Part shown: positions 1 through 52,226 of the stretch, piece after piece
Position numbering within the stretch: the first letter of the stretch is position 1
Layout: each line of letters begins with the position of its first letter
Position numbers and translations under genes: made by a program
The notes under the pieces: generated by a model
Told to the model about the DNA's origin: nothing
Database searches by the model: none
Seen by the model: only the letters and a program-made list of their open reading frames with translations
IMG/VR virus record: IMGVR_UViG_3300032286_001250
Span: 1-52,226 of that record
Origin: a virus
Length of the DNA stretch: 52,226 bases
Reading direction: 5' to 3' (one strand)

Positions 1-31
1 CCCCCCCCCCCCGCCCCCCCCCCCGCGCGGG
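1..31. other. Poly-C contig edge
   Basis: The first 26 bases are C except for single G interruptions, and they lead into a GC-only palindrome (CCCCCGCGCGGGGG). On the minus strand this would encode an improbable Gly-rich tail on an otherwise normal protein. A homopolymer at a contig end is more likely a sequencing or assembly artefact, such as dark-cycle poly-G, than biology. The first 30 or so bases should not be trusted. Confidence 0.7.
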
Positions 32-346
32 GGAGTCCTCCGATGCGGAGAGGTGGGCGAACTGCCACTGGCCGTCACCGATCTGACGCACGGGGATGAC
101 CGGCGGCTCGATGCTGGGGTCGCACTCGCTGAGACTCACAAGAGTCAGGTAGGGAGTGAGGTGGGCCAGGTGTGGCGCAGCCACGACGGCCTCGAACTGG
201 TGGTCCAGATCGGGGTCGTAGAGGGTGAGGACCGCCGGGGCGTCAGGTTGGTTCCCAGGGAACTGCAGTCCTTGGAAACGGAAATAAACACAATCTACGG
301 CGAGAGTCTTAGGTGAGTCTCTTATTAAGAGGTTGTTGTGGGACAT
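1..346 (-). CDS. Hypothetical protein, C-terminus cut by window edge
   Basis: A minus-strand frame opens at ATG 344-346 (MSHNNLLIRDS...) and stays open to the left edge, about 115 codons. Its composition looks like a real protein (VYFRFQGLQF, LTLYDPDLDHQFEA, HLTPYLTLVSLSE), unlike the plus-strand frame on the same DNA. I do not recognise the family. The last dozen codons fall in the doubtful poly-C edge. It lies 60 bases downstream of the 407-1123 gene and probably belongs to the same leftward transcript. If the genome is circular, it would continue towards the gene starting at 52222. Confidence 0.6.
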   Translation of the reverse strand, partial: MSHNNLLIRDSPKTLAVDCVYFRFQGLQFPGNQPDAPAVLTLYDPDLDHQFEAVVAAPHLAHLTPYLTLVSLSECDPSIEPPVIPVRQIGDGQWQFAHLSASEDSPARGGGRGGG

Positions 347-351
347 CAAGC

Positions 352-390
352 TGCGGCATGAATGAGGCATTACGCCTCACCATTACCGCA
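352..390. promoter_or_regulatory. Intergenic hairpin
   Basis: The gap between the two leftmost genes holds a 39-base imperfect inverted repeat. The inner arms TGAGGC (363-368) and GCCTCA (374-379) are perfect around ATTAC, and the outer arms TGCGG (352-356) and CCGCA (386-390) are perfect. No T-run follows on either strand, so it is not a standard terminator. An RNA processing or translational control element just upstream of the start at 346 is possible. Confidence 0.4.
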
Positions 391-406
391 CAGGATAGGG
401 GGAAAG

Positions 407-1123
407 TCAACCTATTCTGGTGAGAAGCTCGGCTTCAGATGAGCAGCCGCCCAGGGCTGCGGTCATGGCGGTGATGGCAGGGAGCTCCAGCTCGAGTTCG
501 TCTGTAGTCCAGACCGCCGTCGCCCTAATGACTGCAAAGAGTTTGTCGACTCTCTTGTCGTCTCCAGCTGGGTAATGTCTGTGTATGACGCTCTCGAGGT
601 CATCAATGACGTCGATGTTGGCTTCGACCATCAGACGTCGGATGTATCGCGCCCAGGCTTTGCTGAAATGGGTCGCTGAGTCTTCAGTGAAGAAAGTGAC
701 GCGGAGGTCAATGTCTTTAGGGATCCTGTAGCCGCAGAAAACTTCAGTCCACCAGCCGAGCGGTGGAGGCAGGCCGTCCTCGGTGATGGCGTAGGCGTCT
801 TGGTAGAAGTTGCTGCTGGGTGTGTTGGGGATTAGTTGTCTTGTCGTGTTGTAGCGGTGGATGTAGTAATTCAGGCGCTCGATGGCGATGAAGGTGCGGG
901 GGCCTGGGCTTCGGAGCTTGCCGTGACGGAGGCCGCTGATCTGACTGCTGTGGAGCCACGCTGCACCGTTGAGTGAAGCCTTACCAAGAGTCACCATGAC
1001 TGGGTGGGACCATTGATTGGTGTCCATCCAGCGCGTAAAAAGCAGTGAGAAGGTTCTAATGCCACCCTCAAAACGGCTGTTCTCGTCGAGGTTCTCGACG
1101 TTTTGGCGAGTCTCAGTGTCCAT
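407..1123 (-). CDS. Putative HTH DNA-binding protein, repressor candidate
   Basis: A 238-residue protein starting at ATG 1121-1123, divergent from the replication genes. I do not recognise the family as a whole. Residues about 45-80 read like an XRE-style helix-turn-helix: an Ala/Leu-rich helix, then WLHSSQISGLRHGK and a Pro turn, then FIAIERLNYYI. The remainder (several Trp, acidic patches, ending CSSEAELLTRIG) has no motif I know. Its position beside a divergent promoter region with an inverted repeat just upstream of its start (1140-1160) suits an autoregulating lysogeny repressor, but this is inference. It could instead be an ordinary early protein. It is the first gene of the leftward transcript. 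Confidence 0.5.
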   Translation of the reverse strand: MDTETRQNVENLDENSRFEGGIRTFSLLFTRWMDTNQWSHPVMVTLGKASLNGAAWLHSSQISGLRHGKLRSPGPRTFIAIERLNYYIHRYNTTRQLIPNTPSSNFYQDAYAITEDGLPPPLGWWTEVFCGYRIPKDIDLRVTFFTEDSATHFSKAWARYIRRLMVEANIDVIDDLESVIHRHYPAGDDKRVDKLFAVIRATAVWTTDELELELPAITAMTAALGGCSSEAELLTRIG

Positions 1124-1417
1124 GGTTCATGTTTGTGTAAGCATTCAGGTAGCGAATGCTGCAGTGTGACGCCCTATTCCATAGTAGAGCGTACGTCAAC
1201 CGTTTTTGATGCAGTCCGCCCAGCGCTGCGCTTTTGCGGCGTACCAACAGCGGATATGCGCAGTATGTGTCCCAAAAAGGACAGCTGCGCTTTGTGACCA
1301 AATCAGGTTGCAGCGTTTACGGTGGCCCATGGATTCGCGTCAGCCGCTCAGGCCTCCAGTGATACCAGGGGCTTTGAGCGGATTATGCGCATTCTGCATA
1401 AACCGGAAAATTACCGC
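1124..1417. promoter_or_regulatory. Divergent early control region
   Basis: This is noncoding DNA between the leftward 407-1123 gene and the rightward primase gene. It contains a perfect 7-bp inverted repeat, AGCATTC (1140-1146) and GAATGCT (1154-1160), separated by 7 bases and lying 17-37 bases before the leftward start, a good operator position. A partial relative of the origin-array unit (TTGTGACCAAATC, near 1293-1305) is also present. No convincing -35/-10 pair was found by eye. Short plus-strand frames here overlap the primase leader and are probably not genes. Confidence 0.45.
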
Positions 1418-4012
1418 ATGACTGAGGTCACAAAGGCGACAAGTGAACGCGACCTGAACGGAAGAGCGATTGAGCTGCTGCAGCGGGGGGTGTTCCCGGA
1501 ATGGTGGGCGTTGATCCCGGTGGCGGGGAAGAAGACGTTCGTCAAGGCGTGGGCGTCGACTCCGTTGAGCCGGAAGGCCTGTGAGGAGATGTACTGCCAG
1601 AGCACGACCTACCACGGCCTCGGGGTGGTGACGGGGGAGTTCTCGGGGGGCCTGATCGCCTTGGACATCGATGGGCCGGACGCTGATGAGCGGCTGCGCC
1701 TCGCCCTCGGAGACGCCTTTGAGGAGCGGGGGAAGGAAACGACGATGTCGTGGACCAGTGGCAAGGCGGGCCGGCGCCAGGTGCTGTATCGGGTGCCGGC
1801 CTCGGTGGTGCCCGAGTTGCGGCACGTCACCACGGTGATCCTGCGGGAGGACGGCGAGTGGCACCTCGGCAAAGGCGACGAAGACCGCATAGGCGCCAGA
1901 GGCGCCAAGGCCGGCCCGGAGGGGCAGGAGGCACAGGCCGAGGTTCCCCCGAAGGGGGAATATCAGGAGGTGGTGTTGAGGTTCAACCAGTGCCAGAGCG
2001 TGCTGCCGGGCAGTCCGCACCCGGAGAAGGGGCGGTTCTACGAGTTCCTGAACTACAACGGCGGCGAGGTCGCCATGGCGCCGGATTGGGTGATGGAGGT
2101 GCTGCGCACCGTGCGCAAGCCGGTGCAGTGGCTCAGCGACGCGGATCAGAAGGCGCTGGATGAGGCCCTCGGGGAGACGGCGATTCCCAGTCGCCAGATC
2201 CGGGGCTGGTTCTTCAAGGAAGAGGTGCAGGACAAGCTGCGACCGCGCTTCCGGGAGCTGATTTTCAACCACCCGAAATTCGGTGATTACGACTGGTTCG
2301 AGCGCGATGGGGCGAAGCCCCAGTCGGTCTGTGGGTGCCCTTGGCATGGGGGGACCAGCGGGACCAGCTTCCAGTATTCGGTCGAGAGCGGCTGCTGGGA
2401 CTGCAAGGCGTGCGGGATTGGCGGGGACGTCCTGGACTTCGTCCACAAGACCCGGACCAACAACATGCACGCCACCAGGCCCCAGGGGCCGGACCTCGAG
2501 GTCTATGTGGCGGAGATCGCGACCGCCCTCGGGTACAACTACCCGGACTGCGCCAAGGGGACGGAGCAGGTCGTGCGCGAGGCGCCCTACGTGACGATGG
2601 GGTCCGACGACTTCTTCAAGGCGCTCGGCGAGATCTACGACAAGGTGTCGAACCCGGCGACCCGATTTGACCGGATGGCGCTGCTTGCTTCTCAGACCGG
2701 CCGGCGGATGACCGGGAAGGACTGCGAAGCCGCCCTGATGGAGCACCGGTACTACGAGGAGGCGAGGAAACAGTCGACCTCGGGGGACTGGATCCGCAAG
2801 GTGGAGCCGCTGAAGAACACGGTGGCGAACCTACTGAAGCGGCCGTCACAGGTGATCCTGCATGCGGCCGGGGGCGTAGGGAAGACCAGTGCGTGTCTGG
2901 GCCTGGCCAAGATCGTCGGGACCGGCGGGACGATGCGGATCCGCGGGGTCGACGTGCCGGTGGACCAGGGGCCTGTCCTCTGGATCCAAAGCGACCAAAG
3001 CGTGGCGAAGCTGAAGGCCGACCTCGAGGACAACGGGATCGATCCCAGCGAGAAGGACTCCTGGTTCCACCTGAGGACGGGCTTCCAGCTGAACCACACC
3101 CGAGAGATGACCGAGTGGGTGCGGGAGATCAAGCCGGCGTTGGTGGTGGTCGATTCGATCGGAAGCTGCAGCAGCCGCATGCAGGTCTCGGAGATCGAGA
3201 AGGCGTTTGCCATGCCGCTGTACCTGTACAGCGAGCTCAATGGGGGCCTGACGAAGGACTCGTTCCCGGCGACCACGATCATCTGGATCCACCACGACAA
3301 CGCCAACGGCGAGGTCCGGGGCAGCCGGTATCTGATCAATGCGGTGGACGAGCAGTGGCACCTCAGGAAGCTCTCCGACGAGGAGCGGGGCGAGTTCCGC
3401 ACTCGGGGGGAGGACGTCGACTCGCTGCGGCTGATCCAGATCAAGAAGAGCCGGGCCGGCCGGGAGGGGGATCTGTTGCTGGTGAGGCGGGACGAGAACT
3501 TCGCGTTCTCGGTGGCGGACTACACCCCGACGGTGCGGCGCACGGATGGAGGGACTGGGGATGAGGATCCCTTCACCCTGGTCCTGGGCCTGTTGAAGGA
3601 GGCCGATGGGCCGTTGACGGCGGAGGAAGTGTGGACCGCCCTCGGGGAGCGGATGTTTGGGCAGAACAGGAAGTCTCCGTCGAGGCGGACGGTCGATCGG
3701 TGGCTGATTCGCTGGAAGAACGAGGGGATGCTGGAAGCTCGGAGGCGACCCTCCCAGGGTGTAAAAGGTGGTCGACCTGACGTCGTCTACACCCTGTCGA
3801 GCGCTGGGGAAGGGGTAGCTGCGGCAGAAACGTCCTCGGGGGAGCCTGGGGGGCTTCCGGCGGTGCCGGTGGCCGCTGATGTCGCCAGGGCCGTCCTGGA
3901 GGATCTGGGGGCGCCGCCGGCTCCGCAGGAGGTGGCTCCGTCCTCGGGGGATGAGTTCGTGCCTCGGGCGGTGTCCTACTCCGACGACGACATCCCGGAG
4001 GAGTGCCGCTGA
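1418..4012 (+). CDS. Primase-polymerase / replicative helicase
   Basis: A large replication protein (864 residues from ATG 1418; a longer frame reaches GTG 1322, but the first conserved-looking residues follow the 1418 ATG). The N-terminus resembles an archaeo-eukaryotic-type prim-pol: LIALDIDG (near 82-86) supplies the acidic hhDhD motif, with a following SPHP element. A zinc-ribbon-like cluster, CGCPWH...CWDCKACG, lies near 305-333. A RecA-like helicase follows, with Walker A GGVGKTSA (near 485-492), Walker B VVVDSIG (near 577) and TIIWIHHDN as a sensor-like strand. Residues about 720-785 look like a winged helix (TAEEVWTAL...SRRTVDRWL). It probably primes and unwinds at the adjacent repeat array (4097-4281), in the style of D5-type primase-helicases. 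Confidence is high for primase-helicase and moderate for the exact domain limits. Confidence 0.85.
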   Translation: MTEVTKATSERDLNGRAIELLQRGVFPEWWALIPVAGKKTFVKAWASTPLSRKACEEMYCQSTTYHGLGVVTGEFSGGLIALDIDGPDADERLRLALGDAFEERGKETTMSWTSGKAGRRQVLYRVPASVVPELRHVTTVILREDGEWHLGKGDEDRIGARGAKAGPEGQEAQAEVPPKGEYQEVVLRFNQCQSVLPGSPHPEKGRFYEFLNYNGGEVAMAPDWVMEVLRTVRKPVQWLSDADQKALDEALGETAIPSRQIRGWFFKEEVQDKLRPRFRELIFNHPKFGDYDWFERDGAKPQSVCGCPWHGGTSGTSFQYSVESGCWDCKACGIGGDVLDFVHKTRTNNMHATRPQGPDLEVYVAEIATALGYNYPDCAKGTEQVVREAPYVTMGSDDFFKALGEIYDKVSNPATRFDRMALLASQTGRRMTGKDCEAALMEHRYYEEARKQSTSGDWIRKVEPLKNTVANLLKRPSQVILHAAGGVGKTSACLGLAKIVGTGGTMRIRGVDVPVDQGPVLWIQSDQSVAKLKADLEDNGIDPSEKDSWFHLRTGFQLNHTREMTEWVREIKPALVVVDSIGSCSSRMQVSEIEKAFAMPLYLYSELNGGLTKDSFPATTIIWIHHDNANGEVRGSRYLINAVDEQWHLRKLSDEERGEFRTRGEDVDSLRLIQIKKSRAGREGDLLLVRRDENFAFSVADYTPTVRRTDGGTGDEDPFTLVLGLLKEADGPLTAEEVWTALGERMFGQNRKSPSRRTVDRWLIRWKNEGMLEARRRPSQGVKGGRPDVVYTLSSAGEGVAAAETSSGEPGGLPAVPVAADVARAVLEDLGAPPAPQEVAPSSGDEFVPRAVSYSDDDIPEECR

Positions 4013-4096
4013 CCGGTTCAGGAGGGGGTTACTCCCCTCCCCCCTTTGGAAGGGGTGGGTATGTGTACGCGTGCGTTGCGTCTGATTTTTGGCCAG

Positions 4097-4281
4097 TTGA
4101 CCAAAACCCCCCGAGATCGCCCTGATACCAAGGGATGAGGTTTTGGTCAAACGCGAGAATTTAGCGGTTTGACCAAAACCTCCCAACACCCGCGGAGGTT
4201 TTGGTCAAACCGGGAATCTCAGCGAGATGACCAAAACCCAAAAGCCAGTCCCCGAGGGCGATGTCGGGGGGTTTTGGTCAA
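4097..4281. repeat. Nested inverted repeat array, origin or operator candidate
   Basis: Six copies of a 12-mer TTGACCAAAACC alternate in orientation: 4097-4108 (+), 4139-4150 (-), 4169-4180 (+), 4197-4208 (-), 4227-4238 (+, first base A) and 4270-4281 (-). Centre-to-centre spacings are 42, 30, 28, 30 and 43, so the array is nearly symmetric about 4188. The flanking sequence is also mirrored: site 1 is followed by CCCCGAGATCGCCCT, and site 6 read on the minus strand by CCCCGACATCGCCCT. It fills the gap between the primase-helicase and the next gene, where phage origins with iterons are often found. An operator array for a regulator is the alternative. Confidence 0.75.
4167..4210. repeat. Perfect 17-bp inverted repeat (array core)
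   Basis: The core of the array is GTTTGACCAAAACCTCC (4167-4183), a 10-base spacer, then its exact complement GGAGGTTTTGGTCAAAC (4194-4210). It could extrude as a cruciform. There is no T-run, and it reads the same on both strands, so it is not a simple terminator. Confidence 0.8.
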
Positions 4282-4304
4282 ATTCCCCCCAAGCGGGCAC
4301 ATCA

Positions 4305-4320
4305 CGCGCACGCGTGCGCG
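4305..4320. repeat. 16-bp perfect palindrome
   Basis: CGCGCACGCGTGCGCG is a perfect self-complementary 16-mer made of alternating purine-pyrimidine steps, which favours Z-DNA or cruciform formation. It is just downstream of the repeat array and upstream of the promoter candidate for the helicase gene. A C-rich tract and a CCCCGAGG octamer follow at 4322-4336. Confidence 0.5.
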
Positions 4321-4367
4321 ACCCCCCCCCCCGAGGGCGGCTGACTGCATTTGGTCGGGCTGTGTAG

Positions 4368-4396
4368 TTGACCTGACCTGTTTTGGTTGATAGGAT
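4368..4396 (+). promoter_or_regulatory. Sigma-70-like promoter candidate for the helicase gene
   Basis: TTGACC (4368-4373), a 17-base spacer and TAGGAT (4391-4396) match a housekeeping promoter well. The spacer includes TGTTTTGGTTGA, a degenerate copy of the array unit, so a protein binding the array could also block this promoter. Transcription would start near 4403, which supports the downstream ATG at 4446 as the start of the next gene. Confidence 0.5.
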
Positions 4397-4445
4397 CAAG
4401 GGGCAGCTATCGGGCCATGTGCGAGCTGCCCCCTCCTTTACAGGT

Positions 4446-5915
4446 ATGACCGTGACAATCGCTCCATCGCGTCTCGATGTCGGCAGTGCTCTTGAGGCTG
4501 TCGAAAAAATTGGTGCTGACCTAGGTCAGCCGAAGTTGACAGCTCCTCAACGGGAGTTCGTTGTAAACACGCTGACCCCGCTAATCCGCAACGAGCTAAA
4601 GGGGTTTATGACTTTGGAAGGAGCTGCAGGGTGCGGTAAGACCGTCACACTGGTGTCTCTGATTTTGGCGGCGTGCGAACTCGATCTGTCAGTCGCCATC
4701 GTCGCACCCACGCATAAAGCTTCTAGTGTTCTGCGCAAGAAACTTGATAAGTTCAGGGGACGTTACGATAATCTCCCTCAACCTGGGACGATTCATAGTT
4801 TGTTAAAACTCAAGCCGGCAAAAGTCCTACCCGGTAAACCTGAGACGTTTAGACAAGTAGGTACGCCGCGGCTCGGGCATTACGACTTGATTCTTATAGA
4901 TGAGTGTTCTATGGTCGGTAGTGAACTGTTAAAATTCATTATCGGTGCCTCTAAAACCTTTTCTATACCTGTGGTTTTTTGCGGTGACCCGCATCAGCTG
5001 GCACCCGTTAATGAACGGGGTAAGTCTCAGACTTTTGATGCTCCGGTCAAATACCAGTTGACCGAAGTGTTGCGCCACGACGGGGCGGTGCTTAATCTTG
5101 CTACACGAATTCGGACCTTGCAGTTTGTACCGCAGATCGGTCCAGACGAAGGTGGCGGTTCACGAATCTGTACTTACACAGACTCAACACAGCTTGAAGA
5201 ACAGTGGTTAAACAAGCTGGCGAGTATTGATTCTATGGAGAATCCGAATGAAGTCATAATGCTGAGTTGGAAAAACGTTAATAGGCGAGCTTTCAATGAT
5301 CGAGCCCGTAAACGGCTATTCGGCCCCGACGTACCCCGATTTATGAGCGGCGATGTAGTCGTGACGATGTCTGCATTTGAGCGTGATGGTGAATGCTTGT
5401 ACAACAACAACCAGGATCTCACGATTGAAAAAGCCGAGTTTATAGAAGCGTTAAAACCTATAGACTCTCTTGATCTTACGTTTGCGAGTTGGTTGCTGAC
5501 CATCACAGACAGTAATGTGATACCTGTCCTTGATGATGCAGAGATTGGGCGGTTTAAGTCCTCTGTACGATTATTGGGAAGTTCCATAAAGGCCGAGCAT
5601 GACGCTCTTATGCAGCGTGTTAAAGAGCTTAAGTACGATCGACCTGATGATCGTATGGCAATTGGTTCGGCCCGTCATGCTGCTGAAACTGCTCACTCTA
5701 AGTGGTCTACTCAGTATTACGCGCTAAAAAGTTTCTTTGCTGACGTCGACTTCCGTTACGCCTTGACTGTGCATAAAAGTCAAGGCAGTGAGTACGGCGA
5801 TGTATTCATTCACGACGACTACCTTGAGAACTCAAGGGAGTGTGTGCAGCTGCTTTACGTTGCCGCAACTAGGGCAGAAAAAGCAGTCCATCACTTGCAC
5901 ACCAGGCGGGAGTAG
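4446..5915 (+). CDS. SF1 DNA helicase (Dda/RecD2-like)
   Basis: A 489-residue ATP-dependent helicase from ATG 4446. A TTG 21 codons upstream (4383) is in frame but lies within the promoter candidate. Walker A GAAGCGKTVT is near residues 58-66, motif II DECSMVGS near 149, motif III FCGDPHQLAPV near 178, and the C-terminal UvrD_C_2-type motif VHKSQGSEYGD near 441, followed by LLYVAATRAEKA. This order and length fit phage Dda-like helicases that act in replication start-up and recombination. The gene is visibly AT-richer than its neighbours, uses different codons (many TTA, GTA and AAA), and lacks the CCTCGGGG octamer found on both sides. That suggests recent acquisition. Its 3' end overlaps a small antisense gene by 47 bases. 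Confidence 0.85.
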   Translation: MTVTIAPSRLDVGSALEAVEKIGADLGQPKLTAPQREFVVNTLTPLIRNELKGFMTLEGAAGCGKTVTLVSLILAACELDLSVAIVAPTHKASSVLRKKLDKFRGRYDNLPQPGTIHSLLKLKPAKVLPGKPETFRQVGTPRLGHYDLILIDECSMVGSELLKFIIGASKTFSIPVVFCGDPHQLAPVNERGKSQTFDAPVKYQLTEVLRHDGAVLNLATRIRTLQFVPQIGPDEGGGSRICTYTDSTQLEEQWLNKLASIDSMENPNEVIMLSWKNVNRRAFNDRARKRLFGPDVPRFMSGDVVVTMSAFERDGECLYNNNQDLTIEKAEFIEALKPIDSLDLTFASWLLTITDSNVIPVLDDAEIGRFKSSVRLLGSSIKAEHDALMQRVKELKYDRPDDRMAIGSARHAAETAHSKWSTQYYALKSFFADVDFRYALTVHKSQGSEYGDVFIHDDYLENSRECVQLLYVAATRAEKAVHHLHTRRE

Positions 5916-6099
5916 TTCCCCCCGAGGACGGCTTGCCCTTGGGTAGCTGCTCCTTCATCAAATCTGCAATAAACTGCTGGTTCATGTAAAAGCTCTGGGC
6001 CAGCATTTTTGTGAGCTGTTTTAGCTCTTCGACGTTTGTGCAGTCGTGTATCCCCCTCACCATCCTTTCTTGAGCAAACTTCAATGACAGAGGTTCCAT
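5869..6099 (-). CDS. Small helical-hairpin protein, cyanobacterial type
   Basis: A 76-residue minus-strand protein from ATG 6097-6099 (a TTG at 6117 is an alternative). It begins MEPLSLKFAQERMVRGI, then an amphipathic helix NVEELKQLTKMLAQSFYMNQ continuing to IADLMKEQLP. The last 16 residues are antisense to the helicase 3' end. The start resembles small 'LKFAQER' proteins I associate with marine Synechococcus (from memory, unverified). The helix-turn-helix-hairpin layout and LMKEQL end also echo NblA, the phycobilisome degradation adaptor carried by some cyanophages. The spacing matches but identity is low. It is the only minus-strand gene in the replication block. Confidence 0.6.
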   Translation of the reverse strand: MEPLSLKFAQERMVRGIHDCTNVEELKQLTKMLAQSFYMNQQFIADLMKEQLPKGKPSSGGTTPAWCASDGLLFLP

Positions 6100-6122
6100 C
6101 AGATCCGAGTGGCTCAACCACT

Positions 6123-8075
6123 ATGACGCCGATTGATCAGAAGGCGGTGGCCCGTATTCTTGATCGGATCGATTACGACTTCATCGAAGGGCCGGCGCAG
6201 GCGAAAGCACTGGCCCGACGGGTGGAGGAGTTGGTCGCCCTCGGGGGGTTCCTAGGGGTCGACACGGAGACCACGGGCTTGGACCCGCGCAAGCATCAGG
6301 TGCGCCTGATCCAGATCGGCTCCACGGACTTCGCCTTGGTGGTGGATCTGAACGGGTGGCGCACCGATGGGAAGCGCCAGGTCGACTGGTCCAGTCCTGG
6401 GCTGCGGGAACTGAAAGCCCTGCTGGAGTCCAATCAGCCAAAGGTGCTGCAAAATGCCGCGTTTGACCTGAACTTTTTGATTGGGGAGCAGGTCAACCTC
6501 GGGGGCTACATCTTCGACACCATGATCGCCGCCAAGATCATCAACAACGGTATGGGGGCCAAGAATGACCTCGGGTCGATCGCCCACCGGGAGCTGGGGT
6601 TGCCGTTGGAGAAGCAGCTGCAGAAGTCCGACTGGTCCGGTGAGCTGACACCCGAGCAGGTCAAATACGCGGCGCGAGATGTGGTGTGCTTGCCCTGGAT
6701 CCAGATCAGCCTGCTGGCGAAGCTGAAAGCTGCTCGGTTCGTGCCGACCGTCTCGCTGAACGATGTGTTTCAGTTGGAGATGAAGGCGCTGCGGCCCATC
6801 ACCATGATGCAGTGGCATGGGTTTGGCTTCGATGTGGTGAAGGCCCATGCCTTGAAGCTCGCTTTGCAGGAGCGGGCGGGGGAGCTCAAGCTCGCGTTCC
6901 TCGAGGCCCTGGACGAGGCGATCAAAACACGGTTCCCCACCGAGCCCGATGTGTGGCTGCCTCGGAACGCGGATGGCTCCTACAACACCAACGAGAAGGA
7001 GGTCGGCAGCATCCGGCTGGGCACCAAGGTCTATGCCGGGTTCAATCCCCGCAGCGTGCAGCAGATGGCCACGCGCTTCGAGCAGGCCGGGATCATCCTC
7101 CCGAAAGACAAGGCTGGCAAGCCGGTCATGGATCAGAACCTGCTGGCGTTCCTGCGGGCCGACTTCAAGCTGATCCGGGAGTACCTCGACTGGAAGGAGG
7201 TTGCGACTCGTGGGTCGGCGGTCGAGACGCTGATCAAGTCCGTCGGTGGTGACGGGCGGATCCACGCCTCGTACCGGCAGCTTGGGGCGGAGACGGGCCG
7301 GCTCAGCTGCGTCGGGCCGAACCTCCAGCAAGTCCCCCGAGAGCGGGAGTTCCGTGAACTGTTCGTCGCGGGTGAGGGCAACGTCCTCGTGGTGGCCGAC
7401 TTTAGTCAGGTCGAGCTGCGGGTGGCGGCTGAACTATCTGGCGAGCCCAGGATGTTGGAGGCGTACCTGGCCGGCCGTGACCTCCACACCGAGACCGCGG
7501 CGCTGATGCGTGGGGTGCCCCTGGATCAGGTGACCAAGGCCGACAGAACCTCCGCGAAGGTGGCAAACTTCGGATTGCTCTATGGCGCGGGGCCGGCAAC
7601 CCTCCGCAAACAGGCCGTGTCCCAGTACGGGATCGACATGACCATCGGCGAGGCTCGCGAGATCGTCGAAAACTTCAGGAGGGCTTATCCCCGTCTATAC
7701 GACTACCAGCGTGGGGTTGGTGAAGCTGTTACTAACTGCATTTATACCAAGTATGGGCGGCGTCGTATTGTTGTTGGTACTTTCAACGATAAGTTCACAG
7801 TAAGGAACAACACGCCTGTGCAAGGCACCGCTGGAGATATTGCCAAGATCGCGATGGCTAAACTGTGGGAGTATCTGGTGCAGGCGCAGCCTGGTGAAGC
7901 GCGTTTGATCGCGATGGTTCACGATGAGATCGTGCTCGAAGTGCGTGCTGATGTGAAGGATCGGTGGTCGGAAACAGTTGTTTCGTGCATGGAGAGCGCT
8001 GGTGCGTTGGTGTGCCAGCGTGTTCCAATCGTCGCGGAAGTCTCGAGTGGTACGACGTGGGCCGACGCAAAATGA
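6123..8075 (+). CDS. polA: Family A DNA polymerase with 3'-5' exonuclease
   Basis: A phage replicative polymerase of 650 residues from ATG 6123 (ATG 6084 is an alternative; it would overlap the divergent small gene). The exonuclease motifs are all present: DTET near residue 46, NAAFDLNF near 110 and YAARD near 182. Polymerase motif A is VADFSQVELRVAAELSG (near 423), motif B R-T-S-A-K-V-A-N-F-G-L-L-Y-G (near 475-488) and motif C MVHDEIVLEV (near 600). The O-helix residue equivalent to E. coli Phe762 is Phe. There is no 5'-nuclease domain, as in T7-like phage enzymes. The final third (after about 7700) is slightly AT-richer than the rest. Confidence 0.92.
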   Translation: MTPIDQKAVARILDRIDYDFIEGPAQAKALARRVEELVALGGFLGVDTETTGLDPRKHQVRLIQIGSTDFALVVDLNGWRTDGKRQVDWSSPGLRELKALLESNQPKVLQNAAFDLNFLIGEQVNLGGYIFDTMIAAKIINNGMGAKNDLGSIAHRELGLPLEKQLQKSDWSGELTPEQVKYAARDVVCLPWIQISLLAKLKAARFVPTVSLNDVFQLEMKALRPITMMQWHGFGFDVVKAHALKLALQERAGELKLAFLEALDEAIKTRFPTEPDVWLPRNADGSYNTNEKEVGSIRLGTKVYAGFNPRSVQQMATRFEQAGIILPKDKAGKPVMDQNLLAFLRADFKLIREYLDWKEVATRGSAVETLIKSVGGDGRIHASYRQLGAETGRLSCVGPNLQQVPREREFRELFVAGEGNVLVVADFSQVELRVAAELSGEPRMLEAYLAGRDLHTETAALMRGVPLDQVTKADRTSAKVANFGLLYGAGPATLRKQAVSQYGIDMTIGEAREIVENFRRAYPRLYDYQRGVGEAVTNCIYTKYGRRRIVVGTFNDKFTVRNNTPVQGTAGDIAKIAMAKLWEYLVQAQPGEARLIAMVHDEIVLEVRADVKDRWSETVVSCMESAGALVCQRVPIVAEVSSGTTWADAK

Positions 8076-8085
8076 GCGCTACCTG

Positions 8086-8124
8086 ACCCGTACGGGTTAC
8101 ACCTTCGGGGAACCTGCTTAGGAT
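8086..8124 (+). promoter_or_regulatory. Promoter with overlapping palindromic operator for the cyAbrB gene
   Basis: TTACAC (8097-8102), 16 bases and TAGGAT (8119-8124) form a plausible promoter, with the same -10 hexamer as the 4391 candidate. The perfect palindrome ACCCGTACGGGT (8086-8097) ends on the first base of the -35 box, an ideal repressor position. It suggests autoregulation of the downstream DNA-binding protein or control by the phage repressor. Confidence 0.45.
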
Positions 8125-8149
8125 ATTTGGGTAGTCGCAATCACTCATC

Positions 8150-8542
8150 GTGCTCCAAGGCAAGGAACTCATCTCGTTTGTCAACGAGAACGAAGACACC
8201 ATGAACCAGACCGAGCTTGCGCGTGGCGCGGGTTACACCCGTGTCAAAGAAGACGGCAAGACCCTGACTCTGGTCAAGAAGTTCAACGACGCTCTGCTTC
8301 GGGCGATGGGGGTCAACATTTTGACCAGCCGCTCGCCCGGTAAAACGGCGCAGTTCGAGACCACTGTGCATCGTTCCGGCATCGTCCTCGTGGGTAAGAC
8401 CTACGTCGAGAAGTTCGGTCTGAAGGCCGGCGACAGCCTGGACATTGTCCTCGATGACGAGTTCATCAAGCTGGTGCCCAAGGCTGCCGACCAGGCCGCT
8501 GCCGCTGTTGAAACGGCTCAGAAGGTTGCCGTTGCTGCCTGA
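8150..8542 (+). CDS. Cyanobacterial AbrB-like transcriptional regulator
   Basis: A 130-residue protein from GTG 8150, resembling the cyAbrB family that is specific to cyanobacteria. An N-terminal helical part (ELISFVN...TELARGAGYTRV) is followed by KKFNDALLRAMGV and a short basic linker (SRSPGKTAQ), then a swapped-hairpin AbrB fold: ETTVHRSGIVLVGKTYVEKF, then GLKAGDSLDIVLDDEFIKLV. An Ala-rich tail ends it. Host cyAbrB proteins regulate carbon and nitrogen genes among others (family knowledge). A phage copy could adjust host metabolism or the lysis-lysogeny choice. It has its own promoter and palindrome (8086-8124) and overlaps the next small gene, forming a two-gene unit. Confidence 0.8.
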   Translation: MLQGKELISFVNENEDTMNQTELARGAGYTRVKEDGKTLTLVKKFNDALLRAMGVNILTSRSPGKTAQFETTVHRSGIVLVGKTYVEKFGLKAGDSLDIVLDDEFIKLVPKAADQAAAAVETAQKVAVAA

Positions 8543-8783
8543 CGGGCTGACGCCGGTTGAGCAGCGCTCGCGTTATCTGGCTCAGCTCGAACGCATCGCT
8601 GCTCGACTCCCTAATGGGCTCCTCCACCGTCTTGTGGAGGATGCCCAATTTTTTGATGACTGGAATATCGGAAAGAAGACTGCAAGGCGGAACTCGCGCC
8701 TGGCGCAGACGAAACGGCACGTTGCAGCGCTCGAAGATCGCCAGTGGAATCGGGCGATGAAAGAGAAAGGCCTCAGCGCGTAG
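8532..8783 (+). CDS. Small basic hypothetical protein
   Basis: An 83-residue protein probably starting at TTG 8532, 11 bases inside the end of the cyAbrB gene. A Shine-Dalgarno-like AAGG lies six bases before it, and the longer in-frame extension upstream is a shadow of cyAbrB. It is rich in Arg, Lys and Leu and probably helical (QRSRYLAQLERIAARLP, RLVEDAQFFDDW, then a basic stretch GKKTARRNSRLAQTKR). I do not recognise the family. Coupling to the regulator suggests a partner or co-regulator. Its 3' end overlaps the convergent 8773-9051 gene by 11 bases. Confidence 0.55.
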   Translation: MLPDGLTPVEQRSRYLAQLERIAARLPNGLLHRLVEDAQFFDDWNIGKKTARRNSRLAQTKRHVAALEDRQWNRAMKEKGLSA

Positions 8784-9051
8784 CTGACCTGTTCAGGAAC
8801 TGGTCAACAGCCTGGCGGCGGTGGAAGCGGTAGCGGGGCCGGGCTGCGGTGCCGATGTTGCGCACCGCTTTCCCCTTGAGGACGCCCTGGGACATCAGGT
8901 AGGAGAGGGACTTGCGATCGGCCAGGCCCACCAGGCGGCAAAACTCGGTGCTGTCCACCCAATCACCCTGTGGGGCTGTGGTGTCGACGGCGGCCAAGAT
9001 GCGGTCGAGCTTGCGCTCCAGGGTTTCGATGCGGTTCAGAAGCTCATCCAT
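8773..9051 (-). CDS. Winged-helix DNA-binding protein, excisionase candidate
   Basis: A 92-residue protein from ATG 9049-9051. Residues 1-22 form a short coiled coil (LLNRIETLERKLDRILAAVD). Residues about 30-90 look like a MerR/excisionase-type winged helix: WVDSTEFCRLVGLADRKSLS as the recognition region, a wing around NIGTAARPRYRF, then RRQAVDQFLNR. It lies 46 bases downstream of the integrase on the same strand. Small winged-helix proteins in that position usually act as recombination directionality factors. It could also be a transcription factor for the lysogeny block. Confidence 0.6.
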   Translation of the reverse strand: MDELLNRIETLERKLDRILAAVDTTAPQGDWVDSTEFCRLVGLADRKSLSYLMSQGVLKGKAVRNIGTAARPRYRFHRRQAVDQFLNRSATR

Positions 9052-9097
9052 CTGGGCCTAACTGGATCTGGTTAGAGCCTAGCGTGTCCTAGGCGGG

Positions 9098-10144
9098 TCA
9101 GAGCTTGAATTTGCCTCGAAGGGCGGTGAGTTTCTCGGCCTGGAGCCAGCGGCGGTACGTCCTCGTGTGGATCTCGAGGGAGTGGCCCATCAGCTGGCAG
9201 CCGATGTCCGCGGGGACACCGACGGTGATCAGGCGGATGGCGTAGGCGTGCCTCAGGGTGTAGAGACCCCAGGGGATGGGGCCTCGATCGTGCAGGGCGT
9301 CGTTGGCCACCTTGGCGATGGTCTCTTTGCCTTGGGGCGGCCGCGGTAGCCCCCCGAGGTCGAACCGATCGATCCAGCGCTGGGGGACCGGCCAGGCGAT
9401 CCGGTTTCCGGTCTTGGTGTCGTCGGCGATGACGCAGTTTCCCTCGCGGTCGAGCTCGGATTGGACGGCTTCGTGGGGCCTGATGCCGAAGGTGGCGCAC
9501 ATCCCGTAGAGCCAGCGCCAGTGGGGCAGCTTGATCAGGGAGTAGAGGCGCTCTATCTCGAGGTCGCTGGGGATGTCGCGGGGGGTGAGGTTGGCGGAGG
9601 TGTAGCCCCGGCCGGCGGCCTGGACGTTCTCGGGGGGAATTCCGGTGGCCTTGCAGATCTGGGCCAGGATGTTGGCGGTGTCCCGGCGGCCGGCGGTGCC
9701 CTCAGGGAGGGTGCGGACGATGCGGAGGGCCACTGCCTCGGTGACGGCCCCGCTGGGGGGCAGCTTGTTGAGGGCGGGGCGCCACTTCTTGATCCAAGAG
9801 GTCTCGGTTTTGAAGCGCTGCTCGTAGAGGCGGCGGCCGGCCTCGCGGAAGGCCTCGACCGTCAGGACGTCGACGTCCTCGGGGGATTCCCAGAGGTGCC
9901 AGGCGAAGCTGTTGGTGCGGAGCTGGTGGGCCAGCTCGATGGCGCGGCGTTCGGCCTCGGGGAGAGCGGAGTAGTCCGCGTTTAGTCCCAGGGCGATCCG
10001 CTGCTGGCGTTTTCGGGTCGGATCCTCGCGCTCGGGGAGGGTGGTGCGGAGGTAGATGGAGTCCCGGCGGCGCTCGACGCAGCAGCGGTGATGGCCGGCC
10101 TTGAGGCGGGCGTTGAGGTCGGCCAAGGCGGCATCCAGGGACAC
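9098..10144 (-). CDS. int: Tyrosine integrase
   Basis: A 348-residue site-specific recombinase (GTG start at 10144). An N-terminal arm-binding/SAM-like part is followed by a catalytic domain with Arg222 (FGIRPHEA), a probable beta-hairpin Lys near 244 (DTKTG), Arg298 in the second box (LYTLRHAYAIR), His321 (LMGHSLEIH) and nucleophile Tyr330 (TRTYRRW). The usual first His of the HxxR box is Tyr295 here, a variation seen in some integrases. The att site lies 131 bases upstream of its start, and a terminator between them insulates it from the tRNA promoter after integration. It should integrate the phage into a host tRNA gene; excision probably uses the neighbouring 8773-9051 protein. Confidence 0.93.
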   Translation of the reverse strand: MSLDAALADLNARLKAGHHRCCVERRRDSIYLRTTLPEREDPTRKRQQRIALGLNADYSALPEAERRAIELAHQLRTNSFAWHLWESPEDVDVLTVEAFREAGRRLYEQRFKTETSWIKKWRPALNKLPPSGAVTEAVALRIVRTLPEGTAGRRDTANILAQICKATGIPPENVQAAGRGYTSANLTPRDIPSDLEIERLYSLIKLPHWRWLYGMCATFGIRPHEAVQSELDREGNCVIADDTKTGNRIAWPVPQRWIDRFDLGGLPRPPQGKETIAKVANDALHDRGPIPWGLYTLRHAYAIRLITVGVPADIGCQLMGHSLEIHTRTYRRWLQAEKLTALRGKFKL

Positions 10145-10214
10145 GGGCGTGGACTAAAGCGTGGACTGATTCTGCCGCGTGTCTTGGCCTAGACAGGCCT
10201 AACGAGGTCCGAAA

Positions 10215-10244
10215 CAAAAAAGCCGCCTCTGGTGAGAAGCGGCT
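10215..10244 (-). terminator. Intrinsic terminator downstream of tRNA fragment
   Basis: On the minus strand the hairpin AGCCGC...GCGGCT (arms 10221-10226 and 10239-10244), with extra TCT/AGA pairing inside, is followed by six T residues. It sits directly after the tRNA 3' end and before the integrase start. After integration it would terminate the host tRNA transcript. Confidence 0.8.
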
Positions 10245-10274
10245 CTATGACTGGGATTCAAGGCTGGAACTGAA

Positions 10275-10316
10275 TCGGAGCGACAGGATTTGAACCTGCG
10301 ACCCCCACTACCCCAA
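10275..10316 (-). other. attP core: 3' half of a tRNA gene (probably tRNA-Pro)
   Basis: Read on the minus strand, this is TTGGGG (anticodon region, TGG reading), a variable region, the T arm GCAGG-TTCAAAT-CCTGT, the acceptor strand CGCTCCG and discriminator A. The 5' half (D arm and 5' acceptor strand) is absent beyond 10316, so this is a partial tRNA that would rebuild the host gene on integration. The 42 bases are the expected identity segment of attP. The proline assignment rests only on the TGG in the anticodon position. Confidence 0.8.
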
Positions 10317-10422
10317 CGGGGCGGGCTGCGCTTGAAAAGCACTGGGGTGGCTGGGTTTTTGGAGTCTGTAGTGGGGGGTGTGGACTACAGGAGGACTAAG
10401 CTGGGAGGTACGACCCTTGGCT

Positions 10423-11700
10423 ATGGCTTCCCTGGTTTCGGATGCTGCAGTGGATTCGCTGCGGCCCCTGCTTGAGTTCATCTATGCGGGGGAGGGGGGC
10501 TACGACAGCTACAACCGCGGGGTAGCCGGCGACTCCCCGAGCCCGTACCCCCATGGGGGCCTGCAGAAGCTGTCGATCGCCCAGGTGATGGCCAAGCAGG
10601 CCAACGGCGAGCTGTTTGCGGTGGGGGCGGCCCAGTTCATCCCTGACACGCTGCGAATGGCGGTGGACACCCTCGGGGTGGACATCACGGACAAGTTCAA
10701 TGCGGCAAACCAGGACCGCCTGGCGGTGGCATTGCTGATCGGCGGGAAACGGCCGGCGCTGGCGACCTACCTGCTGGGCAAGAGCAACGACCTGGCCAAG
10801 GCCCAGCTGGATCTGGCCAAGGAGTGGGCCAGCATCCCAGGCCCCGATGGCCGGGGTTTCTACGACGGGGACTCCGCCGGCAACAGGGCCACCCAGAAGG
10901 TCCAGGCAGTGAAGGCGGCGCTTCGCGCTGGCAGGGAGGGCCTGCGGCCGAAGGCTGCGCCAACTCAAGTCGCGGATGCGACGCATGAGACGCCTCAGGC
11001 GCCGAAGGCGCAGGCGCAGGCGCAGGCGCTGTTCGAGCTGAAAGCTCTGCAGGACACCTGGCTGAAGAAGCGGCCCGTGCCGTCAGGGGAGCTCAAGGCA
11101 GAGGAGAAGGTGGCGGTCCCCCGAGGGCGGGTCTACGGGGTGGCGTCTCTGAAGGAGGTGCCAGCGGATGGGCATGCCCAGGTCGTCCTCGGGGGAGACG
11201 CGGGGGAGTGGTTCGTGTTCGAGCCTCATTGGCGGCAGGGCCAGGCGGTGGGGGAGGCCCTGCCGAAGGTAGTGGACTGGGGTGATATGAACTGCCTGGT
11301 GACGCCGAATCTGACGGTGGGGGAGGTGCTGCAGTGGGACGCCCGCCGGGCGCCAGCCGCCAACTCGGCGGACATCCGCAGGATCCTGGACACCGCGGCC
11401 CAGTACCAAAGGGTGCGGGATGCCTGGGGGGCGCCGCTGGGCGTGACGAGCTTCTACCGGCCAGAGCCGTTCAACTCCGAGGTCGGTGGGGTGAGGGGGA
11501 GCCAGCACATTGCTGGCAATGCGATGGACGTGTACCCGATCGGCCGGGATCTGCGGTCGTTCTACGACTGGATCCGGGGCCGGTGGACTGGGGGCCTGGG
11601 CGATGGCCGGAACAAGGGGTTCATCCACCTCGATCGGCGCGGCGGCGGGGGCTTCGTGCCTGGGGCAGGGGCCAGGCCGGCGGCCGAGTGGCTCTATTGA
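10423..11700 (+). CDS. Bifunctional endolysin (lysozyme-like plus M15 peptidase)
   Basis: A 425-residue peptidoglycan hydrolase from ATG 10423 (in-frame GTG 10378 upstream; GGAGG at 10404-10408 lies 14 bases before the ATG). The N-terminal 170 residues resemble a lysozyme/transglycosylase, with catalytic candidate Glu24 (YAGEGGYDSYN) and GAAQFIPDTL. A middle segment, with Lys-Ala linkers and then GRVYGVASLKEV and AGEWFVFEPHW, looks like an SH3-type wall-binding domain. The C-terminus is an M15-type carboxypeptidase with zinc ligands in GSQHIAGNAMDV (near 360-372) and FIHLDRRG (near 400). It faces the two small membrane proteins at 11694-12364, completing a lysis block. No signal peptide is visible, so it probably needs a holin for release. 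Confidence 0.85.
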   Translation: MASLVSDAAVDSLRPLLEFIYAGEGGYDSYNRGVAGDSPSPYPHGGLQKLSIAQVMAKQANGELFAVGAAQFIPDTLRMAVDTLGVDITDKFNAANQDRLAVALLIGGKRPALATYLLGKSNDLAKAQLDLAKEWASIPGPDGRGFYDGDSAGNRATQKVQAVKAALRAGREGLRPKAAPTQVADATHETPQAPKAQAQAQALFELKALQDTWLKKRPVPSGELKAEEKVAVPRGRVYGVASLKEVPADGHAQVVLGGDAGEWFVFEPHWRQGQAVGEALPKVVDWGDMNCLVTPNLTVGEVLQWDARRAPAANSADIRRILDTAAQYQRVRDAWGAPLGVTSFYRPEPFNSEVGGVRGSQHIAGNAMDVYPIGRDLRSFYDWIRGRWTGGLGDGRNKGFIHLDRRGGGGFVPGAGARPAAEWLY

Positions 11701-11969
11701 GGGTCGCCCTCGGGGGAGAATCGGCCGTTTTCGTCGCGGCGGCGCTTGGGTGCGGGGGGTTGGAGCCAGGGGTTGATGGTGTTCAGGCCCAGGCCGGTGG
11801 CGCCGCCGCCGAAAAACAAGGCTTGGGCCGTTTGCCACTGGGGCTCGCATTGGCCGGAGACCTTGGCGCGGAGTTCACAGGTGCTGACGTAGACGATTCC
11901 GAAGGCGATCTGGCCGATGGCTAGGGCCGAGACGGTAGCTGCCGGGAGGGTGAGGTTCGAGATTTTCAT
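11694..11969 (-). CDS. Small membrane protein, holin candidate
   Basis: A 91-residue protein (ATG 11967-11969). The N-terminal segment TLPAATVSALAIGQIAFGIV is a clear membrane helix, and a second Gly-rich hydrophobic stretch (AQALFFGGGATGLGLNT) may be another. The tail is polar, basic and Pro-rich (PPAPKRRRDENGRF). Size, topology and position converging on the endolysin fit a holin, but there is no sequence family I can name. Its stop codon overlaps the last codons of the endolysin on the other strand, and its start overlaps the upstream gene by 4 bases (ATGA). Confidence 0.55.
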   Translation of the reverse strand: MKISNLTLPAATVSALAIGQIAFGIVYVSTCELRAKVSGQCEPQWQTAQALFFGGGATGLGLNTINPWLQPPAPKRRRDENGRFSPEGDPQ

Positions 11970-12364
11970 CGGGGGCGCTCTTGTCGTAGTTGTTCTTGGT
12001 CAATTTTGACTAAGCGTTCGCGGTTGATTCCGACTCCGACTAAGGCGATCAGAGCGATGATGACTGCGGCAAGGTTGATGGCTTGACTGAAAGACCAACC
12101 AGCCATACCGAGGCCGCCCCGTTGTCGTGCTTCTGACGCTATAAGGTCATCAACTTTCTCGGAGAGCTCGCGCATATCGTCGCGAGTCACTTGACACTTC
12201 TCGAGCTCGATCTGACGTTGTTCGAGTCTCTCGACTCGGGCCATGAAAGAAGTGACCTGGCTTTGAGACTGGACGATAGAGTTTTGGAGGCCTAGAAGCA
12301 TGCCCTCGAGCTTGGCCAGCCGGTCGATGAGGGTTATGAGGCTGATCTCACCGGACTCGGGCAT
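11966..12364 (-). CDS. Coiled-coil protein with C-terminal membrane helix, lysis accessory candidate
   Basis: A 132-residue protein from ATG 12362-12364. A long heptad-like coiled coil covers about residues 10-85 (LIDRLAKLEGMLLGLQ..., then VERLEQRQIELEKCQ), then one membrane helix AINLAAVIIALIALVGVGI near 98-116 and a basic tail. This resembles phage XhlA/hemolysin-type holin partners, which also combine a coiled coil with one C-terminal helix. It is coupled to the 11694-11969 gene by an ATGA overlap. A holin partner or anti-holin is likely; a spanin is less likely because the membrane helix is C-terminal. Confidence 0.5.
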   Translation of the reverse strand: MPESGEISLITLIDRLAKLEGMLLGLQNSIVQSQSQVTSFMARVERLEQRQIELEKCQVTRDDMRELSEKVDDLIASEARQRGGLGMAGWSFSQAINLAAVIIALIALVGVGINRERLVKIDQEQLRQERPR

Positions 12365-12410
12365 GAACCTGGGGCAACGGGGCGTCTAAAGGAAGCGTAG
12401 CGATCTGCGA

Positions 12411-12731
12411 TCAGGTCACAGTGGCATCCGTACCTGCAAAAACTCGCACAGGGTTACGGGGCTGTACTAGGTATTGCTCCAGTTCAGGCGGCAAGGTGTC
12501 AGCGGCGTAGTTGGCGTGCCAGCCGGGCAGGATGGTGGGTGGGACCAGTTCAGCACCGGTCTGTTGATCCCAGACGCCACCTCGCGAGATGGTGCCGATC
12601 ACGTCCAGCGCCCAGGTGTGCGTGGCGGTGATGACGATAGTGGCGCCGGAGTCGTCAACGGTGGTGAAGCCGGCGGCCTCTAGTGCTGCCATGCCGGTGG
12701 GCTCGTCGGGGAAGCGCAGGTAGTGGGTCAT
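12411..12731 (-). CDS. Small tail-region protein, possible fibre chaperone
   Basis: A 106-residue soluble protein (ATG 12729-12731, ATGA overlap with the fibre gene upstream). It has YLRFPDEPTGMAALEAAGF near its start, a central ALDVIGTISR, and PGWHANYAADTLPPELEQY before NPVRVFAG. I associate this pattern with small proteins located after tail fibre genes in phages and prophages. No function is known to me; a fibre chaperone or cap is a reasonable guess from position only. Confidence 0.5.
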   Translation of the reverse strand: MTHYLRFPDEPTGMAALEAAGFTTVDDSGATIVITATHTWALDVIGTISRGGVWDQQTGAELVPPTILPGWHANYAADTLPPELEQYLVQPRNPVRVFAGTDATVT

Positions 12732-14029
12732 CGGGTGAGCGCCTGGAGAATGCGGTTGGGGAGGCGTTGTGGCCAGTAGGTAATGCGTTTGTATGTTCTG
12801 TTGCCGTAATAAACGTTATTTACCCTTGCTCCAATGCGAAGCAAAGTTGCGGGGACAGTATCTGTAAGAGCACTTGTCAAAATGTTGCCTCCGTTTGCGC
12901 TGGCTGCAATTCCTTGTGCCACGGAATAGTTAGTGGCAAAGCGATTAGCAACTAAGCTTAAAGTTAAACTTACACTACCTACCTGCACGTTATTTATCAG
13001 GTGAGTGAAGGATGCAAATGTTGTGCCATTTCTCCAGAATCTTATTTCATCAATGTTTGAGTTTCCTTGGAGTGTTAAATACGCCTGAAAAGGTACATAA
13101 GCAGATGGTTCTGCGGCGTCTATGAACACCGTTCCTTCATCCTGTCGATACCAACTGCTAAATGCTGCTCCCGTGATGCTGGCTACATCTGCGCTGCGGG
13201 TTACGGTGGCGCCGGAGGTGGGGATGTAAGAAGATGGGTAAGTTGCTACTTCAGCTTGAACCCCTGCAATAATTATGTTATCACCTGCGGTCGCATATAG
13301 ATTAGAGCCTATTCCTACTAGAAAACCTTGTCCATTCCCTGTTATTATAGAGTAGCATCTGTACCACCCATTCCCGTAGTTTATTATTTTGCTTGTGCCA
13401 AAGTCATCTCTAGTGACAGATGCGGAGCTTAAATTCCATGTCGCAAAGCTGCTAGTCCCAAGCCTTAAAAAGATCGAATCCCCTTGAGATCCAAGTCTAG
13501 CAAAAAAAGAATAAGCAAAGGTTGATCCTGAGGTGGCAATTCCTATGGTAATTCTTTGATCACTACCACTATTGTTCGCGGCCAACCTTCTGCCAGTAGA
13601 AAAAATGCCTGGCAAACCTGTTGCTAAAGTGTTTGTAATTCCAGTCCCGCCACTGGTTGTAGGCATGGAATCTGTCAATGTATTTGTCCTCGCCTCCTCC
13701 ACCAGCAGCCCCAGACTTTCCCCGGTAGTCGGGTTGTGATCAAAGCGCGGCTCGTTGACTGCTGCTGTTTTGAGCAAGCCGTCGCCAGCCACATAGGTGC
13801 CAGTGCTGGCGCGGGTGAAGGTGATTAGGTTCTGGCCGGTGACGGCATCGTTCAGCGTCTTGCTTTCGGCAAAGCGCAGATCAAGTGATGGGATGTGCCC
13901 CGCTCGCAGCCATAGGTCGCTGGTTTGCGGCCAACTGCGCTCTGTCTGCAACGTCCGTTGCTTGGGCCAGGCGTCATTGGTACGGATGATCCAACCAGGA
14001 TCCGGCCATTGGCGGGGCGACTGGTTCAC
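12728..14029 (-). CDS. Tail fibre / receptor-binding protein
   Basis: A 433-residue structural protein. The N-terminal third carries a common phage fibre module: LDLRFAESKTLND, then ITFTRASTGTYVAGDG, then a NEPRFDHNPTTGES block and LLVEEARTN. The middle and end are beta-rich and Ser/Thr/Gly-rich, like lectin-type sandwich domains (for example FAYSFFARLGSQGDSIFLRL and GWYRCYSIITGNGQGF). The DNA from about 12780 to 13680 is markedly AT-richer than both flanks, as expected for a swapped receptor-binding domain. It is translationally coupled at both ends. Confidence 0.75.
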   Translation of the reverse strand: MNQSPRQWPDPGWIIRTNDAWPKQRTLQTERSWPQTSDLWLRAGHIPSLDLRFAESKTLNDAVTGQNLITFTRASTGTYVAGDGLLKTAAVNEPRFDHNPTTGESLGLLVEEARTNTLTDSMPTTSGGTGITNTLATGLPGIFSTGRRLAANNSGSDQRITIGIATSGSTFAYSFFARLGSQGDSIFLRLGTSSFATWNLSSASVTRDDFGTSKIINYGNGWYRCYSIITGNGQGFLVGIGSNLYATAGDNIIIAGVQAEVATYPSSYIPTSGATVTRSADVASITGAAFSSWYRQDEGTVFIDAAEPSAYVPFQAYLTLQGNSNIDEIRFWRNGTTFASFTHLINNVQVGSVSLTLSLVANRFATNYSVAQGIAASANGGNILTSALTDTVPATLLRIGARVNNVYYGNRTYKRITYWPQRLPNRILQALTR

Positions 14030-14412
14030 GTCAAGTCAGCCCCCAGGGCAAACACCCGCGTCGCCTGCGCGATCGTCGTGGTGCAGCCTACCTTCCACGA
14101 TGCACTGGGCAGTACCAAATTGGTGTAGGTGCTGAAGTTGCGGTTGCCCTTGACGGTGGTGCTGACCGTGGCCGCTGTGATGGCGATCTGATCGAACAGA
14201 TGCCAGTTGGCGCCGTCGTACAGGAACAGGTTGATCAGCGCAGCGGCCGAGGTGGCGGAACACTGCGCGTTGATTTCCAGGACTCTGGTGCCGGCAGTGA
14301 CACCAGTCAAAAGGTCTGTGATCGTGCCGGTGCCGTCAATTGCCGTGTTGGCTGATGACACACTGGCAACGCCGATGCGCGGCGTGGAAATGAAGGCGGG
14401 TGAAGTGGCCAT
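14026..14412 (-). CDS. Small tail fibre-associated structural protein
   Basis: A 128-residue beta-rich protein (ATG 14410-14412) overlapping the next gene by 4 bases. It contains VSSANTAIDGTGTITDLLTG, then GTRVLEINAQCSATSAAALI and LFLYDGANWHLFDQI. This resembles short trimeric fibre tip or collar modules seen beside fibre genes, with no enzymatic motif. A role in the distal tail fibre is inferred from its position between the long stem gene and the receptor-binding gene. Confidence 0.6.
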   Translation of the reverse strand: MATSPAFISTPRIGVASVSSANTAIDGTGTITDLLTGVTAGTRVLEINAQCSATSAAALINLFLYDGANWHLFDQIAITAATVSTTVKGNRNFSTYTNLVLPSASWKVGCTTTIAQATRVFALGADLT

Positions 14413-14415
14413 GGT

Positions 14416-15882
14416 TCAGATGTAGTAAGCGGACAGGACAAGAGCGTTGACTGCCCGTGTCTGGGCAAGGCTGGTTGCTGCTGAGCTGGCCGATGTGGCC
14501 GCATTGCTGGCCTGAGTGCTGGCCGTGCTCGCGCTGCCAGAGGCAGCTGTAGCGGAAGTCGCAGAATTGGTGGCACTGGTAGCGGCAGCCGTGGCTGAGC
14601 TGGCTGCATTGGTCGCAGACGTGGCGGCGTTGCCGGCTTGGGTGGTGGCGGTGCTTGCCGAACCACTGGCGCTGGTTGCTGAACTGGCGGCGTTGGTTGC
14701 AGACGTGGCGGCCTCGGTAGCCTTGGTGGTGGCGGTGGTCGCAGAGCCTGCTGCTGCAGTGGCCGAAGTGGAAGCCTCGCTGGCCTTGGTTGTTGCTGTC
14801 GTGGCAGAGCCGCTGGCACTGGTGGCGCTTGTCGCTGCATCTGTGGCGGAGGTGCTCGCCTCTGCCGCCTTGGTGGTGGCCGTTCCGGCCGAGGTGCTCC
14901 CCGAGATCGCACTGTTTGCAGCGTTGGTGGCCTGAGTTGAAGCTGTGGTGGCGGAGCCGCTTGCGGCCGTGGCGCTCGCTGCAGCGGCGGTAGCACTGCC
15001 GGCAGCTGCCGTGGCACTGGTCGAGGCGTCGCTCGCCTTGGTGGTGGCGGTCGCCGCAGAGGTGTTGGCTTCGCCAGCTTTCGTTGTGGCCGTGATGGCG
15101 GAGCCGCTGGCGCTGGTGGCGCTGCTCAGAGCTTCGCTGGCCTTGGTCGTCGCCGTTCCGGCGGAGCCGGCCGCACTCGTGGCCGATGACGCTGCCTCAG
15201 AGGCTTTGGTGGTGGCTGTTCCGGCAGAGCCGCTCGCTGAGGTGGCTGAACCCGAGGCCGCTGTCGCTGAAGTTGCGGCCTCGGAGGCTTTCGTTGTGGC
15301 GGTTGCGGCGGAAGCGCTGGCGCTGGTTGCGGAGGTGGAGGCGTTGGTTGCTGATGCAGCGGCCTCGGAGGCTTTGGTTGTGGCGGTGGAAGCACTGCCG
15401 GCCGCGCTGGTCGCACTGGAAGTAGCTTCGCTGGCCTTGGTGGAAGCTGTAGTGGCGGAGCCACTGGCGTCACTCGCTTTGGTCGTGGCGGTGCTTGCGG
15501 AAGCGCCGGCGTTTGAGGCGCTTGTGGCTGCTTCTGCAGCCTTGGTCGTCGCAGTGGTGGCGGAGCCGGCCGCGTTGGTGGCGCTGGTGCTGGCCTGGGT
15601 CGCCTTGGTCGTGGCTGTGGCGGCTGACCCACTGGCACTGGTTGCGGAGCTGGCCGCTTGCGAAGCGGACGTGCCGGCATTCTGGGCGTAGCCCATGGCA
15701 ATGCCGTTGGCCTCTGCCGCCAAGCTGGCCAGCCATTGAGCCTCGGTGCCGACAAAGCCCTGTTCGACGGCGACGTCGTAGGCCGAGTGTCCGATCGGCC
15801 CCTGGAGGCCGGGGACGATGACTTCGACCGTCGAGACGCCCTCGGGGGCGCCAAGGGTGGCAAACTCAACGATGTAATTCAT
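14416..15882 (-). CDS. Long tail fibre stem, Ala/Ser/Thr repeat protein
   Basis: A 488-residue fibre. Residues 1-55 form a phage attachment head (VEVIVPGLQGPIGHSAYDVA, then EQGFVGTEAQWLASL). From about residue 65 to 475 it is almost entirely imperfect 7- to 21-residue repeats of Ala, Ser, Thr, Gly and Lys (SATTATTKASEA pattern), as in lambda Stf-like stems, which form a long triple-helical coiled coil. At the DNA level this gives a GC-rich tandem repeat zone over about 14440-15690. The number of repeats sets fibre length and is likely to vary between relatives. It ends shortly before the 14026-14412 tip protein. Confidence 0.8.
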   Translation of the reverse strand: MNYIVEFATLGAPEGVSTVEVIVPGLQGPIGHSAYDVAVEQGFVGTEAQWLASLAAEANGIAMGYAQNAGTSASQAASSATSASGSAATATTKATQASTSATNAAGSATTATTKAAEAATSASNAGASASTATTKASDASGSATTASTKASEATSSATSAAGSASTATTKASEAAASATNASTSATSASASAATATTKASEAATSATAASGSATSASGSAGTATTKASEAASSATSAAGSAGTATTKASEALSSATSASGSAITATTKAGEANTSAATATTKASDASTSATAAAGSATAAAASATAASGSATTASTQATNAANSAISGSTSAGTATTKAAEASTSATDAATSATSASGSATTATTKASEASTSATAAAGSATTATTKATEAATSATNAASSATSASGSASTATTQAGNAATSATNAASSATAAATSATNSATSATAASGSASTASTQASNAATSASSAATSLAQTRAVNALVLSAYYI

Positions 15883-16238
15883 GTTTCCCCCGAGTACGTG
15901 ATGTCGTTGGTCACTGGACCGCGCAGGGGGTAGAAGGCCAGGGCCGCAGGATCAGGGGGATCGAGGCGGAGATCCCACCAAGCGTCCTCGGGGATGGAGA
16001 GCGAGGAGGCCTCGGGGAGCGTCAGCTGGATGTGCCACTGGGTGGCCGGGGTGGTGATGACGCGGTTCAGCCAGGTCAGCGTGATGTCGAAGTATTTGAC
16101 GGTGCGCTCTTGGTTCCAGATCTGGGCGGCAGCGGTGTAACCCGTAAGGTCGGCATATTGTGTATCTGATTTCAAACGGAAGAGCTTGCGCAGTCCGACT
16201 CGCTGGGGGATTTCGAGTGGTGCGTAGGCGGCGCCCAT
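15879..16238 (-). CDS. Tail/baseplate-associated structural protein
   Basis: A 119-residue protein (ATG 16236-16238) coupled to the fibre stem gene by a 4-base overlap. It includes the pattern LTGYTAAAQIWNQERTVKYF, followed by an Ile/Thr-rich strand region and DAWWDLRLDPPD. I recall similar short beta-sandwich proteins in siphovirus fibre operons that link the fibre to the baseplate. The assignment rests mainly on location. Confidence 0.5.
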   Translation of the reverse strand: MGAAYAPLEIPQRVGLRKLFRLKSDTQYADLTGYTAAAQIWNQERTVKYFDITLTWLNRVITTPATQWHIQLTLPEASSLSIPEDAWWDLRLDPPDPAALAFYPLRGPVTNDITYSGET

Positions 16239-16284
16239 TCCGAGGATGCTCGATTGGCCAGTTTAGAGCTGCCTGTTGGAAGGG

Positions 16285-17133
16285 TCAGCTGATCTCGGTG
16301 CGGAGCCGGACAGGGCTGTTGATCACGAAGTTGGCGGAGCCCCGGAGGAGATCGTCGGGCGAGACAGCCAAGGAAGATTCAGTCAAAAGAATGGTGGCGC
16401 TGTAGTATAGACCACCGTTGAAAAAGGTACGAGTGTCGCCGCTACAAGGTTGCAAAGCAGAGCTGCGCTTCATGATGAACTTGGCTTCGGCTTTAGCGCC
16501 TCTGGAGAGCATCATGACCAGGCGCAGGAGCTCGTCGGAGCTGAAGCTCGAGCCCCCGGTGTAGCTGCGCAGTAGGAAGTCGAGGGAGCCGGAGCCGGAA
16601 ACGATCACTTTCTCCGAGGACGAGTAGTTGTCACCGACGGCGCTGGCCTCGACGGTGGGGCTGGAGATGTTGAGGCTCCACTTGTTGAGGTCCGCTGGGA
16701 TGACCCAGGCCTGAGCGGTGGCAGCTGCGCTGTAGGCGGTCGCCACCGAGGGGTAGGCCCGTATCGGGGTTTCGTAGGAGACGGTCGTGGATAGCAGCGG
16801 GCTGAGGGCCGTGAGCTGGCCGGCGGAGGCGTGGCCGCAGATGACCAGGGGGCCGGCCGTCAGGCTGGAAAGGCTGAGGCGGCTGGAAGCCGTGTTGTTG
16901 AGAGCGCCCTCGGGGGTGCTGTGGAAGTAAAGGCGGTCGAGAGGGTCGCGGTAGATGTAGGCGTCCAGGGAGCCGCCGCCGTGGACCACGGTGATTGCGT
17001 CGCAGGGCCACCAGTCCGGGCCGTTGACCGTGATGTAGGAGCCAGAGACACTCAGCGCTGCGGCCGGCAGTAGTAGGGGTTCAGGAGCTTCGCGGCGGAA
17101 CTCCAGCCCGCCTTGACGACCGAGGAGATTCAT
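16285..17133 (-). CDS. Tail structural protein of unknown family
   Basis: A 282-residue beta-rich protein (ATG 17131-17133). Visible features are LEFRREAPEPLLLPA at the start, ITVNGPDWWPCDAITVVHGG, a mid-protein YPSVATAYSAAATAQAWVI, and late SSFSSDELLRLVMMLSRGAK followed by FIMKRSSALQPC. I do not recognise it. Its place among tail tip and fibre genes suggests a virion component, possibly an adaptor or distal tail protein. Confidence 0.45.
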   Translation of the reverse strand: MNLLGRQGGLEFRREAPEPLLLPAAALSVSGSYITVNGPDWWPCDAITVVHGGGSLDAYIYRDPLDRLYFHSTPEGALNNTASSRLSLSSLTAGPLVICGHASAGQLTALSPLLSTTVSYETPIRAYPSVATAYSAAATAQAWVIPADLNKWSLNISSPTVEASAVGDNYSSSEKVIVSGSGSLDFLLRSYTGGSSFSSDELLRLVMMLSRGAKAEAKFIMKRSSALQPCSGDTRTFFNGGLYYSATILLTESSLAVSPDDLLRGSANFVINSPVRLRTEIS

Positions 17134-17147
17134 GGTGCGTCGGTGGA

Positions 17148-17567
17148 TTAAGTGTTACTGATGGTCAGGACCGACGCAGCCACCGAGAACGTGCCTCCGG
17201 CACTCGTTTTGTCCACTGTGAAGTCGTTGTAGCCAATGATTTCATCTGCAGAGCTAGCCCCTCCGCGGGATTTGTAGTAGACAGCGCCACGGGCTGTGAT
17301 GGTGCTGGAAGCCCAGGATGCTGCAGCGAAGGTGAGTGTGACCGCGTGAGTTGAAGTGTTTTTAGCTACAGTACACGTAACGGTTGTGCCCCCTGCGGTG
17401 TAACCGGTTCCAGTCACTTCATTCGTGACATCGGATCGTTTAAGGTGTGTACCTTTGTTCGGGGTGTAGGAGCTCGTAACGAGCAAGACCTTAAAAGTAT
17501 CAGCGTCCGAATCGATAGCTCCTGTAACAAGGTCGTACAGGGCGCTGTCGTAAATGAGGCTGGCCAT
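17148..17567 (-). CDS. Tail structural protein, small beta-sandwich type
   Basis: A 139-residue protein (ATG 17565-17567). It starts MASLIYDSALYDLVTGAID, then DTFKVLLVTSSYTPNKGTH, and includes GTGYTAGGTTVTCTV and WASSTITARGAVYYKSRGG. I associate this layout with short phage structural proteins encoded next to tail fibre genes; the exact role is unknown. It is separated from the upstream gene by 49 bases in which I see no signal. It has the usual Thr/Ser/Gly bias of virion surface proteins. Confidence 0.55.
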   Translation of the reverse strand: MASLIYDSALYDLVTGAIDSDADTFKVLLVTSSYTPNKGTHLKRSDVTNEVTGTGYTAGGTTVTCTVAKNTSTHAVTLTFAAASWASSTITARGAVYYKSRGGASSADEIIGYNDFTVDKTSAGGTFSVAASVLTISNT

Positions 17568-17616
17568 TGAGCGACGTGCTTATGCACCAGGCTAGCGCTC
17601 AGAATCGGGCGGGTAA

Positions 17617-18057
17617 TCAGGTAGGACGACTGAAAGTGCCTGTGGGTTTACCTGTAACCTGCATCGAGACTTGGACTGCAATGAGATCGCCGAAGGCGAT
17701 GCCAGTTGAGACGCTGGTAATTAAGCAGCTGCATTCCAGGGCTAGGGCCTTGGCTGCGAGATGGTTAGCCGGGACTACACCGCTATAAAGCCGGTCGAAG
17801 ACCACGGTGATCCCCGAGGGCGAGGGTTGATCCGCAAGAATGGTGTTGAAAAGGGTTACGGCGGTTGCGTCCTCGGGGTCAAACAGGATGGTGGCCGAGA
17901 TGGTGCTGGTGCGGAGGCCGTTGGTGAAGGTATTGTCCCAGGAATCTAGGGTTGTTGTTTCAAGGGCGGCTCGGTTGATTTGGGGCTGGATGTTGCGGAC
18001 TTTGCCGATGCGAGTGCCGTTCAGACGGAGCTCGGCTGTTGCGCTGGAGAGGATCAT
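17617..18057 (-). CDS. Tail tube-like structural protein
   Basis: A 146-residue protein (ATG 18055-18057). The pattern LRLNGTRIGKVRNIQPQINR, then ALETTTLDSWDNTFTNGLRT, then TISATILFDPEDATAVTLFN is typical of the beta-barrel of phage tail tube and related tail proteins. A larger tail tube candidate lies at 32176-33186, so this is probably a second tube-fold protein, such as a fibre-proximal or tail-tip ring component, rather than the main tube. Confidence 0.55.
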   Translation of the reverse strand: MILSSATAELRLNGTRIGKVRNIQPQINRAALETTTLDSWDNTFTNGLRTSTISATILFDPEDATAVTLFNTILADQPSPSGITVVFDRLYSGVVPANHLAAKALALECSCLITSVSTGIAFGDLIAVQVSMQVTGKPTGTFSRPT

Positions 18058-18060
18058 GAT

Positions 18061-19434
18061 CTAGCTGTCAGGGAAGGCTGCGGTGGACGGGGTGAAGTTG
18101 CTGGTGTATCTGGCCACTCCTTTGGTAATGCGAAGATCATCGATGTAGCCAGAGAAATCCCTACCTTCGAGCGGGCTGTAATACTGGTCCCGGCCGATAT
18201 AAATACTGCCAGCGATGTCTGCAATAGTGCCAGACCATGTAGCGGTAGCCCTGGACGTTCCGTCCACATAGATGGCCCAACTGCTGCCGTTTCTCACCAC
18301 CGCTATGTGGTGCCAGTTGTCGTCGCGCACGCTGACACCAGTAGTTGCCAGCAGTGGCGATCCGCCTGAATAATCAGCAACGTATAGTGCCACGTTGCCA
18401 GATGTTGCTGACGATTGATTGAGCATCAAACTCCACATACCACTGCTGAATGGATTCGGCGTCCTGGAATACAGGGTTGCGCAACTGTTTGATGCTGTTG
18501 TTTTGATCCACATCTCCCAGGTCAGATCGGATGATCCCGGCTCCATTGCCGCAGCATCGCCGACGGTAAGGTAATCGCCAGATCCATCAAATAAGCCAGA
18601 TGCTCCTCCAAACTTGGATTGAGCCGTGCTGATTTGGGCATTGCCAACCGCAGTGACTGTGCGAGATCCGCTGCTGCTGTCGGTGAAGGTTGTGCTGCCA
18701 TTACTGCCGTCCATGTGGAGCAGTAGGGACACGCTGGAAAAGTCTGGGTCACTAACGCCGGTTGTCGTTGCTAGTCCCCCTGCGAATGCAACTGTTGTGG
18801 TCCAGTTGACGCCATCCACGTAGGCGTTTTGCTCGATAGTGACCGCGCCGCCTGTGAAGCTGCCTGTGGCCAACCAGGAGGGGCCAATATCGGCAACGCC
18901 ACCAGTGATGGAGGCAGCGACAGTCCAGGAAGAGCCGGAAACCGGTTGGATGCCGGCACTGGCCTCCCCACCAGTCAGGGAAGCGGAAAGGCGCCAGTTG
19001 ACACCGGGGGCGAAGGCGTTCGGAGAGGCGGCGGTCGGTTGGCTGAGCTCTAAGGTTCCGCCCAGGCGGACCTGAGCTGTGCAGATGCCTGGGACGATGG
19101 AGTCCACCGAGGGCGGTTCAAGCCAGCGCCAAACCATGGCGCCGCCGTCGCGGATACGGGAGGACAGGGCGGAGTCGCTGATGCCGGCGACGGCCTCGGG
19201 GGGAAGCGCCAGGGGGTGGAAGCCGGATCGGCTGGAGCGGTAGCAGTTCAACAACAGGGCGCCCTGGTCGTCGGTGATGTTGCGGAAGGTCAGCGATAGC
19301 TGGGCGTCGAAGGGTTGGGACCCGAGCAGCCGGGGGTAAGACGAGCCGTCGCGGGAGCGCCCTTCCAGGACGGGGTAGCCCCCGGCGTCGAAGGAGCGGC
19401 TGCTGGGTTTGAGGGCGGGAAAAGATATTGTCAT
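18061..19434 (-). CDS. Receptor-binding tail protein with LamG-type lectin domain
   Basis: A 457-residue protein. Residues 1-130 form a virion-attachment domain shared with the next gene upstream (19431-20645). Residues about 130-215 hold four repeats of a W-x-[VLT]-x-[AG]-[AS]-[LIF]-x-GG-x-A unit (for example WTVAASITGGVA and WLATGSFTGGAV). The C-terminal half is a concanavalin/LamG-like domain: LLLHMDGSNGSTTFTDSSS, GASGLFDGSGDYL, TWEMWIKT, DNWHHIAVVRNGSSWAIYVD and GYIDDLRITKGVARY. It probably binds cell-surface glycans. The 18060-18800 DNA encoding the lectin is AT-richer than the attachment part, suggesting module exchange. Confidence 0.75.
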   Translation of the reverse strand: MTISFPALKPSSRSFDAGGYPVLEGRSRDGSSYPRLLGSQPFDAQLSLTFRNITDDQGALLLNCYRSSRSGFHPLALPPEAVAGISDSALSSRIRDGGAMVWRWLEPPSVDSIVPGICTAQVRLGGTLELSQPTAASPNAFAPGVNWRLSASLTGGEASAGIQPVSGSSWTVAASITGGVADIGPSWLATGSFTGGAVTIEQNAYVDGVNWTTTVAFAGGLATTTGVSDPDFSSVSLLLHMDGSNGSTTFTDSSSGSRTVTAVGNAQISTAQSKFGGASGLFDGSGDYLTVGDAAAMEPGSSDLTWEMWIKTTASNSCATLYSRTPNPFSSGMWSLMLNQSSATSGNVALYVADYSGGSPLLATTGVSVRDDNWHHIAVVRNGSSWAIYVDGTSRATATWSGTIADIAGSIYIGRDQYYSPLEGRDFSGYIDDLRITKGVARYTSNFTPSTAAFPDS

Positions 19435-20645
19435 CGTGTAAACGAAACCGCCGACATTATTGTGGCGCCAGCACCGTAGGTTCCATCTGTGCCGCCACCA
19501 AATACAAATCGGCCTGTTGCTGGCAATGTCACACCTGTGACCGTAATTTTAAGTGACGTATTTTTGTATACCTTGACGGTCATGTTGGTGCGGTCTGTTC
19601 CTGCGTACACAATCCTCCAGTCGTTCGTGCCGTAAACAGGTTCATTGACAAAGTTCGTGCCACCAGACCATGTTGTAATAATTTCACCTGCTTTTTTGAC
19701 GTAGATACCTTGAGTGGCTGTCTGATAAGCGCCCGCACCGTAAGCGTTGAACGATATGAAATGAGGGCTTGACGATGAATTGTAGATGCCGACAGAAGCG
19801 AACCCTATTCCAGATCCGATGTAAGAAGAGTCCGTCGCTGAATAATCAAGAATGCCGAAGCCTACAGCGCCTCCTATCACATCAGAATAGGGTAGATTAA
19901 GGGTGAATGCTATGGTGAGCCCATCGTACAATGAAGATGGAGTGGAAACGTTTGTGACTATGGACTCCGTTAGATTGCCACTAGCTTGTAGAAGCTGCGC
20001 TTCGACAAGTTCACCACTGCTGTTGGTTGTTAAGTAGCCGTAGATGCCGTTCTTTTGCCATTGGTCATAGGTAAGTTGAGTTGATGATCCGGCAGTGACT
20101 GCGCCTCCAGCGAAAGAGGCTTTTACCTTCCACCTGGCACCGAGAGCGTTCGGGTTGAGGAGGCAGGCGTAGCCGTTGACCACGTTGGGACCGGAGGGTG
20201 GAGTGATTGTGGTGGAGCCGATCTCGGGGGGAGTGAAGGCTGGGACCAGGCGGGCTCGTAGAGCGACGCTGACGGTGGAGCGGCCGGGGACGGTGGACTC
20301 GAGGGATGGGCGGCCCATGAAGTACCAGCGAAGCTGGCCCGATTCATTGCGAATTAGGGTTGCCAGGTTGGTGCTGAGGCCGGCGGTAAGCGCCGAAGGC
20401 AGGGTGATCTGTTTGCGGGTGCCGTAGGCCTTGTCGTAGGTGGAGAGGATGTCCTCGGCAGAGGCGTCGGGGATGTTCTGGAACTTGAGGCGTAGTTCGG
20501 GCTCGGTGGCCTGGGCGGACAGGAGGCGGCGGACGCTGATGCCGGCCATTGTCTGGGCCTTGTTGATCGGGTGCTGGCCCTCGACGTAGCTGCGGGCGCT
20601 CGGGACCAGGGAGGGGAATGTGATGGTTTCCGGCACTGGCGTCAT
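19431..20645 (-). CDS. Receptor-binding tail protein, paralogue of 18061-19434
   Basis: A 404-residue protein overlapping its paralogue by 4 bases. Its N-terminal 130 residues align with those of the downstream protein: ITFPSLVPSARSYVEGQHP matches ISFPALKPSSRSFDAGGYP, LRLKFQNIPDASAEDIL matches LSLTFRNITDDQGALLL, and RPSLESTVPGRSTVSV matches PPSVDSIVPGICTAQV. One W-x-V-x-A-S-F-x-GG repeat follows (WKVKASFAGGAVTA). The C-terminal 240 residues are a different beta-rich, Ser/Gly/Tyr-rich domain with AT-rich DNA. A duplicated attachment domain carrying two different binding heads gives the virion two potential specificities. Confidence 0.7.
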   Translation of the reverse strand: MTPVPETITFPSLVPSARSYVEGQHPINKAQTMAGISVRRLLSAQATEPELRLKFQNIPDASAEDILSTYDKAYGTRKQITLPSALTAGLSTNLATLIRNESGQLRWYFMGRPSLESTVPGRSTVSVALRARLVPAFTPPEIGSTTITPPSGPNVVNGYACLLNPNALGARWKVKASFAGGAVTAGSSTQLTYDQWQKNGIYGYLTTNSSGELVEAQLLQASGNLTESIVTNVSTPSSLYDGLTIAFTLNLPYSDVIGGAVGFGILDYSATDSSYIGSGIGFASVGIYNSSSSPHFISFNAYGAGAYQTATQGIYVKKAGEIITTWSGGTNFVNEPVYGTNDWRIVYAGTDRTNMTVKVYKNTSLKITVTGVTLPATGRFVFGGGTDGTYGAGATIMSAVSFTR

Positions 20646-20699
20646 TTGCTGTCAGAGCCTGTGCGGGACTTCCCAGAATATCGCCGGAATCGCAACCGA

Positions 20700-22865
20700 T
20701 CATCCATACTGAATCACCCAATTGTCGTCTGAGACGTAGCGCTGCTCGGTCTGACTGAAAGTTGGGAAGTTCTTGCCAATCATGGAAATGCCGTAGGCGT
20801 CGACTGGATGGTGAACGGCTTCGATGTCGATAATCCCTTCCTGGTTGATGGCAAGGGATTCGATCTTGTAGGTGCGGACTTGCTTGTCAGTCCGTTTGAT
20901 AACGAAGAGGTAGCCGGTGGGGCTGGCGCTGCCGTTGGAGGCGACCACGACTTGGCCATCGAAAACGTCCTCGGTGCCGCCGGCCCAGAGGGCTGCTGGG
21001 TAAGCGCCGGCCGGGAGGCTGTCGGGCTGGGTGGTGATCAAGGTGCCGTCCACGAGGATGGCGCCGTTGTTGAACTCGTCGTAGAAGGTGTGGTCCATGG
21101 CGACCTTGATGTAGTCCCCGGTGCCCAAGCTGCTGGTCAGGCCGTCAGGTGTAGTGGCGAATCGGATCGAGTGGGTGATCAGGCGGCGGGTGCGGATCAG
21201 GTAGCAGGCGAAGTCGATGGCGTGCTCGACATTGGTGCAGTAGGCCGAGATGTCGAAGGTCTCGATCGGGTCGGAGTAGGAGACGCGGTCGCGCTCGGTG
21301 ACCAGGACTTCGCGTTCGGTGGGGAAGAAGCCAGAGCTGGTGTAGTCGGGGCGGGAGCGCTCTTCGCGCCATTTGACGCTGGCCTGGATCGGGAGGCGAT
21401 CCTCCTGGTTGAGGAACTCCAGGGAGAAGCTGTTCTCGATGGTGTTGCCGGCGGTGAACAGCGCCTTGATTGGGACGGGGCCGACCTCGGGGAAATAGAT
21501 GGCCGGGCTGAAGGCCCACTTGCCGCCTTTCTGGCAGAGCTCGAGGAGCATGGTCCCGGCGATGTCGGCTGCGAACTGGCGGAGGTTGACTTTCTTGGTG
21601 ATACCGACGTCGTAGAAGTAGCGGCGGTTTTGGCACCACTGAGCTGCCTGGGCAAACGACGTGTCGTCAATCTGCATCTCGGTGTAGGAACTGCCGGCTC
21701 CGTAAGTGGGGGACAGGAGCATGTCGCGCAGGATCCAGGGGAAAAGGTTTGTTGTAGTGATTGTGCCGTTGACACAGGAGGTGTGGCCCTCGGTGACATA
21801 AGCACTGAACTGGTCCAGTTGACTGATGTCGGTGCCGGCCTGGATGTTGAGGCCGACGGTGGCGATGCCGTCGTACTCAGGGGTGGTTTCGTTCTCGGAG
21901 AGGATGTTGATGTAGGCGATCTCGTGTTCGGGGCCGCCTGCGACCGTGGTTTGAAGTTCGCTGTAGACGAAGGCTTCGGCGGTGCGTGCCCAGTCGTCGA
22001 GGACAGTGTCGTTATCTGTCCAGCCGATGCTGGGGCGGTTGGATGGCTCCAGCGACGGGATGCGGAAGTTGGATTTTGTGCGGGTTATTGATGTGCCAGT
22101 CCAGAAAATACTGATACCAGTGTTACCGAGTGCGATGGCTTCTTTGGTGCTGACGTGTGAGTCAAGGATGATGAGAGGCGTTTTGATGCCGCCCGATCCA
22201 ATGTTATTGCGCATCTCCCAACCGGAGATGGGCTCAAACATAAGCTCCCAGCGGCGAGATTCCGGTAGCTCGAAGCGGATGGCGTTGTAAACGACGGCGC
22301 TGGTTTGACTGCGGACGGCCACGGTGCAGTCAAAATCTGCCCAGTCCGGGGTGCTGCTGTTCTCCGCTCGGCGGTAAATGCGAAAGAAGCTATAGCGTGT
22401 TTCGGCGCGAGAAATGGAGCCAGATTGGTAGATAGAGGTTCCTAGCTTCTCGTCTTTGTCGTAGTTGTTCTCGTTATAGCGGTTCCCCGCCTCGTTGTTG
22501 ACGGTACGCAAGTCTGGGACGTCGCGGAAGTTGCAGAGGCCGCTGACCTGGATGCCGACGGTGGAGCGAAGGCCGACCTCAAAGACTCTGGCGGCACGGG
22601 TGAGGGCCACCGTGGCGATGGCGCAGCGGAAGATCTGGGGAAAGGAGGTGGCGGTCTCGAAGGTCTCCGGTGGGTCGATGTTGCCTAGGTCTGAGCTTCT
22701 GTTCCACTGCGGGGGCTTGATCGTCTTGTTAGTCCAACCAGGCGCAAAGTTGCCGGGGGGCATGGTGCGGACTTCGCCAGCCCGGACGACTCGGAACTGA
22801 TAGGCCTTGCCATTGCCTCCTCTGACGGGCTCGTTGTCGACTTCGCTGATGAAGATTTCGGCCAT
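20700..22865 (-). CDS. Tail tip / central host-specificity protein, C-terminal part (J-like)
   Basis: A 721-residue protein directly after another tail tip protein. Features include GWTNKTIKPPQW, TVALTRAARVFEVGLRSTV, a long DDWARTAEAFVYSELQTTV region, LRDMLLSPTYGAGSSYTE followed by DDTSFAQAAQWCQNRRY, and HAIDFACYLIRTRRLITHSI with TGDYIKVAMDHT. This series is typical of lambda J-type tip proteins that form the hub contacting the cell surface. Lambda encodes J as one chain; here the function appears split between this gene and 22873-24174. It ends with VSDDNWVIQYG. Confidence 0.75.
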   Translation of the reverse strand: MAEIFISEVDNEPVRGGNGKAYQFRVVRAGEVRTMPPGNFAPGWTNKTIKPPQWNRSSDLGNIDPPETFETATSFPQIFRCAIATVALTRAARVFEVGLRSTVGIQVSGLCNFRDVPDLRTVNNEAGNRYNENNYDKDEKLGTSIYQSGSISRAETRYSFFRIYRRAENSSTPDWADFDCTVAVRSQTSAVVYNAIRFELPESRRWELMFEPISGWEMRNNIGSGGIKTPLIILDSHVSTKEAIALGNTGISIFWTGTSITRTKSNFRIPSLEPSNRPSIGWTDNDTVLDDWARTAEAFVYSELQTTVAGGPEHEIAYINILSENETTPEYDGIATVGLNIQAGTDISQLDQFSAYVTEGHTSCVNGTITTTNLFPWILRDMLLSPTYGAGSSYTEMQIDDTSFAQAAQWCQNRRYFYDVGITKKVNLRQFAADIAGTMLLELCQKGGKWAFSPAIYFPEVGPVPIKALFTAGNTIENSFSLEFLNQEDRLPIQASVKWREERSRPDYTSSGFFPTEREVLVTERDRVSYSDPIETFDISAYCTNVEHAIDFACYLIRTRRLITHSIRFATTPDGLTSSLGTGDYIKVAMDHTFYDEFNNGAILVDGTLITTQPDSLPAGAYPAALWAGGTEDVFDGQVVVASNGSASPTGYLFVIKRTDKQVRTYKIESLAINQEGIIDIEAVHHPVDAYGISMIGKNFPTFSQTEQRYVSDDNWVIQYG

Positions 22866-22872
22866 GACTGGT

Positions 22873-24174
22873 TTAGAGGTTGTAGTCCCGGTTGATCAGA
22901 ATGCAGAGACAGCTGCCCGCTTTGTAGAGCTCGCCTGCGATTAAGGCATCGTCGGCGGCGCGTTGACGTGAGGCGACGGCAGAAGCGATGTCACTGCAAC
23001 GGGCTTCGCCATTGCTGTCGTTCTTGTCAATGTCGGTGTTACTTGAGTCAAACCTGATGATTGTATTGCCGTCGCTTTCGCGCTCGAGCTTGTAAATGAA
23101 GGTGTCGCCAGGGGACAGGCTGTTGCCGCTGCTGGTGGAGTAGATGCCAGCACGACAGCTCCAGTGGTACTTGTACTTCCAGAAGTCGGCGAGAGCCTGC
23201 GGATCGTCGTCGCATAGGGCTTTCATGTAGTTGCCGCTCTTGCCAGTTGGTACAACGCGCAGCGTCACTGTGGGGCGGATCCTGGGATTCACCCTGTAGC
23301 TCATGTTGTTGGGGATATGTGAGAACAAACCGAACTTGGTGGAGTTTGAGGGGCGGAAGGTGTAACAGAAGTCAGATTTGAATTGATTGCCCTGGCTGCG
23401 CAGCTGGTAAACATCGGCGGCCCCCTCGAGCTCGGAGTTGCCGGTGGTGTCGTTGGTGGCCAGGCGGCCGGTGAAGCGGTCGCTGCCGGTCAGGCGGCCC
23501 CCCGAGGGCGCGAAGTAGATGGTCATCCGGCCCACCTCCTCGTTGGAGGTCTCGTCCTCGAAGCGGTAGGCGGAGAGGCTGTTGTCACCGATGGCAAAGC
23601 CCTTGGGGTCAAGGGCGCCGATCGTGCCCTCTCCGAGCATGAAGATCGACCTCAGGAACTGATTGCCGTTGGTGCTGATCAGCTGGGACCAAAGCAGGGG
23701 GAGGTTGATGCGGACGCCGCCGTAGGTGCCGGCCGGCCTCGGGGGGATGGCGCCCCAGGGGTCGTTGGTGCTGCCACCGGCCTGTTGTGCGGGCAGGGAT
23801 TGGCGCTTGGCGTAGATCAGGGGGATGGTGGTGCCCAGCGAGGCCGGCTGCTGGACGGAGTTGAAGCCGACGCGGGGGGAGAACTTGGCGTTCTCGGTGA
23901 TGTTGTTGGCGTCCTTCGTCTTGCTATCGATGCCGCCGGTGCCGGCCTTCTGTTCTCGGGGCTTGAAAAAGCTGGCGGCGATTGTCAGGCCCACCGACAG
24001 GGCGAAGGAGGCAATCGCGATGATCTCGATGATGCCCGCCTGGGGGACCGACAGGTCGATGCGGCTCTTCTGCTTCACCTCCGTCTTGAAGCGGCGGTAG
24101 TCGTCCTCGGTGACGCCCAGGAGGTCGGCGATGTTCCGGTCGTAGGGGAGGAGGGGCGGGGTGTGCTCAGACAT
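22873..24174 (-). CDS. Tail tip hub protein, N-terminal part, with membrane helices
   Basis: A 433-residue protein from ATG 24172-24174 (MSEHTPPLLPYDR); a start at 24204 would intrude further into the upstream gene. Residues about 45-75 hold a hydrophobic segment (GIIEIIAIASFALSVGLTIA) like the one in lambda I/J-type tip proteins. Typical hub motifs follow: GFNSVQQPASLGTTIPLIYA, GGVRINLPLLWSQLISTNGN and LRSIFMLGEGTIGALDP. It overlaps the NlpC-like gene by 8 bases and lies 7 bases before the 20700-22865 gene. Together they form the tail tip. Confidence 0.7.
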   Translation of the reverse strand: MSEHTPPLLPYDRNIADLLGVTEDDYRRFKTEVKQKSRIDLSVPQAGIIEIIAIASFALSVGLTIAASFFKPREQKAGTGGIDSKTKDANNITENAKFSPRVGFNSVQQPASLGTTIPLIYAKRQSLPAQQAGGSTNDPWGAIPPRPAGTYGGVRINLPLLWSQLISTNGNQFLRSIFMLGEGTIGALDPKGFAIGDNSLSAYRFEDETSNEEVGRMTIYFAPSGGRLTGSDRFTGRLATNDTTGNSELEGAADVYQLRSQGNQFKSDFCYTFRPSNSTKFGLFSHIPNNMSYRVNPRIRPTVTLRVVPTGKSGNYMKALCDDDPQALADFWKYKYHWSCRAGIYSTSSGNSLSPGDTFIYKLERESDGNTIIRFDSSNTDIDKNDSNGEARCSDIASAVASRQRAADDALIAGELYKAGSCLCILINRDYNL

Positions 24175-24571
24175 CACGGAGCTTGTAGAAGGCGGGGGTG
24201 CCACGGAGCGTGCGGAGTGGCAGGGCCTGCACTCCGCGACGGTGGTGGGGGATCAGCAGGAACGGGCCAGGCACCACCACCCCAAGACCGAGGGCGTACT
24301 CGCTGGTGGGGTCGCCGGTCTCGAGGAGGGTGAGGCTCCAAGGCTCGGCCGAGGGGATCTCTTCGCAGTGCCGGTAGAAGGCGTCGCGGAGCTCGTCCCA
24401 GGACTCCTGGTGGGCCAGCTCGATCCAGTCATCGATGGCGGGCATGGGGTGGCCGGCCTCGGTGAGGAGGATCTTGGTGATCACCAGACAACAGGCGGCG
24501 CCGTCAGTACGAGGATCGGCGCCGATGCGATGTGGAAGGCCAATCCACTGATGCCAGTCATGGAGATCCAT
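24167..24571 (-). CDS. NlpC/P60-like tail assembly protein (K-like) candidate
   Basis: A 134-residue protein from ATG 24569-24571. The longer open frame extending to 25447 is a shadow of the genes upstream. The core GLPHRIGADPRTDGAACCLV places Cys27-28 before a Val/Ile/Leu-rich helix, as the nucleophile Cys of NlpC/P60 peptidases precedes its helix. The late LLIPHHRRGVQALPLRTL could provide the His. In lambda-like phages the K protein in this position clips peptidoglycan during entry. The match is by pattern and position; the third catalytic residue was not identified. Confidence 0.55.
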   Translation of the reverse strand: MDLHDWHQWIGLPHRIGADPRTDGAACCLVITKILLTEAGHPMPAIDDWIELAHQESWDELRDAFYRHCEEIPSAEPWSLTLLETGDPTSEYALGLGVVVPGPFLLIPHHRRGVQALPLRTLRGTPAFYKLRDV

Positions 24572-24579
24572 GGGCCAGT

Positions 24580-25062
24580 TTAGGCAGTGAAAATGGTGCC
24601 GGTAGGAGGGAGTGAGCCGACTAAATACTGTGAAAGAACGCGCTTTGGTACTTGCTCGCGGGTGGCATCCAGAGGACTGCTGAGAATTAGCGTTACTTTC
24701 TCGTAGTCGTGGGAGCCGGAGACGCAGGACCAGATTTCGGTGCTGATTGTGTAGGACTCGGAGATAGAGGCGTCCTCGGGGGTGTCGAGGATGACGGTCT
24801 GGACGTCGACGAGCCAGTGGTTGGTGGCGGCTTCGGCGATCAGGTTGACGGTGAGGGGGTTGGGGGTGGTGATCAGGCTGGACTGGCCTGTTTCGCCGCC
24901 GCGGCTGCTGCGGTTGCCGGAGAGGACGAAGGGGGCGAATTTGTAGGCGGTGCCACCGTAGGTGCGGGTTTCGCCGGGGAAGAAGTTCTGGTAGCTCTGC
25001 CCGTTGATGGCGGTGCCATCGCGGAGGGTGAAGGTGATGTAGCTGGCGACGGCGATGTCCAT
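24580..25062 (-). CDS. Minor tail protein (M/L-like position)
   Basis: A 160-residue protein (ATG 25060-25062) sharing one base with the tape measure stop (TGATG). It has AVASYITFTLRDGTAINGQS, TAYKFAPFVLSGNRSSRGGE, ITTPNPLTVNLIAEAATNHW and VQTVILDTPEDASISESYTI. This is the slot of lambda minor tail proteins M and L between tape measure and tail tip, and the predicted beta-rich fold fits a distal tail ring. No catalytic motif is visible. Confidence 0.6.
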   Translation of the reverse strand: MDIAVASYITFTLRDGTAINGQSYQNFFPGETRTYGGTAYKFAPFVLSGNRSSRGGETGQSSLITTPNPLTVNLIAEAATNHWLVDVQTVILDTPEDASISESYTISTEIWSCVSGSHDYEKVTLILSSPLDATREQVPKRVLSQYLVGSLPPTGTIFTA

Positions 25063-28000
25063 CAGACTCCAAGCCTCCGGCGAGTATTGACTGAGCGCTG
25101 CAGGCCCTCGTAGGCAAGCAAACGTCCGCGTTCGGCGGCCTGTTGCATACCTTTGCGGTGCTGATCAGTGGTGACGTATTCGACGTTGTTGATGACGCGG
25201 GACTCGAAGCGGACATCGATCGGGCCGGCGGCGGCCATGGCCTGACCGTCCTCGGGGGAGGAGCGGCGGCTCCCACCGAGGGCGCTGCGGGTGCCGGCGA
25301 ACAGGTCTTCGTTGGAGGTGATCTGGCCGGAGGCGCCTGGAGTGAAGAGTTCGGGGCCGTTTTCGCCGACGATGTAGGGGCTGTTGGCGGAGACGGGGCC
25401 GCCTGCGGCGCGGGCTTTGATGCCGAAGAGCTTGCCCAGGCCCCCACCGGGGGCGAAGGATCCGGCCAGGGAGGAGATGCCGCCGAAGATGCCGGCGAGG
25501 CCCATCAACGTGTTGTAGGTGCCCCCCTTCTTCATCTGGTTGACTCCGGCGATGCCCATGCCGATTCCGGCCAGGGCGCCGACTACGCCGCCGATGGCTT
25601 GTTGCAGGCCGCCGAAGTTTTTGGGAATGTCGACGGCGCTCTCGCCGGTCTTGCGGACCACGCTGGAGGTGACCTTGCAGGAGTTGCCCAGGTCCGCCAG
25701 GTTCTGGGTGGCGTTGGCCGCTTCGGTCGCGATGGAGTCCACGGCTTTGCCAGAGCTCACGCCTGGTGTCAAGGGGACGATGCCGTTGGCGGCACCAGCG
25801 ATCTCGGTGGTCTTGCTGGTGATGGCAGTGGTGAGGCCATCGAGGGCGGTCTTGACGCTGCCGAGCGCTGTGGTGTTGGCCTCCTGGGCGATCTTGACCG
25901 GATCCTGGACGCCGAGGAAGTCCTTGAACTGCTTCTCGAGCATCTGCTGGACAGGCTTGAAGGCGGCGTCGAGCATCGAGTTGAGGATGGTGTCGGTGAT
26001 GCCCCTGAGCATTTCCTCCATGGCCTGGCCCGTGTCGCCCCCGGTGAGGGCAGCCTTGATGAAGTTCTTTTGGCCGTCGACGATCGAGCGGCTCACGTTC
26101 TGGATGAGGCTCATCGTGTTAATGAAGGCAGTCGTCTCCTTGTCCATGGCAGCCAGGCTGGCGGCCGAGTCGCGGGTTGCTTTGGCGAAAGCCTGGAACT
26201 CGGCGATCTCGCTTTCCTTCACCAGAAGGCCCTTGGCCTCGAGGTCGAGGCGACGTTCGGTGATCTTGGCTTCGGCTTCGGCACGGCGCTTGCCGTAGTA
26301 ATCGCCCTCGCCGTAGGCCGCTGCCCGCTGGCCCAGGTTGCTGGCGCGGGCCGCCTTGAGCATCAGGTCGTTCCCGGTGGTGGCGTCGTACTTGAGGCGG
26401 GCCAGCTCTGTCGTGACGTCGCTCTTGGCAGAGGCCTTGGCGGCCCTATCGAGGATGGCAAGAATGTCTTTGCCCAAGGGCGAGTCGAGGACTTTCGCCC
26501 CTGCCGGATCCATGCGCAGCTTGGCAATGATGCCTTCAAAATCAGCGGCTTTTTGAAGGTAAATGTTGTTGCCAGCCAGAATGGTTTGGACCTTGGTAAG
26601 GGTCTCGACTTCGCTTTCGCGGGTTTTTCTGGACTCGGAAGCACCGAGGGCTACGAGGTCTTGGACAGCCTTGACCTCTTTCATCCTATTGAGGAGGTCA
26701 GTTTGAGCCTTGTATTGCAGTTCTAACTGTGTGAGGCTCTTGTCACGGCGGGTGTCATAGCTTTTGATGGTGGCATCGTATTGAGCTTGAGTCATCGCGT
26801 TCTCGGGCTTGGCCTTGACCTTGTCGAGTCCTTTGATGAAGTCTTCGCGTTCGGCTGCGATCACCTTCAGTGTTTTCTGGTACTCAGCTGTGAGATTCAC
26901 TTGCTCAGGTGAGACCAACTCGATGTCTTGACCCTTAAGGGCGTTCAGCGCTTTTAGTGTCTCGTCGAGTTGGATGTTCTGGTCGCGGTACTGCTCAAGG
27001 TTGATTTCAGGGAACGCAGCTTTGGCGATGTCCTCGAACGCCTTGGCAGTGTCAGCTTTCCTGATTTCTGCTGTGATTTGGCGGGAGCGTTCCATCGCGG
27101 CCTTGAAGCCGGCCATGGCGTCGTTCATGGCGGAGATGGTCCTCTCACCGATCGAGGCGTCGAAGGTAGGGGCCGTAGGAGCTTCGACCGTGGCGGCGGC
27201 GACGGGTGACATGCCTCGGGCGCCGGCTTTCAGGTACTTGTTGGCCGTAGCCATAAGCTCTGGATGATGCTGTGAACCTCCAGGGAGAGACGGCCAAAGC
27301 CCACGAAGAGCTTTGTCAAGCCCTGCGACATTCCCTTCGGCGAACATCTTCTTGGTTTCTGGGTGCTGCTGAATGGCGTATTGGTAGGCAGCGTTTTGCG
27401 CTGTGTTGAAGTCGCCTGATAGGAACTGATCGGCCATGCCGGGTTTACCCCGCATCCGAAGATCGGTATCAGTGCTCGGGAGAAGCTGGAAGTAACCACG
27501 AGCGCCACTGTAGTTATTGACCGCTTTTGAGCCCATCTTCCCGTAGGCACCTTCAAGGTTGGAAAGGCGTTTCATGTAACCAGTGATGAAGTCATCGCTA
27601 CCAGCGCCGCCAACACCGGGTTGGAACTTGCCGTGGAGGATCTTGTAGACCTTCCCGTCAGGTGTCATGAAGGCTGTCTCGTCTCCGTTGGCAGTGCCGG
27701 GTGTGTTGCTGACCCATTTGGCACCGTTGGCAAGAGTGAGTGCTGCACCCGCACCGAAGGCATAGTCACGACCTTCATGGCTATAACCTTTACGAGGAGC
27801 GCCGATTTCTCCTCCAGCGCTAGTCTGACCTGATGACAATGGCCCGCCATTGACGCGGACGTACTGATCGAGGGCGCCTCTGTCGTAGTAGCCACCACCT
27901 GACTGGGCAATGTGGAAATGAGGTCCCGTACTCGTGGGGCCAGTGTTGCCTTGGATATAAGTGCCATCTGCCATGTCACCCGTTGCGCCGCTGGTTCGGA

Positions 28001-30833
28001 TCTTCGAGCGCAGCTCTTCCTGTCCTGTCTTGAACTGCTCCAGTTTCTTCTCGTACTCGCCGACTGCGATACGCATGTTGTAGATCTGACGCTCGGTTTC
28101 GATCTTAAAGTTGGCTAGGGCCTTCTCCATGTTGGCGAACTCGAGCTGCATGCTCTTTTTGGCGAGCTCGATGTCGAGTTCACCTTTCTTCTTGGTGCTG
28201 AGGTAGGCGACGACGGCCTCGAGGGCGGCGCGGGAGCTGCCTTGCTCACCTTCGAGCATCTTGATGTTGGCCCGCTCGACGGCCTGGATCCTGAGTTCGC
28301 CTGCGGCACGGGCGTTCTCAATCTCCTTCTGACGGGTCTCCTGCTGCTTCTGGAAGACAGCGTCCTCGAGGGAGCGTCGCTGATCACCAATGGAGTCTTC
28401 GAGCTGCTTGCGTTGCTTCTGGAGTTCGGTGATGAGGCCAATGTTTTGTTGAGCTTGGATCTTGATGCTCTCGTCCAGATTCTTCTTTTCCTGTACAAGG
28501 TCAGCTTCCTTGAGTTCCTTGTCTATTTTTGCTTTTTCGGCTTTATACCCAGGTAGATCCATTATGGCTTGACGCTGTTCTAGTATTTGAATTGTCTGAG
28601 CTCGCATGCCAGCCTTTTCATTGATAGGCTTATTGACTTTCTCCTCGGCTTCTTTTATCTTGTTGACGAGCTCCTGTAGTTTCCGTTCGTACTCACTGAT
28701 TTTTGATGTTACCAGACTTTCTGCGAACGCTTTCGACCGTTTTTCCGCAGAAGTCGAGTTCTCTCCTACATCTTTATAGACTGTAGCTAGGTCATGTAGA
28801 GCTTCACGATACCGTTTCGTCTCGTTTACTTCCGAAAGCCTCCGCTGGTAACGTCCCCAAAGGTCAATGGCAACCGTAATCGCAAGCTGTAAAGCGATCA
28901 AGCCACCCGTCATGGCGAGATTATCTACAATAAACTTCTTTATGCTTGCGCCGTTTAGGCCTTTGCCAAAATTGTTGACGGAGTTTGCGGCATTCTGGGC
29001 CTTCGTTGCAAGTGCTTGTAATGCTGCGGCATTACCTGCTAGTGCTGCGCTATTGGCGGCAGCAGCTGCAGTGCTGGCTGCAAAAGACTCAATCAAAGAG
29101 ATGAAGGCTTTTACAAGATTCCCAACGAACCTAATAGCACTGCCGATAAGCGCAACGGTCGAAGCGATACCAGCTTTGATGGCTGAGAATCCTGTAATGA
29201 TCAGCGGTAGAATTGGTTTCCAAGTCTGGACTACAAACGTTCCGACTGAAATGATGGTTGTGATGGTATTAAGGCCGGTCTGGCGCAAGAACCCGAATTG
29301 GACGTTGAGTTGAGTGATGTATTGGACTAGAGGGAGCTTCAGCAGTTCTCCGTAGACACTGAGTACGCCGGAGAACGCTGTGGCGAGGCTGGTGACAACA
29401 GGAATTAGGGTTTGGATGGTGGTCAGGATGACCTGGATGTTGCCGACTTGGAGGGAGACGAAGGCTTTGGCCAGGTCGAAGAGGCCCTTGCCGACGGTGG
29501 CGATGCTCTGGCTGATGCCGTCGAAGATCTGGGTGAGGGGGGCCATCACCCGGCTGATGGCGGATTGGATGAAGCCGAAGGCGTCGCTCAGGGCGGTCTT
29601 GGCTTTGTCCAGGGCGGGGGCGACGTCGGGGCCGCCGATGGCCTTGGCGGTTTTGGAGCCTTCGCCGATGCGTCCGAGGGTGACGGCGGCCAGGCGTCCG
29701 GTAGCGCGGCCGGCGCCTTCGGCGATTGCGAAGACTTGCTCGCGGATCTTGAAGAGGAACTCGAAGGTGCTGCTCAGGCCGTTGAGCAGGGGGTCGAGTA
29801 GGCCGGCGCCGAAGCGCTGGTTGACCAGCTCCCAGAGGTCCACGATGTTGGACATCACACCGCTGAAGCCCTCGGCGGCGATTTTCTGGCCGGCAACCGC
29901 GGAGGCGAGCTTGTCGTTGACGAACTTGATGACGCCGCCGGATTTGGTCCGGGCGTCCTGGATGTCCTTGTTGGTGATGCCCAGGGACTTCGCCAGATAG
30001 GAGTCCATGTTGATGTCGCCCCGGAGCATCGAGCCGATCTCCTGGCGGGCCTGTTCCAGGGGGAGGCCGAAGGTGCCCAGGGCCGCAGCCAGGCCGACGG
30101 CCATGTCCTCGGCTTCCTTCAGGCCCCCACCGACCTGGCCGATCTGCGAGGCGACGATGCCGAAGACCTCGATCACGTCGTTGGAGGTGACGCCCGCGAG
30201 CTCGATGGTCCGCTCTCGGATGCTGTCGATGCGCTTCTCGATTTCGCCCGTCAGGGAGACGATCTTCTGGTACGGGTCGGTGATCTCCTTGCCGTCCTTG
30301 AAGACCCGGTTGGTGCTGGCCAGGGTGGTCTGGGTCTTCAGCATCGTCTCGCGAAGCTGGATCTCCCGGCCGATCGTGTTATCGAAGAAGCCGGTGTAGG
30401 CCTGCTGCAGGACGCCCACGGTCTGCTTGACCGCAAACAAGGCGAAGCCCACACGGGCCAGCTGGTCCACCAACGAGACCGACGCCTTTTTGGCCGTGTC
30501 CATGCTGCTGGCCAGGATGTGGCCGGCGCCGGAGGCTTCCTTCAGGGCCATCGTGGCCTGCGGGGCCTTCTTGATTCCGTTGATCAGGGTGTCGATGTCC
30601 CGCAGTGGGTCACCGATGCCTGGCAGCATCTTGGCGACGCCATAGAGCGACTTGATATTGTTGGCGGCCTCGTGGATACCTGTGTTCAGGTTTTTGACTG
30701 CTGTATTGACTCCGCTTAGATCAATATCTAGCTTTCGTGTTCGTGTTGCTGTGTCGGCCGCTTTATCGACTTGGTCGAGCTTTTGCTGAGCGTCTGCAGT
30801 ATTGGCTGTGACCTTGAGGAAGTATTCAGTCAC
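25062..30833 (-). CDS. Tape measure protein with embedded peptidoglycan hydrolase domains
   Basis: A 1923-residue protein (GTG start at 30833), the longest in the window. It starts with coiled coil (NTADAQQKLDQVDKAADTAT), has hydrophobic helices around residues 480-600, and long heptad coils around 640-940. Near residue 955 is YIQGNTG...TSTGPHFHIAQSGG, and near 1018 SHEGRDYAFGAGAALTLANG, then KILHGKF: M23 metallopeptidase motifs in permuted order. Residues about 1080-1200 resemble a lysozyme (NYSGARGYFQLLPST, then ALRGLWPSLPGGSQHH). The C-terminus is Gly-rich and hydrophobic (VVGALAGIGMGIAGV). Tape measures set tail length and enter the cell envelope during injection; the enzymes would open the wall. 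The 26.5-29.3 kb part is AT-richer. Confidence 0.85.
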   Translation of the reverse strand: MTEYFLKVTANTADAQQKLDQVDKAADTATRTRKLDIDLSGVNTAVKNLNTGIHEAANNIKSLYGVAKMLPGIGDPLRDIDTLINGIKKAPQATMALKEASGAGHILASSMDTAKKASVSLVDQLARVGFALFAVKQTVGVLQQAYTGFFDNTIGREIQLRETMLKTQTTLASTNRVFKDGKEITDPYQKIVSLTGEIEKRIDSIRERTIELAGVTSNDVIEVFGIVASQIGQVGGGLKEAEDMAVGLAAALGTFGLPLEQARQEIGSMLRGDINMDSYLAKSLGITNKDIQDARTKSGGVIKFVNDKLASAVAGQKIAAEGFSGVMSNIVDLWELVNQRFGAGLLDPLLNGLSSTFEFLFKIREQVFAIAEGAGRATGRLAAVTLGRIGEGSKTAKAIGGPDVAPALDKAKTALSDAFGFIQSAISRVMAPLTQIFDGISQSIATVGKGLFDLAKAFVSLQVGNIQVILTTIQTLIPVVTSLATAFSGVLSVYGELLKLPLVQYITQLNVQFGFLRQTGLNTITTIISVGTFVVQTWKPILPLIITGFSAIKAGIASTVALIGSAIRFVGNLVKAFISLIESFAASTAAAAANSAALAGNAAALQALATKAQNAANSVNNFGKGLNGASIKKFIVDNLAMTGGLIALQLAITVAIDLWGRYQRRLSEVNETKRYREALHDLATVYKDVGENSTSAEKRSKAFAESLVTSKISEYERKLQELVNKIKEAEEKVNKPINEKAGMRAQTIQILEQRQAIMDLPGYKAEKAKIDKELKEADLVQEKKNLDESIKIQAQQNIGLITELQKQRKQLEDSIGDQRRSLEDAVFQKQQETRQKEIENARAAGELRIQAVERANIKMLEGEQGSSRAALEAVVAYLSTKKKGELDIELAKKSMQLEFANMEKALANFKIETERQIYNMRIAVGEYEKKLEQFKTGQEELRSKIRTSGATGDMADGTYIQGNTGPTSTGPHFHIAQSGGGYYDRGALDQYVRVNGGPLSSGQTSAGGEIGAPRKGYSHEGRDYAFGAGAALTLANGAKWVSNTPGTANGDETAFMTPDGKVYKILHGKFQPGVGGAGSDDFITGYMKRLSNLEGAYGKMGSKAVNNYSGARGYFQLLPSTDTDLRMRGKPGMADQFLSGDFNTAQNAAYQYAIQQHPETKKMFAEGNVAGLDKALRGLWPSLPGGSQHHPELMATANKYLKAGARGMSPVAAATVEAPTAPTFDASIGERTISAMNDAMAGFKAAMERSRQITAEIRKADTAKAFEDIAKAAFPEINLEQYRDQNIQLDETLKALNALKGQDIELVSPEQVNLTAEYQKTLKVIAAEREDFIKGLDKVKAKPENAMTQAQYDATIKSYDTRRDKSLTQLELQYKAQTDLLNRMKEVKAVQDLVALGASESRKTRESEVETLTKVQTILAGNNIYLQKAADFEGIIAKLRMDPAGAKVLDSPLGKDILAILDRAAKASAKSDVTTELARLKYDATTGNDLMLKAARASNLGQRAAAYGEGDYYGKRRAEAEAKITERRLDLEAKGLLVKESEIAEFQAFAKATRDSAASLAAMDKETTAFINTMSLIQNVSRSIVDGQKNFIKAALTGGDTGQAMEEMLRGITDTILNSMLDAAFKPVQQMLEKQFKDFLGVQDPVKIAQEANTTALGSVKTALDGLTTAITSKTTEIAGAANGIVPLTPGVSSGKAVDSIATEAANATQNLADLGNSCKVTSSVVRKTGESAVDIPKNFGGLQQAIGGVVGALAGIGMGIAGVNQMKKGGTYNTLMGLAGIFGGISSLAGSFAPGGGLGKLFGIKARAAGGPVSANSPYIVGENGPELFTPGASGQITSNEDLFAGTRSALGGSRRSSPEDGQAMAAAGPIDVRFESRVINNVEYVTTDQHRKGMQQAAERGRLLAYEGLQRSVNTRRRLGV

Positions 30834-30860
30834 GACCTGGGTTCTGTACTTTGTGTCATT

Positions 30861-31885
30861 TTACCCGAATTCGTCCGGGGGGCGCATCATCGCGGTGAAT
30901 ACGTGTACTGGTATCTCGTGCTTCTTGGCTAGATCAACAAGCAGTAGTTTTGTAGCTTCGTCGGCGCCGACTTTCTTGGCTTTTTCGCCCTCGGGGGTGT
31001 AGTCGGGGAAGGGGAGGAACTCTTTGGGTTGGCGGCTCTTGTTGATCTTGTCACCGAAGTGGGCGAGGGCGACCTCGTGGACCAGGGTGGCCAGGCGGGC
31101 GGCGGTCACGGAGCTGACGTTGGCGCGGGATTGGTCGTCGTCGTCCAGGCGCCGGAGGATGTCCCGCAGCACGTAGATCGGGGTGCGCAGGAACCGGTCT
31201 GGGGGGTAGTCGGGGCCGAGGGGAGAGAGTCGGATGCGGAAGTAGACGCTCTCCCAGTCGGGGTCCGGGCTGTTGAGGAAGTCCTCGCAGTCCTTCAGGA
31301 CTTCTTCTGGGGTGGGTCGCTCTCGGGGGGCTCCGTGTCGTTTCCCTCCGGGGCCGGCCAGCCGTCACGCTCCCAGAGGACCAGCTGGAAGATCTCCCCC
31401 ACGAGGTTGAGGGGGGTCTGGTCGGTGTCGGCGTCGGACCAGTCGGGCAGCTTCACCCACTCCTTGGAGCCGGGGAGCTTGGTCTCGCCGCGGAACTGGA
31501 GCAGGAGGGTGGCGAAGGCGCTTTGCTGTTCGGTGGAGCCGGGGGCCTCGTTCTGGATCTCTTCGAGGTCGCTGGCGTAGTCCAGCAGGATCTGGTTGTC
31601 CTGGCGGGAGTCGGTGTCGCTCAGGAGGTCCAGGGCCTGTTGGGTGGCGCTGAGCTTGGTGACGGTGCCGTCTTCTTCGACGGTCTCGGTGTCGGCCAGG
31701 TTCTTGTCCTTGGCGATGCGCTGGGCGAGCTTGATGGTGCGGTAGGTCGACTTCGTTTGAGCGCGGGCCAGTTTCTCGATACCTTTGGCTTCGCCTGGCA
31801 GTAGAGCGTGATAGATCGGGAACCTGAATGGACCGATCTTGTGGTACTCGTCGGTATCGAAGAGGACGCTGGCGTACTTACTCAT
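30861..31885 (-). CDS. Tail assembly chaperone frameshift fusion (G-GT type)
   Basis: The fusion is read from ATG 31883-31885 through the first 182 codons, then by -1 slippage at GGGAAAC (31340-31346), then in the second frame to TAA 30861-30863. It is about 341 residues. The second frame is open without stops from the slip site (RHGAPRERPTPEEVLKDC, then EDFLNSPDPDWESVYFRI, and on to LRDILRRLDDDDQS). The in-frame ATG at 31172 inside it is not needed. Its ending carries HVFTAMMRPPDEFG. Lambda-like phages make G and GT chaperones in a fixed ratio this way, just upstream of the tape measure gene as here. They recruit tape measure and tail tube subunits. Confidence 0.8.
31295..31885 (-). CDS. Tail assembly chaperone, short form (G type)
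   Basis: The unshifted product, 196 residues, ending ESDPPQKKS just after the slippery site. It is helical and charged: ASVLFDTDEYHKIGPFRF, EKLARAQTKSTYRTIKLAQR, then LDLLSDTDSRQDNQILLDYA, and QTPLNLVGEIFQLVLWERDG. Sequence similarity to lambda G is not obvious; the assignment rests on gene order (tail tube, chaperones, tape measure) and on the frameshift arrangement. Its start overlaps the preceding small gene by 8 bases. Confidence 0.75.
   Translation of the reverse strand: MSKYASVLFDTDEYHKIGPFRFPIYHALLPGEAKGIEKLARAQTKSTYRTIKLAQRIAKDKNLADTETVEEDGTVTKLSATQQALDLLSDTDSRQDNQILLDYASDLEEIQNEAPGSTEQQSAFATLLLQFRGETKLPGSKEWVKLPDWSDADTDQTPLNLVGEIFQLVLWERDGWPAPEGNDTEPPESDPPQKKS
31340..31346 (-). other. 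Programmed -1 frameshift slippery heptamer
   Basis: Minus-strand GGGAAAC is phased as G-GGA-AAC relative to the chaperone reading frame, the X-XXY-YYZ form, one base different from lambda's GGGAAAG. The zero frame stops 45 bases later and the -1 frame stays open for 159 codons. The pairing of downstream RNA was not evaluated. Confidence 0.85.
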
Positions 31886-32114
31886 GGGTTATCGGGAGGG
31901 CGATCGACCAGGCTCGGGTGGGTGCGGGCTGGTTGATCGCCTCGTCGGGCAGTTGCACATCCAGATTAACGCCGTTATGCGAAAGGCGTATAAGCTGGAA
32001 GGGGTTGAGGGGTTCAACGTACAGGGCTCCACAGTGAAGGGTGGAGCCTTCTACTTTGCAATTGACTGCATAGACAGTGTGCGCGGGATCTATAAGGATG
32101 TCGTGTTGATTCAT
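31878..32114 (-). CDS. Small hypothetical tail-region protein
   Basis: A 78-residue protein from ATG 32112-32114; the upstream extension to 32285 is a shadow and crosses a terminator. It reads MNQHDILIDPAHTVYAVN, then GSTLHCGALYVEPLNPF, QLIRLSHNGVNLDVQLPDEA and IALPITHE. The family is not recognised. It lies between the tail tube gene and the chaperone genes and overlaps the latter by 8 bases, so it is probably made with them. It is the first gene after the terminator at 32122-32147. Confidence 0.55.
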   Translation of the reverse strand: MNQHDILIDPAHTVYAVNCKVEGSTLHCGALYVEPLNPFQLIRLSHNGVNLDVQLPDEAINQPAPTRAWSIALPITHE

Positions 32115-32121
32115 TGGCGAG

Positions 32122-32147
32122 AAAAAAGGGGCCGGTAAAGGCCCCCT
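32122..32147 (-). terminator. Intrinsic terminator after tail tube gene
   Basis: On the minus strand GGGGCC (32145-32140), a 6-base loop and GGCCCC (32133-32128) are followed by six T residues (32127-32122). It lies 29 bases past the stop of the 32176-33186 gene. It should reduce transcription into the chaperone, tape measure and tail tip genes, matching the need for many tube subunits and few tip proteins. Confidence 0.8.
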
Positions 32148-32175
32148 TGGTTGGCTCGAACCAGTCTGACGAAGA

Positions 32176-33186
32176 TCAGGCGGTGCGGAAGGTGGTGGTG
32201 AAGCCGCCGAGAGGCCGCTTGGCGCCAGAGGCGGAAGCGGTGCCGGTGCCGTCGACAGCCTGGGTGATGGCGCCGTCGGCGACACGCAGGCGGTAGATGG
32301 TGGCAGCGCTCAGGGTGGGGGTCGGGTCGATGGTGACCACACCGCTCGACAGGGTGACGGCGGCGGGGACGGCCACGCCGGTCGAGGCGACCTCGAGGCG
32401 GAAGCCGGAGCCATCCGTCTGGCCCAGGGCCAGCTGGGTGAGGGCAGCGGTGCCGTCGCTGGTGTAGGTGACGGTGAGGTTGGAGGAGACCACGACAGCG
32501 CTGGCGTTGTCGGCCGGGCTGACGGCGTAGCGGCGGGTGCCGCTGCCGGAGGCGGTGGCCAGCAGGCCAGCCTGGACGGAGCCGAAGGTCAGGGCGGTGC
32601 TGCCGGCGTTGTAGCGGCCGAAGACGGCCTTGCCGCGGGACATGGTGTCGAACGAGATTTGGGTCAGGCCTTCGGCCGACTTGGACTCGTTGTAGTTCAT
32701 GATCACACAGTTGAAACCTGTGTAGTCATAAATGTAGTCACCGGAGGTGCCGTTGAGCGGGCCGAGTTCCTTGAGGAACTCGATGTAAATCTCGTAGTCC
32801 TTGTTGTAGCGGGCCTTCTCGATCAGGGCGAAGCCTTCCTCGTACTCGCCGCGGAATTGCGGGCAAGCCTGGCCGGCGGGAATCTCAGAGTTCTTGAGGA
32901 AATAGCCGCTGTTGCTGGCCTGGACGCGGGAACCGGTGATGACACCGTCGCCCCAGCCGCTGTCACCGAGGAGGCGGAAGCCTTGCTCGTTGTCCTGGAT
33001 CTGGAAGTTGGACTGGGTCAGGCCCTGGATCTCGACGTACTGGGAGCCAGCGTCGAGGGTGGGCAAAGTGATGAAACCGTCGCTACCACGGGTGGCGAAG
33101 TAGCGGCAGGGAGGGGTGAGGTCCACGGCACGGACGAGGGTCCGGTGAGCCTTGTGGAACGACAGCCCGATGGCGTAGTCAGCCAT
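32176..33186 (-). CDS. Major tail tube protein with C-terminal Ig-like domain
   Basis: A 336-residue protein (ATG 33184-33186). The N-terminal 200 residues look like a tail tube subunit: GLSFHKAHRTLVRAVDLTPP, YVEIQGLTQSNFQIQDNEQG, SGWGDGVITGSRVQASNSGY, and TGFNCVIMNYNESKSAEGLT. Residues about 235-336 form an SbsA/Big_5-type Ig-like domain (AVSPADNASAVVVSSNLTVT, ..., TLSAATIYRLRVADGAITQA, ..., GGFTTTFRTA), the kind often added to tail tubes and capsids for surface decoration. A terminator follows, which fits a highly expressed structural gene. Confidence 0.75.
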   Translation of the reverse strand: MADYAIGLSFHKAHRTLVRAVDLTPPCRYFATRGSDGFITLPTLDAGSQYVEIQGLTQSNFQIQDNEQGFRLLGDSGWGDGVITGSRVQASNSGYFLKNSEIPAGQACPQFRGEYEEGFALIEKARYNKDYEIYIEFLKELGPLNGTSGDYIYDYTGFNCVIMNYNESKSAEGLTQISFDTMSRGKAVFGRYNAGSTALTFGSVQAGLLATASGSGTRRYAVSPADNASAVVVSSNLTVTYTSDGTAALTQLALGQTDGSGFRLEVASTGVAVPAAVTLSSGVVTIDPTPTLSAATIYRLRVADGAITQAVDGTGTASASGAKRPLGGFTTTFRTA

Positions 33187-33199
33187 GGTTGGGGACTCC

Positions 33200-33676
33200 T
33201 TAGGGGATCGGGGGGTTCAAAACGGCGCCGCTGATGCGGGCCGTCAAGGCCTCGTAGGTGGCCTCAGTGCGGGGCAGGTACATGACCTGATCCCGCGGGA
33301 ATGTGCGAGCCAGACGGCGCCGGATGTCCAGCACCGAAATCGGCATCACAGTTCCGTCTTTGGTGCCGTAGTTGGTGAAGCGGACGAGCCACCTCTCGAG
33401 TTGCACCAGACCGGACATCGTGCCCAGGTCTGCAATGTCGTCAGGGACGTCATTGATCGTGCATTCGATACCAACAACTTTCCAGGAGGAAGGCACCATG
33501 TCTTTGCCGGTCACAAACACTGCAGGAATGCAGGTCTGGTTGGGCAGGGTGTAGTAACCGGGCCAGCTGGCCTGCGGCTTGAGCGTGACGCCATCGACCT
33601 CGTAGAGGTTGAGGAGGTGACGCTCAACGGTGCGGCGCAGGTCCAGGGCCGAGGGGCAGGGGGAGATCGTCGTCAT
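33200..33676 (-). CDS. Tail terminator / completion protein
   Basis: A 158-residue protein (ATG 33674-33676). Pattern: LDLRRTVERHLLNLYEVDGV, NQTCIPAVFVTGKDMVPSSW, VVGIECTINDVPDDI and LVQLERWLVRFTNYG. Position between the connector genes and the tail tube gene, size and the alpha/beta pattern agree with lambda gpU-type tail terminators that cap the tail before head joining. It overlaps the upstream gene by 4 bases. Confidence 0.6.
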   Translation of the reverse strand: MTTISPCPSALDLRRTVERHLLNLYEVDGVTLKPQASWPGYYTLPNQTCIPAVFVTGKDMVPSSWKVVGIECTINDVPDDIADLGTMSGLVQLERWLVRFTNYGTKDGTVMPISVLDIRRRLARTFPRDQVMYLPRTEATYEALTARISGAVLNPPIP

Positions 33677-34053
33677 CGACGTCCTCCATCTGCCAAGGCC
33701 TGGGCCAGGTACTCGCCGAACTTGGCGGGGGCCTCAGACAGGGGGGCCTGGGTCCAGGGCCGGCCGGGGAAGGCGCGGCCATCGAGGCCGACTCCGCCCT
33801 CGTGGACCTGTCCGGCGTATTCCACGGGCCAGGTGAAGGTCACAGAACCATCGAAGTTGGTGGTTCGTGTCTGGCTGGCGCGGAGGCGGCCGGTGTCAAC
33901 GACGTCCCGCAGTTGCGGAGGCGTCGGGTACTTCCACTTCACGGCAGAGATCTCCTGCGTGAAGCGGATGTCGAGGTAGTCAGCGGTTTGGGCCACAGCT
34001 TGTGCCGTCGCTCGCTTCAGCACCTCGGACAGGGGGCTCGGCTTGCTGCTCAT
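33673..34053 (-). CDS. Head-tail joining protein (HK97 gp10-like)
   Basis: A 126-residue protein (ATG 34051-34053). It has helical VLKRATAQAVAQTADYLDIR, then DVVDTGRLRASQTRTTNFDG and FTWPVEYAGQVHEGGVGLDG. The D-T-G-x-L-R-x-S and Y-A-x-x-V-H-E-G elements are hallmarks of HK97-gp10/minor tail Z-type neck proteins. It shares a TGATG junction with the upstream gene. Confidence 0.7.
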   Translation of the reverse strand: MSSKPSPLSEVLKRATAQAVAQTADYLDIRFTQEISAVKWKYPTPPQLRDVVDTGRLRASQTRTTNFDGSVTFTWPVEYAGQVHEGGVGLDGRAFPGRPWTQAPLSEAPAKFGEYLAQALADGGRR

Positions 34054-34448
34054 CAGGGGCCTCCCACGACACGGAAGGTGCCAATCAGGGGTTGACGCAA
34101 ATCGCGGTAGGCGCCCTGGTTCATCGAGAGGGCGAAAGCCAACTCGAAACGGCCTCGGAGACCGTTGAGGACAGCGTCGGCCTGGCTGCCGTTCGTGATC
34201 CGCGGATCGAGAACAGCAGGGGAGAGCAGACGGCCTTGGACGGAGTAGGCCGTGGTGTCGGCACCGGGTTGGCCCTGCCAGTTGGGCTGCGCCGGCTGGA
34301 GGGAGGCCAGGTATTCCACGACCTCGGTGGCCGTGGTGGCATTGCCGGTGGTCGGATCCGTGGTGACGGCGCCCGTCGGAACCTCGAACGCCAGCGTTGC
34401 GTTCCCTACGGGGGCGTAGGCGGCGATCGTGGCGGCGGAGATGGTCAA
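34053..34448 (-). CDS. Neck / head-tail connector protein
   Basis: A 131-residue protein best started at TTG 34446-34448, which overlaps the upstream stop (TTGA). The open frame continues upstream to 34778 but that part is antisense-like and overlaps another gene. It begins MTISAATIAAYAPVGNATLA, then TTATEVVEYLASLQPAQ, SVQGRLLSPAVLDPRIT and RGRFELAFALSMNQGAYRDL. I do not recognise the family; location between two connector genes suggests a neck protein. Confidence 0.5.
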   Translation of the reverse strand: MTISAATIAAYAPVGNATLAFEVPTGAVTTDPTTGNATTATEVVEYLASLQPAQPNWQGQPGADTTAYSVQGRLLSPAVLDPRITNGSQADAVLNGLRGRFELAFALSMNQGAYRDLRQPLIGTFRVVGGP

Positions 34449-34753
34449 ATTGCGAATCCGGTGAGGGCCAGGCCCCTGAACAGGCGCTCGTACTCCTGGC
34501 CGTAGAGGGTGGACTGGGTCAGCTGTCCACTGGGCGGGCCAGAGGGGGAGCCGACCTGCATGCCGATCTGCATCGTCCTCGTGGAGAGCAGATGGGCGGC
34601 CAGGTAGGACGCTCCGTCGGCGCGAACCGCTCCCCACACGGAGGGGGGAGTGGCCCGACCCGCCTCGCTCAGAGCACCGTCGACCACCGAGGGCGATTGC
34701 TCGCCGAACTCGGGGAATCGGGAGAGGAACTCGTTGCGGGTCGGGAGGGACAT
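34445..34753 (-). CDS. Head-tail connector protein (DUF4054-like)
   Basis: A 102-residue protein from ATG 34751-34753 (MSLPTRNEFLSRFPEFGEQS). Later elements are VVDGALSEAGRATPP, RADGASYLAAHLLST and LYGQEYERLFRGLALTG. The RFPEF start, a short helical middle with AAHLLS, and the terminal YGxEY motif fit the DUF4054 adaptor family that attaches beneath the portal. The upstream extension to 34834 lies inside the neighbouring gene and is not used. Confidence 0.65.
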   Translation of the reverse strand: MSLPTRNEFLSRFPEFGEQSPSVVDGALSEAGRATPPSVWGAVRADGASYLAAHLLSTRTMQIGMQVGSPSGPPSGQLTQSTLYGQEYERLFRGLALTGFAI

Positions 34754-35166
34754 CAGCCGGCGCCCTCGGTGATGGCACTGATGCGCTTGCTGATCGCGTT
34801 CTTCACCCGGATGCGGGACTCTTTGACGTCCCACTTACGGAGCTGCTCCAGATCGAAGGAGTCTTCGATCAGGGCTAGGGCGTCGGTCAGGGAGAGGTTG
34901 GTGATCCCCTCCTTGGCGGCGACCTCGGGGCTGACGAGCTCGGGGGACTCCTCCTCGACGATGCGCAGGGCACCGATGGTGAGGAGGGTCTTGACCACGT
35001 CGTAGCCCTTGATCTTCTCCCAGGTCTCTTCGGAGAAGTCGCGATTGACTCCGCCTGTGAGTTGGGCGTACTCCGAGTTGCCGTTGCCGTTGATGAAGCT
35101 GAAAGCAATGGTGCTCTCAGCGGCCATCGGGGGGTTTTGGAGCTCGGGACGGAAAGCGAGGATCAT
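34753..35166 (-). CDS. Hypothetical head-region protein
   Basis: A 137-residue protein from ATG 35164-35166 (MILAFRPELQNPP), or ATG 35125-35127 (MAAESTIAFSFINGN). It continues with FSEETWEKIKGYDVVKTLLT, ESPELVSPEVAAKEGI, SLTDALALIEDSFDLEQLRK and RVKNAISKRISAITEG. It is mostly helical and charged, and the family is not recognised. It is encoded between the major capsid protein and the connectors, and may be a capsid accessory or connector protein. Confidence 0.5.
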   Translation of the reverse strand: MILAFRPELQNPPMAAESTIAFSFINGNGNSEYAQLTGGVNRDFSEETWEKIKGYDVVKTLLTIGALRIVEEESPELVSPEVAAKEGITNLSLTDALALIEDSFDLEQLRKWDVKESRIRVKNAISKRISAITEGAG

Positions 35167-35215
35167 GATCGGGTGAAGTGAGGAGCCAACCTGTTCAGGA
35201 AGTGGATGGAGAAGG

Positions 35216-36145
35216 TCAGGCCTTTTCCATGACGATGGTGCTCTTGGGGTAGTAGAGCGCCAGGCCACCGATGCGGGAGTGGGCCGCAATGGTGAACTCG
35301 AGGCCGCGCCGCTCGGGAGGGAAGAACTCCAGGGGCTGCGGGATGTGCAGCTGGAGCTTGTCGGGCGAGCGGTCGTAGCAGATGATCCGGTCCTTGGACA
35401 GGAAGCCGAAGGACTTGGTGGCCTCGAGCTCGTTGATCGGCTCGATGCTGGTGATCATCGGGTTGGTGCGGAGGAAGAACTCCATCACCGTGGTGTCCGA
35501 CGTGGTCGAACGGGGCTTGGTCGAGATGATGCGGTACACGTTGTAGGGGACCAACATCGTGTTCGGCATCTCCTTCATGTTGGAGTTCTGGACGAGGCGG
35601 GTGGGGGCCTCGTTCAGCAGTTCCAGCATCTCGTCGGTGGTTGCGGCGTCGAACCAGACGGAGGGGACGAGCTTGTCGACCTGATCGTTGTTGAAGAAGC
35701 CCTTCATGCCCGAGGGGGAGTCACCGAAGTAGGCGATCTCCTGGACTTTCTCCTCGTAGGCGCGGCGCACGGCGTTGGCACGGCGCTGCTCCAGGTTCAT
35801 GTTGGGCACCATGGCGGCGGCCCGCGTTTCCTGGACGGAGTAGGCGAACGAGCCGCCCAGGGAGCGAACCGGGTAGTTCACTTCCTTCCGCAGGACGTCG
35901 GCGCGGGGCAGATCCTGTGCCTTGTCACCGATGATCTTCATCGAACCTTGCTTGTCGAAGATTCGATAGGTGAAGCTATCGGCGCCAGGTCCAACCTCGG
36001 AGGAGATCGGGATCAGGGTGCTGTACTTGATGTCGGCGTACTCGACCTCGAAGGTACGGGAGAGGATGGTCTCCAGTTCCCTCGCGAGAAAGACGCCGAC
36101 CTGATTGTCGAGTCGGGTGTCGTTTGTCATGGGGGTAGCCGTCAT
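35216..36145 (-). CDS. Major capsid protein (DUF2184-like, HK97 fold)
   Basis: A 309-residue protein from ATG 36143-36145; the frame upstream overlaps the decoration gene. Key stretches: FLARELETILSRTFEVEYAD, LIPISSEVGPGADSFTYRIF, AQDLPRADVLRKEVNYPVRS, then GSFAYSVQETRAAAMVPNM and RRANAVRRAYEEKVQEIAYF, GMKGFFNNDQVDK, and the late PLEFFPPERRGLEFTI. These match my memory of the DUF2184 class of major capsid proteins, which adopt the HK97 fold. It shares a junction with the 36145-36759 gene. Confidence 0.85.
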   Translation of the reverse strand: MTATPMTNDTRLDNQVGVFLARELETILSRTFEVEYADIKYSTLIPISSEVGPGADSFTYRIFDKQGSMKIIGDKAQDLPRADVLRKEVNYPVRSLGGSFAYSVQETRAAAMVPNMNLEQRRANAVRRAYEEKVQEIAYFGDSPSGMKGFFNNDQVDKLVPSVWFDAATTDEMLELLNEAPTRLVQNSNMKEMPNTMLVPYNVYRIISTKPRSTTSDTTVMEFFLRTNPMITSIEPINELEATKSFGFLSKDRIICYDRSPDKLQLHIPQPLEFFPPERRGLEFTIAAHSRIGGLALYYPKSTIVMEKA

Positions 36146-36759
36146 CAGACGTCGGCGGAGAAGGTGGCCGCGGGCAGGTCGAACTCGAGGAGAGCCAGAC
36201 CAGCAGCGGAGGTTTCGGACAGCCAGCGGGCGCCCGAGGTGACAGCGATCGTCTTGTTGGCGACCGCGGTTTTGCCCCACCGGCCCAGGTAGGCGGTGGC
36301 GATGGTGCCCGAGTGGTCCACTTTGTAGAAGCGGACGGCGTCACCGAGGCTGACGGCGACGGCGGACCACACCCAGATCACACCCTTGGAGAGGATGTTG
36401 ACCGTTTGGCCACTGGCGTAGCCCATGCGGCCATCGGAGGCCAGGGGGCTGGGGTTGGGGATGTAGGCCTGGCTGCTCGAAACGCCCTCGTGGGTGAGGG
36501 TGTCAACGGTGAGGCCGACGATGAGCGTGGCACCGGTTGCCGGCTCGATCGCGTACTGGTCGAGGCTCGTCGGGTTGTTATCGGTCATGCAGGGCACGCC
36601 GAAGGGGATGGCCGCGCCGCTCTGATTGAAGTAGCTCCGGGTCACATAGGCCTGGAGGTCGGCAATCATGCCCTCGTGGCCCACACCTTCCCGCTGGGGG
36701 TAGGTGCCTTGGGCGCCGATCGGGTTGGCGACGGTAGTGGCGGTGAAAGTAGTTGCCAT
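36145..36759 (-). CDS. Capsid decoration / structural cement protein
   Basis: A 204-residue protein (ATG 36757-36759). Typical pattern: YVTRSYFNQSGAAIPFGVPC, DQYAIEPATGATLIVGLTVD, PSPLASDGRMGYASGQTVNI, LSKGVIWVWSAVAVSLGDAV and VANKTIAVTSGARWLSETSA. This agrees with beta-barrel decoration proteins (P22 Gp24-like structural cement) encoded between scaffold and capsid genes. It would stabilise the mature head. Confidence 0.7.
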   Translation of the reverse strand: MATTFTATTVANPIGAQGTYPQREGVGHEGMIADLQAYVTRSYFNQSGAAIPFGVPCMTDNNPTSLDQYAIEPATGATLIVGLTVDTLTHEGVSSSQAYIPNPSPLASDGRMGYASGQTVNILSKGVIWVWSAVAVSLGDAVRFYKVDHSGTIATAYLGRWGKTAVANKTIAVTSGARWLSETSAAGLALLEFDLPAATFSADV

Positions 36760-36771
36760 GGGAGGTTCTCC

Positions 36772-38055
36772 TTACTTGGTGGCGGTGAGAGGACGCTTCC
36801 AGGCTTCCGCTTGCCGTTGCCGGTAAGCCGAGACCGGCTGGTCGGCGTCGTGACGCTGCGCTCCGCGCAGGGCGGTGCGAAGGCGGGAGGTGTGGTCGAC
36901 CGCGTCGCCGCGCTCGTCTTCACCGTCCTCGTCGTCTTCCTCTTCGTCGTCACCTTCCTCGTCTTCGAGGTCGTCCTCGGAGTCGTAGTGGGCGGCGAGC
37001 AGGCCGTCGACCACGCCGTGGACGTATTCGTCGCTGGCGTCGTCGGAGGGGGAGGAACCGGTCAGGTTCTCGAAGGCTTGGGCGTAGAGGTCGTCGTCGC
37101 CGATGCCGTCGAACTTGAAGTCAGGCTCGAAGGCGGGGGACAGGCGTTGAAGGGTGGAGAGGCGGGCAGCGACCAGTTGGTCGAGCTCCAGGGCGTCGAT
37201 GCGAGAGGCGCCTTCACCGTCGCTGTTCCCGAGAGCGTTCTCGAGGGCGTCGGCGCGGCCTTCGGCGGATTCCTTTTCGGTGGCGAGGGTTTCGAGTGCT
37301 TCCTCCAGCTCGTCAACCCTGGCTTGCAGGGCTTCGTTGTCGGAGGTGGCGGCCTGCAGCTGGCGTCCCATGTCCCTGGCGAAGGACTGGACCGCCGTAG
37401 CTGCTTCCGCGGGCAGATCGATCTCCAGGCCGTCGAGTTTGACGGTAGCCATGAGGGGAGATGCAGTTGGATTGATGGGTGACACCGAGTCGTCCTCGTG
37501 CTCGGCCACGGCGTCAGCCGCATCCATGCGATCGAGGAGAAGTCGAACCTCAGGGCCGGCACGGCCTCGGGGGACGATGGCGATGTGGTTGACCCTGATG
37601 TTGCGCTGGACGCCGTCGTAGGACTCGCCCTCGGGGGTGAATCCGGGGGTGGGGTCGAAGTCGACCTTGTAGCCGGCGGAGACCTCGGTGGCCTCTTTGC
37701 GCTTGATGCGCTCGACGGAATCTGCGTCGGTGACGACGAGAGCCACTTCTACAAAGCCATCAGAGAACTTGACTTGGGAGCCGGATGTTCCCTTGCTGAA
37801 TTCGCTGGTGTTTGTTGCGTCGAGGAGGACCGGGGGGTGGGTCCACGTCACGGGTTTCATGCCGAACGTCGCGAGGGTGTCGGGGTTGCCGACTTCCTCG
37901 GGCGGGCGATATTCCCGGACCTGGGAGCCATCAGCACGCCGGTACAGCTGTGTGCCCGTGCGAGCCGCTCGACACCAGACCCTGAGGTAGCCCTCGGGGG
38001 TGGTTTCGCTCCTGGTGATAGGGGCGAAGTCGTAGCGGCAGACTGATGCGTCCAT
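36772..38055 (-). CDS. Prohead protease-scaffold fusion (DUF2213-like)
   Basis: A 427-residue protein. Residues 1-175 resemble the DUF2213 protease: RSETTPEGYLRVWCRAARTG, VTWTHPPVLLDATNT, VALVVTDADSVERIKRKEAT, EVSAGYKVDFDPTPGFT and IRVNHIAIVPRGRAGPEV. H158 and nearby polar residues are candidates for catalysis. Residues about 200-290 form a coiled coil (DNEALQARVDELEEALETLA), and the rest is very acidic (DLEDEEGDDEEEDDEDGED) before a basic tail, as in scaffolds. An in-frame ATG (37450-37452, MATVKLDGLEIDLP) could produce a separate scaffold without protease. Confidence 0.75.
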   Translation of the reverse strand: MDASVCRYDFAPITRSETTPEGYLRVWCRAARTGTQLYRRADGSQVREYRPPEEVGNPDTLATFGMKPVTWTHPPVLLDATNTSEFSKGTSGSQVKFSDGFVEVALVVTDADSVERIKRKEATEVSAGYKVDFDPTPGFTPEGESYDGVQRNIRVNHIAIVPRGRAGPEVRLLLDRMDAADAVAEHEDDSVSPINPTASPLMATVKLDGLEIDLPAEAATAVQSFARDMGRQLQAATSDNEALQARVDELEEALETLATEKESAEGRADALENALGNSDGEGASRIDALELDQLVAARLSTLQRLSPAFEPDFKFDGIGDDDLYAQAFENLTGSSPSDDASDEYVHGVVDGLLAAHYDSEDDLEDEEGDDEEEDDEDGEDERGDAVDHTSRLRTALRGAQRHDADQPVSAYRQRQAEAWKRPLTATK

Positions 38056-38117
38056 AGGGACAGATTACGCACTTCAGCTGTGGGCGTTAGCCTTACCCGC
38101 AGAGCGGATACCGTTGC

Positions 38118-38333
38118 GTGGCGATTCACAGGCAGCTTGTAATGTGTCGACGACTGCGTGTACTACGTGAGGAGAAGTTGTTGACGCAGAGTGACGTTGC
38201 AGAGAAGCTGGGGGTTAGTCAGGCTGCGTATTCAAGGCTGGAGAAAGGTGAGATTGAGGTATCGCTGAATAAGCTGATCAAGTTGAGTGAGTTGTATGGG
38301 TTGTCGCTTGCGGTGTTGTTAGAGGGGGTTTAA
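38118..38333 (+). CDS. XRE-family HTH regulator, lone plus-strand gene
   Basis: A 71-residue protein from GTG 38118, or 63 residues from ATG 38142. It is almost entirely a helix-turn-helix domain: RVLREEKLLTQSDVAEKLGV, SQAAYSRLEKGEIEVSLNKL, KLSELYGLSLAVLL. It is the only plus-strand gene between 11.7 kb and the right edge, divergent from the protease-scaffold gene and convergent with the kinase-like gene (9-base gap). The imperfect palindrome CCGCAGAGCGG (about 38098-38108) in the 62-base divergent gap is a candidate operator. Its AT-rich DNA differs from the head genes. It may repress late genes or act as a Cro/CI-like switch, or be a moron. Confidence 0.8.
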   Translation: MAIHRQLVMCRRLRVLREEKLLTQSDVAEKLGVSQAAYSRLEKGEIEVSLNKLIKLSELYGLSLAVLLEGV

Positions 38334-38342
38334 GTTTTAGCT

Positions 38343-40025
38343 TTATGTAGTGGCCACTGGTGTGCCGAAAGGTTTTTTGCGCTGAGCTGCAAGACGTGCC
38401 TGGCGTTCCGGTTTAAGGGCCATGAATAAGTTTGCTGGTTTAAGTCCCATATTTTTAGCACCTTGTCTAAATAGTGTTGGATCGTTCATGTTGACCTGTT
38501 CCATAACCTGGCGTTGGAATGTATTGGCGTTGGCGGTTAGTATGCGGCGGGTGAGGCCGGGGATACGAGGCTGATCAGCGCCACTAACAAAACGAGAACG
38601 GGGTTTGCGATCATCCCACAAAAGCTCGGTTTCAATCAGATCGTGAAAACGGTTGATGGCTAGTTCGTACTTGTCCCAAGACTTATTGTAATCACGGGCT
38701 TGCGCTTCTACATTGTTAAATACCCCGGAGTATCTTTTCTGAAAATCGGTGCTGTTTAACCCTACAAAGTCTGGAAGTCTGTCCAAGTCGTACATTATGT
38801 TTTCTACGCCATCGCGGTTGTGTGCTACATGGGGAGCGTCATCGATCTGAGTTGAGTATCCAAAATCAACTAACGCTATTCTTTTGGAACGATCATTAGC
38901 CAGTATATTGCCACCATGGATGTCACCGTGTGCCAAGCCTTCTAGGTGTAGCTTGCGGAACTCTCGCAACGCTTTGACTTTGATAATGAGTGGCGCGTTG
39001 CCTAGGTTGTAACCTCCATTGGAATACACATCCGAAATTTCTTTGTAACCCTGCATGTGCCGCAAGGTCAAAGTTTCTCTAGAATAGCCGTCAGCGCTTG
39101 TGCTGCTGTTTATGGCTAAGGGCTCCGGGACGTTGACTCCTGCAGCGTGAGCTTTGCTCAGTCTGTCGAACTCCCATTCGGCCATGCCTATGTCGGGGTC
39201 CGAGTCACGAAATAGCTTAATCCCGTACTTCTCAGAACTGTGAACGAAATATGTACCAAAAGCACCAGCCCCAGCTTGACAACGCGGTGTGGGCACCATT
39301 GCGTCGAATTTAGCTGGGGCTAGTGTCTTTCCCAGGCTGCCACCGCATTTAGCTTGGGTCTCTGCTTGACGTCTAGCATTTATCTTTTCTTGAACTTCCC
39401 ACTTGTGATCGTGGGCTAAAGCCTCGTCAATAATGCGCTGATTCTCTTCGGGAGAGAGCTTGGGTGTATTGCGTGGGTTTTTAGGCGACTGACGCCACTC
39501 GTCCATGCTTTGGAATTTACGTTTTGCCAAATAAGCACCTCCAGCAATAGCTCCAGCGACAAGAGCGATTTTAGCTGCAGTTACGCCTGCGTTGTTAGTG
39601 GTAGTTCCCGCACCCTTACCGCATTTGTAGCCTTTGGGGATGTGTGAAGCCCCGCAGGGCTTGCCTTTGGCGGCCTCGGGGGAATCCTGGCGCAGCCGGG
39701 GTTTGCCTCCGGCGCCGTTGCGGGCGCGGTTGGTGGAGGGGGCTTCAAGGGTTGTGCCCCCCGAGGACGTGTGAGAGATGTCGGGGCCGCCTTTGCTGTA
39801 GATGCCGCGCCGGCGGCGCTCACGGTTCAGCGCGACACGCCGGTCGACTTCGTTGGGCTGGCGGTTGATGGCCGCCTGGTGGCGCACCTTGCGACGGCGG
39901 GCCTTGGGGTGGGTGCGGTAATAGGCCGTGGAGTCGCCCTCGGGGGCGTCGATCGTTACCAGGCCGAGGACTTTCCCGGCGTGAGCGCGGCGTCGCGGCG
40001 GCTGGTTTTGCCCGAGCACTTCCAC
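38343..40025 (-). CDS. Virion-block protein with kinase-like C-terminal domain
   Basis: A 560-residue protein (GTG 40023-40025, 70-base overlap with the upstream gene). Residues 30-110 are a basic phage module (YYRTHPKARRRKVRHQAAIN, ..., RRRGIYSKGGPDISHTSSGG). Residues 124-135 carry the C-G-x3-I-x5-C motif (CGASHIPKGYKC), and 150-167 a membrane helix (AAKIALVAGAIAGGAYLA). Residues about 250-400 form a kinase fold: Gly-rich GAGAFG, Lys270 (YGIKLF), Glu285, HGDIHGGNIL with Asp368 and Asn373, and DFG at 387-389. All core catalytic residues are present, so phosphotransfer is plausible; the class (RIO, APH or Kdo-like) is uncertain. DNA from about 39600 down is AT-rich, so this domain looks imported. 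Confidence 0.75.
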   Translation of the reverse strand: MEVLGQNQPPRRRAHAGKVLGLVTIDAPEGDSTAYYRTHPKARRRKVRHQAAINRQPNEVDRRVALNRERRRRGIYSKGGPDISHTSSGGTTLEAPSTNRARNGAGGKPRLRQDSPEAAKGKPCGASHIPKGYKCGKGAGTTTNNAGVTAAKIALVAGAIAGGAYLAKRKFQSMDEWRQSPKNPRNTPKLSPEENQRIIDEALAHDHKWEVQEKINARRQAETQAKCGGSLGKTLAPAKFDAMVPTPRCQAGAGAFGTYFVHSSEKYGIKLFRDSDPDIGMAEWEFDRLSKAHAAGVNVPEPLAINSSTSADGYSRETLTLRHMQGYKEISDVYSNGGYNLGNAPLIIKVKALREFRKLHLEGLAHGDIHGGNILANDRSKRIALVDFGYSTQIDDAPHVAHNRDGVENIMYDLDRLPDFVGLNSTDFQKRYSGVFNNVEAQARDYNKSWDKYELAINRFHDLIETELLWDDRKPRSRFVSGADQPRIPGLTRRILTANANTFQRQVMEQVNMNDPTLFRQGAKNMGLKPANLFMALKPERQARLAAQRKKPFGTPVATT

Positions 40026-40957
40026 TTGGCGCGGGAGAGGCAGAGGGGGGTGTTGCGCTCGGCGCCGGAGCAGTCGTAGCCCTCGGATTTCATGTCGCCG
40101 AAGGAACGGGCGCAGTAGTTATCGCCCTTGGAGGTGCCGGGGGCGATGGTGTAGCCCTTGGCGCCGTAGCGGACCTTGTTTTTGCGGCCGGTCTTGGGGT
40201 TGGTGACGACCTTGGTGTACTTCTTGCCGTCCTCGGTGTCCTTCTGAGCTTGGGCCTTTCTCAAACCTGAGGAGGTTGGGACGCAGTTGGGTACTTCGCG
40301 CTTGCCCTTGCGCTTCGTGCCAGCCTGAACGTAGCCCTCCCAGCAAGCATCGTTGCGCGAGATGGGGAAACTGCGGAGTAGCCGGGGGGTGAGGAGAGCG
40401 TCGCCTCGTGGGGTGTCTGAGAAGCGGGGCTTGCGGTAGCCGGGTTCGTAGCGGCGGCGCAGCTTCTCGATGGTGAGGTTATGCCGGCGCACACCGCTGC
40501 GGACGGAGGCACGGGCGGCTTTGCCGGACTTGTGCATGGCCGAAGCCACGGCGACGGTGCGCTCGATCTCGGCCTGGGCTGCCTTGGAGATGGCCTGCTC
40601 CGCTTCGCGGTTGGCGGACTGAGCAGCCTTGTGGAGGCGTTCAGTCTTGGACGGTGGACGCATCGTGGCGAGGGGGCCGTCCTCAGGGAAGCGCATCGAA
40701 GGTGGCTTGGCCGTGGCGCGGTGGACGGCCTCGGTGACACCCTGCTGTGCGGCGCGGCGGGCACGGCCGGGAGCGTTGAAGATGGCCTTGCGGGATCCCT
40801 TGAACAAGAGCGCACCGCCGACGGCGCCTGCGGTGAGGCCGGCGGCCAGGGCCGCTCGGCGAGGGATGGCGCCACCCTTGTGGCATGTCTTTCCCTGGGC
40901 GATGGCGCCCTGGCCACACTTCAGGTCGAGGCGGAGGGTGGAGGGGGTCAGGCTCAT
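39956..40957 (-). CDS. Virion-block protein with Cys motif, membrane helix and phage Cys-rich domain
   Basis: A 333-residue protein (ATG 40955-40957). Residues 14-25 are CGQGAIAQGKTC, followed by a membrane helix at about 33-53 (RAALAAGLTAGAVGGALLF) and a basic helical middle. Residues about 205-230 have CWEGYVQAGTKRKGKREVPN with a following CVP. The last 70 residues have YGAKGYTIAPGTSKGDNYCA, then GYDCSG and LCLSRAKWKCSGK. The CW-x-GY...NCVP and KWKCSGK elements recur in phage structural operons from memory, without a known function. High Lys/Arg content suggests nucleic acid or membrane contact inside the capsid. Confidence 0.6.
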   Translation of the reverse strand: MSLTPSTLRLDLKCGQGAIAQGKTCHKGGAIPRRAALAAGLTAGAVGGALLFKGSRKAIFNAPGRARRAAQQGVTEAVHRATAKPPSMRFPEDGPLATMRPPSKTERLHKAAQSANREAEQAISKAAQAEIERTVAVASAMHKSGKAARASVRSGVRRHNLTIEKLRRRYEPGYRKPRFSDTPRGDALLTPRLLRSFPISRNDACWEGYVQAGTKRKGKREVPNCVPTSSGLRKAQAQKDTEDGKKYTKVVTNPKTGRKNKVRYGAKGYTIAPGTSKGDNYCARSFGDMKSEGYDCSGAERNTPLCLSRAKWKCSGKTSRRDAALTPGKSSAW

Positions 40958-41397
40958 TGCAGGTTGGTCAGCTTGTAAAGCGTGGAGTCGATCAGCTTCT
41001 GGATCGTGTCGATCTCGTTCTGGATCTCGCTGTCGTTTGCAACAGCGCCGCGGGTGTTGCGGACGTAGTTGCTCAGGGCCGTGACGAAGGGGATCGGCTG
41101 GCCTGTGGGGATGGAAGGGCCGTCGGGGTAGCTGTCGAGGACGCCGTATTTGCCCTGGTAGGCCTCGATCAGACCGTCAGTGAGTTCCTCGAGCTCGGAG
41201 TAGAAGGTGCCGAGGGCTGAATGCTGGCTAAAGCTGCGGCTCTTCAGGTGGAGGAGGTGGCCTGTGGTGACGGCGTCGAGCAGGGTTTTGAAGAACTCCC
41301 CGGCGGCCTGGGGGTCGGTGTTGCCGGCCTCGGGGGAATCGTGGCGGGTGGTGGTGGGGGCGAAGCCGGTGGCCCAGACGGAGGAGGTGCGTGTCAC
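40954..41397 (-). CDS. Ferritin-like helical protein (DUF5856-like)
   Basis: A 147-residue helical protein. AGEFFKTLLDAVTTGHLLHL, KSRSFSQHSALGTFYSELEE, LTDGLIEAYQGKYGVL, and ending EIQNEIDTIQKLIDSTLYKL. The H...E..H spacing in the first helices and the Y-S-E-L-E-E-L-x-D-x-L-I-E-x-Y pattern resemble the DUF5856 phage family with a Dps/ferritin-like four-helix bundle. The function is unknown; metal binding or DNA protection has been suggested for the fold in general. It overlaps the downstream gene by 4 bases and lies between two C-G-x3-I-x5-C proteins. Confidence 0.6.
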   Translation of the reverse strand: MTRTSSVWATGFAPTTTRHDSPEAGNTDPQAAGEFFKTLLDAVTTGHLLHLKSRSFSQHSALGTFYSELEELTDGLIEAYQGKYGVLDSYPDGPSIPTGQPIPFVTALSNYVRNTRGAVANDSEIQNEIDTIQKLIDSTLYKLTNLQ

Positions 41398-41407
41398 AGC
41401 GGTGCCC

Positions 41408-42847
41408 TCAAGCGCCGATGCGTTGGAGTGATTGAGTCACTTCGCGGGCGTGCTTGTGGCGGAGGGCCTGCATCTCACTGCGTGAGGCGCCTTTGGTACG
41501 TGCTCGCTTCAGCTCGGCTTCTTGGCGCGGGCCGAGTTTACTCATCGCAGATTGAATCTTCGCGTTATTGGCTCGTCCTGCTTGATATTGACCGCGAATA
41601 GCCTTGCCGGTCTTATAGCCCAGAGCTTCGGATGCACCTCCCAGTGCGCCAACACCAGCGCCGTAGGCAGTACCGCCTGCCGCACCAAGGAGGGCACCCT
41701 TCACAGCACCGCGACCACCGCCGGTCAATGCGCCGATCGCAGCACCCCCGAGGGCACCACCGATAGATCCACCAATCGCGCCCTGTTTCACCCCGAGTTT
41801 CGCCATCTGCTTCACGCTGGATGGGTCTACACCACGCTTCACGTAGTAGGGATGGACGGTGTTAGTAAGTCCACCGAGCGCTCCACCACCTGTCCACCTG
41901 TTCTGTGTAGGGCCTCCGCCTGCACCTTTGTGGCACTTCTCGCCTTTGGAGATGGCGCCTGCACCACACTTGATGTCTTCGCGGATCAGGCCGTCGAAGA
42001 CGGCGGCGTCAAGGGTGAAGCCGTCGGCGTACATGGAGTCTGCCCACGGGCTCTTAATGCTCCCGCCAGGGCCGAGCTTCGGTTTGGGCATCGGCTTGTT
42101 GATACGGCGGTTGACCATGCGCTCTTTGTACAGCTTGTTCTTGCCGACTTCGAGACCGACTCGGGCTTTGCGTGCCCCGGTGGCGAAGCCGCTGCGGGCG
42201 CGGCCGAGACCTGAGCTGGCGGTGCGGCGGGCCATGCCCATACCGGTGCGGGCTTTGCGCATGCCGGTGGAACCGGCGGTGCGCAGGCGGGGGGCAGCTT
42301 TGCGCAGGGCAGAGCCGGCACGACGGAAGGCGCCGCTGCGGTGTCCGCCGTAGGCCAGGGCGGCGACGCCTCCGGCGATGGCGGCCCCGGTGGCCACCCG
42401 GCGTGCGGTGCTGCCGTTGTTCTGGCTCTGGCCGCCGGAGGAGCGGAAGTCTTGGCGGAGGGCGTCCTCGGTGTCGAGGCGGGCACGGATGTAGGCCTTG
42501 GGCTTGTTCTGGATCCCGAGGTCGCAGGCGTCGAGGTACTCCTGCGGGGAGAGGGCGTCGTTGTTCATGCGGGAGTTTTTGCGACCGGGGTTGTAGAGCT
42601 CGCCAGGTCCGGCGGAGGTGTCACCTTCCTTCTTGCCCGTGCAGGGTTTGCCAGCAGCGCAGGCGGAGCAGGAGCCGTCCTTGACGGCCTTGCGGCCACG
42701 ACGACCGCGGCGTCCTTTGGACATGGGGGGCATGTCTTCGGAGCCTTCGCGCATCTGCTCGTCGGGTGATTCTGTGGACTCGTCGTCCGGGGATTCACCG
42801 GCCTCGGGGGCTGAAGGCTTGGGGCGACGGCGCATTGCGGCGGGCAT
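41408..42847 (-). CDS. Virion-block protein with Cys motif and glycine-zipper membrane domain
   Basis: A 479-residue protein (ATG 42845-42847). An acidic N-terminus leads to a first Cys cluster at 60-69 (CSACAAGKPC), a hydrophobic segment at 151-166 (VATGAAIAGGVAALAY) and a very basic stretch at 170-260. The shared motif CGAGAISKGEKC follows at 294-305. Residues about 356-404 are a glycine zipper (AIGGSIGGALGGAAIGALTG...GAAGGTAYGAGVGALGG), a pattern able to insert in membranes and oligomerise, as in phage ejection proteins. The end is basic and helical. I infer a capsid-internal protein that enters the host envelope with the DNA. Confidence 0.6.
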   Translation of the reverse strand: MPAAMRRRPKPSAPEAGESPDDESTESPDEQMREGSEDMPPMSKGRRGRRGRKAVKDGSCSACAAGKPCTGKKEGDTSAGPGELYNPGRKNSRMNNDALSPQEYLDACDLGIQNKPKAYIRARLDTEDALRQDFRSSGGQSQNNGSTARRVATGAAIAGGVAALAYGGHRSGAFRRAGSALRKAAPRLRTAGSTGMRKARTGMGMARRTASSGLGRARSGFATGARKARVGLEVGKNKLYKERMVNRRINKPMPKPKLGPGGSIKSPWADSMYADGFTLDAAVFDGLIREDIKCGAGAISKGEKCHKGAGGGPTQNRWTGGGALGGLTNTVHPYYVKRGVDPSSVKQMAKLGVKQGAIGGSIGGALGGAAIGALTGGGRGAVKGALLGAAGGTAYGAGVGALGGASEALGYKTGKAIRGQYQAGRANNAKIQSAMSKLGPRQEAELKRARTKGASRSEMQALRHKHAREVTQSLQRIGA

Positions 42848-42883
42848 GGGCGTAGGGCGTGTGCCCGAAAGCGTTGGCCCAGA

Positions 42884-43759
42884 TTATCGCTGTAAAGGAG
42901 TGGGGGTAATCTGCTCAAAACTTGCTGGCTTGTTCAGCGGTACGGTTTCAGGGAGACGTACAGCCTTCGCAACATCTTTCTTATGTGTTTCACGCATCTT
43001 CTCGTATTCGGGATCCATTGCATTGGTGTCTTCATCCCAGGGGGCCAAATAGCACCGGCAGCGGGGATGGATGGGAACTTTGACGTCTCCGCGTTTGTAG
43101 ATGTGGCCAGCACGAGGGGCACAGTATGGGCAGCTCCTGTCATCTGCAGTCGCGTAGTACATAACCTGCGAGATGCCGCGAGCTGCGTAGTAGGTGTCTG
43201 AAGCGTTGTTGTAGGCGCGAAGCGCCTCGGTGCGGACGATGACGTTGGCGCGGGACTTGACGATGCCGAGGCGGCTGCGCATGTCCTGGACCATGGCGTC
43301 AGTGGGCCGGCCTTCGGCAATGCCTTGGGCGACGGTGGTGGCAGCGGTTTCGGCGAAGGTCTGGCCGTGCTTGGCGAGGTAGCCACGGGCCTGCTTCGCA
43401 GCCTCGACGGTGGCCTCGATGGGAATGGAGACGTCGATGCGGCCGTGGCCGGGAAAAGCGGCCTCGGTGAGATCGTTGGCAATGGCCAGGCCTTGACCTT
43501 GGGCAGAGAGGGCGAGGTTTCGGAAGATTCGGTCATAGGCGTCGACCCGATCGGGGTTGTAGGCCGGGACCAGGAGGCGGAACTCGCGCAGCAGGGACAG
43601 GTTGCGCTGGGCCGGGTCGATGATGCCGGCCTTCATCTGGGCGCGGACACGGATCACCAGGCGGCGGAACGCTGCATCGAGGACACCGTTGAGGAGGCGG
43701 ATGGTGCCGTCCTCGGTGGTGCGCAGGAGTTCGTTGTAGCGCTCAATCAGGCTGGACAC
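42884..43759 (-). CDS. Head morphogenesis protein (MuF-like)
   Basis: A 291-residue minor head protein (GTG 43757-43759, overlapping the upstream gene by 13 bases). The N-terminus is helical (IERYNELLRTTEDGTIRLLN). The C-terminal part matches the Mu gpF family: VIVRTEALRAYNNASDTYYA, YYATADDRSCPYCAPRAGHI, ..., PIHPRCRCYLAPWDED. The CPYC...HPRCRC cysteines and histidine probably bind zinc. MuF proteins bind the portal inside the head, and in some phages carry toxin domains; here the flanking genes may play that part. About 60 residues follow the Cys-rich end. Confidence 0.8.
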   Translation of the reverse strand: MSSLIERYNELLRTTEDGTIRLLNGVLDAAFRRLVIRVRAQMKAGIIDPAQRNLSLLREFRLLVPAYNPDRVDAYDRIFRNLALSAQGQGLAIANDLTEAAFPGHGRIDVSIPIEATVEAAKQARGYLAKHGQTFAETAATTVAQGIAEGRPTDAMVQDMRSRLGIVKSRANVIVRTEALRAYNNASDTYYAARGISQVMYYATADDRSCPYCAPRAGHIYKRGDVKVPIHPRCRCYLAPWDEDTNAMDPEYEKMRETHKKDVAKAVRLPETVPLNKPASFEQITPTPLQR

Positions 43760-46593
43760 TTGGCAGCCTGGTAGTGGCGCTTAGCTGCTAGGAACATGCG
43801 CACACGGGGTGGTAGCTCATCCTCAGCGTCACCACGGATCATATTGCCGATGTACTCGAACTGGTTGTCCGGGATCTCAGTGAACTTACCCTGGTTTTTC
43901 AGTGCCCAGAGTTTGTCGCCTTTCAGATTGGGAAGAGCCTTAAAGCCCATCTTCTCATAGATTGATTTGCGCTTGCCGCCTTTGCCGTCAGCTTTGTGCG
44001 GCACAGCGAACAAGAAAGCGTCATCCGGTAGCATATCGAGCTGAGCACTATACATCGCTTTTGTGGTCTTGATCAGCTGCTTGGCTTGTTTGCTTGGGAT
44101 GTCTGTGGCGGCGTCGTATTTTGTATCCACAGTGAATCCAAGGCCGAATTGCTGAAACTTCCCGACGTCAGCTTTGTGCTCAGCGCCGAAGGTTAGCAGG
44201 CTGTCACCCACGGAGCCGATAGAGATGTGCCCACCACTAGGTGTGGACCATGTGGAGAAATTATTGTCGATGTCTACAGCTCTGATTTGAGCTCCCTGGG
44301 CTTTTAGTGCCATGTGGGCTGCCCCCAGCTTGGCATCACCTACAAGCCTACTGACAGGGTCACGGAAGTTCTCGGGGAGCTTGGCGATAGCCTGCTTCAC
44401 TTGTTTGGCTGAGAGACCTTGTATGGCTTGTTGACTCAGGTTAGGGACAAGTGTTGAACGATTCTTGTACACAAACAAGCTGCCTGCCGTGAGAGCAGCG
44501 GCCCCGGTGACAGCAACTACAGCCGCGGCTGTCTTTACTTTTGAACGTGTGGAACTTTCTGGTGCGCTGGGCTGTGAAGGTTCTCTCTGACTGGGCGCAG
44601 CACTGGATGAACCTGGGGTTTCACCGCATTTGTGGCCTTTAGGGATGAAGCTGCGACCACAGGGCTTGCCCGTGTGCTGCGCTGCAGTCTGGAAATCCAG
44701 GCGACGTTGGACCTCCAGGAAGGAACGCACTCGTGGGGGGAGAGCGTCGCCGCGGAGGTGGGCCTGGTCGTAAGCCGTTTCTGCAGAGCCACGACTCCCG
44801 TATATGCGCTGTTTGTCAAGTCCTTGTACCCGCTCAAGTGAGCTCACAGCTTGAGCACGAGTCTCGCGCCTGGTTACATTCTTAATGGTGACTGTTTTAT
44901 TAAAATTGATGCCGCTCAAGTCGTAGTATTGGCGACCTGACGGATTGGCTAGCTGCTGGCGCTCCCAAAGTCTAATTTTACTCTCTTTCCCTGGTACTGC
45001 GTATTCGAGGCCGGGTTGGCGTTGGATAATGCGGAATGCCTCAGCTATAGATGTTACTTTCTGGCCAGACCAGTCGGCAGCAGCTGTAAGAGCTTCGCGA
45101 TCAGTAATGGCGAAACTATTGACGCCTCTTACCTTTGTGTTGAAGAAGGCTTTGTTTACAACCACCCCAGCCGAGGATCCGGGGACGGTGAGCCGGCTAT
45201 TCATAACGGCTGCTACGTGTCGTGCATGGGCGTATTCAGCATCTTGCAGGAGTTGGGCGCGATTTCGTGCGCTGCCTTCTAATTTTGTATCTAGTTTCAA
45301 TTCATCCGCAGTACGCGCATAGAACTTGTCGAATTGACTGAGAGTATCGTTATACACACGCTTGGCTTCGCCGTTAATCACCTCTGTCCTATTCTGGAAC
45401 AATAGATAGCGTTCGACTGTGTCGACGGCGTCGCTGCGCATGCTGTCTGGGAGATGCACACCGCTCTCGGTGAGAACACTGTTTGCGAATGCTCGGCGAG
45501 TGCGCTGCCGCGTTAGATCTACGCCACGCTGTACGGCCAGTAGCTGGAGTGCGCTTGATTGATCTTGAATTTGGTCTGCCAACGCACGGACAACTGCATG
45601 ATCGGTGCTGAGCCGACTGATGTTACTACGATCGCGCAAGCTGAAAGTGTCAGCCAGGAATTCTTTGGTGGCATCGCCGCTGTACACAATACGATTCGTA
45701 GGCTTGCCGAAACGATCTTTCACGCGAATGTCAAAGAGCTTTCGTGTGCTTTCACGCAACCATTCCTGACGAGTTACGCCTGGAGTGTTTTGAGCAAGGC
45801 GCACTTCTTCGTTGATGTGGCTGCTGATTGCTGCGGAGTAGCTCGTCGTCGTCGAAATGGTGCGGGGGAGCGGGGCGCCTGGCCGCTCAATCTGAGCCAG
45901 CATCGAGGCTGGACCAACACTGTTGGTGTGACGCAGGCTTTGGGCGATGGAAGCTGCGCTCTGTCGCCCTCGGAGGCGGGTGTTTTCCCGTGGGCCGAGG
46001 GCGCTGGGATCGAAACGGCGGACCACGCCCATGACGGCGTTCTCTCCGGTATCCATTGCCCGACTGAAAGTGTCGAAAGCTGCCTTGTTAAAGGGTTGGT
46101 AGACCCGATCCCTATAAAAAGGGATATTGGCGAGACCACGGTGTGCAGCAATACCACCAGCGACGGCGGCTGTGATACCTACAATTAAACCTGTACGCTT
46201 CAGTAGCTCTTTCTGCTTCTCTTTCTTGTCTTGAATGTTGCCGGGAGTGGCTTTGACCACGCCGCGGACGATGGCGCGGCGGCCGGCGTCTACCTCGGCG
46301 ACGCTGCCTTTCTTGATGCCCTTGATGACGCGGCGGAAGCCACGCTCGATTGAGGCGGCTCCGCCGACGGGGTCGGTGGTGGCGGCGCGGAGGTGGTTGT
46401 CGGTGCCCTCACCCTTGAGGCGGCAGTCCCAGTTGGGTGGGATGCAGCGGTTGCCACAGAGTTTGTTGGGTGGGGTGCATTTGACGTTGCGGCGCGTCTT
46501 GCCGGAACGGCTGAGGCCGGGGGCGTCGAGGCGGGCCTGGGCGGCCAGGAAGGTGGCGGCGCGAATCTCGGAGCGATCTGGTGTTGTGGTCAT
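43747..46593 (-). CDS. Large modular virion-block protein with two Cys motifs
   Basis: A 948-residue protein from ATG 46591-46593, with Shine-Dalgarno GGGAGGTG six bases upstream and an ATGA overlap with the portal gene. First unit: FLAAQARLDAP, then the motif CGNRCIPPNWDC (residues 46-57), a membrane helix at about 133-150 (RTGLIVGITAAVAGGIAA), and some 450 residues of unknown domain. Second unit: LPPRVRSFLEVQRRLDF, motif CGRSFIPKGHKC (645-656), membrane helix KTAAAVVAVTGAAALTAGS, and a domain ending DAFLFAVPHK...SIYEKMGFKALP, which resembles the C-terminus of GNAT acetyltransferases. A third partial unit closes the protein: LPPRVRMFLAAKRHYQAAKC. It looks like repeated cassettes fused in one chain. 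The 43.8-46.2 kb DNA is AT-richer than the portal gene. Confidence 0.6.
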   Translation of the reverse strand: MTTTPDRSEIRAATFLAAQARLDAPGLSRSGKTRRNVKCTPPNKLCGNRCIPPNWDCRLKGEGTDNHLRAATTDPVGGAASIERGFRRVIKGIKKGSVAEVDAGRRAIVRGVVKATPGNIQDKKEKQKELLKRTGLIVGITAAVAGGIAAHRGLANIPFYRDRVYQPFNKAAFDTFSRAMDTGENAVMGVVRRFDPSALGPRENTRLRGRQSAASIAQSLRHTNSVGPASMLAQIERPGAPLPRTISTTTSYSAAISSHINEEVRLAQNTPGVTRQEWLRESTRKLFDIRVKDRFGKPTNRIVYSGDATKEFLADTFSLRDRSNISRLSTDHAVVRALADQIQDQSSALQLLAVQRGVDLTRQRTRRAFANSVLTESGVHLPDSMRSDAVDTVERYLLFQNRTEVINGEAKRVYNDTLSQFDKFYARTADELKLDTKLEGSARNRAQLLQDAEYAHARHVAAVMNSRLTVPGSSAGVVVNKAFFNTKVRGVNSFAITDREALTAAADWSGQKVTSIAEAFRIIQRQPGLEYAVPGKESKIRLWERQQLANPSGRQYYDLSGINFNKTVTIKNVTRRETRAQAVSSLERVQGLDKQRIYGSRGSAETAYDQAHLRGDALPPRVRSFLEVQRRLDFQTAAQHTGKPCGRSFIPKGHKCGETPGSSSAAPSQREPSQPSAPESSTRSKVKTAAAVVAVTGAAALTAGSLFVYKNRSTLVPNLSQQAIQGLSAKQVKQAIAKLPENFRDPVSRLVGDAKLGAAHMALKAQGAQIRAVDIDNNFSTWSTPSGGHISIGSVGDSLLTFGAEHKADVGKFQQFGLGFTVDTKYDAATDIPSKQAKQLIKTTKAMYSAQLDMLPDDAFLFAVPHKADGKGGKRKSIYEKMGFKALPNLKGDKLWALKNQGKFTEIPDNQFEYIGNMIRGDAEDELPPRVRMFLAAKRHYQAAKCPA

Positions 46594-48461
46594 GCGTACA
46601 CCTCCCAACCTGCTTTGAGGGAATCGGCTTCGACCTCGGGGATAGGTGTCAGTCCTGCCACAGTTTGTCGAGGCCAGAGTTTCTCGAGTCCGCTGCGGGC
46701 GGCGCGGAGGGTGGCGAAGCCGGTGACATAGGGACCTGGGACCAGCTCGTCTGCTCGTGCGAACGACGCCCGGTAGAGGCGATAGGCGCGGGTGCGCTGC
46801 GGGCCAAGCACCAGGAGGGGAGCGTCGGCTGAGCTGTCGGTGCGCTGGCCATCGGGGCCGACGAGGTAGCCCGCCCGGACATCGCCGGCAGTGTGCGTCA
46901 CCCGGATGCGCAGGCCTCGGACTTCGTAGACATCGAAAGCGTCCTGCTTCGCGTTCGGGTCGGGCTCTGCCGGCAGGATGCCTCCACCGTTGGTGGGGTC
47001 TGGCTCCGCCGGAGCTGCTCCGCCCTCGGGGGGCTGTGGGGCGCTGGGATCAGCCGCAGGCTGAGGGTTGAGCATGGCGTCCTGCTGCGCCTGCATTGAG
47101 AGCAGGGAGTTCTGGAACTCCGCGTCGGCCTGGGTGGCCAGCTGCTCGGTGACCGCCTCGTTGAGGGTGGTTTCGGTGCTGTAGCTGGTGCCGCCGAAGC
47201 GGGACTCGCGCACTTCGATCGCCTTGAGGACACCGGAGTTGATGTATTGGACGTCGGTGGCGGCCGTGTTGGCCCGCAAGTTGGCCTTGTCCTCTTCAGT
47301 CTGGGTGAAGACGGAGGGGAAGCTGACGGCCCAGGACTCGGGGGGCTTGCCGCGGGTCGGGCCTTCCCGGCTGAGGAGGATGTAGGTGAAGGCCTCGGTG
47401 AGGGCCGGGCGGCAGTAGACCTCTTGCCATTGCTCGACGATCGAGGCCCAGACGCGCTCCTCGAAGCGGCCCTCCTTGCCCAGGCCGCCGGGCGACTCGC
47501 CCATGAGGATCGAGGCGGGCCAGCCCGTCTCGGCCTGCAGGGCGGTGACGAAAGGGTCGGTGGCCGAAGCGATGTTGCCTAGGGCGCGGCTCAAGAAGGT
47601 GACGTCCTCCTCGGTGTCGATCGCCATGCCCCCATAGAGGGAGCGGGAGAGGATGTTGGCCTCCAGGCGTTTGCGCATCCCCTCCTCGTTGCCCTGGGCG
47701 AGGCGGTTGAACAGGCCTGGGATCTTGTGGACGAACAGGTCGGCGTCGGAGACCATGTTCTCAAGGCCGGCCAGGGCCGATTCGTAGCGCTTATAGGCGT
47801 GCCACAAGAGCTGCAGGACTGACTGGCCCCAGCCTGTGTTACGGGTGCGCAGCTGCCAGGGCAGATACAGACCGTCGAAACGTGCTACACGACTGTGATG
47901 CACATGCACATCGACATACGCTTCGCGTTGTGCGTCGGTCAGCTTCTGACTGGTGGTGATCCGGTAGTGCTCAGGCTTGGAGTAATCCGCTGAGGTGAGC
48001 TCCGTCGGGATCAGCTCCCAGCGGGAGAGGGGGATGAAACCCCGGATGGCCCGGATGCGGGAGGTGTTGACCGGTTCACTCTCGGGGAGCCCGTCGTCGA
48101 TCAGCATCACCAGGCCGGCGCCGCCGTAGAGGCGCTGGAGCTTGACGACCTCGGAGTAGGCCTGGTGGAAGTTCGTGTTCTTCAGGAACTCCTCGACCTT
48201 GGTGATCACCTCGTTGTCGGTGTTGTCACCCCCGAGGGTGATGGTGACGCGGTGCCGGAGCATCTCGTCGGCGACGCTATCTACCAGGCGCCGGGGAAGT
48301 CCGTTGAGATAAAGCTGCTCAAGTTCTACGCTGCTGAGCAGCTGTTGTACATTAACTTGTGTCGCTGTAGTCCGGTCTTTCCCGGTTGTACCCATTCCCG
48401 TCAATACATTGACTAAGGAACCGTCGTTCCGGTAATCTTCAGTAGGAGCGACGGTGGGCAC
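46590..48461 (-). CDS. Portal protein (DUF1073-like) with C-terminal extension
   Basis: A 623-residue protein (GTG 48459-48461). Portal elements: LVDSVADEMLRHRVTITLGG, QRLYGGAGLVMLIDDGLPES, RGFIPLSRWELIPTE, HHSRVARFDGLYLPWQLRTR, GWPASILMGESPGGLGKEGR and SFPSVFTQTEEDKANLRANT. It forms the dodecameric DNA gate. After a Pro/Asp-rich linker (residues about 475-515) comes about 105 residues not expected in a portal core: VYEVRGLRIRVTHTAGDVRA, GPQRTRAYRLYRASFARADE and TGFATLRAARSGLEKLW. A GTG start and no clear Shine-Dalgarno are noted. Confidence 0.85.
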   Translation of the reverse strand: MPTVAPTEDYRNDGSLVNVLTGMGTTGKDRTTATQVNVQQLLSSVELEQLYLNGLPRRLVDSVADEMLRHRVTITLGGDNTDNEVITKVEEFLKNTNFHQAYSEVVKLQRLYGGAGLVMLIDDGLPESEPVNTSRIRAIRGFIPLSRWELIPTELTSADYSKPEHYRITTSQKLTDAQREAYVDVHVHHSRVARFDGLYLPWQLRTRNTGWGQSVLQLLWHAYKRYESALAGLENMVSDADLFVHKIPGLFNRLAQGNEEGMRKRLEANILSRSLYGGMAIDTEEDVTFLSRALGNIASATDPFVTALQAETGWPASILMGESPGGLGKEGRFEERVWASIVEQWQEVYCRPALTEAFTYILLSREGPTRGKPPESWAVSFPSVFTQTEEDKANLRANTAATDVQYINSGVLKAIEVRESRFGGTSYSTETTLNEAVTEQLATQADAEFQNSLLSMQAQQDAMLNPQPAADPSAPQPPEGGAAPAEPDPTNGGGILPAEPDPNAKQDAFDVYEVRGLRIRVTHTAGDVRAGYLVGPDGQRTDSSADAPLLVLGPQRTRAYRLYRASFARADELVPGPYVTGFATLRAARSGLEKLWPRQTVAGLTPIPEVEADSLKAGWEVYA

Positions 48462-48519
48462 TGCGTTATTAGCCTCTCTGAGGACAATTTAACGCTGCCA
48501 CACGATGATGCGGTCGCCG

Positions 48520-48609
48520 TTCACGAACATGCGCGTGCTACGCACAAACATGGGCAAGCTGCGCACGAACATGGGCACACCGTTCACAAACATGGGCAGG
48601 GCGTTCGCC
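48520..48609. repeat. Four 21-bp tandem repeats between terminase and portal genes
   Basis: The core CACRAACATG occurs at 48522-48531, 48543-48552, 48564-48573 and 48585-48594, an exact 21-base period. The units differ at a few positions, and a truncated fifth begins near 48604. A perfect 6-bp hairpin GCCCGC-GCA-GCGGGC (48607-48621) follows, just after the terminase stop codon. The gap 48462-48627 has no convincing gene; the plus-strand frame through it seems incidental. Two helical turns per unit suggest a protein-binding array: a packaging, recombination or late-control site. Confidence 0.75.
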
Positions 48610-48627
48610 CGCGCAGCGGGCGGCGGG

Positions 48628-50109
48628 CTAGAGGTTGTCGAAGAGGGAGGAGATGGTCTGGGTTTCGGGGATGAGGGAGCAGGCCATGGCCAGGGCCATG
48701 ACGGTGTCGTCGTGGGTGCCGGCGGCGGCCTCGCGTGAGCCTCCCTCCTTGTGCTGGAAGGAGCGCAGCTCCGCTGGGATGATGCCTGGGGGGAAGATCA
48801 GCTCGTCGCGCTCGAGGAGGTAGAGGACGCGGTCGGTGGCGGTGAGCTTGCTCGGCCGGCTGGTGCTGAAGGTCTCGATGGCGTAGGTGGGCAGGATGCC
48901 CTGGAGGACTTCAGCGATGACCTGGCCCATCGCCTGTTTCTCCACGACGACACGCTGGGGCATGTAGTCCTCGATGAGGTTGCGGACCTTCTGGAGGCTG
49001 TATTCGGTGCTTTTACCGTTTTCGCGGAACATGCCAACGACCTCGAAGGGCGCCTTGCTGATGTCGAGGACCAGGGCGACGAAGTAGTCGTTGCCTCCGG
49101 CGTTGGGGTCGATGCCGACCACGTAGTGGCGGTTGACGACGCCACATTCGCGCCAGTGGCCGCGGGCGGCTCGGGTGACAAGTGCGGTGGGGTAGACCTG
49201 GGTGTCAGTGGCGCCGAAGGCCAGTTCGTACTCGGAGGCCCAGGCGCTGCGCGTCATGCGGCGCGACTCGCGGGTCTTGTCTGCCCAGTCGGGGTCTTTG
49301 CTGTAGACGGGGTGCTGGCTGTAGTGGATCGCGATCCGGTTCCAGTCGTCTTTGATCAGGGCGAGTTCGGTGTTGAGCCCGTCGATGTCGCCTGTCTTGA
49401 CGTGGTCGTACCAACTGGTGGGGATGCCCTGGTGCCAGAGGCCGCCGAAGAAGTCGACCTCGGTGTCGGGCGTGGAGGTGATGATCACCTTGGCGGCGTC
49501 GCCCAGCATCGAGAGGACGGGCATGGCGCCCCGGTAGATCTCGGCGGCGCCATCGAGGAAGGCCGCTTCATCCAGCCAGAGGACGGAGCCCGAAGGGATC
49601 CCTCGGGCGGCGCGGGGTGAGGCCGGCAGGAAGTAGAGGGTGCCCCGGCCCTCGAAGGCGATCTGGGTGGTGGAGTCAGTGAGGTACTTGAAGCTCTCGC
49701 CGACGATCGAGTTGGCCATGGCCCGGACCCGGCGGCCCAGCTCGCTGGCGTCGCTCTGGGTCTTGGAGAAGACGACGGCCGCGAAGCCGCGCTCGGTGAG
49801 GGCGCGACAGAGGAGGTAGCTGGCGACGGTCTCGGAGACGCCCATCTGGCGGCTCTTGTTGACGATCGTGTTGGGGGCGGCGTTGATCGCCCGGACGAGT
49901 TCGATCTGGAAGTGGTAGGGGTCGAACTGGGCGACGGTGCCGCTGGTACGGATCCAGGTCTTGCGGGCGAAGGCCGGCCAGTTGGACACGCCGGGCAGGG
50001 TGGAGACGGGCTTCGCCGCGGCGGAGTAGGTGTTGGCCCGCTGGTTCTGGCGCCGCACCTCCTCTTCGAGGCGGGCCAGGCGGGAGCGCAGCGGGGCGAG
50101 GGAGCTCAC
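48628..50109 (-). CDS. terL: Terminase large subunit
   Basis: A 493-residue packaging motor (GTG start 50109, GTGA overlap with the small subunit). The ATPase domain has the divergent Walker A KSRQMGVSET, then LTERGFAAVVFSKTQSDASE, and Walker B VLWLDEAAF with TSTPDTE as coupling motif. The nuclease domain has YVVGIDPNAGGNDYFVALVL as its first acidic strand and VVVEKQAMGQV as the second region. The C-terminus carries GTHDDTVMALAMACSLI, the third acidic motif. It cuts and translocates DNA into the prohead. The tandem repeats lie just past its stop. Confidence 0.92.
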   Translation of the reverse strand: MSSLAPLRSRLARLEEEVRRQNQRANTYSAAAKPVSTLPGVSNWPAFARKTWIRTSGTVAQFDPYHFQIELVRAINAAPNTIVNKSRQMGVSETVASYLLCRALTERGFAAVVFSKTQSDASELGRRVRAMANSIVGESFKYLTDSTTQIAFEGRGTLYFLPASPRAARGIPSGSVLWLDEAAFLDGAAEIYRGAMPVLSMLGDAAKVIITSTPDTEVDFFGGLWHQGIPTSWYDHVKTGDIDGLNTELALIKDDWNRIAIHYSQHPVYSKDPDWADKTRESRRMTRSAWASEYELAFGATDTQVYPTALVTRAARGHWRECGVVNRHYVVGIDPNAGGNDYFVALVLDISKAPFEVVGMFRENGKSTEYSLQKVRNLIEDYMPQRVVVEKQAMGQVIAEVLQGILPTYAIETFSTSRPSKLTATDRVLYLLERDELIFPPGIIPAELRSFQHKEGGSREAAAGTHDDTVMALAMACSLIPETQTISSLFDNL

Positions 50110-50612
50110 TGCCCCTCCACATCGATCACGGCGTCAATGGGGTCGACCTCGGGGGGATCGGTGAGCTCGTCGTCGGAGAAGCTGGCGCCTTGCATGTGGC
50201 CTTCACCGGGCTCGGGGGAGACGGCGGCGCCGAAGAGGCGGGTCTCGAGGTCGCGGATCTGGCGTTCGAGGCCCCGGCGGGCGGCGTACTCGTTGGCGGA
50301 TTGGATCAGGGTGCGGGAGGCCTGGATGCGGTCGGCGTCGCGGGAGTCGGGGCTGCTGACGATCGAGCGGAGGACAGAGACGACCTCGGGGAGGAGTTCG
50401 GCGCCGCTGCTGCCACCCTCGAAGGTCTCGATCTGGTGGGTGTAGATGGCATCTTGGACGTGGCGGCGTTGTCTGTAGTTATAGACGGTCTTTTCTGATA
50501 CACCGGCTTTGATGGCGGTGGCACGAAGAGTGTTGCCGGCTGCCAACATTTGGACGACGATGCGTTCGCGCTCGTTCAGTCCGTCATGCCAGTGAGACTT
50601 TTGTCGGCCCAT
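50106..50612 (-). CDS. terS: Terminase small subunit
   Basis: A 168-residue DNA-binding protein from ATG 50610-50612 (MGRQKSHWHDGLNERERIVV); the frame runs to 50702 but that part crosses a hairpin. An N-terminal helix-turn-helix, MLAAGNTLRATAIKAGVSEK with TVYNYRQRRHVQDAI, is followed by a helical oligomerisation part (QIETFEGGSSGAELLPEVVS, ..., RIQASRTLIQSANEYAARRG) and an acidic tail. This is the normal TerS layout. It selects the packaging start site and hands DNA to TerL. Confidence 0.8.
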   Translation of the reverse strand: MGRQKSHWHDGLNERERIVVQMLAAGNTLRATAIKAGVSEKTVYNYRQRRHVQDAIYTHQIETFEGGSSGAELLPEVVSVLRSIVSSPDSRDADRIQASRTLIQSANEYAARRGLERQIRDLETRLFGAAVSPEPGEGHMQGASFSDDELTDPPEVDPIDAVIDVEGQ

Positions 50613-50621
50613 TTGATGTAG

Positions 50622-50648
50622 GGATGGGTGCGGAAAGTTGCCCCATCC
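50622..50648. promoter_or_regulatory. Hairpin in the leader of terS
   Basis: GGATGGG (50622-50628) and CCCATCC (50642-50648) form a perfect 7-bp stem around 13 bases, starting 10 bases upstream of the small terminase start. It could tune translation of terS or be part of a packaging site. On the plus strand a T5 run follows after several bases, but no plus-strand gene ends there. Confidence 0.35.
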
Positions 50649-50664
50649 TACGGGTTTTTGCTGG

Positions 50665-51009
50665 CTAGGGTGTGGGCCAGAAGGCTGCACAACCTCGGGC
50701 ATAGGTGAGCTGTTCGGACTCGGCGAAGCCTATGTCGCACTTGCCGACGCGCTCACCCTCGACGCGCTGGCGCACGGCGTGGCGAGTGAAGTGGATGCAG
50801 TCGTTGCAGGTGCGCTTGAGGGCGCCGGGTTCTAGGCGGGGGACATCGGGGAGGATGTCGTTGTTGATCATCCCGTAGCGGATCTTGCGAACGGTTTCGC
50901 GTTGTAGGCCAACACGTAGACCGATCTCTCGGTGTGACATCTCGATGGGGGACTCGAGGATGGCAAGGGTGAGAGCTTCGCGCTCTTCTGTGGTGCGGTG
51001 GGACGGCAT
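50665..51009 (-). CDS. HTH protein with C-terminal Cys cluster
   Basis: A 114-residue protein (ATG 51007-51009). Residues 1-50 have a helix-turn-helix: EREALTLAILESPIEMSHRE, then IGLRVGLQRETVRKIRYGMI. The second half has CNDCIHF, GKCDIGFAESEQL and ARGCAAFWP, four Cys that could bind zinc. It is the gene immediately upstream of terS. A transcription factor for late genes or a terminase accessory are both possible; the family is not recognised. Confidence 0.6.
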   Translation of the reverse strand: MPSHRTTEEREALTLAILESPIEMSHREIGLRVGLQRETVRKIRYGMINNDILPDVPRLEPGALKRTCNDCIHFTRHAVRQRVEGERVGKCDIGFAESEQLTYARGCAAFWPTP

Positions 51010-51012
51010 TGA

Positions 51013-51237
51013 CTAGAAAGTGGGCGTGGCTTTGCCTGCTTGTTCCATGGCGGTGGCCATGACAGCAGCGGAGCGGAGGATTGTTGATAGCTTTGCTGGC
51101 TTGGCGCCCTGGCTGGCGGCGATGCGCAGGGCGAATCGAACGCCCTGGCTGATGTTGCCGTTGCCGAGCTCGAGGGCGAGCAGGCGCTCCTGGCCGGTCA
51201 GGCGGACGCCGCTGACCGCGGTTTTGCGGTCGGTCAT
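51013..51237 (-). CDS. Small ribbon-helix-helix-like protein
   Basis: A 74-residue protein (ATG 51235-51237). AVSGVRLTGQERLLALELGN followed by ISQGVRFALRIAASQGAK resembles a ribbon-helix-helix DNA-binding fold: a short strand, helix, glycine turn, helix. The C-terminal third is Ala-rich and helical. It is in the same transcript as its neighbours, 3 bases from the downstream gene. A small regulator is likely; its target is unknown. Confidence 0.5.
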   Translation of the reverse strand: MTDRKTAVSGVRLTGQERLLALELGNGNISQGVRFALRIAASQGAKPAKLSTILRSAAVMATAMEQAGKATPTF

Positions 51238-51629
51238 CGGTGGGTCCCAAGTTCGGTGCCATCTCCTAACGAACCCCTAATTTGCGCCAGATTTGGAGTT
51301 CCCCAGCGGGCGAGGACGGCGCAGGCGATCCGAAGGCAGTCAGTGATGAGCACATCTTCTATCCCAGCCTTTCGCACAGTCTTGATAATTTCCTCATTCG
51401 TCGGCCCCTCCGGATCAGAAAAGATAGAAGTCTTTTCTAAAGCAAGGCGAGCATTTCCGACAGATTCATGCATGTCTTCGTGCCACTGCTCGAAGCTTTC
51501 AATGTCGTCCATGCTTCGTCCTTTCTTTGGGAATCCATTGTCAAGCAGCATTTCCAAGCGATCAGCGACACAGCGAAGATTCGCCCGCAGAAGTTGTACT
51601 GCTTCGCGGTTTGTTTCAGGATCAGTCAT
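51234..51629 (-). CDS. Hypothetical protein
   Basis: A 131-residue mostly helical protein (ATG 51627-51629, ATGA overlap with the next gene). VQLLRANLRCVADRLEMLLD, SFEQWHEDMHESVGNARLAL, NEEIIKTVRKAGIEDVLITD and CLRIACAVLARWG. There is no motif I recognise and no membrane segment or signal. AT-richer than the terminase region. Confidence 0.5.
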   Translation of the reverse strand: MTDPETNREAVQLLRANLRCVADRLEMLLDNGFPKKGRSMDDIESFEQWHEDMHESVGNARLALEKTSIFSDPEGPTNEEIIKTVRKAGIEDVLITDCLRIACAVLARWGTPNLAQIRGSLGDGTELGTHR

Positions 51630-51886
51630 TCAGGTAGCGCCTCCAGCTCGGCGGCGATGGCGAGGAACTCAGCGCGGTACTGGATGTGGGCTGCCAAGAA
51701 GCCCTGGGCATACTCATCGAAGTCTTCGCATGGTGGGTGATCTGGTGAGATCACCTGATCAACAGCGGCGCGAAGGGCGGCGGCAACTGCGGCTTGGTGG
51801 ATTTGAGTTGTTATGGGCTCGTTTGGAGTGGCCCAGTAGGCATCCATCACCGCCTGCGCGGCGTAGGGGGAAAGACTACTCATCAC
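51626..51886 (-). CDS. Hypothetical protein
   Basis: An 86-residue protein (GTG 51886 or ATG 51883). LSPYAAQAVMDAYWATPNE, QIHQAAVAAALRAAVDQVIS, DFDEYAQGFLAAHIQYRAEF and LAIAAELEALPE. It is Ala-rich and helical with no known motif. I recall short proteins of this style in cyanobacterial genomes and phages, but cannot name a family. It overlaps both neighbours. Confidence 0.5.
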   Translation of the reverse strand: MMSSLSPYAAQAVMDAYWATPNEPITTQIHQAAVAAALRAAVDQVISPDHPPCEDFDEYAQGFLAAHIQYRAEFLAIAAELEALPE

Positions 51887-52064
51887 CTTGATCCGGGAGA
51901 GGTGGGAACTGGTCCCAGGAGCAGAACATCAATAGACAATCCTCCGGGCCGACTAACATCCAGGCAGTACCGTCGTCTGCAATCGCGTGCCATTTGTGCG
52001 AGTCCTGATGGGGGCAAACTGTGTGAGTCAATGACACAATCTTGCGGGGCTTTTGCTTGCTCAC
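51876..52064 (-). CDS. Small hypothetical protein
   Basis: A 62-residue protein (GTG 52062-52064, overlapping the upstream stop as GTGA). IVSLTHTVCPHQDSHKWHAI, ADDGTAWMLVGPEDCLLMFC, SWDQFPPLPDQ. The CPHQDSHKWH cluster of Cys and three His could bind a metal. No family is recognised. Confidence 0.45.
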   Translation of the reverse strand: MSKQKPRKIVSLTHTVCPHQDSHKWHAIADDGTAWMLVGPEDCLLMFCSWDQFPPLPDQGDE

Positions 52065-52222
52065 TGCGAGAGCCTCCAGCTGATGAAGATGGTGACCAGG
52101 CTGATCAGGATGTTGAGCGTGACGAGGTTGTGGAGGTGGCGAAGGCTGGTGATGCTAACCAAGGTGGTCCGGGGGGTTCGTTGATTGAAGCGGGGCAGCT
52201 GGACCGTGTTACGGGTGTTCAT
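52061..52222 (-). CDS. Tiny single-helix membrane protein
   Basis: A 53-residue frame from ATG 52220-52222 to TGA 52061-52063, coupled to the next gene by GTGA. A basic N-terminus (MNTRNTVQLPRFNQRTPRTT) precedes one strongly hydrophobic helix, NLVTLNILISLVTIFISW, and a short end RLSQ. The positive-inside pattern suggests a cytoplasmic N-terminus. A lysis, superinfection or host-takeover role is possible but unproven. Coupling and composition support it as real. Its start is 4 bases from the window edge. Confidence 0.55.
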   Translation of the reverse strand: MNTRNTVQLPRFNQRTPRTTLVSITSLRHLHNLVTLNILISLVTIFISWRLSQ

Positions 52223-52226
52223 ACGC

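What the first reader, a model, noticed from the sequence alone, without database searches (positions are those of the whole stretch)
4097..4281. Mirror-symmetric iteron array between primase-helicase and helicase genes
Six alternating copies of TTGACCAAAACC with spacings 42-30-28-30-43, a perfect 17-bp central inverted repeat (4167-4210), and mirrored flanks at the two outer sites. A degenerate copy overlaps the promoter candidate at 4368-4396 and a partial one occurs near 1293. The layout suits an origin recognised by the adjacent primase-helicase, or a cooperative operator looping DNA to shut off the early genes.
Basis: partly seen in the sequence, partly recalled or inferred. Interest (0 to 1): 0.8.

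Follow-up and report, generated by a model that had tools for sequence, protein, structure and literature searches.

The report
Self-read origin beside phage primase-helicase gene
A six-site DNA array at the end of a phage replication gene is almost certainly read by the DNA-binding tip of that gene's own protein, probably to start copying the phage genome, and in related cyanobacterial phages the sites and the tip change together, each phage with its own lock and key in the same layout.

Summary
The array is real. Six copies of TTGACCAAAACC alternate in orientation just after the PrimPol-helicase gene (1418-4012), and they occur nowhere else in the 52-kb window. The exact motif has no counterpart in close relatives, but the array does. 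All 54 non-redundant PrimPol relatives examined carry a repeated short site at the same place. In 47 of 54 the whole array lies inside the 3' coding tail. In the main clade the layout is fixed almost to the base pair, while the site sequence differs from phage to phage and changes in concert at every copy. The 5' half of the site covaries with the recognition helix, and the 3' half with the wing, of PrimPol's own C-terminal winged helix. Near-identical phages differ locally by a roughly 0.5-kb cassette that holds wing plus array, while the neighbouring regulator is unchanged. Binding and origin activity are inferred, not shown. The kind is known (PICI pri-rep-ori, P4 alpha, lambda O, PLE RepA). 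New here are the alternating dyad layout, the overlap with the initiator's coding tail and a natural series of about two dozen matched wing/iteron specificities.

The parts
4097..4108 (+). iteron 1, TTGACCAAAACC
   Evidence: exact match
4139..4150 (-). iteron 2
   Evidence: exact match
4169..4180 (+). iteron 3 (left arm of the central 19-bp inverted repeat)
4197..4208 (-). iteron 4 (right arm of the central inverted repeat)
4227..4238 (+). iteron 5, ATGACCAAAACC
   Evidence: one mismatch
4270..4281 (-). iteron 6
   Evidence: exact match
4069..4309 (.). whole near-palindromic array with mirrored outer flanks, axis about 4189; proposed origin
   Evidence: homologous arrays in relatives, with partly conserved spacers
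1418..4012 (+). PrimPol (AEP primase-polymerase) + zinc ribbon + AAA_25 RecA-like helicase + C-terminal winged helix; proposed initiator (an ORF start at 1322 is also possible)
   Evidence: Pfam PF09250 2.8e-11, PF13481 1.4e-10, PF01807 7.6e-5 but below its curated cut-off; AlphaFold winged helix
3674..3721 (+). codons of the recognition helix of the winged helix (residues 753-768), covarying with the 5' half of the iteron
3737..3793 (+). codons of the wing (residues 774-792), covarying with the 3' half of the iteron
4446..5915 (+). extra Dda/RecD-like SF1 helicase gene (ORF opens at TTG 4383), absent from this slot in the relatives read; lower GC (0.486)
4368..4396 (+). promoter-like TTGACC-N17-TAGGAT before the helicase gene; its overlapping degenerate iteron copy is not significant
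   Evidence: read by eye
407..1123 (-). conserved regulator-like gene divergent from PrimPol; control that does not covary with the array
   Evidence: no family hit; syntenic in relatives; 99-100% identical between array-differing twins

Best explanation
The array is the replication origin (iteron ori) of a temperate cyanophage-like virus. It is recognised by the C-terminal winged helix of the PrimPol-helicase encoded immediately upstream. Each site is read in two halves: the recognition helix reads TGACC (TGTCC in most relatives) and the wing reads AAAACC. Six sites in mirror arrangement would assemble PrimPol-helicase on both sides of a central dyad, so that two helicase complexes load in opposite directions, open the duplex and prime; the phage PolA (6036-8075) then extends. 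Wing codons and sites sit next to each other, so one recombination event can swap them together, and each phage keeps its own origin specificity. Shown by computation: the array, its recurrence at the same gene end, the fixed layout in the main clade, the winged helix model, the covariation and the cassette swaps. Inferred: physical binding, helicase loading, origin activity, bidirectionality and the selective reason for the diversity.
For: (1) An array recurs at the same place in all relatives examined. A motif search of the region after the winged helix scores higher than every control stretch of the same genes in 46 of 54 cases (mean 113 against 72, control maximum 101.5). (2) The layout is invariant while the core changes: left-edge gaps 40-33-37-32-41 with four different cores, and 40-33-37-31-42 with a fifth; window 41-31-27-31-42. 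(3) All sites of an array change together: window TTGACCAAAACC, L183 (PrimPol 79-80% identical) TTGTCAAAAACC in the same alternating layout, while spacers stay recognisable (spacer 5 mean 77% identity against 51% for shuffled spacers). (4) Within-clade partial Mantel tests: core 5' half with helix 753-768, r 0.52, 0/500 permutations; core 3' half with wing 774-792, r 0.62, 0/500. Among 127 sliding windows the best for the 3' half starts at residue 776. (5) Natural swaps: L255 and L211 are 100% identical in the PrimPol backbone and the three helices but 44% in the wing, with cores TGTCCTTTcCT and TGTCCGTTCAT; the DNA of such twins diverges only over about 0.5 kb covering wing plus array within the 3.2-3.3 kb compared, while the 407-1123-type regulator is 99-100% identical. 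(6) AlphaFold gives a winged helix at pLDDT about 85-95, and fold searches return winged helices including Orc1/Cdc6 bound to origin DNA, though mostly Fur/PadR-type regulators. (7) Precedent: origins immediately 3' of the primase/initiator gene in PICIs (PMC6092414) and pRN1 (PMC4234260); initiator/origin covariation shown to be functional in PLEs (PMC8263062).
Against: No experiment shows binding or replication. GC skew of the window shows no switch at the array, and no AT-rich melting region lies in the array or its centre. Wing and array are adjacent, so linkage alone gives part of the co-inheritance. The cross-clade tests that avoid this are weaker (wing r 0.26, 1/500; helix r 0.33, 28/500), and helices 1-2 also correlate with the 3' half across clades (0.32, 0/500), so whole-domain exchange is possible. 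For the 5' half a sliding window at residue 380 scores about as high as the helix. Eight arrays are too degenerate to exceed all controls. Clade 2 arrays have seven or eight sites in a different layout.
Confidence: 0.76

Rival explanations
1. The array is bound by PrimPol's winged helix but serves as a copy-control, incompatibility or autoregulatory site (titration, handcuffing or a block to transcription), while the origin lies elsewhere.
For: The covariation shows who reads the array, not what for. Iteron arrays serve both functions in plasmids, and extra lambda ori copies arrest lambda replication (PMC4488673). The array lacks an AT-rich stretch.
Against: It lies at the 3' end of the gene, far from the PrimPol promoter, and in 47 of 54 relatives wholly inside the coding tail. 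No other copy with 1 mismatch or fewer exists in the 52 kb, so there is no second iteron set to act as the origin. In PICIs and pRN1 the origin is at this very place.
Confidence: 0.15
2. The array is a cooperative operator of a transcription regulator (407-1123 protein or the phage AbrB-like 8150-8542 protein) that shuts off the helicase gene.
For: Promoter-like sequence at 4368-4396 beside the array; a regulator gene is conserved in the module.
Against: The regulator is 99-100% identical between L027 and L032/L033 although their arrays differ. The helicase gene was not seen in this slot in any relative read, while the array is there. The degenerate copy at the promoter is not significant.
Confidence: 0.05
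3. The array is a structural element: a long cruciform or stem-loop origin as proposed for pRN1, read by shape rather than by sequence.
For: The window array folds into one long hairpin, -72.1 kcal/mol, z -12.5; the pRN1 origin is a stem-loop 3' of its PrimPol gene.
Against: With cores kept and spacers shuffled, several arrays lose no stability (L198, L201, L213, L255, L221: z about 0), so pairing beyond the sites is not conserved.
Confidence: 0.03
4. Covariation is a by-product of linkage: wing codons and array form one recombination block, and the real reader is another factor.
For: Wing and array are adjacent and swap as one block of about 0.5 kb.
Against: The wing match holds across clades with different layouts: window and L221 share TGACCAAAACC, SRRT helices and GGRP wings with about half their backbone identical; cross-clade wing test 1/500. 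The 5' half matches the recognition helix, which is identical or nearly so in twins whose 3' halves were swapped.
Confidence: 0.05

Closest known systems
PICI/SaPI pri-rep-ori module (PMC6092414)
   Same: Primase plus initiator, sometimes fused, with the iteron origin immediately 3' of the gene; allelic variants of Pri-Rep exist.
   Different: PICI iterons form two sets flanking an AT-rich region; here six sites alternate in orientation about a centre that is not AT-rich, and usually overlap the coding tail. The initiator is PrimPol plus RecA-like helicase.
Phage P4 alpha protein with ori/crr
   Same: Multifunctional primase-helicase whose C-terminal winged helix binds origin repeats (Yeo 2002, as cited in PMC4234260).
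   Different: Per PMC4234260 alpha has a Toprim primase; the helicase class (SF3) is from my own knowledge. Here AEP PrimPol, zinc ribbon and AAA_25. Sites are next to the gene and covary with its wing across a family.
Plasmid pRN1 ORF904 and its 3' origin (PMC4234260)
   Same: PrimPol with C-terminal winged helix; origin directly downstream of its gene; the same layout was suggested for phages such as BIP-1.
   Different: pRN1 has a stem-loop without iterons and an SF3 helicase; here the sites are iterons and pairing of the spacers is not conserved.
Lambdoid O protein and ori inside the O gene (PMC7466680)
   Same: Iteron origin inside the coding sequence of the initiator that reads it; initiator and iterons vary among relatives.
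   Different: Iterons in the middle of O with an AT-rich tract; O is only a DNA-binding initiator that recruits host helicase (last point from my own knowledge).
PLE RepA/ori of Vibrio cholerae satellites (PMC8263062)
   Same: DNA-binding domain of the initiator covaries with origin iterons and is exchanged as a module; cognate pairing shown by experiment.
   Different: Unrelated initiator (RepA_N domain); three semi-palindromic repeats of about 30 bp; two main specificities, against about two dozen here.
RSF1010 RepA/RepB'/RepC
   Same: Same set of tasks: iteron reader, hexameric helicase, primase (described in PMC4234260).
   Different: Three separate proteins there, one polypeptide here.

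Membership tests
Iteron-type replication origin with cognate initiator | Several copies of a short site clustered at one locus next to the initiator gene | tested here: met
Iteron-type replication origin with cognate initiator | Initiator has a DNA-binding domain whose specificity matches the sites | tested here: met
   By covariation only, no binding assay:
Iteron-type replication origin with cognate initiator | AT-rich unwinding region beside the iterons | tested here: not met
   No AT peak in or beside the array; mean AT 0.25-0.48 in 30-bp bins. Not every origin has one, so this lowers the match to the classical type
Iteron-type replication origin with cognate initiator | Supports replication in cis | not testable with these tools
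   needs a replicon assay
PICI pri-rep-ori | Iterons immediately 3' of the primase/initiator gene | tested here: met
   window and L183; usually inside the gene's 3' end in relatives
PICI pri-rep-ori | Two iteron sets flanking an AT-rich region | tested here: not met
   alternating sites, no AT-rich centre
P4 alpha-type initiator | Toprim primase plus SF3 helicase | tested here: not met
   Prim-Pol PF09250 and AAA_25 PF13481 found instead
P4 alpha-type initiator | C-terminal winged helix that binds origin repeats | tested here: inconclusive
   winged helix predicted; no P4 structure in the listed matches; binding not tested
pRN1-type stem-loop origin | Conserved long stem-loop required for function | tested here: not met
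   spacer pairing not conserved among relatives

The most novel reading that the evidence does not exclude
A family of cyanophages carries a self-matching origin cassette in which the initiator's DNA-reading wing and the six-site array, usually overlapping the same gene's coding tail, are exchanged together. Diversifying selection (competition with co-infecting phages, satellites or origin-directed nucleases) would keep about two dozen mutually incompatible origin types in circulation, giving a natural recognition code for a winged helix.
Probability: 0.5. Interest if true: 0.8.

Novelty: new variant of a known kind. Interest (0 to 1): 0.66.

Why it matters
It gives a likely origin and initiator for a group of temperate cyanophages in which no isolate of the phage collection has a matching PrimPol. 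It also offers a natural set of about two dozen paired winged-helix and DNA-site alleles in near-identical backbones, which makes the winged-helix recognition code and the cause of origin diversification directly testable. Finally, it shows that searching relatives for a motif can miss a conserved element whose layout, not sequence, is conserved.

Tried and rejected
Exact motif scans of IMG/VR and GTDB contigs found no other array with this sequence: the 10 viral hits share one sequence, which in the copy read (L081) lies inside a coding gene, and the 56 genome hits are single inverted pairs, at most 3 sites in 300 bp. Simple 9-mer counting in relatives missed the arrays because I first looked only after the stop codon and at exact words. 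A hairpin or telomere-resolution palindrome was considered and rejected (integrase with attP-like tRNA end). The degenerate copies at 1293 and 4380 were rejected as chance. Helicase relatives were no help: closest only about 25-39% identical, and those fetched from viral contigs lack such arrays. Unstratified Mantel tests were confounded by clades. P4 alpha's domain does not appear among the listed fold matches, which is no evidence either way.

Full report
The central inverted repeat is 19 bp rather than 17, and the outer flanks mirror each other over 55 nt at 75%. The array is symmetric about position 4189. No further copy with one mismatch or fewer exists in the 52,226-base record, which is a virus record. 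The two 'degenerate copies' have three mismatches and are within chance.

Surroundings. The 1418-4012 protein is an AEP primase-polymerase with a weak zinc-ribbon match (below the curated cut-off) and a RecA-like AAA_25 helicase domain. Around it lie a regulator-like gene (407-1123, minus), a Dda/RecD-like helicase, a family A DNA polymerase, an AbrB-like regulator, a small conserved minus-strand gene (possible xis), an integrase, and a stretch matching the 3' end of a cyanobacterial tRNA gene, as in a temperate phage. Relatives share the order regulator - PrimPol - PolA - AbrB - possible xis - integrase. None of the relatives read has the Dda-like helicase in the slot after PrimPol; others carry a small minus-strand ORF or a longer plus-strand ORF there.

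The exact motif is not conserved. Collection scans for inverted pairs of it found only chance pairs. Reading the homologous place in a cyanobacterial genome whose PrimPol is 79-80% identical (L183) changed the picture: an array in the same alternating layout stands there, but its sites read TTGTCAAAAACC or close to it instead of TTGACCAAAACC. A second genome (L186) holds a decayed PrimPol and an array reduced to an outer pair.

A systematic search of the 3' end of PrimPol genes then found an array in all relatives examined. Of 54 non-redundant arrays, 47 lie wholly inside the coding tail, 5 partly, and 2 (window and L183) outside it. The motif score of these regions exceeds every control stretch of the same genes in 46 of 54 cases. 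In the main clade the six sites keep gaps of 40-33-37-32-41 with four different cores, and 40-33-37-31-42 with a fifth. The window differs mainly in a centre shorter by 10 bp, near one helical turn. Spacers remain alignable between arrays of different core, window included (spacer 5 averages 77% identity), so these are homologous arrays whose sites have changed in concert.

Who reads the sites? The end of PrimPol is a winged helix (AlphaFold, pLDDT about 85-95 over residues 715-794; recognition helix 756-768, wing strands 772-777 and 788-793). Fold searches return winged helices, mostly Fur- and PadR-type regulators but including Orc1/Cdc6 bound to origin DNA. In within-clade tests that remove backbone similarity, the 3' half of the site follows the wing (partial r 0.62, 0/500 permutations; best of 127 windows along the protein) and the 5' half follows the recognition helix (0.52, 0/500). 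Examples: wings with GQR(K/R)P go with GTTCAT (L185, L211, L212, L214, L250, L253); GADKPV goes with ATTGCT (L201, L213); (A/S/V)K(T/A)PV with ATCGTT (L197, L198, L251); GGRP with AAAACC in two clades.

Natural swaps are the strongest evidence. L211 and L255 have the same PrimPol backbone and helices (100%) but different wings (44%) and different sites. In the corresponding loci L027 and L033 the DNA is 95-100% identical on both sides of a block of about 0.5 kb that covers wing and array, and the regulator gene is 100% identical. L240 and L243 show the same kind of block. Linkage is a fair objection: wing and array are neighbours. Against it, matching holds across clades with different layouts, though more weakly (wing r 0.26, 1/500; helix r 0.33, 28/500; helices 1-2 also correlate with the 3' half, 0.32, 0/500), so exchange of the whole domain is not excluded.

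Mechanism. The array is most likely the phage origin: PrimPol-helicase binds the six sites through its winged helix, the mirror layout presents two opposed half-origins, the helicase domains are loaded on either side of the centre, and the PrimPol domain primes. The recurrence, layout, covariation and swaps are shown by computation. Binding, loading, direction and origin activity are inferred. The origin reading gets no support from an AT-rich region (none found) or a skew switch (none found), so other functions of a PrimPol-bound array (copy control, incompatibility) keep a share of probability. A hairpin-type origin is unlikely to be the shared principle: the window array folds very well (z -12.5), but pairing outside the sites is absent in several relatives.

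Comparison. Iterons 3' of a primase/initiator gene are known from PICIs, an origin 3' of a PrimPol gene from pRN1, an origin inside its initiator gene from lambda and Stx phages, and module exchange of initiator domain plus iterons from PLEs, where phage nucleases that target the origin may select for diversification. P4 alpha is the closest functional analogue but a different protein by primase and helicase type. I therefore file this as a new variant of a known kind. Literature searches combining these terms brought up no title or abstract describing such arrays in cyanophages, and no phage in the isolate collection has a matching PrimPol.

Noticed in passing
window 10274-10316: Sequence like the 3' end of a tRNA gene beside the integrase (9098-10144, minus): a likely attP; similar stretches occur in cyanobacterial genomes and phage PaV-LD.
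   Followed up: partly
window 8150-8542: Phage-encoded AbrB-like (cyanobacterial type) transcription regulator, conserved in relatives.
   Followed up: no
window 4383-5915: Dda/RecD-like helicase with GC 0.486 against 0.66 for PrimPol; an apparent insert in a slot that holds other genes in relatives.
   Followed up: partly
L014-L025, L184, L185 (after PrimPol): A plus-strand ORF of about 250-285 aa beginning ...SRSWNGTPISRRTTDGFVNATAMCKANG, which looks KilA-N-like, occupies the slot between PrimPol and PolA; not tested against a family library.
   Followed up: no
L189 (G529:C41): Element with regulator, PrimPol, possible xis and an integrase 80% identical to the window's, but no PolA match in the 18 kb read: a short prophage or satellite with a different iteron.
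   Followed up: no
L186 6300-7600: Decayed copy in a cyanobacterial genome: PrimPol largely deleted, array reduced to an outer pair of sites.
   Followed up: partly
L007, L013, L016, L017, L022, L184 just after PrimPol: Conserved non-coding block with two G+C-rich hairpins (AGGAGGGG...CCCCTCCT and CCACC...TGGTGG) downstream of the in-gene arrays; terminator or part of the origin.
   Followed up: no
PrimPol residues about 374-394: Secondary peak of correlation with the 5' half of the iteron in the sliding-window test (partial r about 0.51).
   Followed up: no

What the first reader, a model, noticed from the sequence alone, without database searches (positions are those of the whole stretch)
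38343..46593. A block of virion-associated proteins sharing an exact C-G-x3-I-x5-C tag, joined to membrane helices and variable domains
Five copies with identical spacing occur in four proteins of one coupled block: CGNRCIPPNWDC (46423-46458), CGRSFIPKGHKC (44626-44661), CGAGAISKGEKC (41933-41968), CGQGAIAQGKTC (40883-40918) and CGASHIPKGYKC (39621-39656). I noticed none elsewhere in the window. Most are followed by a hydrophobic segment and then a different domain: kinase-like, glycine zipper, GNAT-like end, or unknown. The block surrounds the MuF gene between portal and protease. In other phages, MuF neighbours are known to include packaged toxins (MuF polymorphic toxin systems). I infer a modular system in which the tag acts as a packaging, zinc/disulfide or processing signal for capsid-carried proteins delivered with the DNA.
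Basis: partly seen in the sequence, partly recalled or inferred. Interest (0 to 1): 0.9.

Follow-up and report, generated by a model that had tools for sequence, protein, structure and literature searches.

The report
Cysteine-loop tag on swappable cyanophage proteins
A group of viruses of cyanobacteria reuse one short two-cysteine tag, usually followed by a membrane-like stretch, in many head-region genes whose enzyme-like ends are swapped between viruses, which suggests a kit of proteins carried in the particle and delivered to the host.

Summary
In detail: five C-G-x3-I-x5-C copies lie exactly where stated, in four proteins between portal and protease, and the exact pattern matches nowhere else in the window (0.31 expected; 0 of 100 shuffles reach five). 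It is a family-wide element: 58 of 59 viral loci with a related MuF gene carry it, 255 sense copies, up to 9 per locus. Two cultured cyanophages, CL131 and PaV-LD, have it too. With cysteine positions left free, 129 matches have both, none has one. An extra pair is gained or lost together, which fits disulfides better than a four-cysteine zinc site. R-x-D usually precedes. A hydrophobic segment follows 225 of 341 tags against 2 of 321 control segments. Homology breaks just after it and the next domain is exchanged: GNAT-like, LRAT/NlpC, HExxH or unknown. Kinase, DnaJ and ADP-ribosyltransferase domains also occur in tagged proteins. Units fused in one phage are separate genes in another. I read it as a modular kit of virion-carried, mostly membrane-anchored effectors. 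Virion location and delivery are inferred, not shown. Ten paper searches listed no description I recognised.

The parts
46423..46458 (-). Tag 1, four-cysteine form (C-x6-CGNRCIPPNWDC) near the N-terminus of the 953-aa protein
   Evidence: two short strands (residues 49-51, 54-56) in the model, pLDDT about 66-69
44626..44661 (-). Tag 2 CGRSFIPKGHKC, junction to the exchangeable C-terminal module of the 953-aa protein
41933..41968 (-). Tag CGAGAISKGEKC in the 479-aa protein
40883..40918 (-). Tag CGQGAIAQGKTC at the N-terminus of the 333-aa protein
39621..39656 (-). Tag CGASHIPKGYKC in the 560-aa kinase-like protein
43747..46608 (-). 953-aa protein: conserved helical first module, then tag 2, hydrophobic segment and GNAT-like module
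44470..44526 (-). Hydrophobic segment after tag 2 (Kyte-Doolittle 1.94)
   Evidence: not a confident helix in the model
46132..46188 (-). Hydrophobic segment 79 residues after tag 1 (1.50)
   Evidence: helical in the model (helix 125-157)
41726..41782 (-). Gly/Ala-rich hydrophobic segment after the tag of the 479-aa protein (1.37)
40799..40855 (-). Hydrophobic segment after the tag of the 333-aa protein (1.51)
39528..39584 (-). Hydrophobic segment after the tag of the kinase-like protein (1.61)
44716..44742 (-). Unit-end motif LPPRVRSFL before tag 2; a second copy, LPPRVRMFL, near the C-terminus (43789-43815)
42017..42040 (-). DSMYADGF, the motif that ends many small tagged proteins elsewhere, here just before the tag
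42884..43759 (-). MuF-domain protein, untagged
41408..42847 (-). 479-aa tagged protein
40954..41397 (-). DUF5856 protein, untagged, inside the block
39956..40957 (-). 333-aa tagged protein; a second two-cysteine motif CWEGY...PNCVP (about 40259-40360) matches unnamed PHROG families
38343..40025 (-). 560-aa tagged protein: phrog_6437 module, tag, hydrophobic segment, kinase-like domain with HGDIHGGNIL and DFG
46590..48461 (-). Portal protein (context)
36772..38055 (-). DUF2213 head-maturation protease (context)

Best explanation
The tag marks the start of an exchangeable unit: R-x-D, a Cys loop (CGxxxI-x5-C) closed by a disulfide, a basic linker, usually one hydrophobic segment, then a variable domain. 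Phages of this cyanobacterial group carry several such units (3-9 tags in 34 of 37 loci of 11 kb or more), as separate genes or as polyproteins, in the head-gene region. SHOWN: the element, its paired cysteines, the hydrophobic segment after most copies, exchange of the domain just after that segment, fusion and fission of units, and enzyme-like domains of effector type in tagged proteins (kinase, LRAT/NlpC, GNAT-like, DnaJ, ADP-ribosyltransferase). INFERRED: the disulfide; that the proteins are late virion proteins loaded near the portal/MuF vertex and released with the DNA; that the hydrophobic segment is a helix that anchors the unit in the host membrane and holds the enzyme at the entry site; and that the loop closes in an oxidising compartment (released virion, periplasm or lumen). 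The swap point behind the hydrophobic segment says that loop and segment are the delivery part and the rest is payload.
For: Recurrence and clustering: 58 of 59 MuF-related loci, 255 sense copies, 1 antisense (listed); 58 of 63 matches in 12 long records in one cluster each, reversed-pattern control 5. Paired cysteines: with cysteine positions left free, 129 distinct matches have both, 0 have one, 5 have neither. Extra cysteines: of 285 tags 39 have both the upstream one and the one at tag position 5, 0 have the position-5 one alone, 239 neither, 4 have an upstream one at an odd place (frames I judged spurious by eye), 3 were too short; all 10 position-5 tags of PaV-LD and the Thermosynechococcus bin also have an upstream cysteine. 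Hydrophobic segment: 225 of 341 tags against 2 of 321 control segments of the same proteins. Exchange: 142 non-independent pairs at 60% identity or more stop being alike a median 52 residues after the tag's first cysteine, none before it (best pair 94% over 663 aa; pairs were chosen for little likeness far beyond the tag); 101 second modules fall in 5 classes, and 5 of 35 first-module groups hold more than one class. Fusion/fission: 160 non-independent correspondences; L186 joins in one 1724-aa ORF the GNAT-like and kinase modules that are separate genes here. Domains. One MuF relative (L054) has other genes there and no tag, as expected of accessory cargo.
Against: No virion proteome could be read, so packaging is inferred from gene position and deposited names. 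A hydrophobic segment is missing after about a third of tags, and none is visible in the 48 residues shown after the PaV-LD tags. It is defined by hydropathy: the model gives no confident helix after tag 2. Net charge beside it is symmetric (+2.3 on both sides), so orientation is not predicted. Hydrophobic Gly/Ala stretches could pack against protein rather than membrane. HExxH modules match Pfam ATLF only below cut-off. GNAT evidence is structural and moderate (Z at most 6.9). AlphaFold gives the two-cysteine tag 2 no confident structure (pLDDT under 50). Some domains, such as DnaJ in L197, lie before the tags, not after. No immunity genes were looked for.
Confidence: 0.5

Rival explanations
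1. Processing signal: R-x-D and the unit-end motifs (DSxWAxGF, LPPRVRxFL) are head-protease sites; the polyproteins are cut in the prohead into separate units, and the Cys loop is a recognition or protecting element, as with capsid-targeting propeptides of T4 internal proteins (recalled).
For: A head-maturation protease lies beside the block. R-x-D stands within 30 residues upstream of 268 of 347 tags against 93 of 1041 random segments, at variable distance. Unit-end motifs sit at C-termini of separate proteins and just before the next tag in fused ones. Units are found both fused and separate.
Against: No cleavage data. Portal, MuF, protease and capsid C-termini shown for these loci (the 14 commonest of each) lack DSxWAxGF, and none of the 12 distinct untagged carriers looks like one of them. 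It does not explain the cysteine pair or the hydrophobic segment. It can be true together with the best explanation.
Confidence: 0.2
2. Structural reading: tagged proteins are mosaic internal-core, neck or ejection-channel components; loop and hydrophobic segment build the assembly or the trans-envelope channel, and enzyme-like domains are secondary.
For: Head-region position; PaV-LD ORF081R and ORF085R, deposited as virion structural and minor virion proteins, carry the tag; hydrophobic and Gly-rich segments.
Against: Exchange among unrelated enzyme-like domains, with kept kinase motifs (HGDIHxGN, DFG), is not expected of core structure; the number of tags varies 0-9 among 37 loci of 11 kb or more.
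Confidence: 0.17
3. Metal reading: the cysteines bind zinc or a cluster, two per chain (by dimerisation) or four per chain.
For: Paired cysteines in lysine-rich loops; four-cysteine variants exist.
Against: The extra two cysteines come and go as a pair while the main pair stays (39 with both, 0 with the inner one alone); a four-ligand site would be expected to lose all ligands. Two-cysteine copies have no strongly conserved third ligand: position 10 is E in 34% and H in 25% of 285 copies.
Confidence: 0.08
4. The motif is a chance or low-complexity coincidence.
For: None found.
Confidence: 0.01

Closest known systems
MuF polymorphic toxins (PMC5576092; four passages seen)
   Same: Phage head-gene context next to portal and MuF; conserved part joined to exchangeable C-terminal domains.
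   Different: MuF here carries no toxin domain and no tag; the shared part is a short Cys loop plus hydrophobic segment reused several times per genome. The words cysteine, cyanobacteria and transmembrane occur 0 times in that paper's text.
Polyvalent proteins of phages and conjugative elements (PMC5512222; 12 passages seen)
   Same: Multi-domain, effector-rich proteins coded among virion genes, inferred there to be packaged and injected; likely processing by zincin-like metallopeptidases is proposed.
   Different: The words cyanophage, cysteine and LRAT occur 0 times in that text.
T4 Alt and internal proteins with a capsid-targeting sequence (search listing and a passage of PMC5512222; the rest recalled)
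   Same: Virion-carried enzymes with a short shared address sequence; ADP-ribosyltransferase domains occur in tagged proteins too (PF03496 in 2 of 64 proteins).
   Different: T4's sequence is a cleaved N-terminal peptide without cysteines (recalled); here the tag is internal or N-terminal, with a cysteine pair and usually a hydrophobic segment.
Planktothrix phage PaV-LD and Aphanizomenon phage CL131 (records HQ683709, MG209611)
   Same: Same tag: 7 copies in 7 ORFs and 8 copies (one with L for I) in 4 genes.
   Different: Four-cysteine forms in 7 of 7 and 7 of 8; different gene order; CL131 gp048 holds 5 tags with alpha/beta-hydrolase matches.
Pretoxin junction motifs of polymorphic toxins (recalled)
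   Same: A short conserved element close to the swap point.
   Different: Different sequence; the swap here is behind the hydrophobic segment that follows the tag.

Membership tests
MuF polymorphic toxin | MuF domain and toxin domain in one polypeptide | tested here: not met
   The window MuF gene (42884-43759) matches only Phage_Mu_F above cut-off; the exchangeable domains are in other genes
Polymorphic toxin-like system (works like) | Conserved part with exchanged, unrelated C-terminal domains and a sharp junction | tested here: met
Polymorphic toxin system | Cognate immunity genes | not tested
   No search made
Polyvalent phage proteins | Multi-domain effector polypeptides coded among virion genes | tested here: met
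   L186 has kinase-type stretches at 518-602 and 1418-1588, DUF5872 and the GNAT-like module in one ORF; head-gene position
Polyvalent phage proteins | Packaged in the virion and delivered | not testable with these tools
   CL131 virion proteome list is in a supplement that could not be read
T4-type capsid-targeted internal proteins | Short N-terminal propeptide cut by the head protease | not testable with these tools
   No peptide data; R-x-D and unit-end motifs are candidates only
GNAT acetyltransferase (C-terminal module of the 953-aa protein) | GNAT fold | tested here: inconclusive
   Top Foldseek match AtaT E 7e-4; most VIA rows GNAT by title, Z at most 6.9; no Pfam hit
Kinase of the APH/Kdo/RIO type (560-aa protein) | Family profile above cut-off and catalytic HGDxHxxN and DFG | tested here: met
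   Kdo 28.9 bits (cut-off 21.3), APH 28.5 (23.2); RIO1 20.6, below its 22; HGDIHGGNIL...VDFG
Four-cysteine zinc site | All four ligands kept together | tested here: not met
   239 of 285 copies lack both extra cysteines while keeping the main pair, by which they were selected

The most novel reading that the evidence does not exclude
A general, previously undescribed address system of cyanophages: a redox-switched Cys loop plus membrane segment that loads any attached domain into the virion and, on entry, locks as a disulfide in the host envelope, so that each particle delivers its own set of three to nine membrane-tethered enzymes at the DNA entry site.
Probability: 0.25. Interest if true: 0.92.

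Novelty: new variant of a known kind. Interest (0 to 1): 0.74.

Why it matters
If true, a tag of about 12 residues lets one find candidates for virion-carried effectors of cyanophages by sequence alone, including proteins now called hypothetical, and makes testable what phages bring into cyanobacterial cells besides DNA. The tag and its hydrophobic segment might also serve as a portable address for loading proteins into phage heads. The two cultured phages with the tag, PaV-LD and CL131, give a direct test.

Tried and rejected
Zinc site: disfavoured by pairwise cysteine loss. Lipobox: rejected by eye, mostly K or P stands before the cysteine. Charge asymmetry to predict topology: none. Whether the C-terminal motif DSxWAxGF is general to head proteins: not in the commonest portal, MuF, protease or capsid C-termini of these loci. 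Short-tag tblastn in cultured phages: 9, 1 and 4 records, only the CL131 ones meaningful; most relatives came from the MuF search and pattern scans. The whole 953-aa protein has no match in cultured phages at E 1 or better. My first motif scan of PaV-LD required certain residues before the cysteine, covered 25-55 kb only and missed its tags; corrected. S-CBS4, the closest cultured portal (39.5%), has no match to the pattern. The genome-contig scan gave 4 stretches: two on one Thermosynechococcus-bin contig are real tags, one lies in a 78-aa frame opposite longer ones and is judged chance, one has no tag in ORFs of 120 aa or more. The whole-model Foldseek searches gave no match at or below 1e-3; the whole-model VIA list is headed by a helical TorS match to residues 75-202, otherwise mostly GNAT. 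The helical first module was not folded alone, so its fold is untested. Literature: searches listed no paper that I recognised as describing the tag; this covers open-licence papers only, and I looked into four of the listed papers.

Full report
What was checked. The five C-G-x3-I-x5-C copies are exactly at the coordinates given, on the - strand, in four ORFs of a head-gene block. The DNA pattern for the motif has five matches in the window and no others; 100 dinucleotide shuffles average 0.31, at most 3. The order on the - strand is portal, 953-aa protein (two tags), MuF, 479-aa protein (one), DUF5856 (none), 333-aa protein (one), 560-aa kinase-like protein (one), then DUF2213 protease and major capsid protein. 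The window is itself a virus record; its tail genes include a 1923-aa protein that weakly matches a tape-measure family. The nearest cultured portals listed are those of cyanophages: Synechococcus phage S-CBS4 (39.5%) and, with weaker matches, Aphanizomenon phage CL131 and Planktothrix phage PaV-LD.

How widespread. A scan of viral contigs with the MuF protein gave 59 related loci. Of these, 58 carry the motif on the sense strand, 255 copies in all, at most 9 per locus, against 1 antisense copy. Some contigs are near-identical (for example L038-L043), so these are not 255 independent copies. L054 has a related MuF gene but other genes in place of the block and no tag. In 12 long records the exact pattern has 63 matches; 58 lie in one cluster per record and 5 lie elsewhere or antisense, equal to the 5 matches of the reversed pattern; two of these records (G004, G007) share the same block. 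Two pattern scans gave 83 and 96 overlapping stretches. In cultured phages: CL131 has 8 tags (one with L in place of I) in 4 genes between capsid and tape-measure genes; PaV-LD has 7, in 7 ORFs, all between portal and tape measure. Two PaV-LD carriers, ORF081R and ORF085R, are deposited as virion structural protein and minor virion protein; I did not see on what basis. S-CBS4 has none. In one genome per species of GTDB, a stricter pattern was found in 4 stretches; the two credible ones are on one contig of a Thermosynechococcus bin, in proteins that also hold a DnaJ domain and an LRAT-like domain just below cut-off. Host range is therefore inferred to be cyanobacteria.

What the element is. 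From 805 copies in 605 ORFs (with duplicates, I, V or L allowed at position 6) I kept 285 at no more than 75% identity. Counting the first cysteine as 1, the conserved positions are D or G at -2, K or L at -1, K or P at 0, S or G at 4, I at 6 (95%), P or S at 7, K at 11 (56%), and x-K-G after the last cysteine. With the cysteine positions left free and the rest of a pattern required, 129 distinct matches have both cysteines, none has one, 5 have neither. A four-cysteine form adds one cysteine upstream and one at position 5; 39 copies have both, none has the position-5 cysteine alone, 239 have neither, 4 have an upstream cysteine at another place, in frames I judged spurious by eye, and 3 were too short. 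Ten further position-5 copies in PaV-LD and the Thermosynechococcus bin also have an upstream cysteine, at somewhat varying distance. Pairwise gain and loss suggests two separate disulfides, C1-C3 and C2-C4. Shared descent of four-cysteine forms weakens this inference, but they occur in several different protein contexts. AlphaFold gives the four-cysteine copy two short strands at modest confidence and no confident structure to the two-cysteine copy.

What surrounds it. R-x-D (nine residues allowed at x) stands within 30 residues upstream of 268 of 347 tags against 93 of 1041 random segments, most often starting 5, 8, 12-13, 19 or 24 residues before the tag. A hydrophobic 19-residue stretch (mean 1.2 or more) follows within 80 residues in 225 of 341 tags, against 2 of 321 control segments of the same proteins; at 1.6 or more, 126 of 341 against 1 of 321. 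All five window copies have R-x-D and, within 100 residues, a hydrophobic stretch. PaV-LD tags show no such stretch in the residues displayed, so it is common, not universal. A second motif ends many small proteins: a loose form of DS[VI][WY]AxGF lies in the last 30 residues of 86 of 151 single-tag proteins up to 450 aa, 0 of 28 longer single-tag ones and 6 of 71 multi-tag ones. In its strict form it also ends 17 untagged ORFs (12 distinct), and it can stand just before the tag where units are fused. In the 953-aa protein LPPRVRxFL takes the same place twice.

Exchange of modules. Among 953-type proteins, 142 pairs (not independent, and chosen for little likeness beyond 60 residues after tag 2) are at least 60% identical over at least 350 aa yet stop being alike a median 52 residues after the first cysteine of tag 2, which is just behind the hydrophobic segment; none stops before the tag; the best pair is 94% identical over 663 aa. 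The 101 second modules long enough to compare fall into 5 groups without detected similarity: GNAT-like (52), LRAT/NlpC-like (36), HExxH (7), an unknown with YRDVKV (4), another (2); 5 of 35 first-module groups hold more than one class, one of them three. Units that are fused in one phage are separate genes in another in 160 non-independent correspondences. L186 joins the GNAT-like module (39% to the window) and the kinase module (54%) in one 1724-aa ORF; in the window they are separate genes at the two ends of the block.

What the payloads are. At E 0.01 or better, of 43 long tagged proteins 18 match APH, 17 ABC1, 17 Pkinase, 14 RIO, 14 Kdo (overlapping kinase-type families), 7 LRAT, 4 NlpC/P60, 1 DnaJ, 1 ATLF below cut-off. 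Of 64 further ones, 7 match DnaJ and 2 ADPrib_exo_Tox; two match a PHROG named RNA polymerase ADP-ribosylase. Not all lie behind the tag: in L197 DnaJ precedes it. CL131 gp048 matches alpha/beta-hydrolase families. The window kinase keeps HGDIHGGNIL and DFG. The window GNAT-like module folds alone at pLDDT 69.7, above 80 over most of the core and low in tag and linker. Its best Foldseek match is AtaT, E 7e-4, followed by Mycobacterium isocitrate lyase 2 chains (their acetyl-CoA-binding part is GNAT-like, as I recall), KacT and other acetyltransferases; VIA rows are nearly all GNAT by title but Z is at most 6.9, which by itself is common.

How it most likely works. Shown are the element, its paired cysteines, the hydrophobic segment, the exchange point and the enzyme-like domains. 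Inferred are disulfide closure, packaging, delivery and membrane anchoring. The exchange point behind the hydrophobic segment says which part is shared machinery and which is payload. MuF and portal next door, the head protease, and domain types such as ADP-ribosyltransferase fit virion-carried effectors, as argued for MuF toxins and polyvalent proteins (PMC5576092, PMC5512222; passages seen). The main gap is a virion proteome: one exists for CL131 (PMC6293099, sections read), reporting 23 structural proteins, but the list is in a supplement.

Verdict. It is a new variant of a known kind (modular, MuF-associated, virion-linked phage effectors), with a reused Cys loop plus hydrophobic segment that I recognised in none of the ten paper searches made.

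Noticed in passing
window 40259-40360 (-); L199; L203: A second two-cysteine motif, CWxGYxQxGxKxKxGKxVPNCVP, occurs in the 333-aa tagged protein and next to tags in L199 and, in part, L203; in the window it matches several unnamed PHROG families (phrog_9737, 4359, 10346).
   Followed up: no
window 39699-39935 (-): phrog_6437 module (NRARNG...) precedes the tag in the kinase-like protein; elsewhere the like is a separate small untagged protein ending in DSIWAEGF (for example L036:15632-15919).
   Followed up: partly
C-termini of small tagged proteins; window 42017-42040: DS[VI][WY]AxGF C-terminal motif, a candidate second address or processing signal.
   Followed up: partly
L201 (PaV-LD 37000-63000): Seven ORFs of this cultured phage share a four-cysteine tag with similar flanks; five are annotated only as hypothetical.
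   Followed up: partly
window 40954-41397 (-): DUF5856 gene (phrog_858, named starvation-inducible transcriptional regulator) inside the block, untagged; only 7 complete ORFs alike in the loci held, window and duplicates counted.
   Followed up: no
window 38118-38333 (+): Small helix-turn-helix-like ORF (by eye) on the opposite strand before the protease gene; genes annotated as transcriptional regulators sit on the opposite strand before the head protein or protease gene in S-CBS4 and CL131.
   Followed up: no
   Followed up: partly

What the first reader, a model, noticed from the sequence alone, without database searches (positions are those of the whole stretch)
38343..39300. Apparently intact protein kinase domain encoded in a phage head operon
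The 38343-40025 product has a Gly-rich loop (GAGAFG), Lys270, a candidate Glu285, HGDIHGGNIL (Asp368, Asn373) and DFG 387-389: the full set of kinase core residues. It is fused behind the Cys tag and a membrane helix, and its DNA is AT-richer than the N-terminal part. A kinase among head genes, and not early genes, suggests delivery with the virion, so that it could act on host targets at the moment of infection, or a role in virion assembly.
Basis: partly seen in the sequence, partly recalled or inferred. Interest (0 to 1): 0.85.

Follow-up and report, generated by a model that had tools for sequence, protein, structure and literature searches.

The report
Swappable kinase cargo in phage heads
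A cyanobacterial virus encodes a real, apparently active kinase as one of several interchangeable enzyme payloads, apparently built by a programmed reading-frame slip onto a head protein that carries a small cysteine tag and a membrane helix, which suggests the virus carries swappable enzymes into its host cell together with its DNA.

Summary
Lys270, Glu285, HGDIHGGN and DFG are invariant or nearly so in 25 related viral sequences. The fold is kinase, and close pairs are under purifying selection (dN/dS mostly 0.05-0.27).

The gene model changes. The kinase ORF has no convincing start of its own. It lies in the -1 frame of the upstream 333-aa gene, over an in-phase lambda-type slippery heptamer G_GGA_AAG. 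That arrangement is found in 22 distinct contexts; sister phages encode the same fusion in one frame.

The kinase sits behind a carrier: R-x-D, a Cys tag (CG-x3-IP-x3-KC) and a Gly-rich helix. Such tags recur several times per head operon with different enzymes: kinases, alpha/beta-hydrolases, LRAT/NlpC-like, DnaJ, metallopeptidase-like.

The kinase is accessory, present in 11 of 43 sister loci. A phage about 97% identical up to the helix carries a metallopeptidase-like domain instead; two others of 96-98% identity lack the module. An assembly role is therefore unlikely. A virion-borne effector is the best reading. Supporting this, three kinases that a later paper lists as detected in virions of isolated cyanophage S-CBWM1 bear a similar N-terminal Cys tag.

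Packaging, injection and targets remain unproven here.

The parts
38343..40025 (-). ORF holding carrier plus kinase (560 codons); probably translated mainly as a -1 frameshift extension of the 333-aa gene, giving an 871-aa fusion
39971..39977 (-). Slippery heptamer G_GGA_AAG, in phase with the upstream gene, whose stop follows six codons later
   Evidence: same heptamer, phase and nearby 0-frame stop in 22 distinct contexts from related phages
39956..40957 (-). Upstream 333-aa gene (0-frame product): own Cys tag and Gly-rich helix; its C-terminal region corresponds to the part called DUF5872 in relatives
40883..40918 (-). Cys tag CGQGAIAQGKTC of the 333-aa protein
39699..39935 (-). phrog_6437 domain inserted in the carrier; a separate downstream ORF in several sister phages
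39681..39692 (-). R-x-D motif (RQDS) just upstream of the tag
   Evidence: R-x-D precedes 106 of 112 tags
39621..39656 (-). Cys tag CGASHIPKGYKC
   Evidence: invariant Cys/Gly/Ile positions
39525..39575 (-). Gly-zipper hydrophobic helix AKIALVAGAIAGGAYLA
38333..39530 (-). Exchangeable cargo segment: kinase here, metallopeptidase-like domain in L050
38526..39272 (-). Kinase domain (Gly loop 39255-39272, Lys270 39216-39218, Glu285 39171-39173, HGDIHGGN 38907-38930, DFG 38859-38867)
44626..44661 (-). Cys tag CGRSFIPKGHKC in the 953-aa head-operon protein, followed by a hydrophobic helix
46423..46458 (-). Four-Cys form of the tag near the N-terminus of the 953-aa protein (KLCGNRCIPPNWDC)
41933..41968 (-). 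Cys tag CGAGAISKGEKC in the 479-aa head-operon protein
36772..38055 (-). DUF2213 head maturation protease with five R-x-D-A motifs

Best explanation
The kinase is an interchangeable effector carried in the virion. Ribosomes translating the 333-aa tagged head-operon protein slip back one base at G_GGA_AAG in a minority of passes. This makes an 871-aa fusion in which a second R-x-D / Cys tag / Gly-zipper-helix carrier precedes the kinase. The carrier probably sorts the protein into the procapsid, perhaps with trimming near R-x-D by the DUF2213 protease. The helix probably helps the cargo reach or cross the host membrane during DNA ejection. There the kinase most likely phosphorylates host proteins early in infection. 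Shown here by sequence: kinase fold and core, purifying selection, frameshift signal, carrier-cargo architecture, cargo exchange, accessory status. Inferred: packaging, trimming, membrane role, injection, protein substrates.
For: Kinase core is conserved and the fold is kinase; NG86 dN/dS is mostly 0.05-0.27. Frameshift: the heptamer is in phase in 22 distinct contexts, although GGA is only 10% and GGG 8% of Gly codons; L017 encodes the predicted fusion SGKTSRRDGLTPGKVVGLARIDAP in one frame. Carrier: 103 strict tags against 0 expected in shuffled ORFs; R-x-D within 25 residues upstream of 106 of 112 tags (background 14.5%) and a hydrophobic helix within 60 residues downstream of 66 of 112 (background 10%). 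The isolated cyanophage CL131 repeats this in 6 of 7 and 5 of 7. R-x-D-A is concentrated in the protease (67 vs 6.3 expected), and R-x-D lies at the MCP N-terminus. Cargo exchange: L050 is about 97% identical through the helix, then carries an unrelated HELGH domain; L048/L049 lack the module; the kinase occurs in 11 of 43 loci, tags in all 43. Tagged cargo also includes other kinases, LRAT/NlpC, DnaJ and alpha/beta-hydrolases. S-CBWM1 has exactly four four-Cys tags (0.05 expected), all N-terminal; three lie on its RIO-, ChoK- and APH-like kinases, and PMC10665884 says such kinases were detected in its virions.
Against: No virion proteomics exists for this phage. CL131 virion proteins were identified by LC-MS/MS, but the list is in a supplement not held here. 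The S-CBWM1 tag matches by pattern and Cys spacing only; a profile of the clade's tags does not score it significantly. The S-CREM2 virion kinase has no tag. About 40% of tags lack a clear helix within 60 residues. RNA structure downstream of the heptamer is not significant (-26.6 against -22.9, sd 3.4). The tags in the clade are homologous, not independent events. The kinase family resembles protein and small-molecule kinases about equally, so the substrate class is open.
Confidence: 0.66

Rival explanations
1. Late-acting kinase: it is made late from the head operon and acts in the producing cell (for example on superinfection or host physiology) without being packaged.
For: No direct proof of packaging; accessory cassettes in late operons can act in the producing cell; purifying selection fits any function.
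Against: It shares its carrier and R-x-D element with other head-operon proteins, is joined by frameshift to a tagged head-operon protein, and similar tags mark S-CBWM1 kinases reported from virions.
Confidence: 0.2
2. The kinase phosphorylates head proteins and is needed for virion assembly or maturation.
For: Conserved position just upstream of protease, MCP and tail genes when present.
Against: Absent from 32 of 43 sister loci and from phages 96-98% identical nearby; replaced by a metallopeptidase-like domain in L050.
Confidence: 0.04
3. The kinase and the adjacent antisense HTH gene form a HipBA-like toxin-antitoxin pair.
For: A 71-aa HTH ORF of Xre type lies next to the kinase gene on the other strand.
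Against: The HTH is present in all 43 loci examined whether or not the kinase is there; where extra ORFs intervene it stays with the protease; it is transcribed away from the protease start, like a promoter regulator; S-CBS4 and CL131 also have an antisense regulator there without this kinase.
Confidence: 0.05
4. Small-molecule kinase: an APH/Kdo-like enzyme phosphorylating a sugar, lipid or other small molecule rather than a protein (compatible with virion delivery).
For: The best Pfam hits are Kdo/WaaP and APH; the segment between DFG and the next helix is short.
Against: RIO, ABC1 and Pkinase models also hit nearly all members, and PDB fold matches are protein kinases.
Confidence: 0.25
5. 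The slippery heptamer is incidental and the kinase gene starts at its own GTG (40025).
For: A GTG exists in frame; overlapping starts are common in phages.
Against: Same heptamer, phase and nearby 0-frame stop in 22 distinct contexts, rare codons, and in-frame fusions in L007, L017, L022 and L023.
Confidence: 0.08

Closest known systems
Virion-associated kinases of cyanophages (S-CBWM1, S-CRM01, S-TIM5, S-CREM2; PMC10665884)
   Same: APH/ChoK/RIO-like kinases reported in cyanophage virions; S-CBWM1 ones carry a similar N-terminal Cys tag.
   Different: Those are myoviruses with stand-alone kinase genes; no carrier helix was seen, no frameshift link was looked for, and sequence similarity to this kinase is marginal.
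Polyvalent proteins (Iyer et al. 2017, PMC5512222)
   Same: Multidomain effectors encoded with virion genes and predicted to be injected; include kinase domains and other enzymes; cassette recombination suggested.
   Different: Their kinase group lacks the C-terminal subdomain and has an insert between His and Asp; neither applies here. The recurrent Cys tag and helix carrier and the frameshift were not found described.
MuF polymorphic toxins (PMC5576092)
   Same: Constant phage-head part plus exchangeable enzymatic C-terminus.
   Different: The MuF protein here is a separate gene without the kinase; the carrier is a Cys tag plus helix.
T4 Alt and internal proteins with capsid-targeting sequence
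   Same: Short targeting leader, prohead protease nearby, enzyme cargo injected with the DNA (established knowledge; Alt is described in PMC5512222).
   Different: A different motif (R-x-D plus Cys tag) and a membrane helix; cleavage not shown.
Lambda gpG-GT frameshift at GGGAAAG
   Same: Identical heptamer and -1 direction (established knowledge).
   Different: Here it joins an enzyme cargo module to a head-operon protein rather than making a tail assembly chaperone.

Membership tests
Protein-kinase-like superfamily | Gly loop, VxK Lys, alpha-C Glu, HxD...N catalytic loop, DFG | tested here: met
   All present; catalytic residues invariant in 25 sequences
Protein-kinase-like superfamily | Two-lobed kinase fold | tested here: met
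   All 50 listed PDB matches of each model are kinases or kinase homologues, probability 1.00; whole-model TM-scores are modest, 0.3-0.5
Protein-kinase-like superfamily | Phosphotransfer activity | not testable with these tools
   Needs a bench assay
Kdo/WaaP kinase family (PF06293) | Match above curated cut-off over the domain and no better family | tested here: inconclusive
   28.9 bits vs 21.3, but only residues 284-395, and APH scores the same
Polyvalent-protein kinase group (PMC5512222) | Loss of C-terminal subdomain; insert between catalytic His and Asp | tested here: not met
   Several helices predicted after DFG; His-Gly-Asp contiguous
Polyvalent proteins (general) | Multidomain effector encoded among virion genes | tested here: met
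   Tagged polyproteins with two or more modules in head operons
Polyvalent proteins (general) | Injected into the host with the DNA | not testable with these tools
   Indirect support only
MuF polymorphic toxins | N-terminal MuF domain in the same protein | tested here: not met
   MuF is the separate gene 42884-43759
Programmed -1 frameshift gene pairs | X_XXY_YYZ heptamer in phase at an ORF overlap, conserved | tested here: met
   G_GGA_AAG in 22 distinct contexts; in-frame fusion in sister lineages
Programmed -1 frameshift gene pairs | Stimulatory downstream structure | tested here: inconclusive
   Fold about 1 sd below shuffles
T4-type capsid-targeted cargo | Leader cleaved by prohead protease | not testable with these tools
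   R-x-D shared by protease, MCP and carriers is suggestive only

The most novel reading that the evidence does not exclude
Cyanobacterial phages use a general, previously undescribed capsid-cargo system. A short R-x-D / Cys-tag / Gly-zipper-helix carrier sorts interchangeable enzymes into the virion and helps move them across the host membrane. A built-in -1 frameshift sets the copy number of one cargo slot, and similar tags occur on virion kinases of unrelated cyanomyoviruses.
Probability: 0.5. Interest if true: 0.88.

Novelty: new variant of a known kind. Interest (0 to 1): 0.78.

Why it matters
Kinases have repeatedly been reported in cyanophage virions with no known sorting signal or targets. 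This locus gives a concrete, testable candidate signal, explains how different enzymes can be swapped into the same slot, and suggests how dose could be set by a frameshift. The tag also offers a handle for predicting other injected phage effectors among unannotated head-operon proteins.

Tried and rejected
Whole-protein search of viral contigs found nothing; the core segment and an alignment worked. The plasmid search was negative and the phage-isolate search hit only the inserted phrog_6437 part. The GTDB scan gave one remnant in a Synechococcus MAG. AT-richness as a family trait was rejected; it belongs to this phage's cargo segment and also to the L050 cargo. The HTH-kinase toxin-antitoxin idea was rejected because the HTH tracks the protease. 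A profile search for the S-CBWM1 tag was not significant, so that link rests on pattern and position. Wholesale horizontal transfer of the kinase was not supported: its distances follow the protease moderately (Spearman 0.60-0.82). Two paper searches for a described cyanophage Cys-tag or cargo system found none.

Full report
What is there. The gene is on the minus strand of a 52-kb virus record. The record has terminase, portal, MuF, DUF2213 protease, MCP and a central tail fibre J-like protein, so it is probably a siphovirus. Its nearest isolate by MCP is Synechococcus phage S-CBS4 (56%). A remnant of the carrier region lies in a Synechococcus MAG, so the host is probably a unicellular cyanobacterium (inference).

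The kinase. Pfam Kdo and APH exceed their cut-offs, and RIO, ABC1 and Pkinase follow closely, so the domain is an atypical kinase-like enzyme of no single named family. Models (pLDDT 70 and 77) match kinases or kinase homologues in all 50 PDB hits listed for each. Most of the viral-library hits are kinases too. Close pairs show dN/dS mostly 0.05-0.27.

The frameshift. The ORF has no good start of its own. It is in the -1 frame of the 333-aa gene, and the overlap carries GGGAAAG read as G_GGA_AAG by the upstream gene, with the 0-frame stop two to six codons later. All loci listed with separate frames have it; 22 distinct sequence contexts keep the heptamer although GGA and GGG are rare Gly codons here. 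In L017 the same junction is encoded in one frame (SGKTSRRDGLTPGKVVGLARIDAP), matching the predicted slipped product SGKTSRRDAALTPGKVLGLVTIDAP. L007, L022 and L023 are also fused. The predicted product is 871 aa. Frameshifting itself was not measured.

The carrier. Before the kinase come R-x-D, CGASHIPKGYKC and a Gly-zipper helix. Every relative whose N-terminal part is complete has the tag directly before the kinase. The same unit recurs through the head operon: 103 strict tags against 0 expected in shuffled ORFs, R-x-D just upstream of 106 of 112 (background 14.5%), and a helix after 66 of 112 (background 10%). The isolated Aphanizomenon phage CL131, far removed, has the unit seven times, with alpha/beta-hydrolase domains among the cargo. 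R-x-D-A is also enriched in the DUF2213 protease (67 vs 6.3 expected), and R-x-D stands at the MCP N-terminus in this clade, S-CBS4 and CL131. A shared processing or docking site of head proteins is the simplest reading, but cleavage is not shown.

Cargo exchange. Among 43 sister loci with enough upstream sequence, all have tags and the antisense HTH gene, but only 11 have this kinase. L050 is about 97% identical to the window through the helix (last identical base 39531, residue 165) and again from 38332. Between these points it encodes an unrelated HELGH metallopeptidase-like domain, a weak Pfam match. L048 and L049 are 96-98% identical nearby and lack the module (39995 joined to 38332). L105 has a third cargo behind the same frameshift and tag. 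Across the set, tagged segments include several kinase lineages, LRAT/NlpC-like, DnaJ, alpha/beta-hydrolases and DUF5872. This rules against a role in assembly and fits an effector slot.

Link to virions. [quoted passage not shown] 2018, not read here), and that kinases recur in other cyanophage virions. In S-CBWM1 the four-Cys form of the tag occurs exactly four times (0.05 expected), always N-terminal. Three of the four are its RIO-, ChoK- and APH-like kinases; two of their annotated starts are too short to include the whole tag. A profile of the clade's tags does not score them significantly, so common descent of the tag is not shown.

Conclusion. Shown: intact conserved kinase, frameshift signal, carrier-cargo architecture and cargo exchange. 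Inferred: packaging, trimming, membrane passage, host targets. It works like T4 Alt/internal proteins, MuF toxins and polyvalent proteins, but fails the membership tests for the MuF family and for the polyvalent-protein kinase group. It is best called a new variant of virion-delivered polymorphic effectors.

Noticed in passing
window 38118-38333 (+): A 71-aa Xre-like HTH ORF antisense inside the late operon, divergent from the protease gene with a 62-bp gap. It was found in all 43 sister loci checked; S-CBS4 (gp021) and CL131 (gp037) also have an antisense regulator at that position. Possibly a regulator of the protease-MCP-tail operon.
   Followed up: partly
window 39699-39935 (-): The phrog_6437 domain is inserted inside the carrier here (and in L050), but is a free-standing ORF after the kinase in L011, L017, L018, L020 and L022.
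   Followed up: partly
L045 (CL131 gp044, gp045, gp047, gp048): An isolated Aphanizomenon phage carries a set of Cys-tag modules between MCP and tape measure; gp047 and gp048 hold lipase-like GHSAG domains.
   Followed up: partly
L043 20359-21324 and L044 17824-18702 (S-CBWM1 gp113, gp161): Annotated starts are downstream of or inside the N-terminal Cys tag, so the published proteins miss all or most of it.
   Followed up: partly
L038 1168-1530: Decayed remnant of the carrier-linker region (about 58% identity over 81 aa) in a Synechococcus UW140 MAG, on the same contig as large ORFs that look DISARM DrmA/DrmB-like from memory (not tested).
   Followed up: no
window 46400-46480 (-) and homologues: The four-Cys form of the tag (CxPPNxxCGxRCIPPxWDC) looks like half an LDL-receptor class A repeat; probably convergent, not tested.
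   Followed up: no
L007 1063-6234: A single 1724-aa head-operon polyprotein with several tags, two different kinase domains, a DUF5872 domain and a domain shared with the window's 953-aa protein.
   Followed up: partly
L049 1795-3741: A phage about 98% identical nearby that lacks this kinase has a different tagged kinase (HGDLTLDNA...DWG) further upstream in the head operon.
   Followed up: partly
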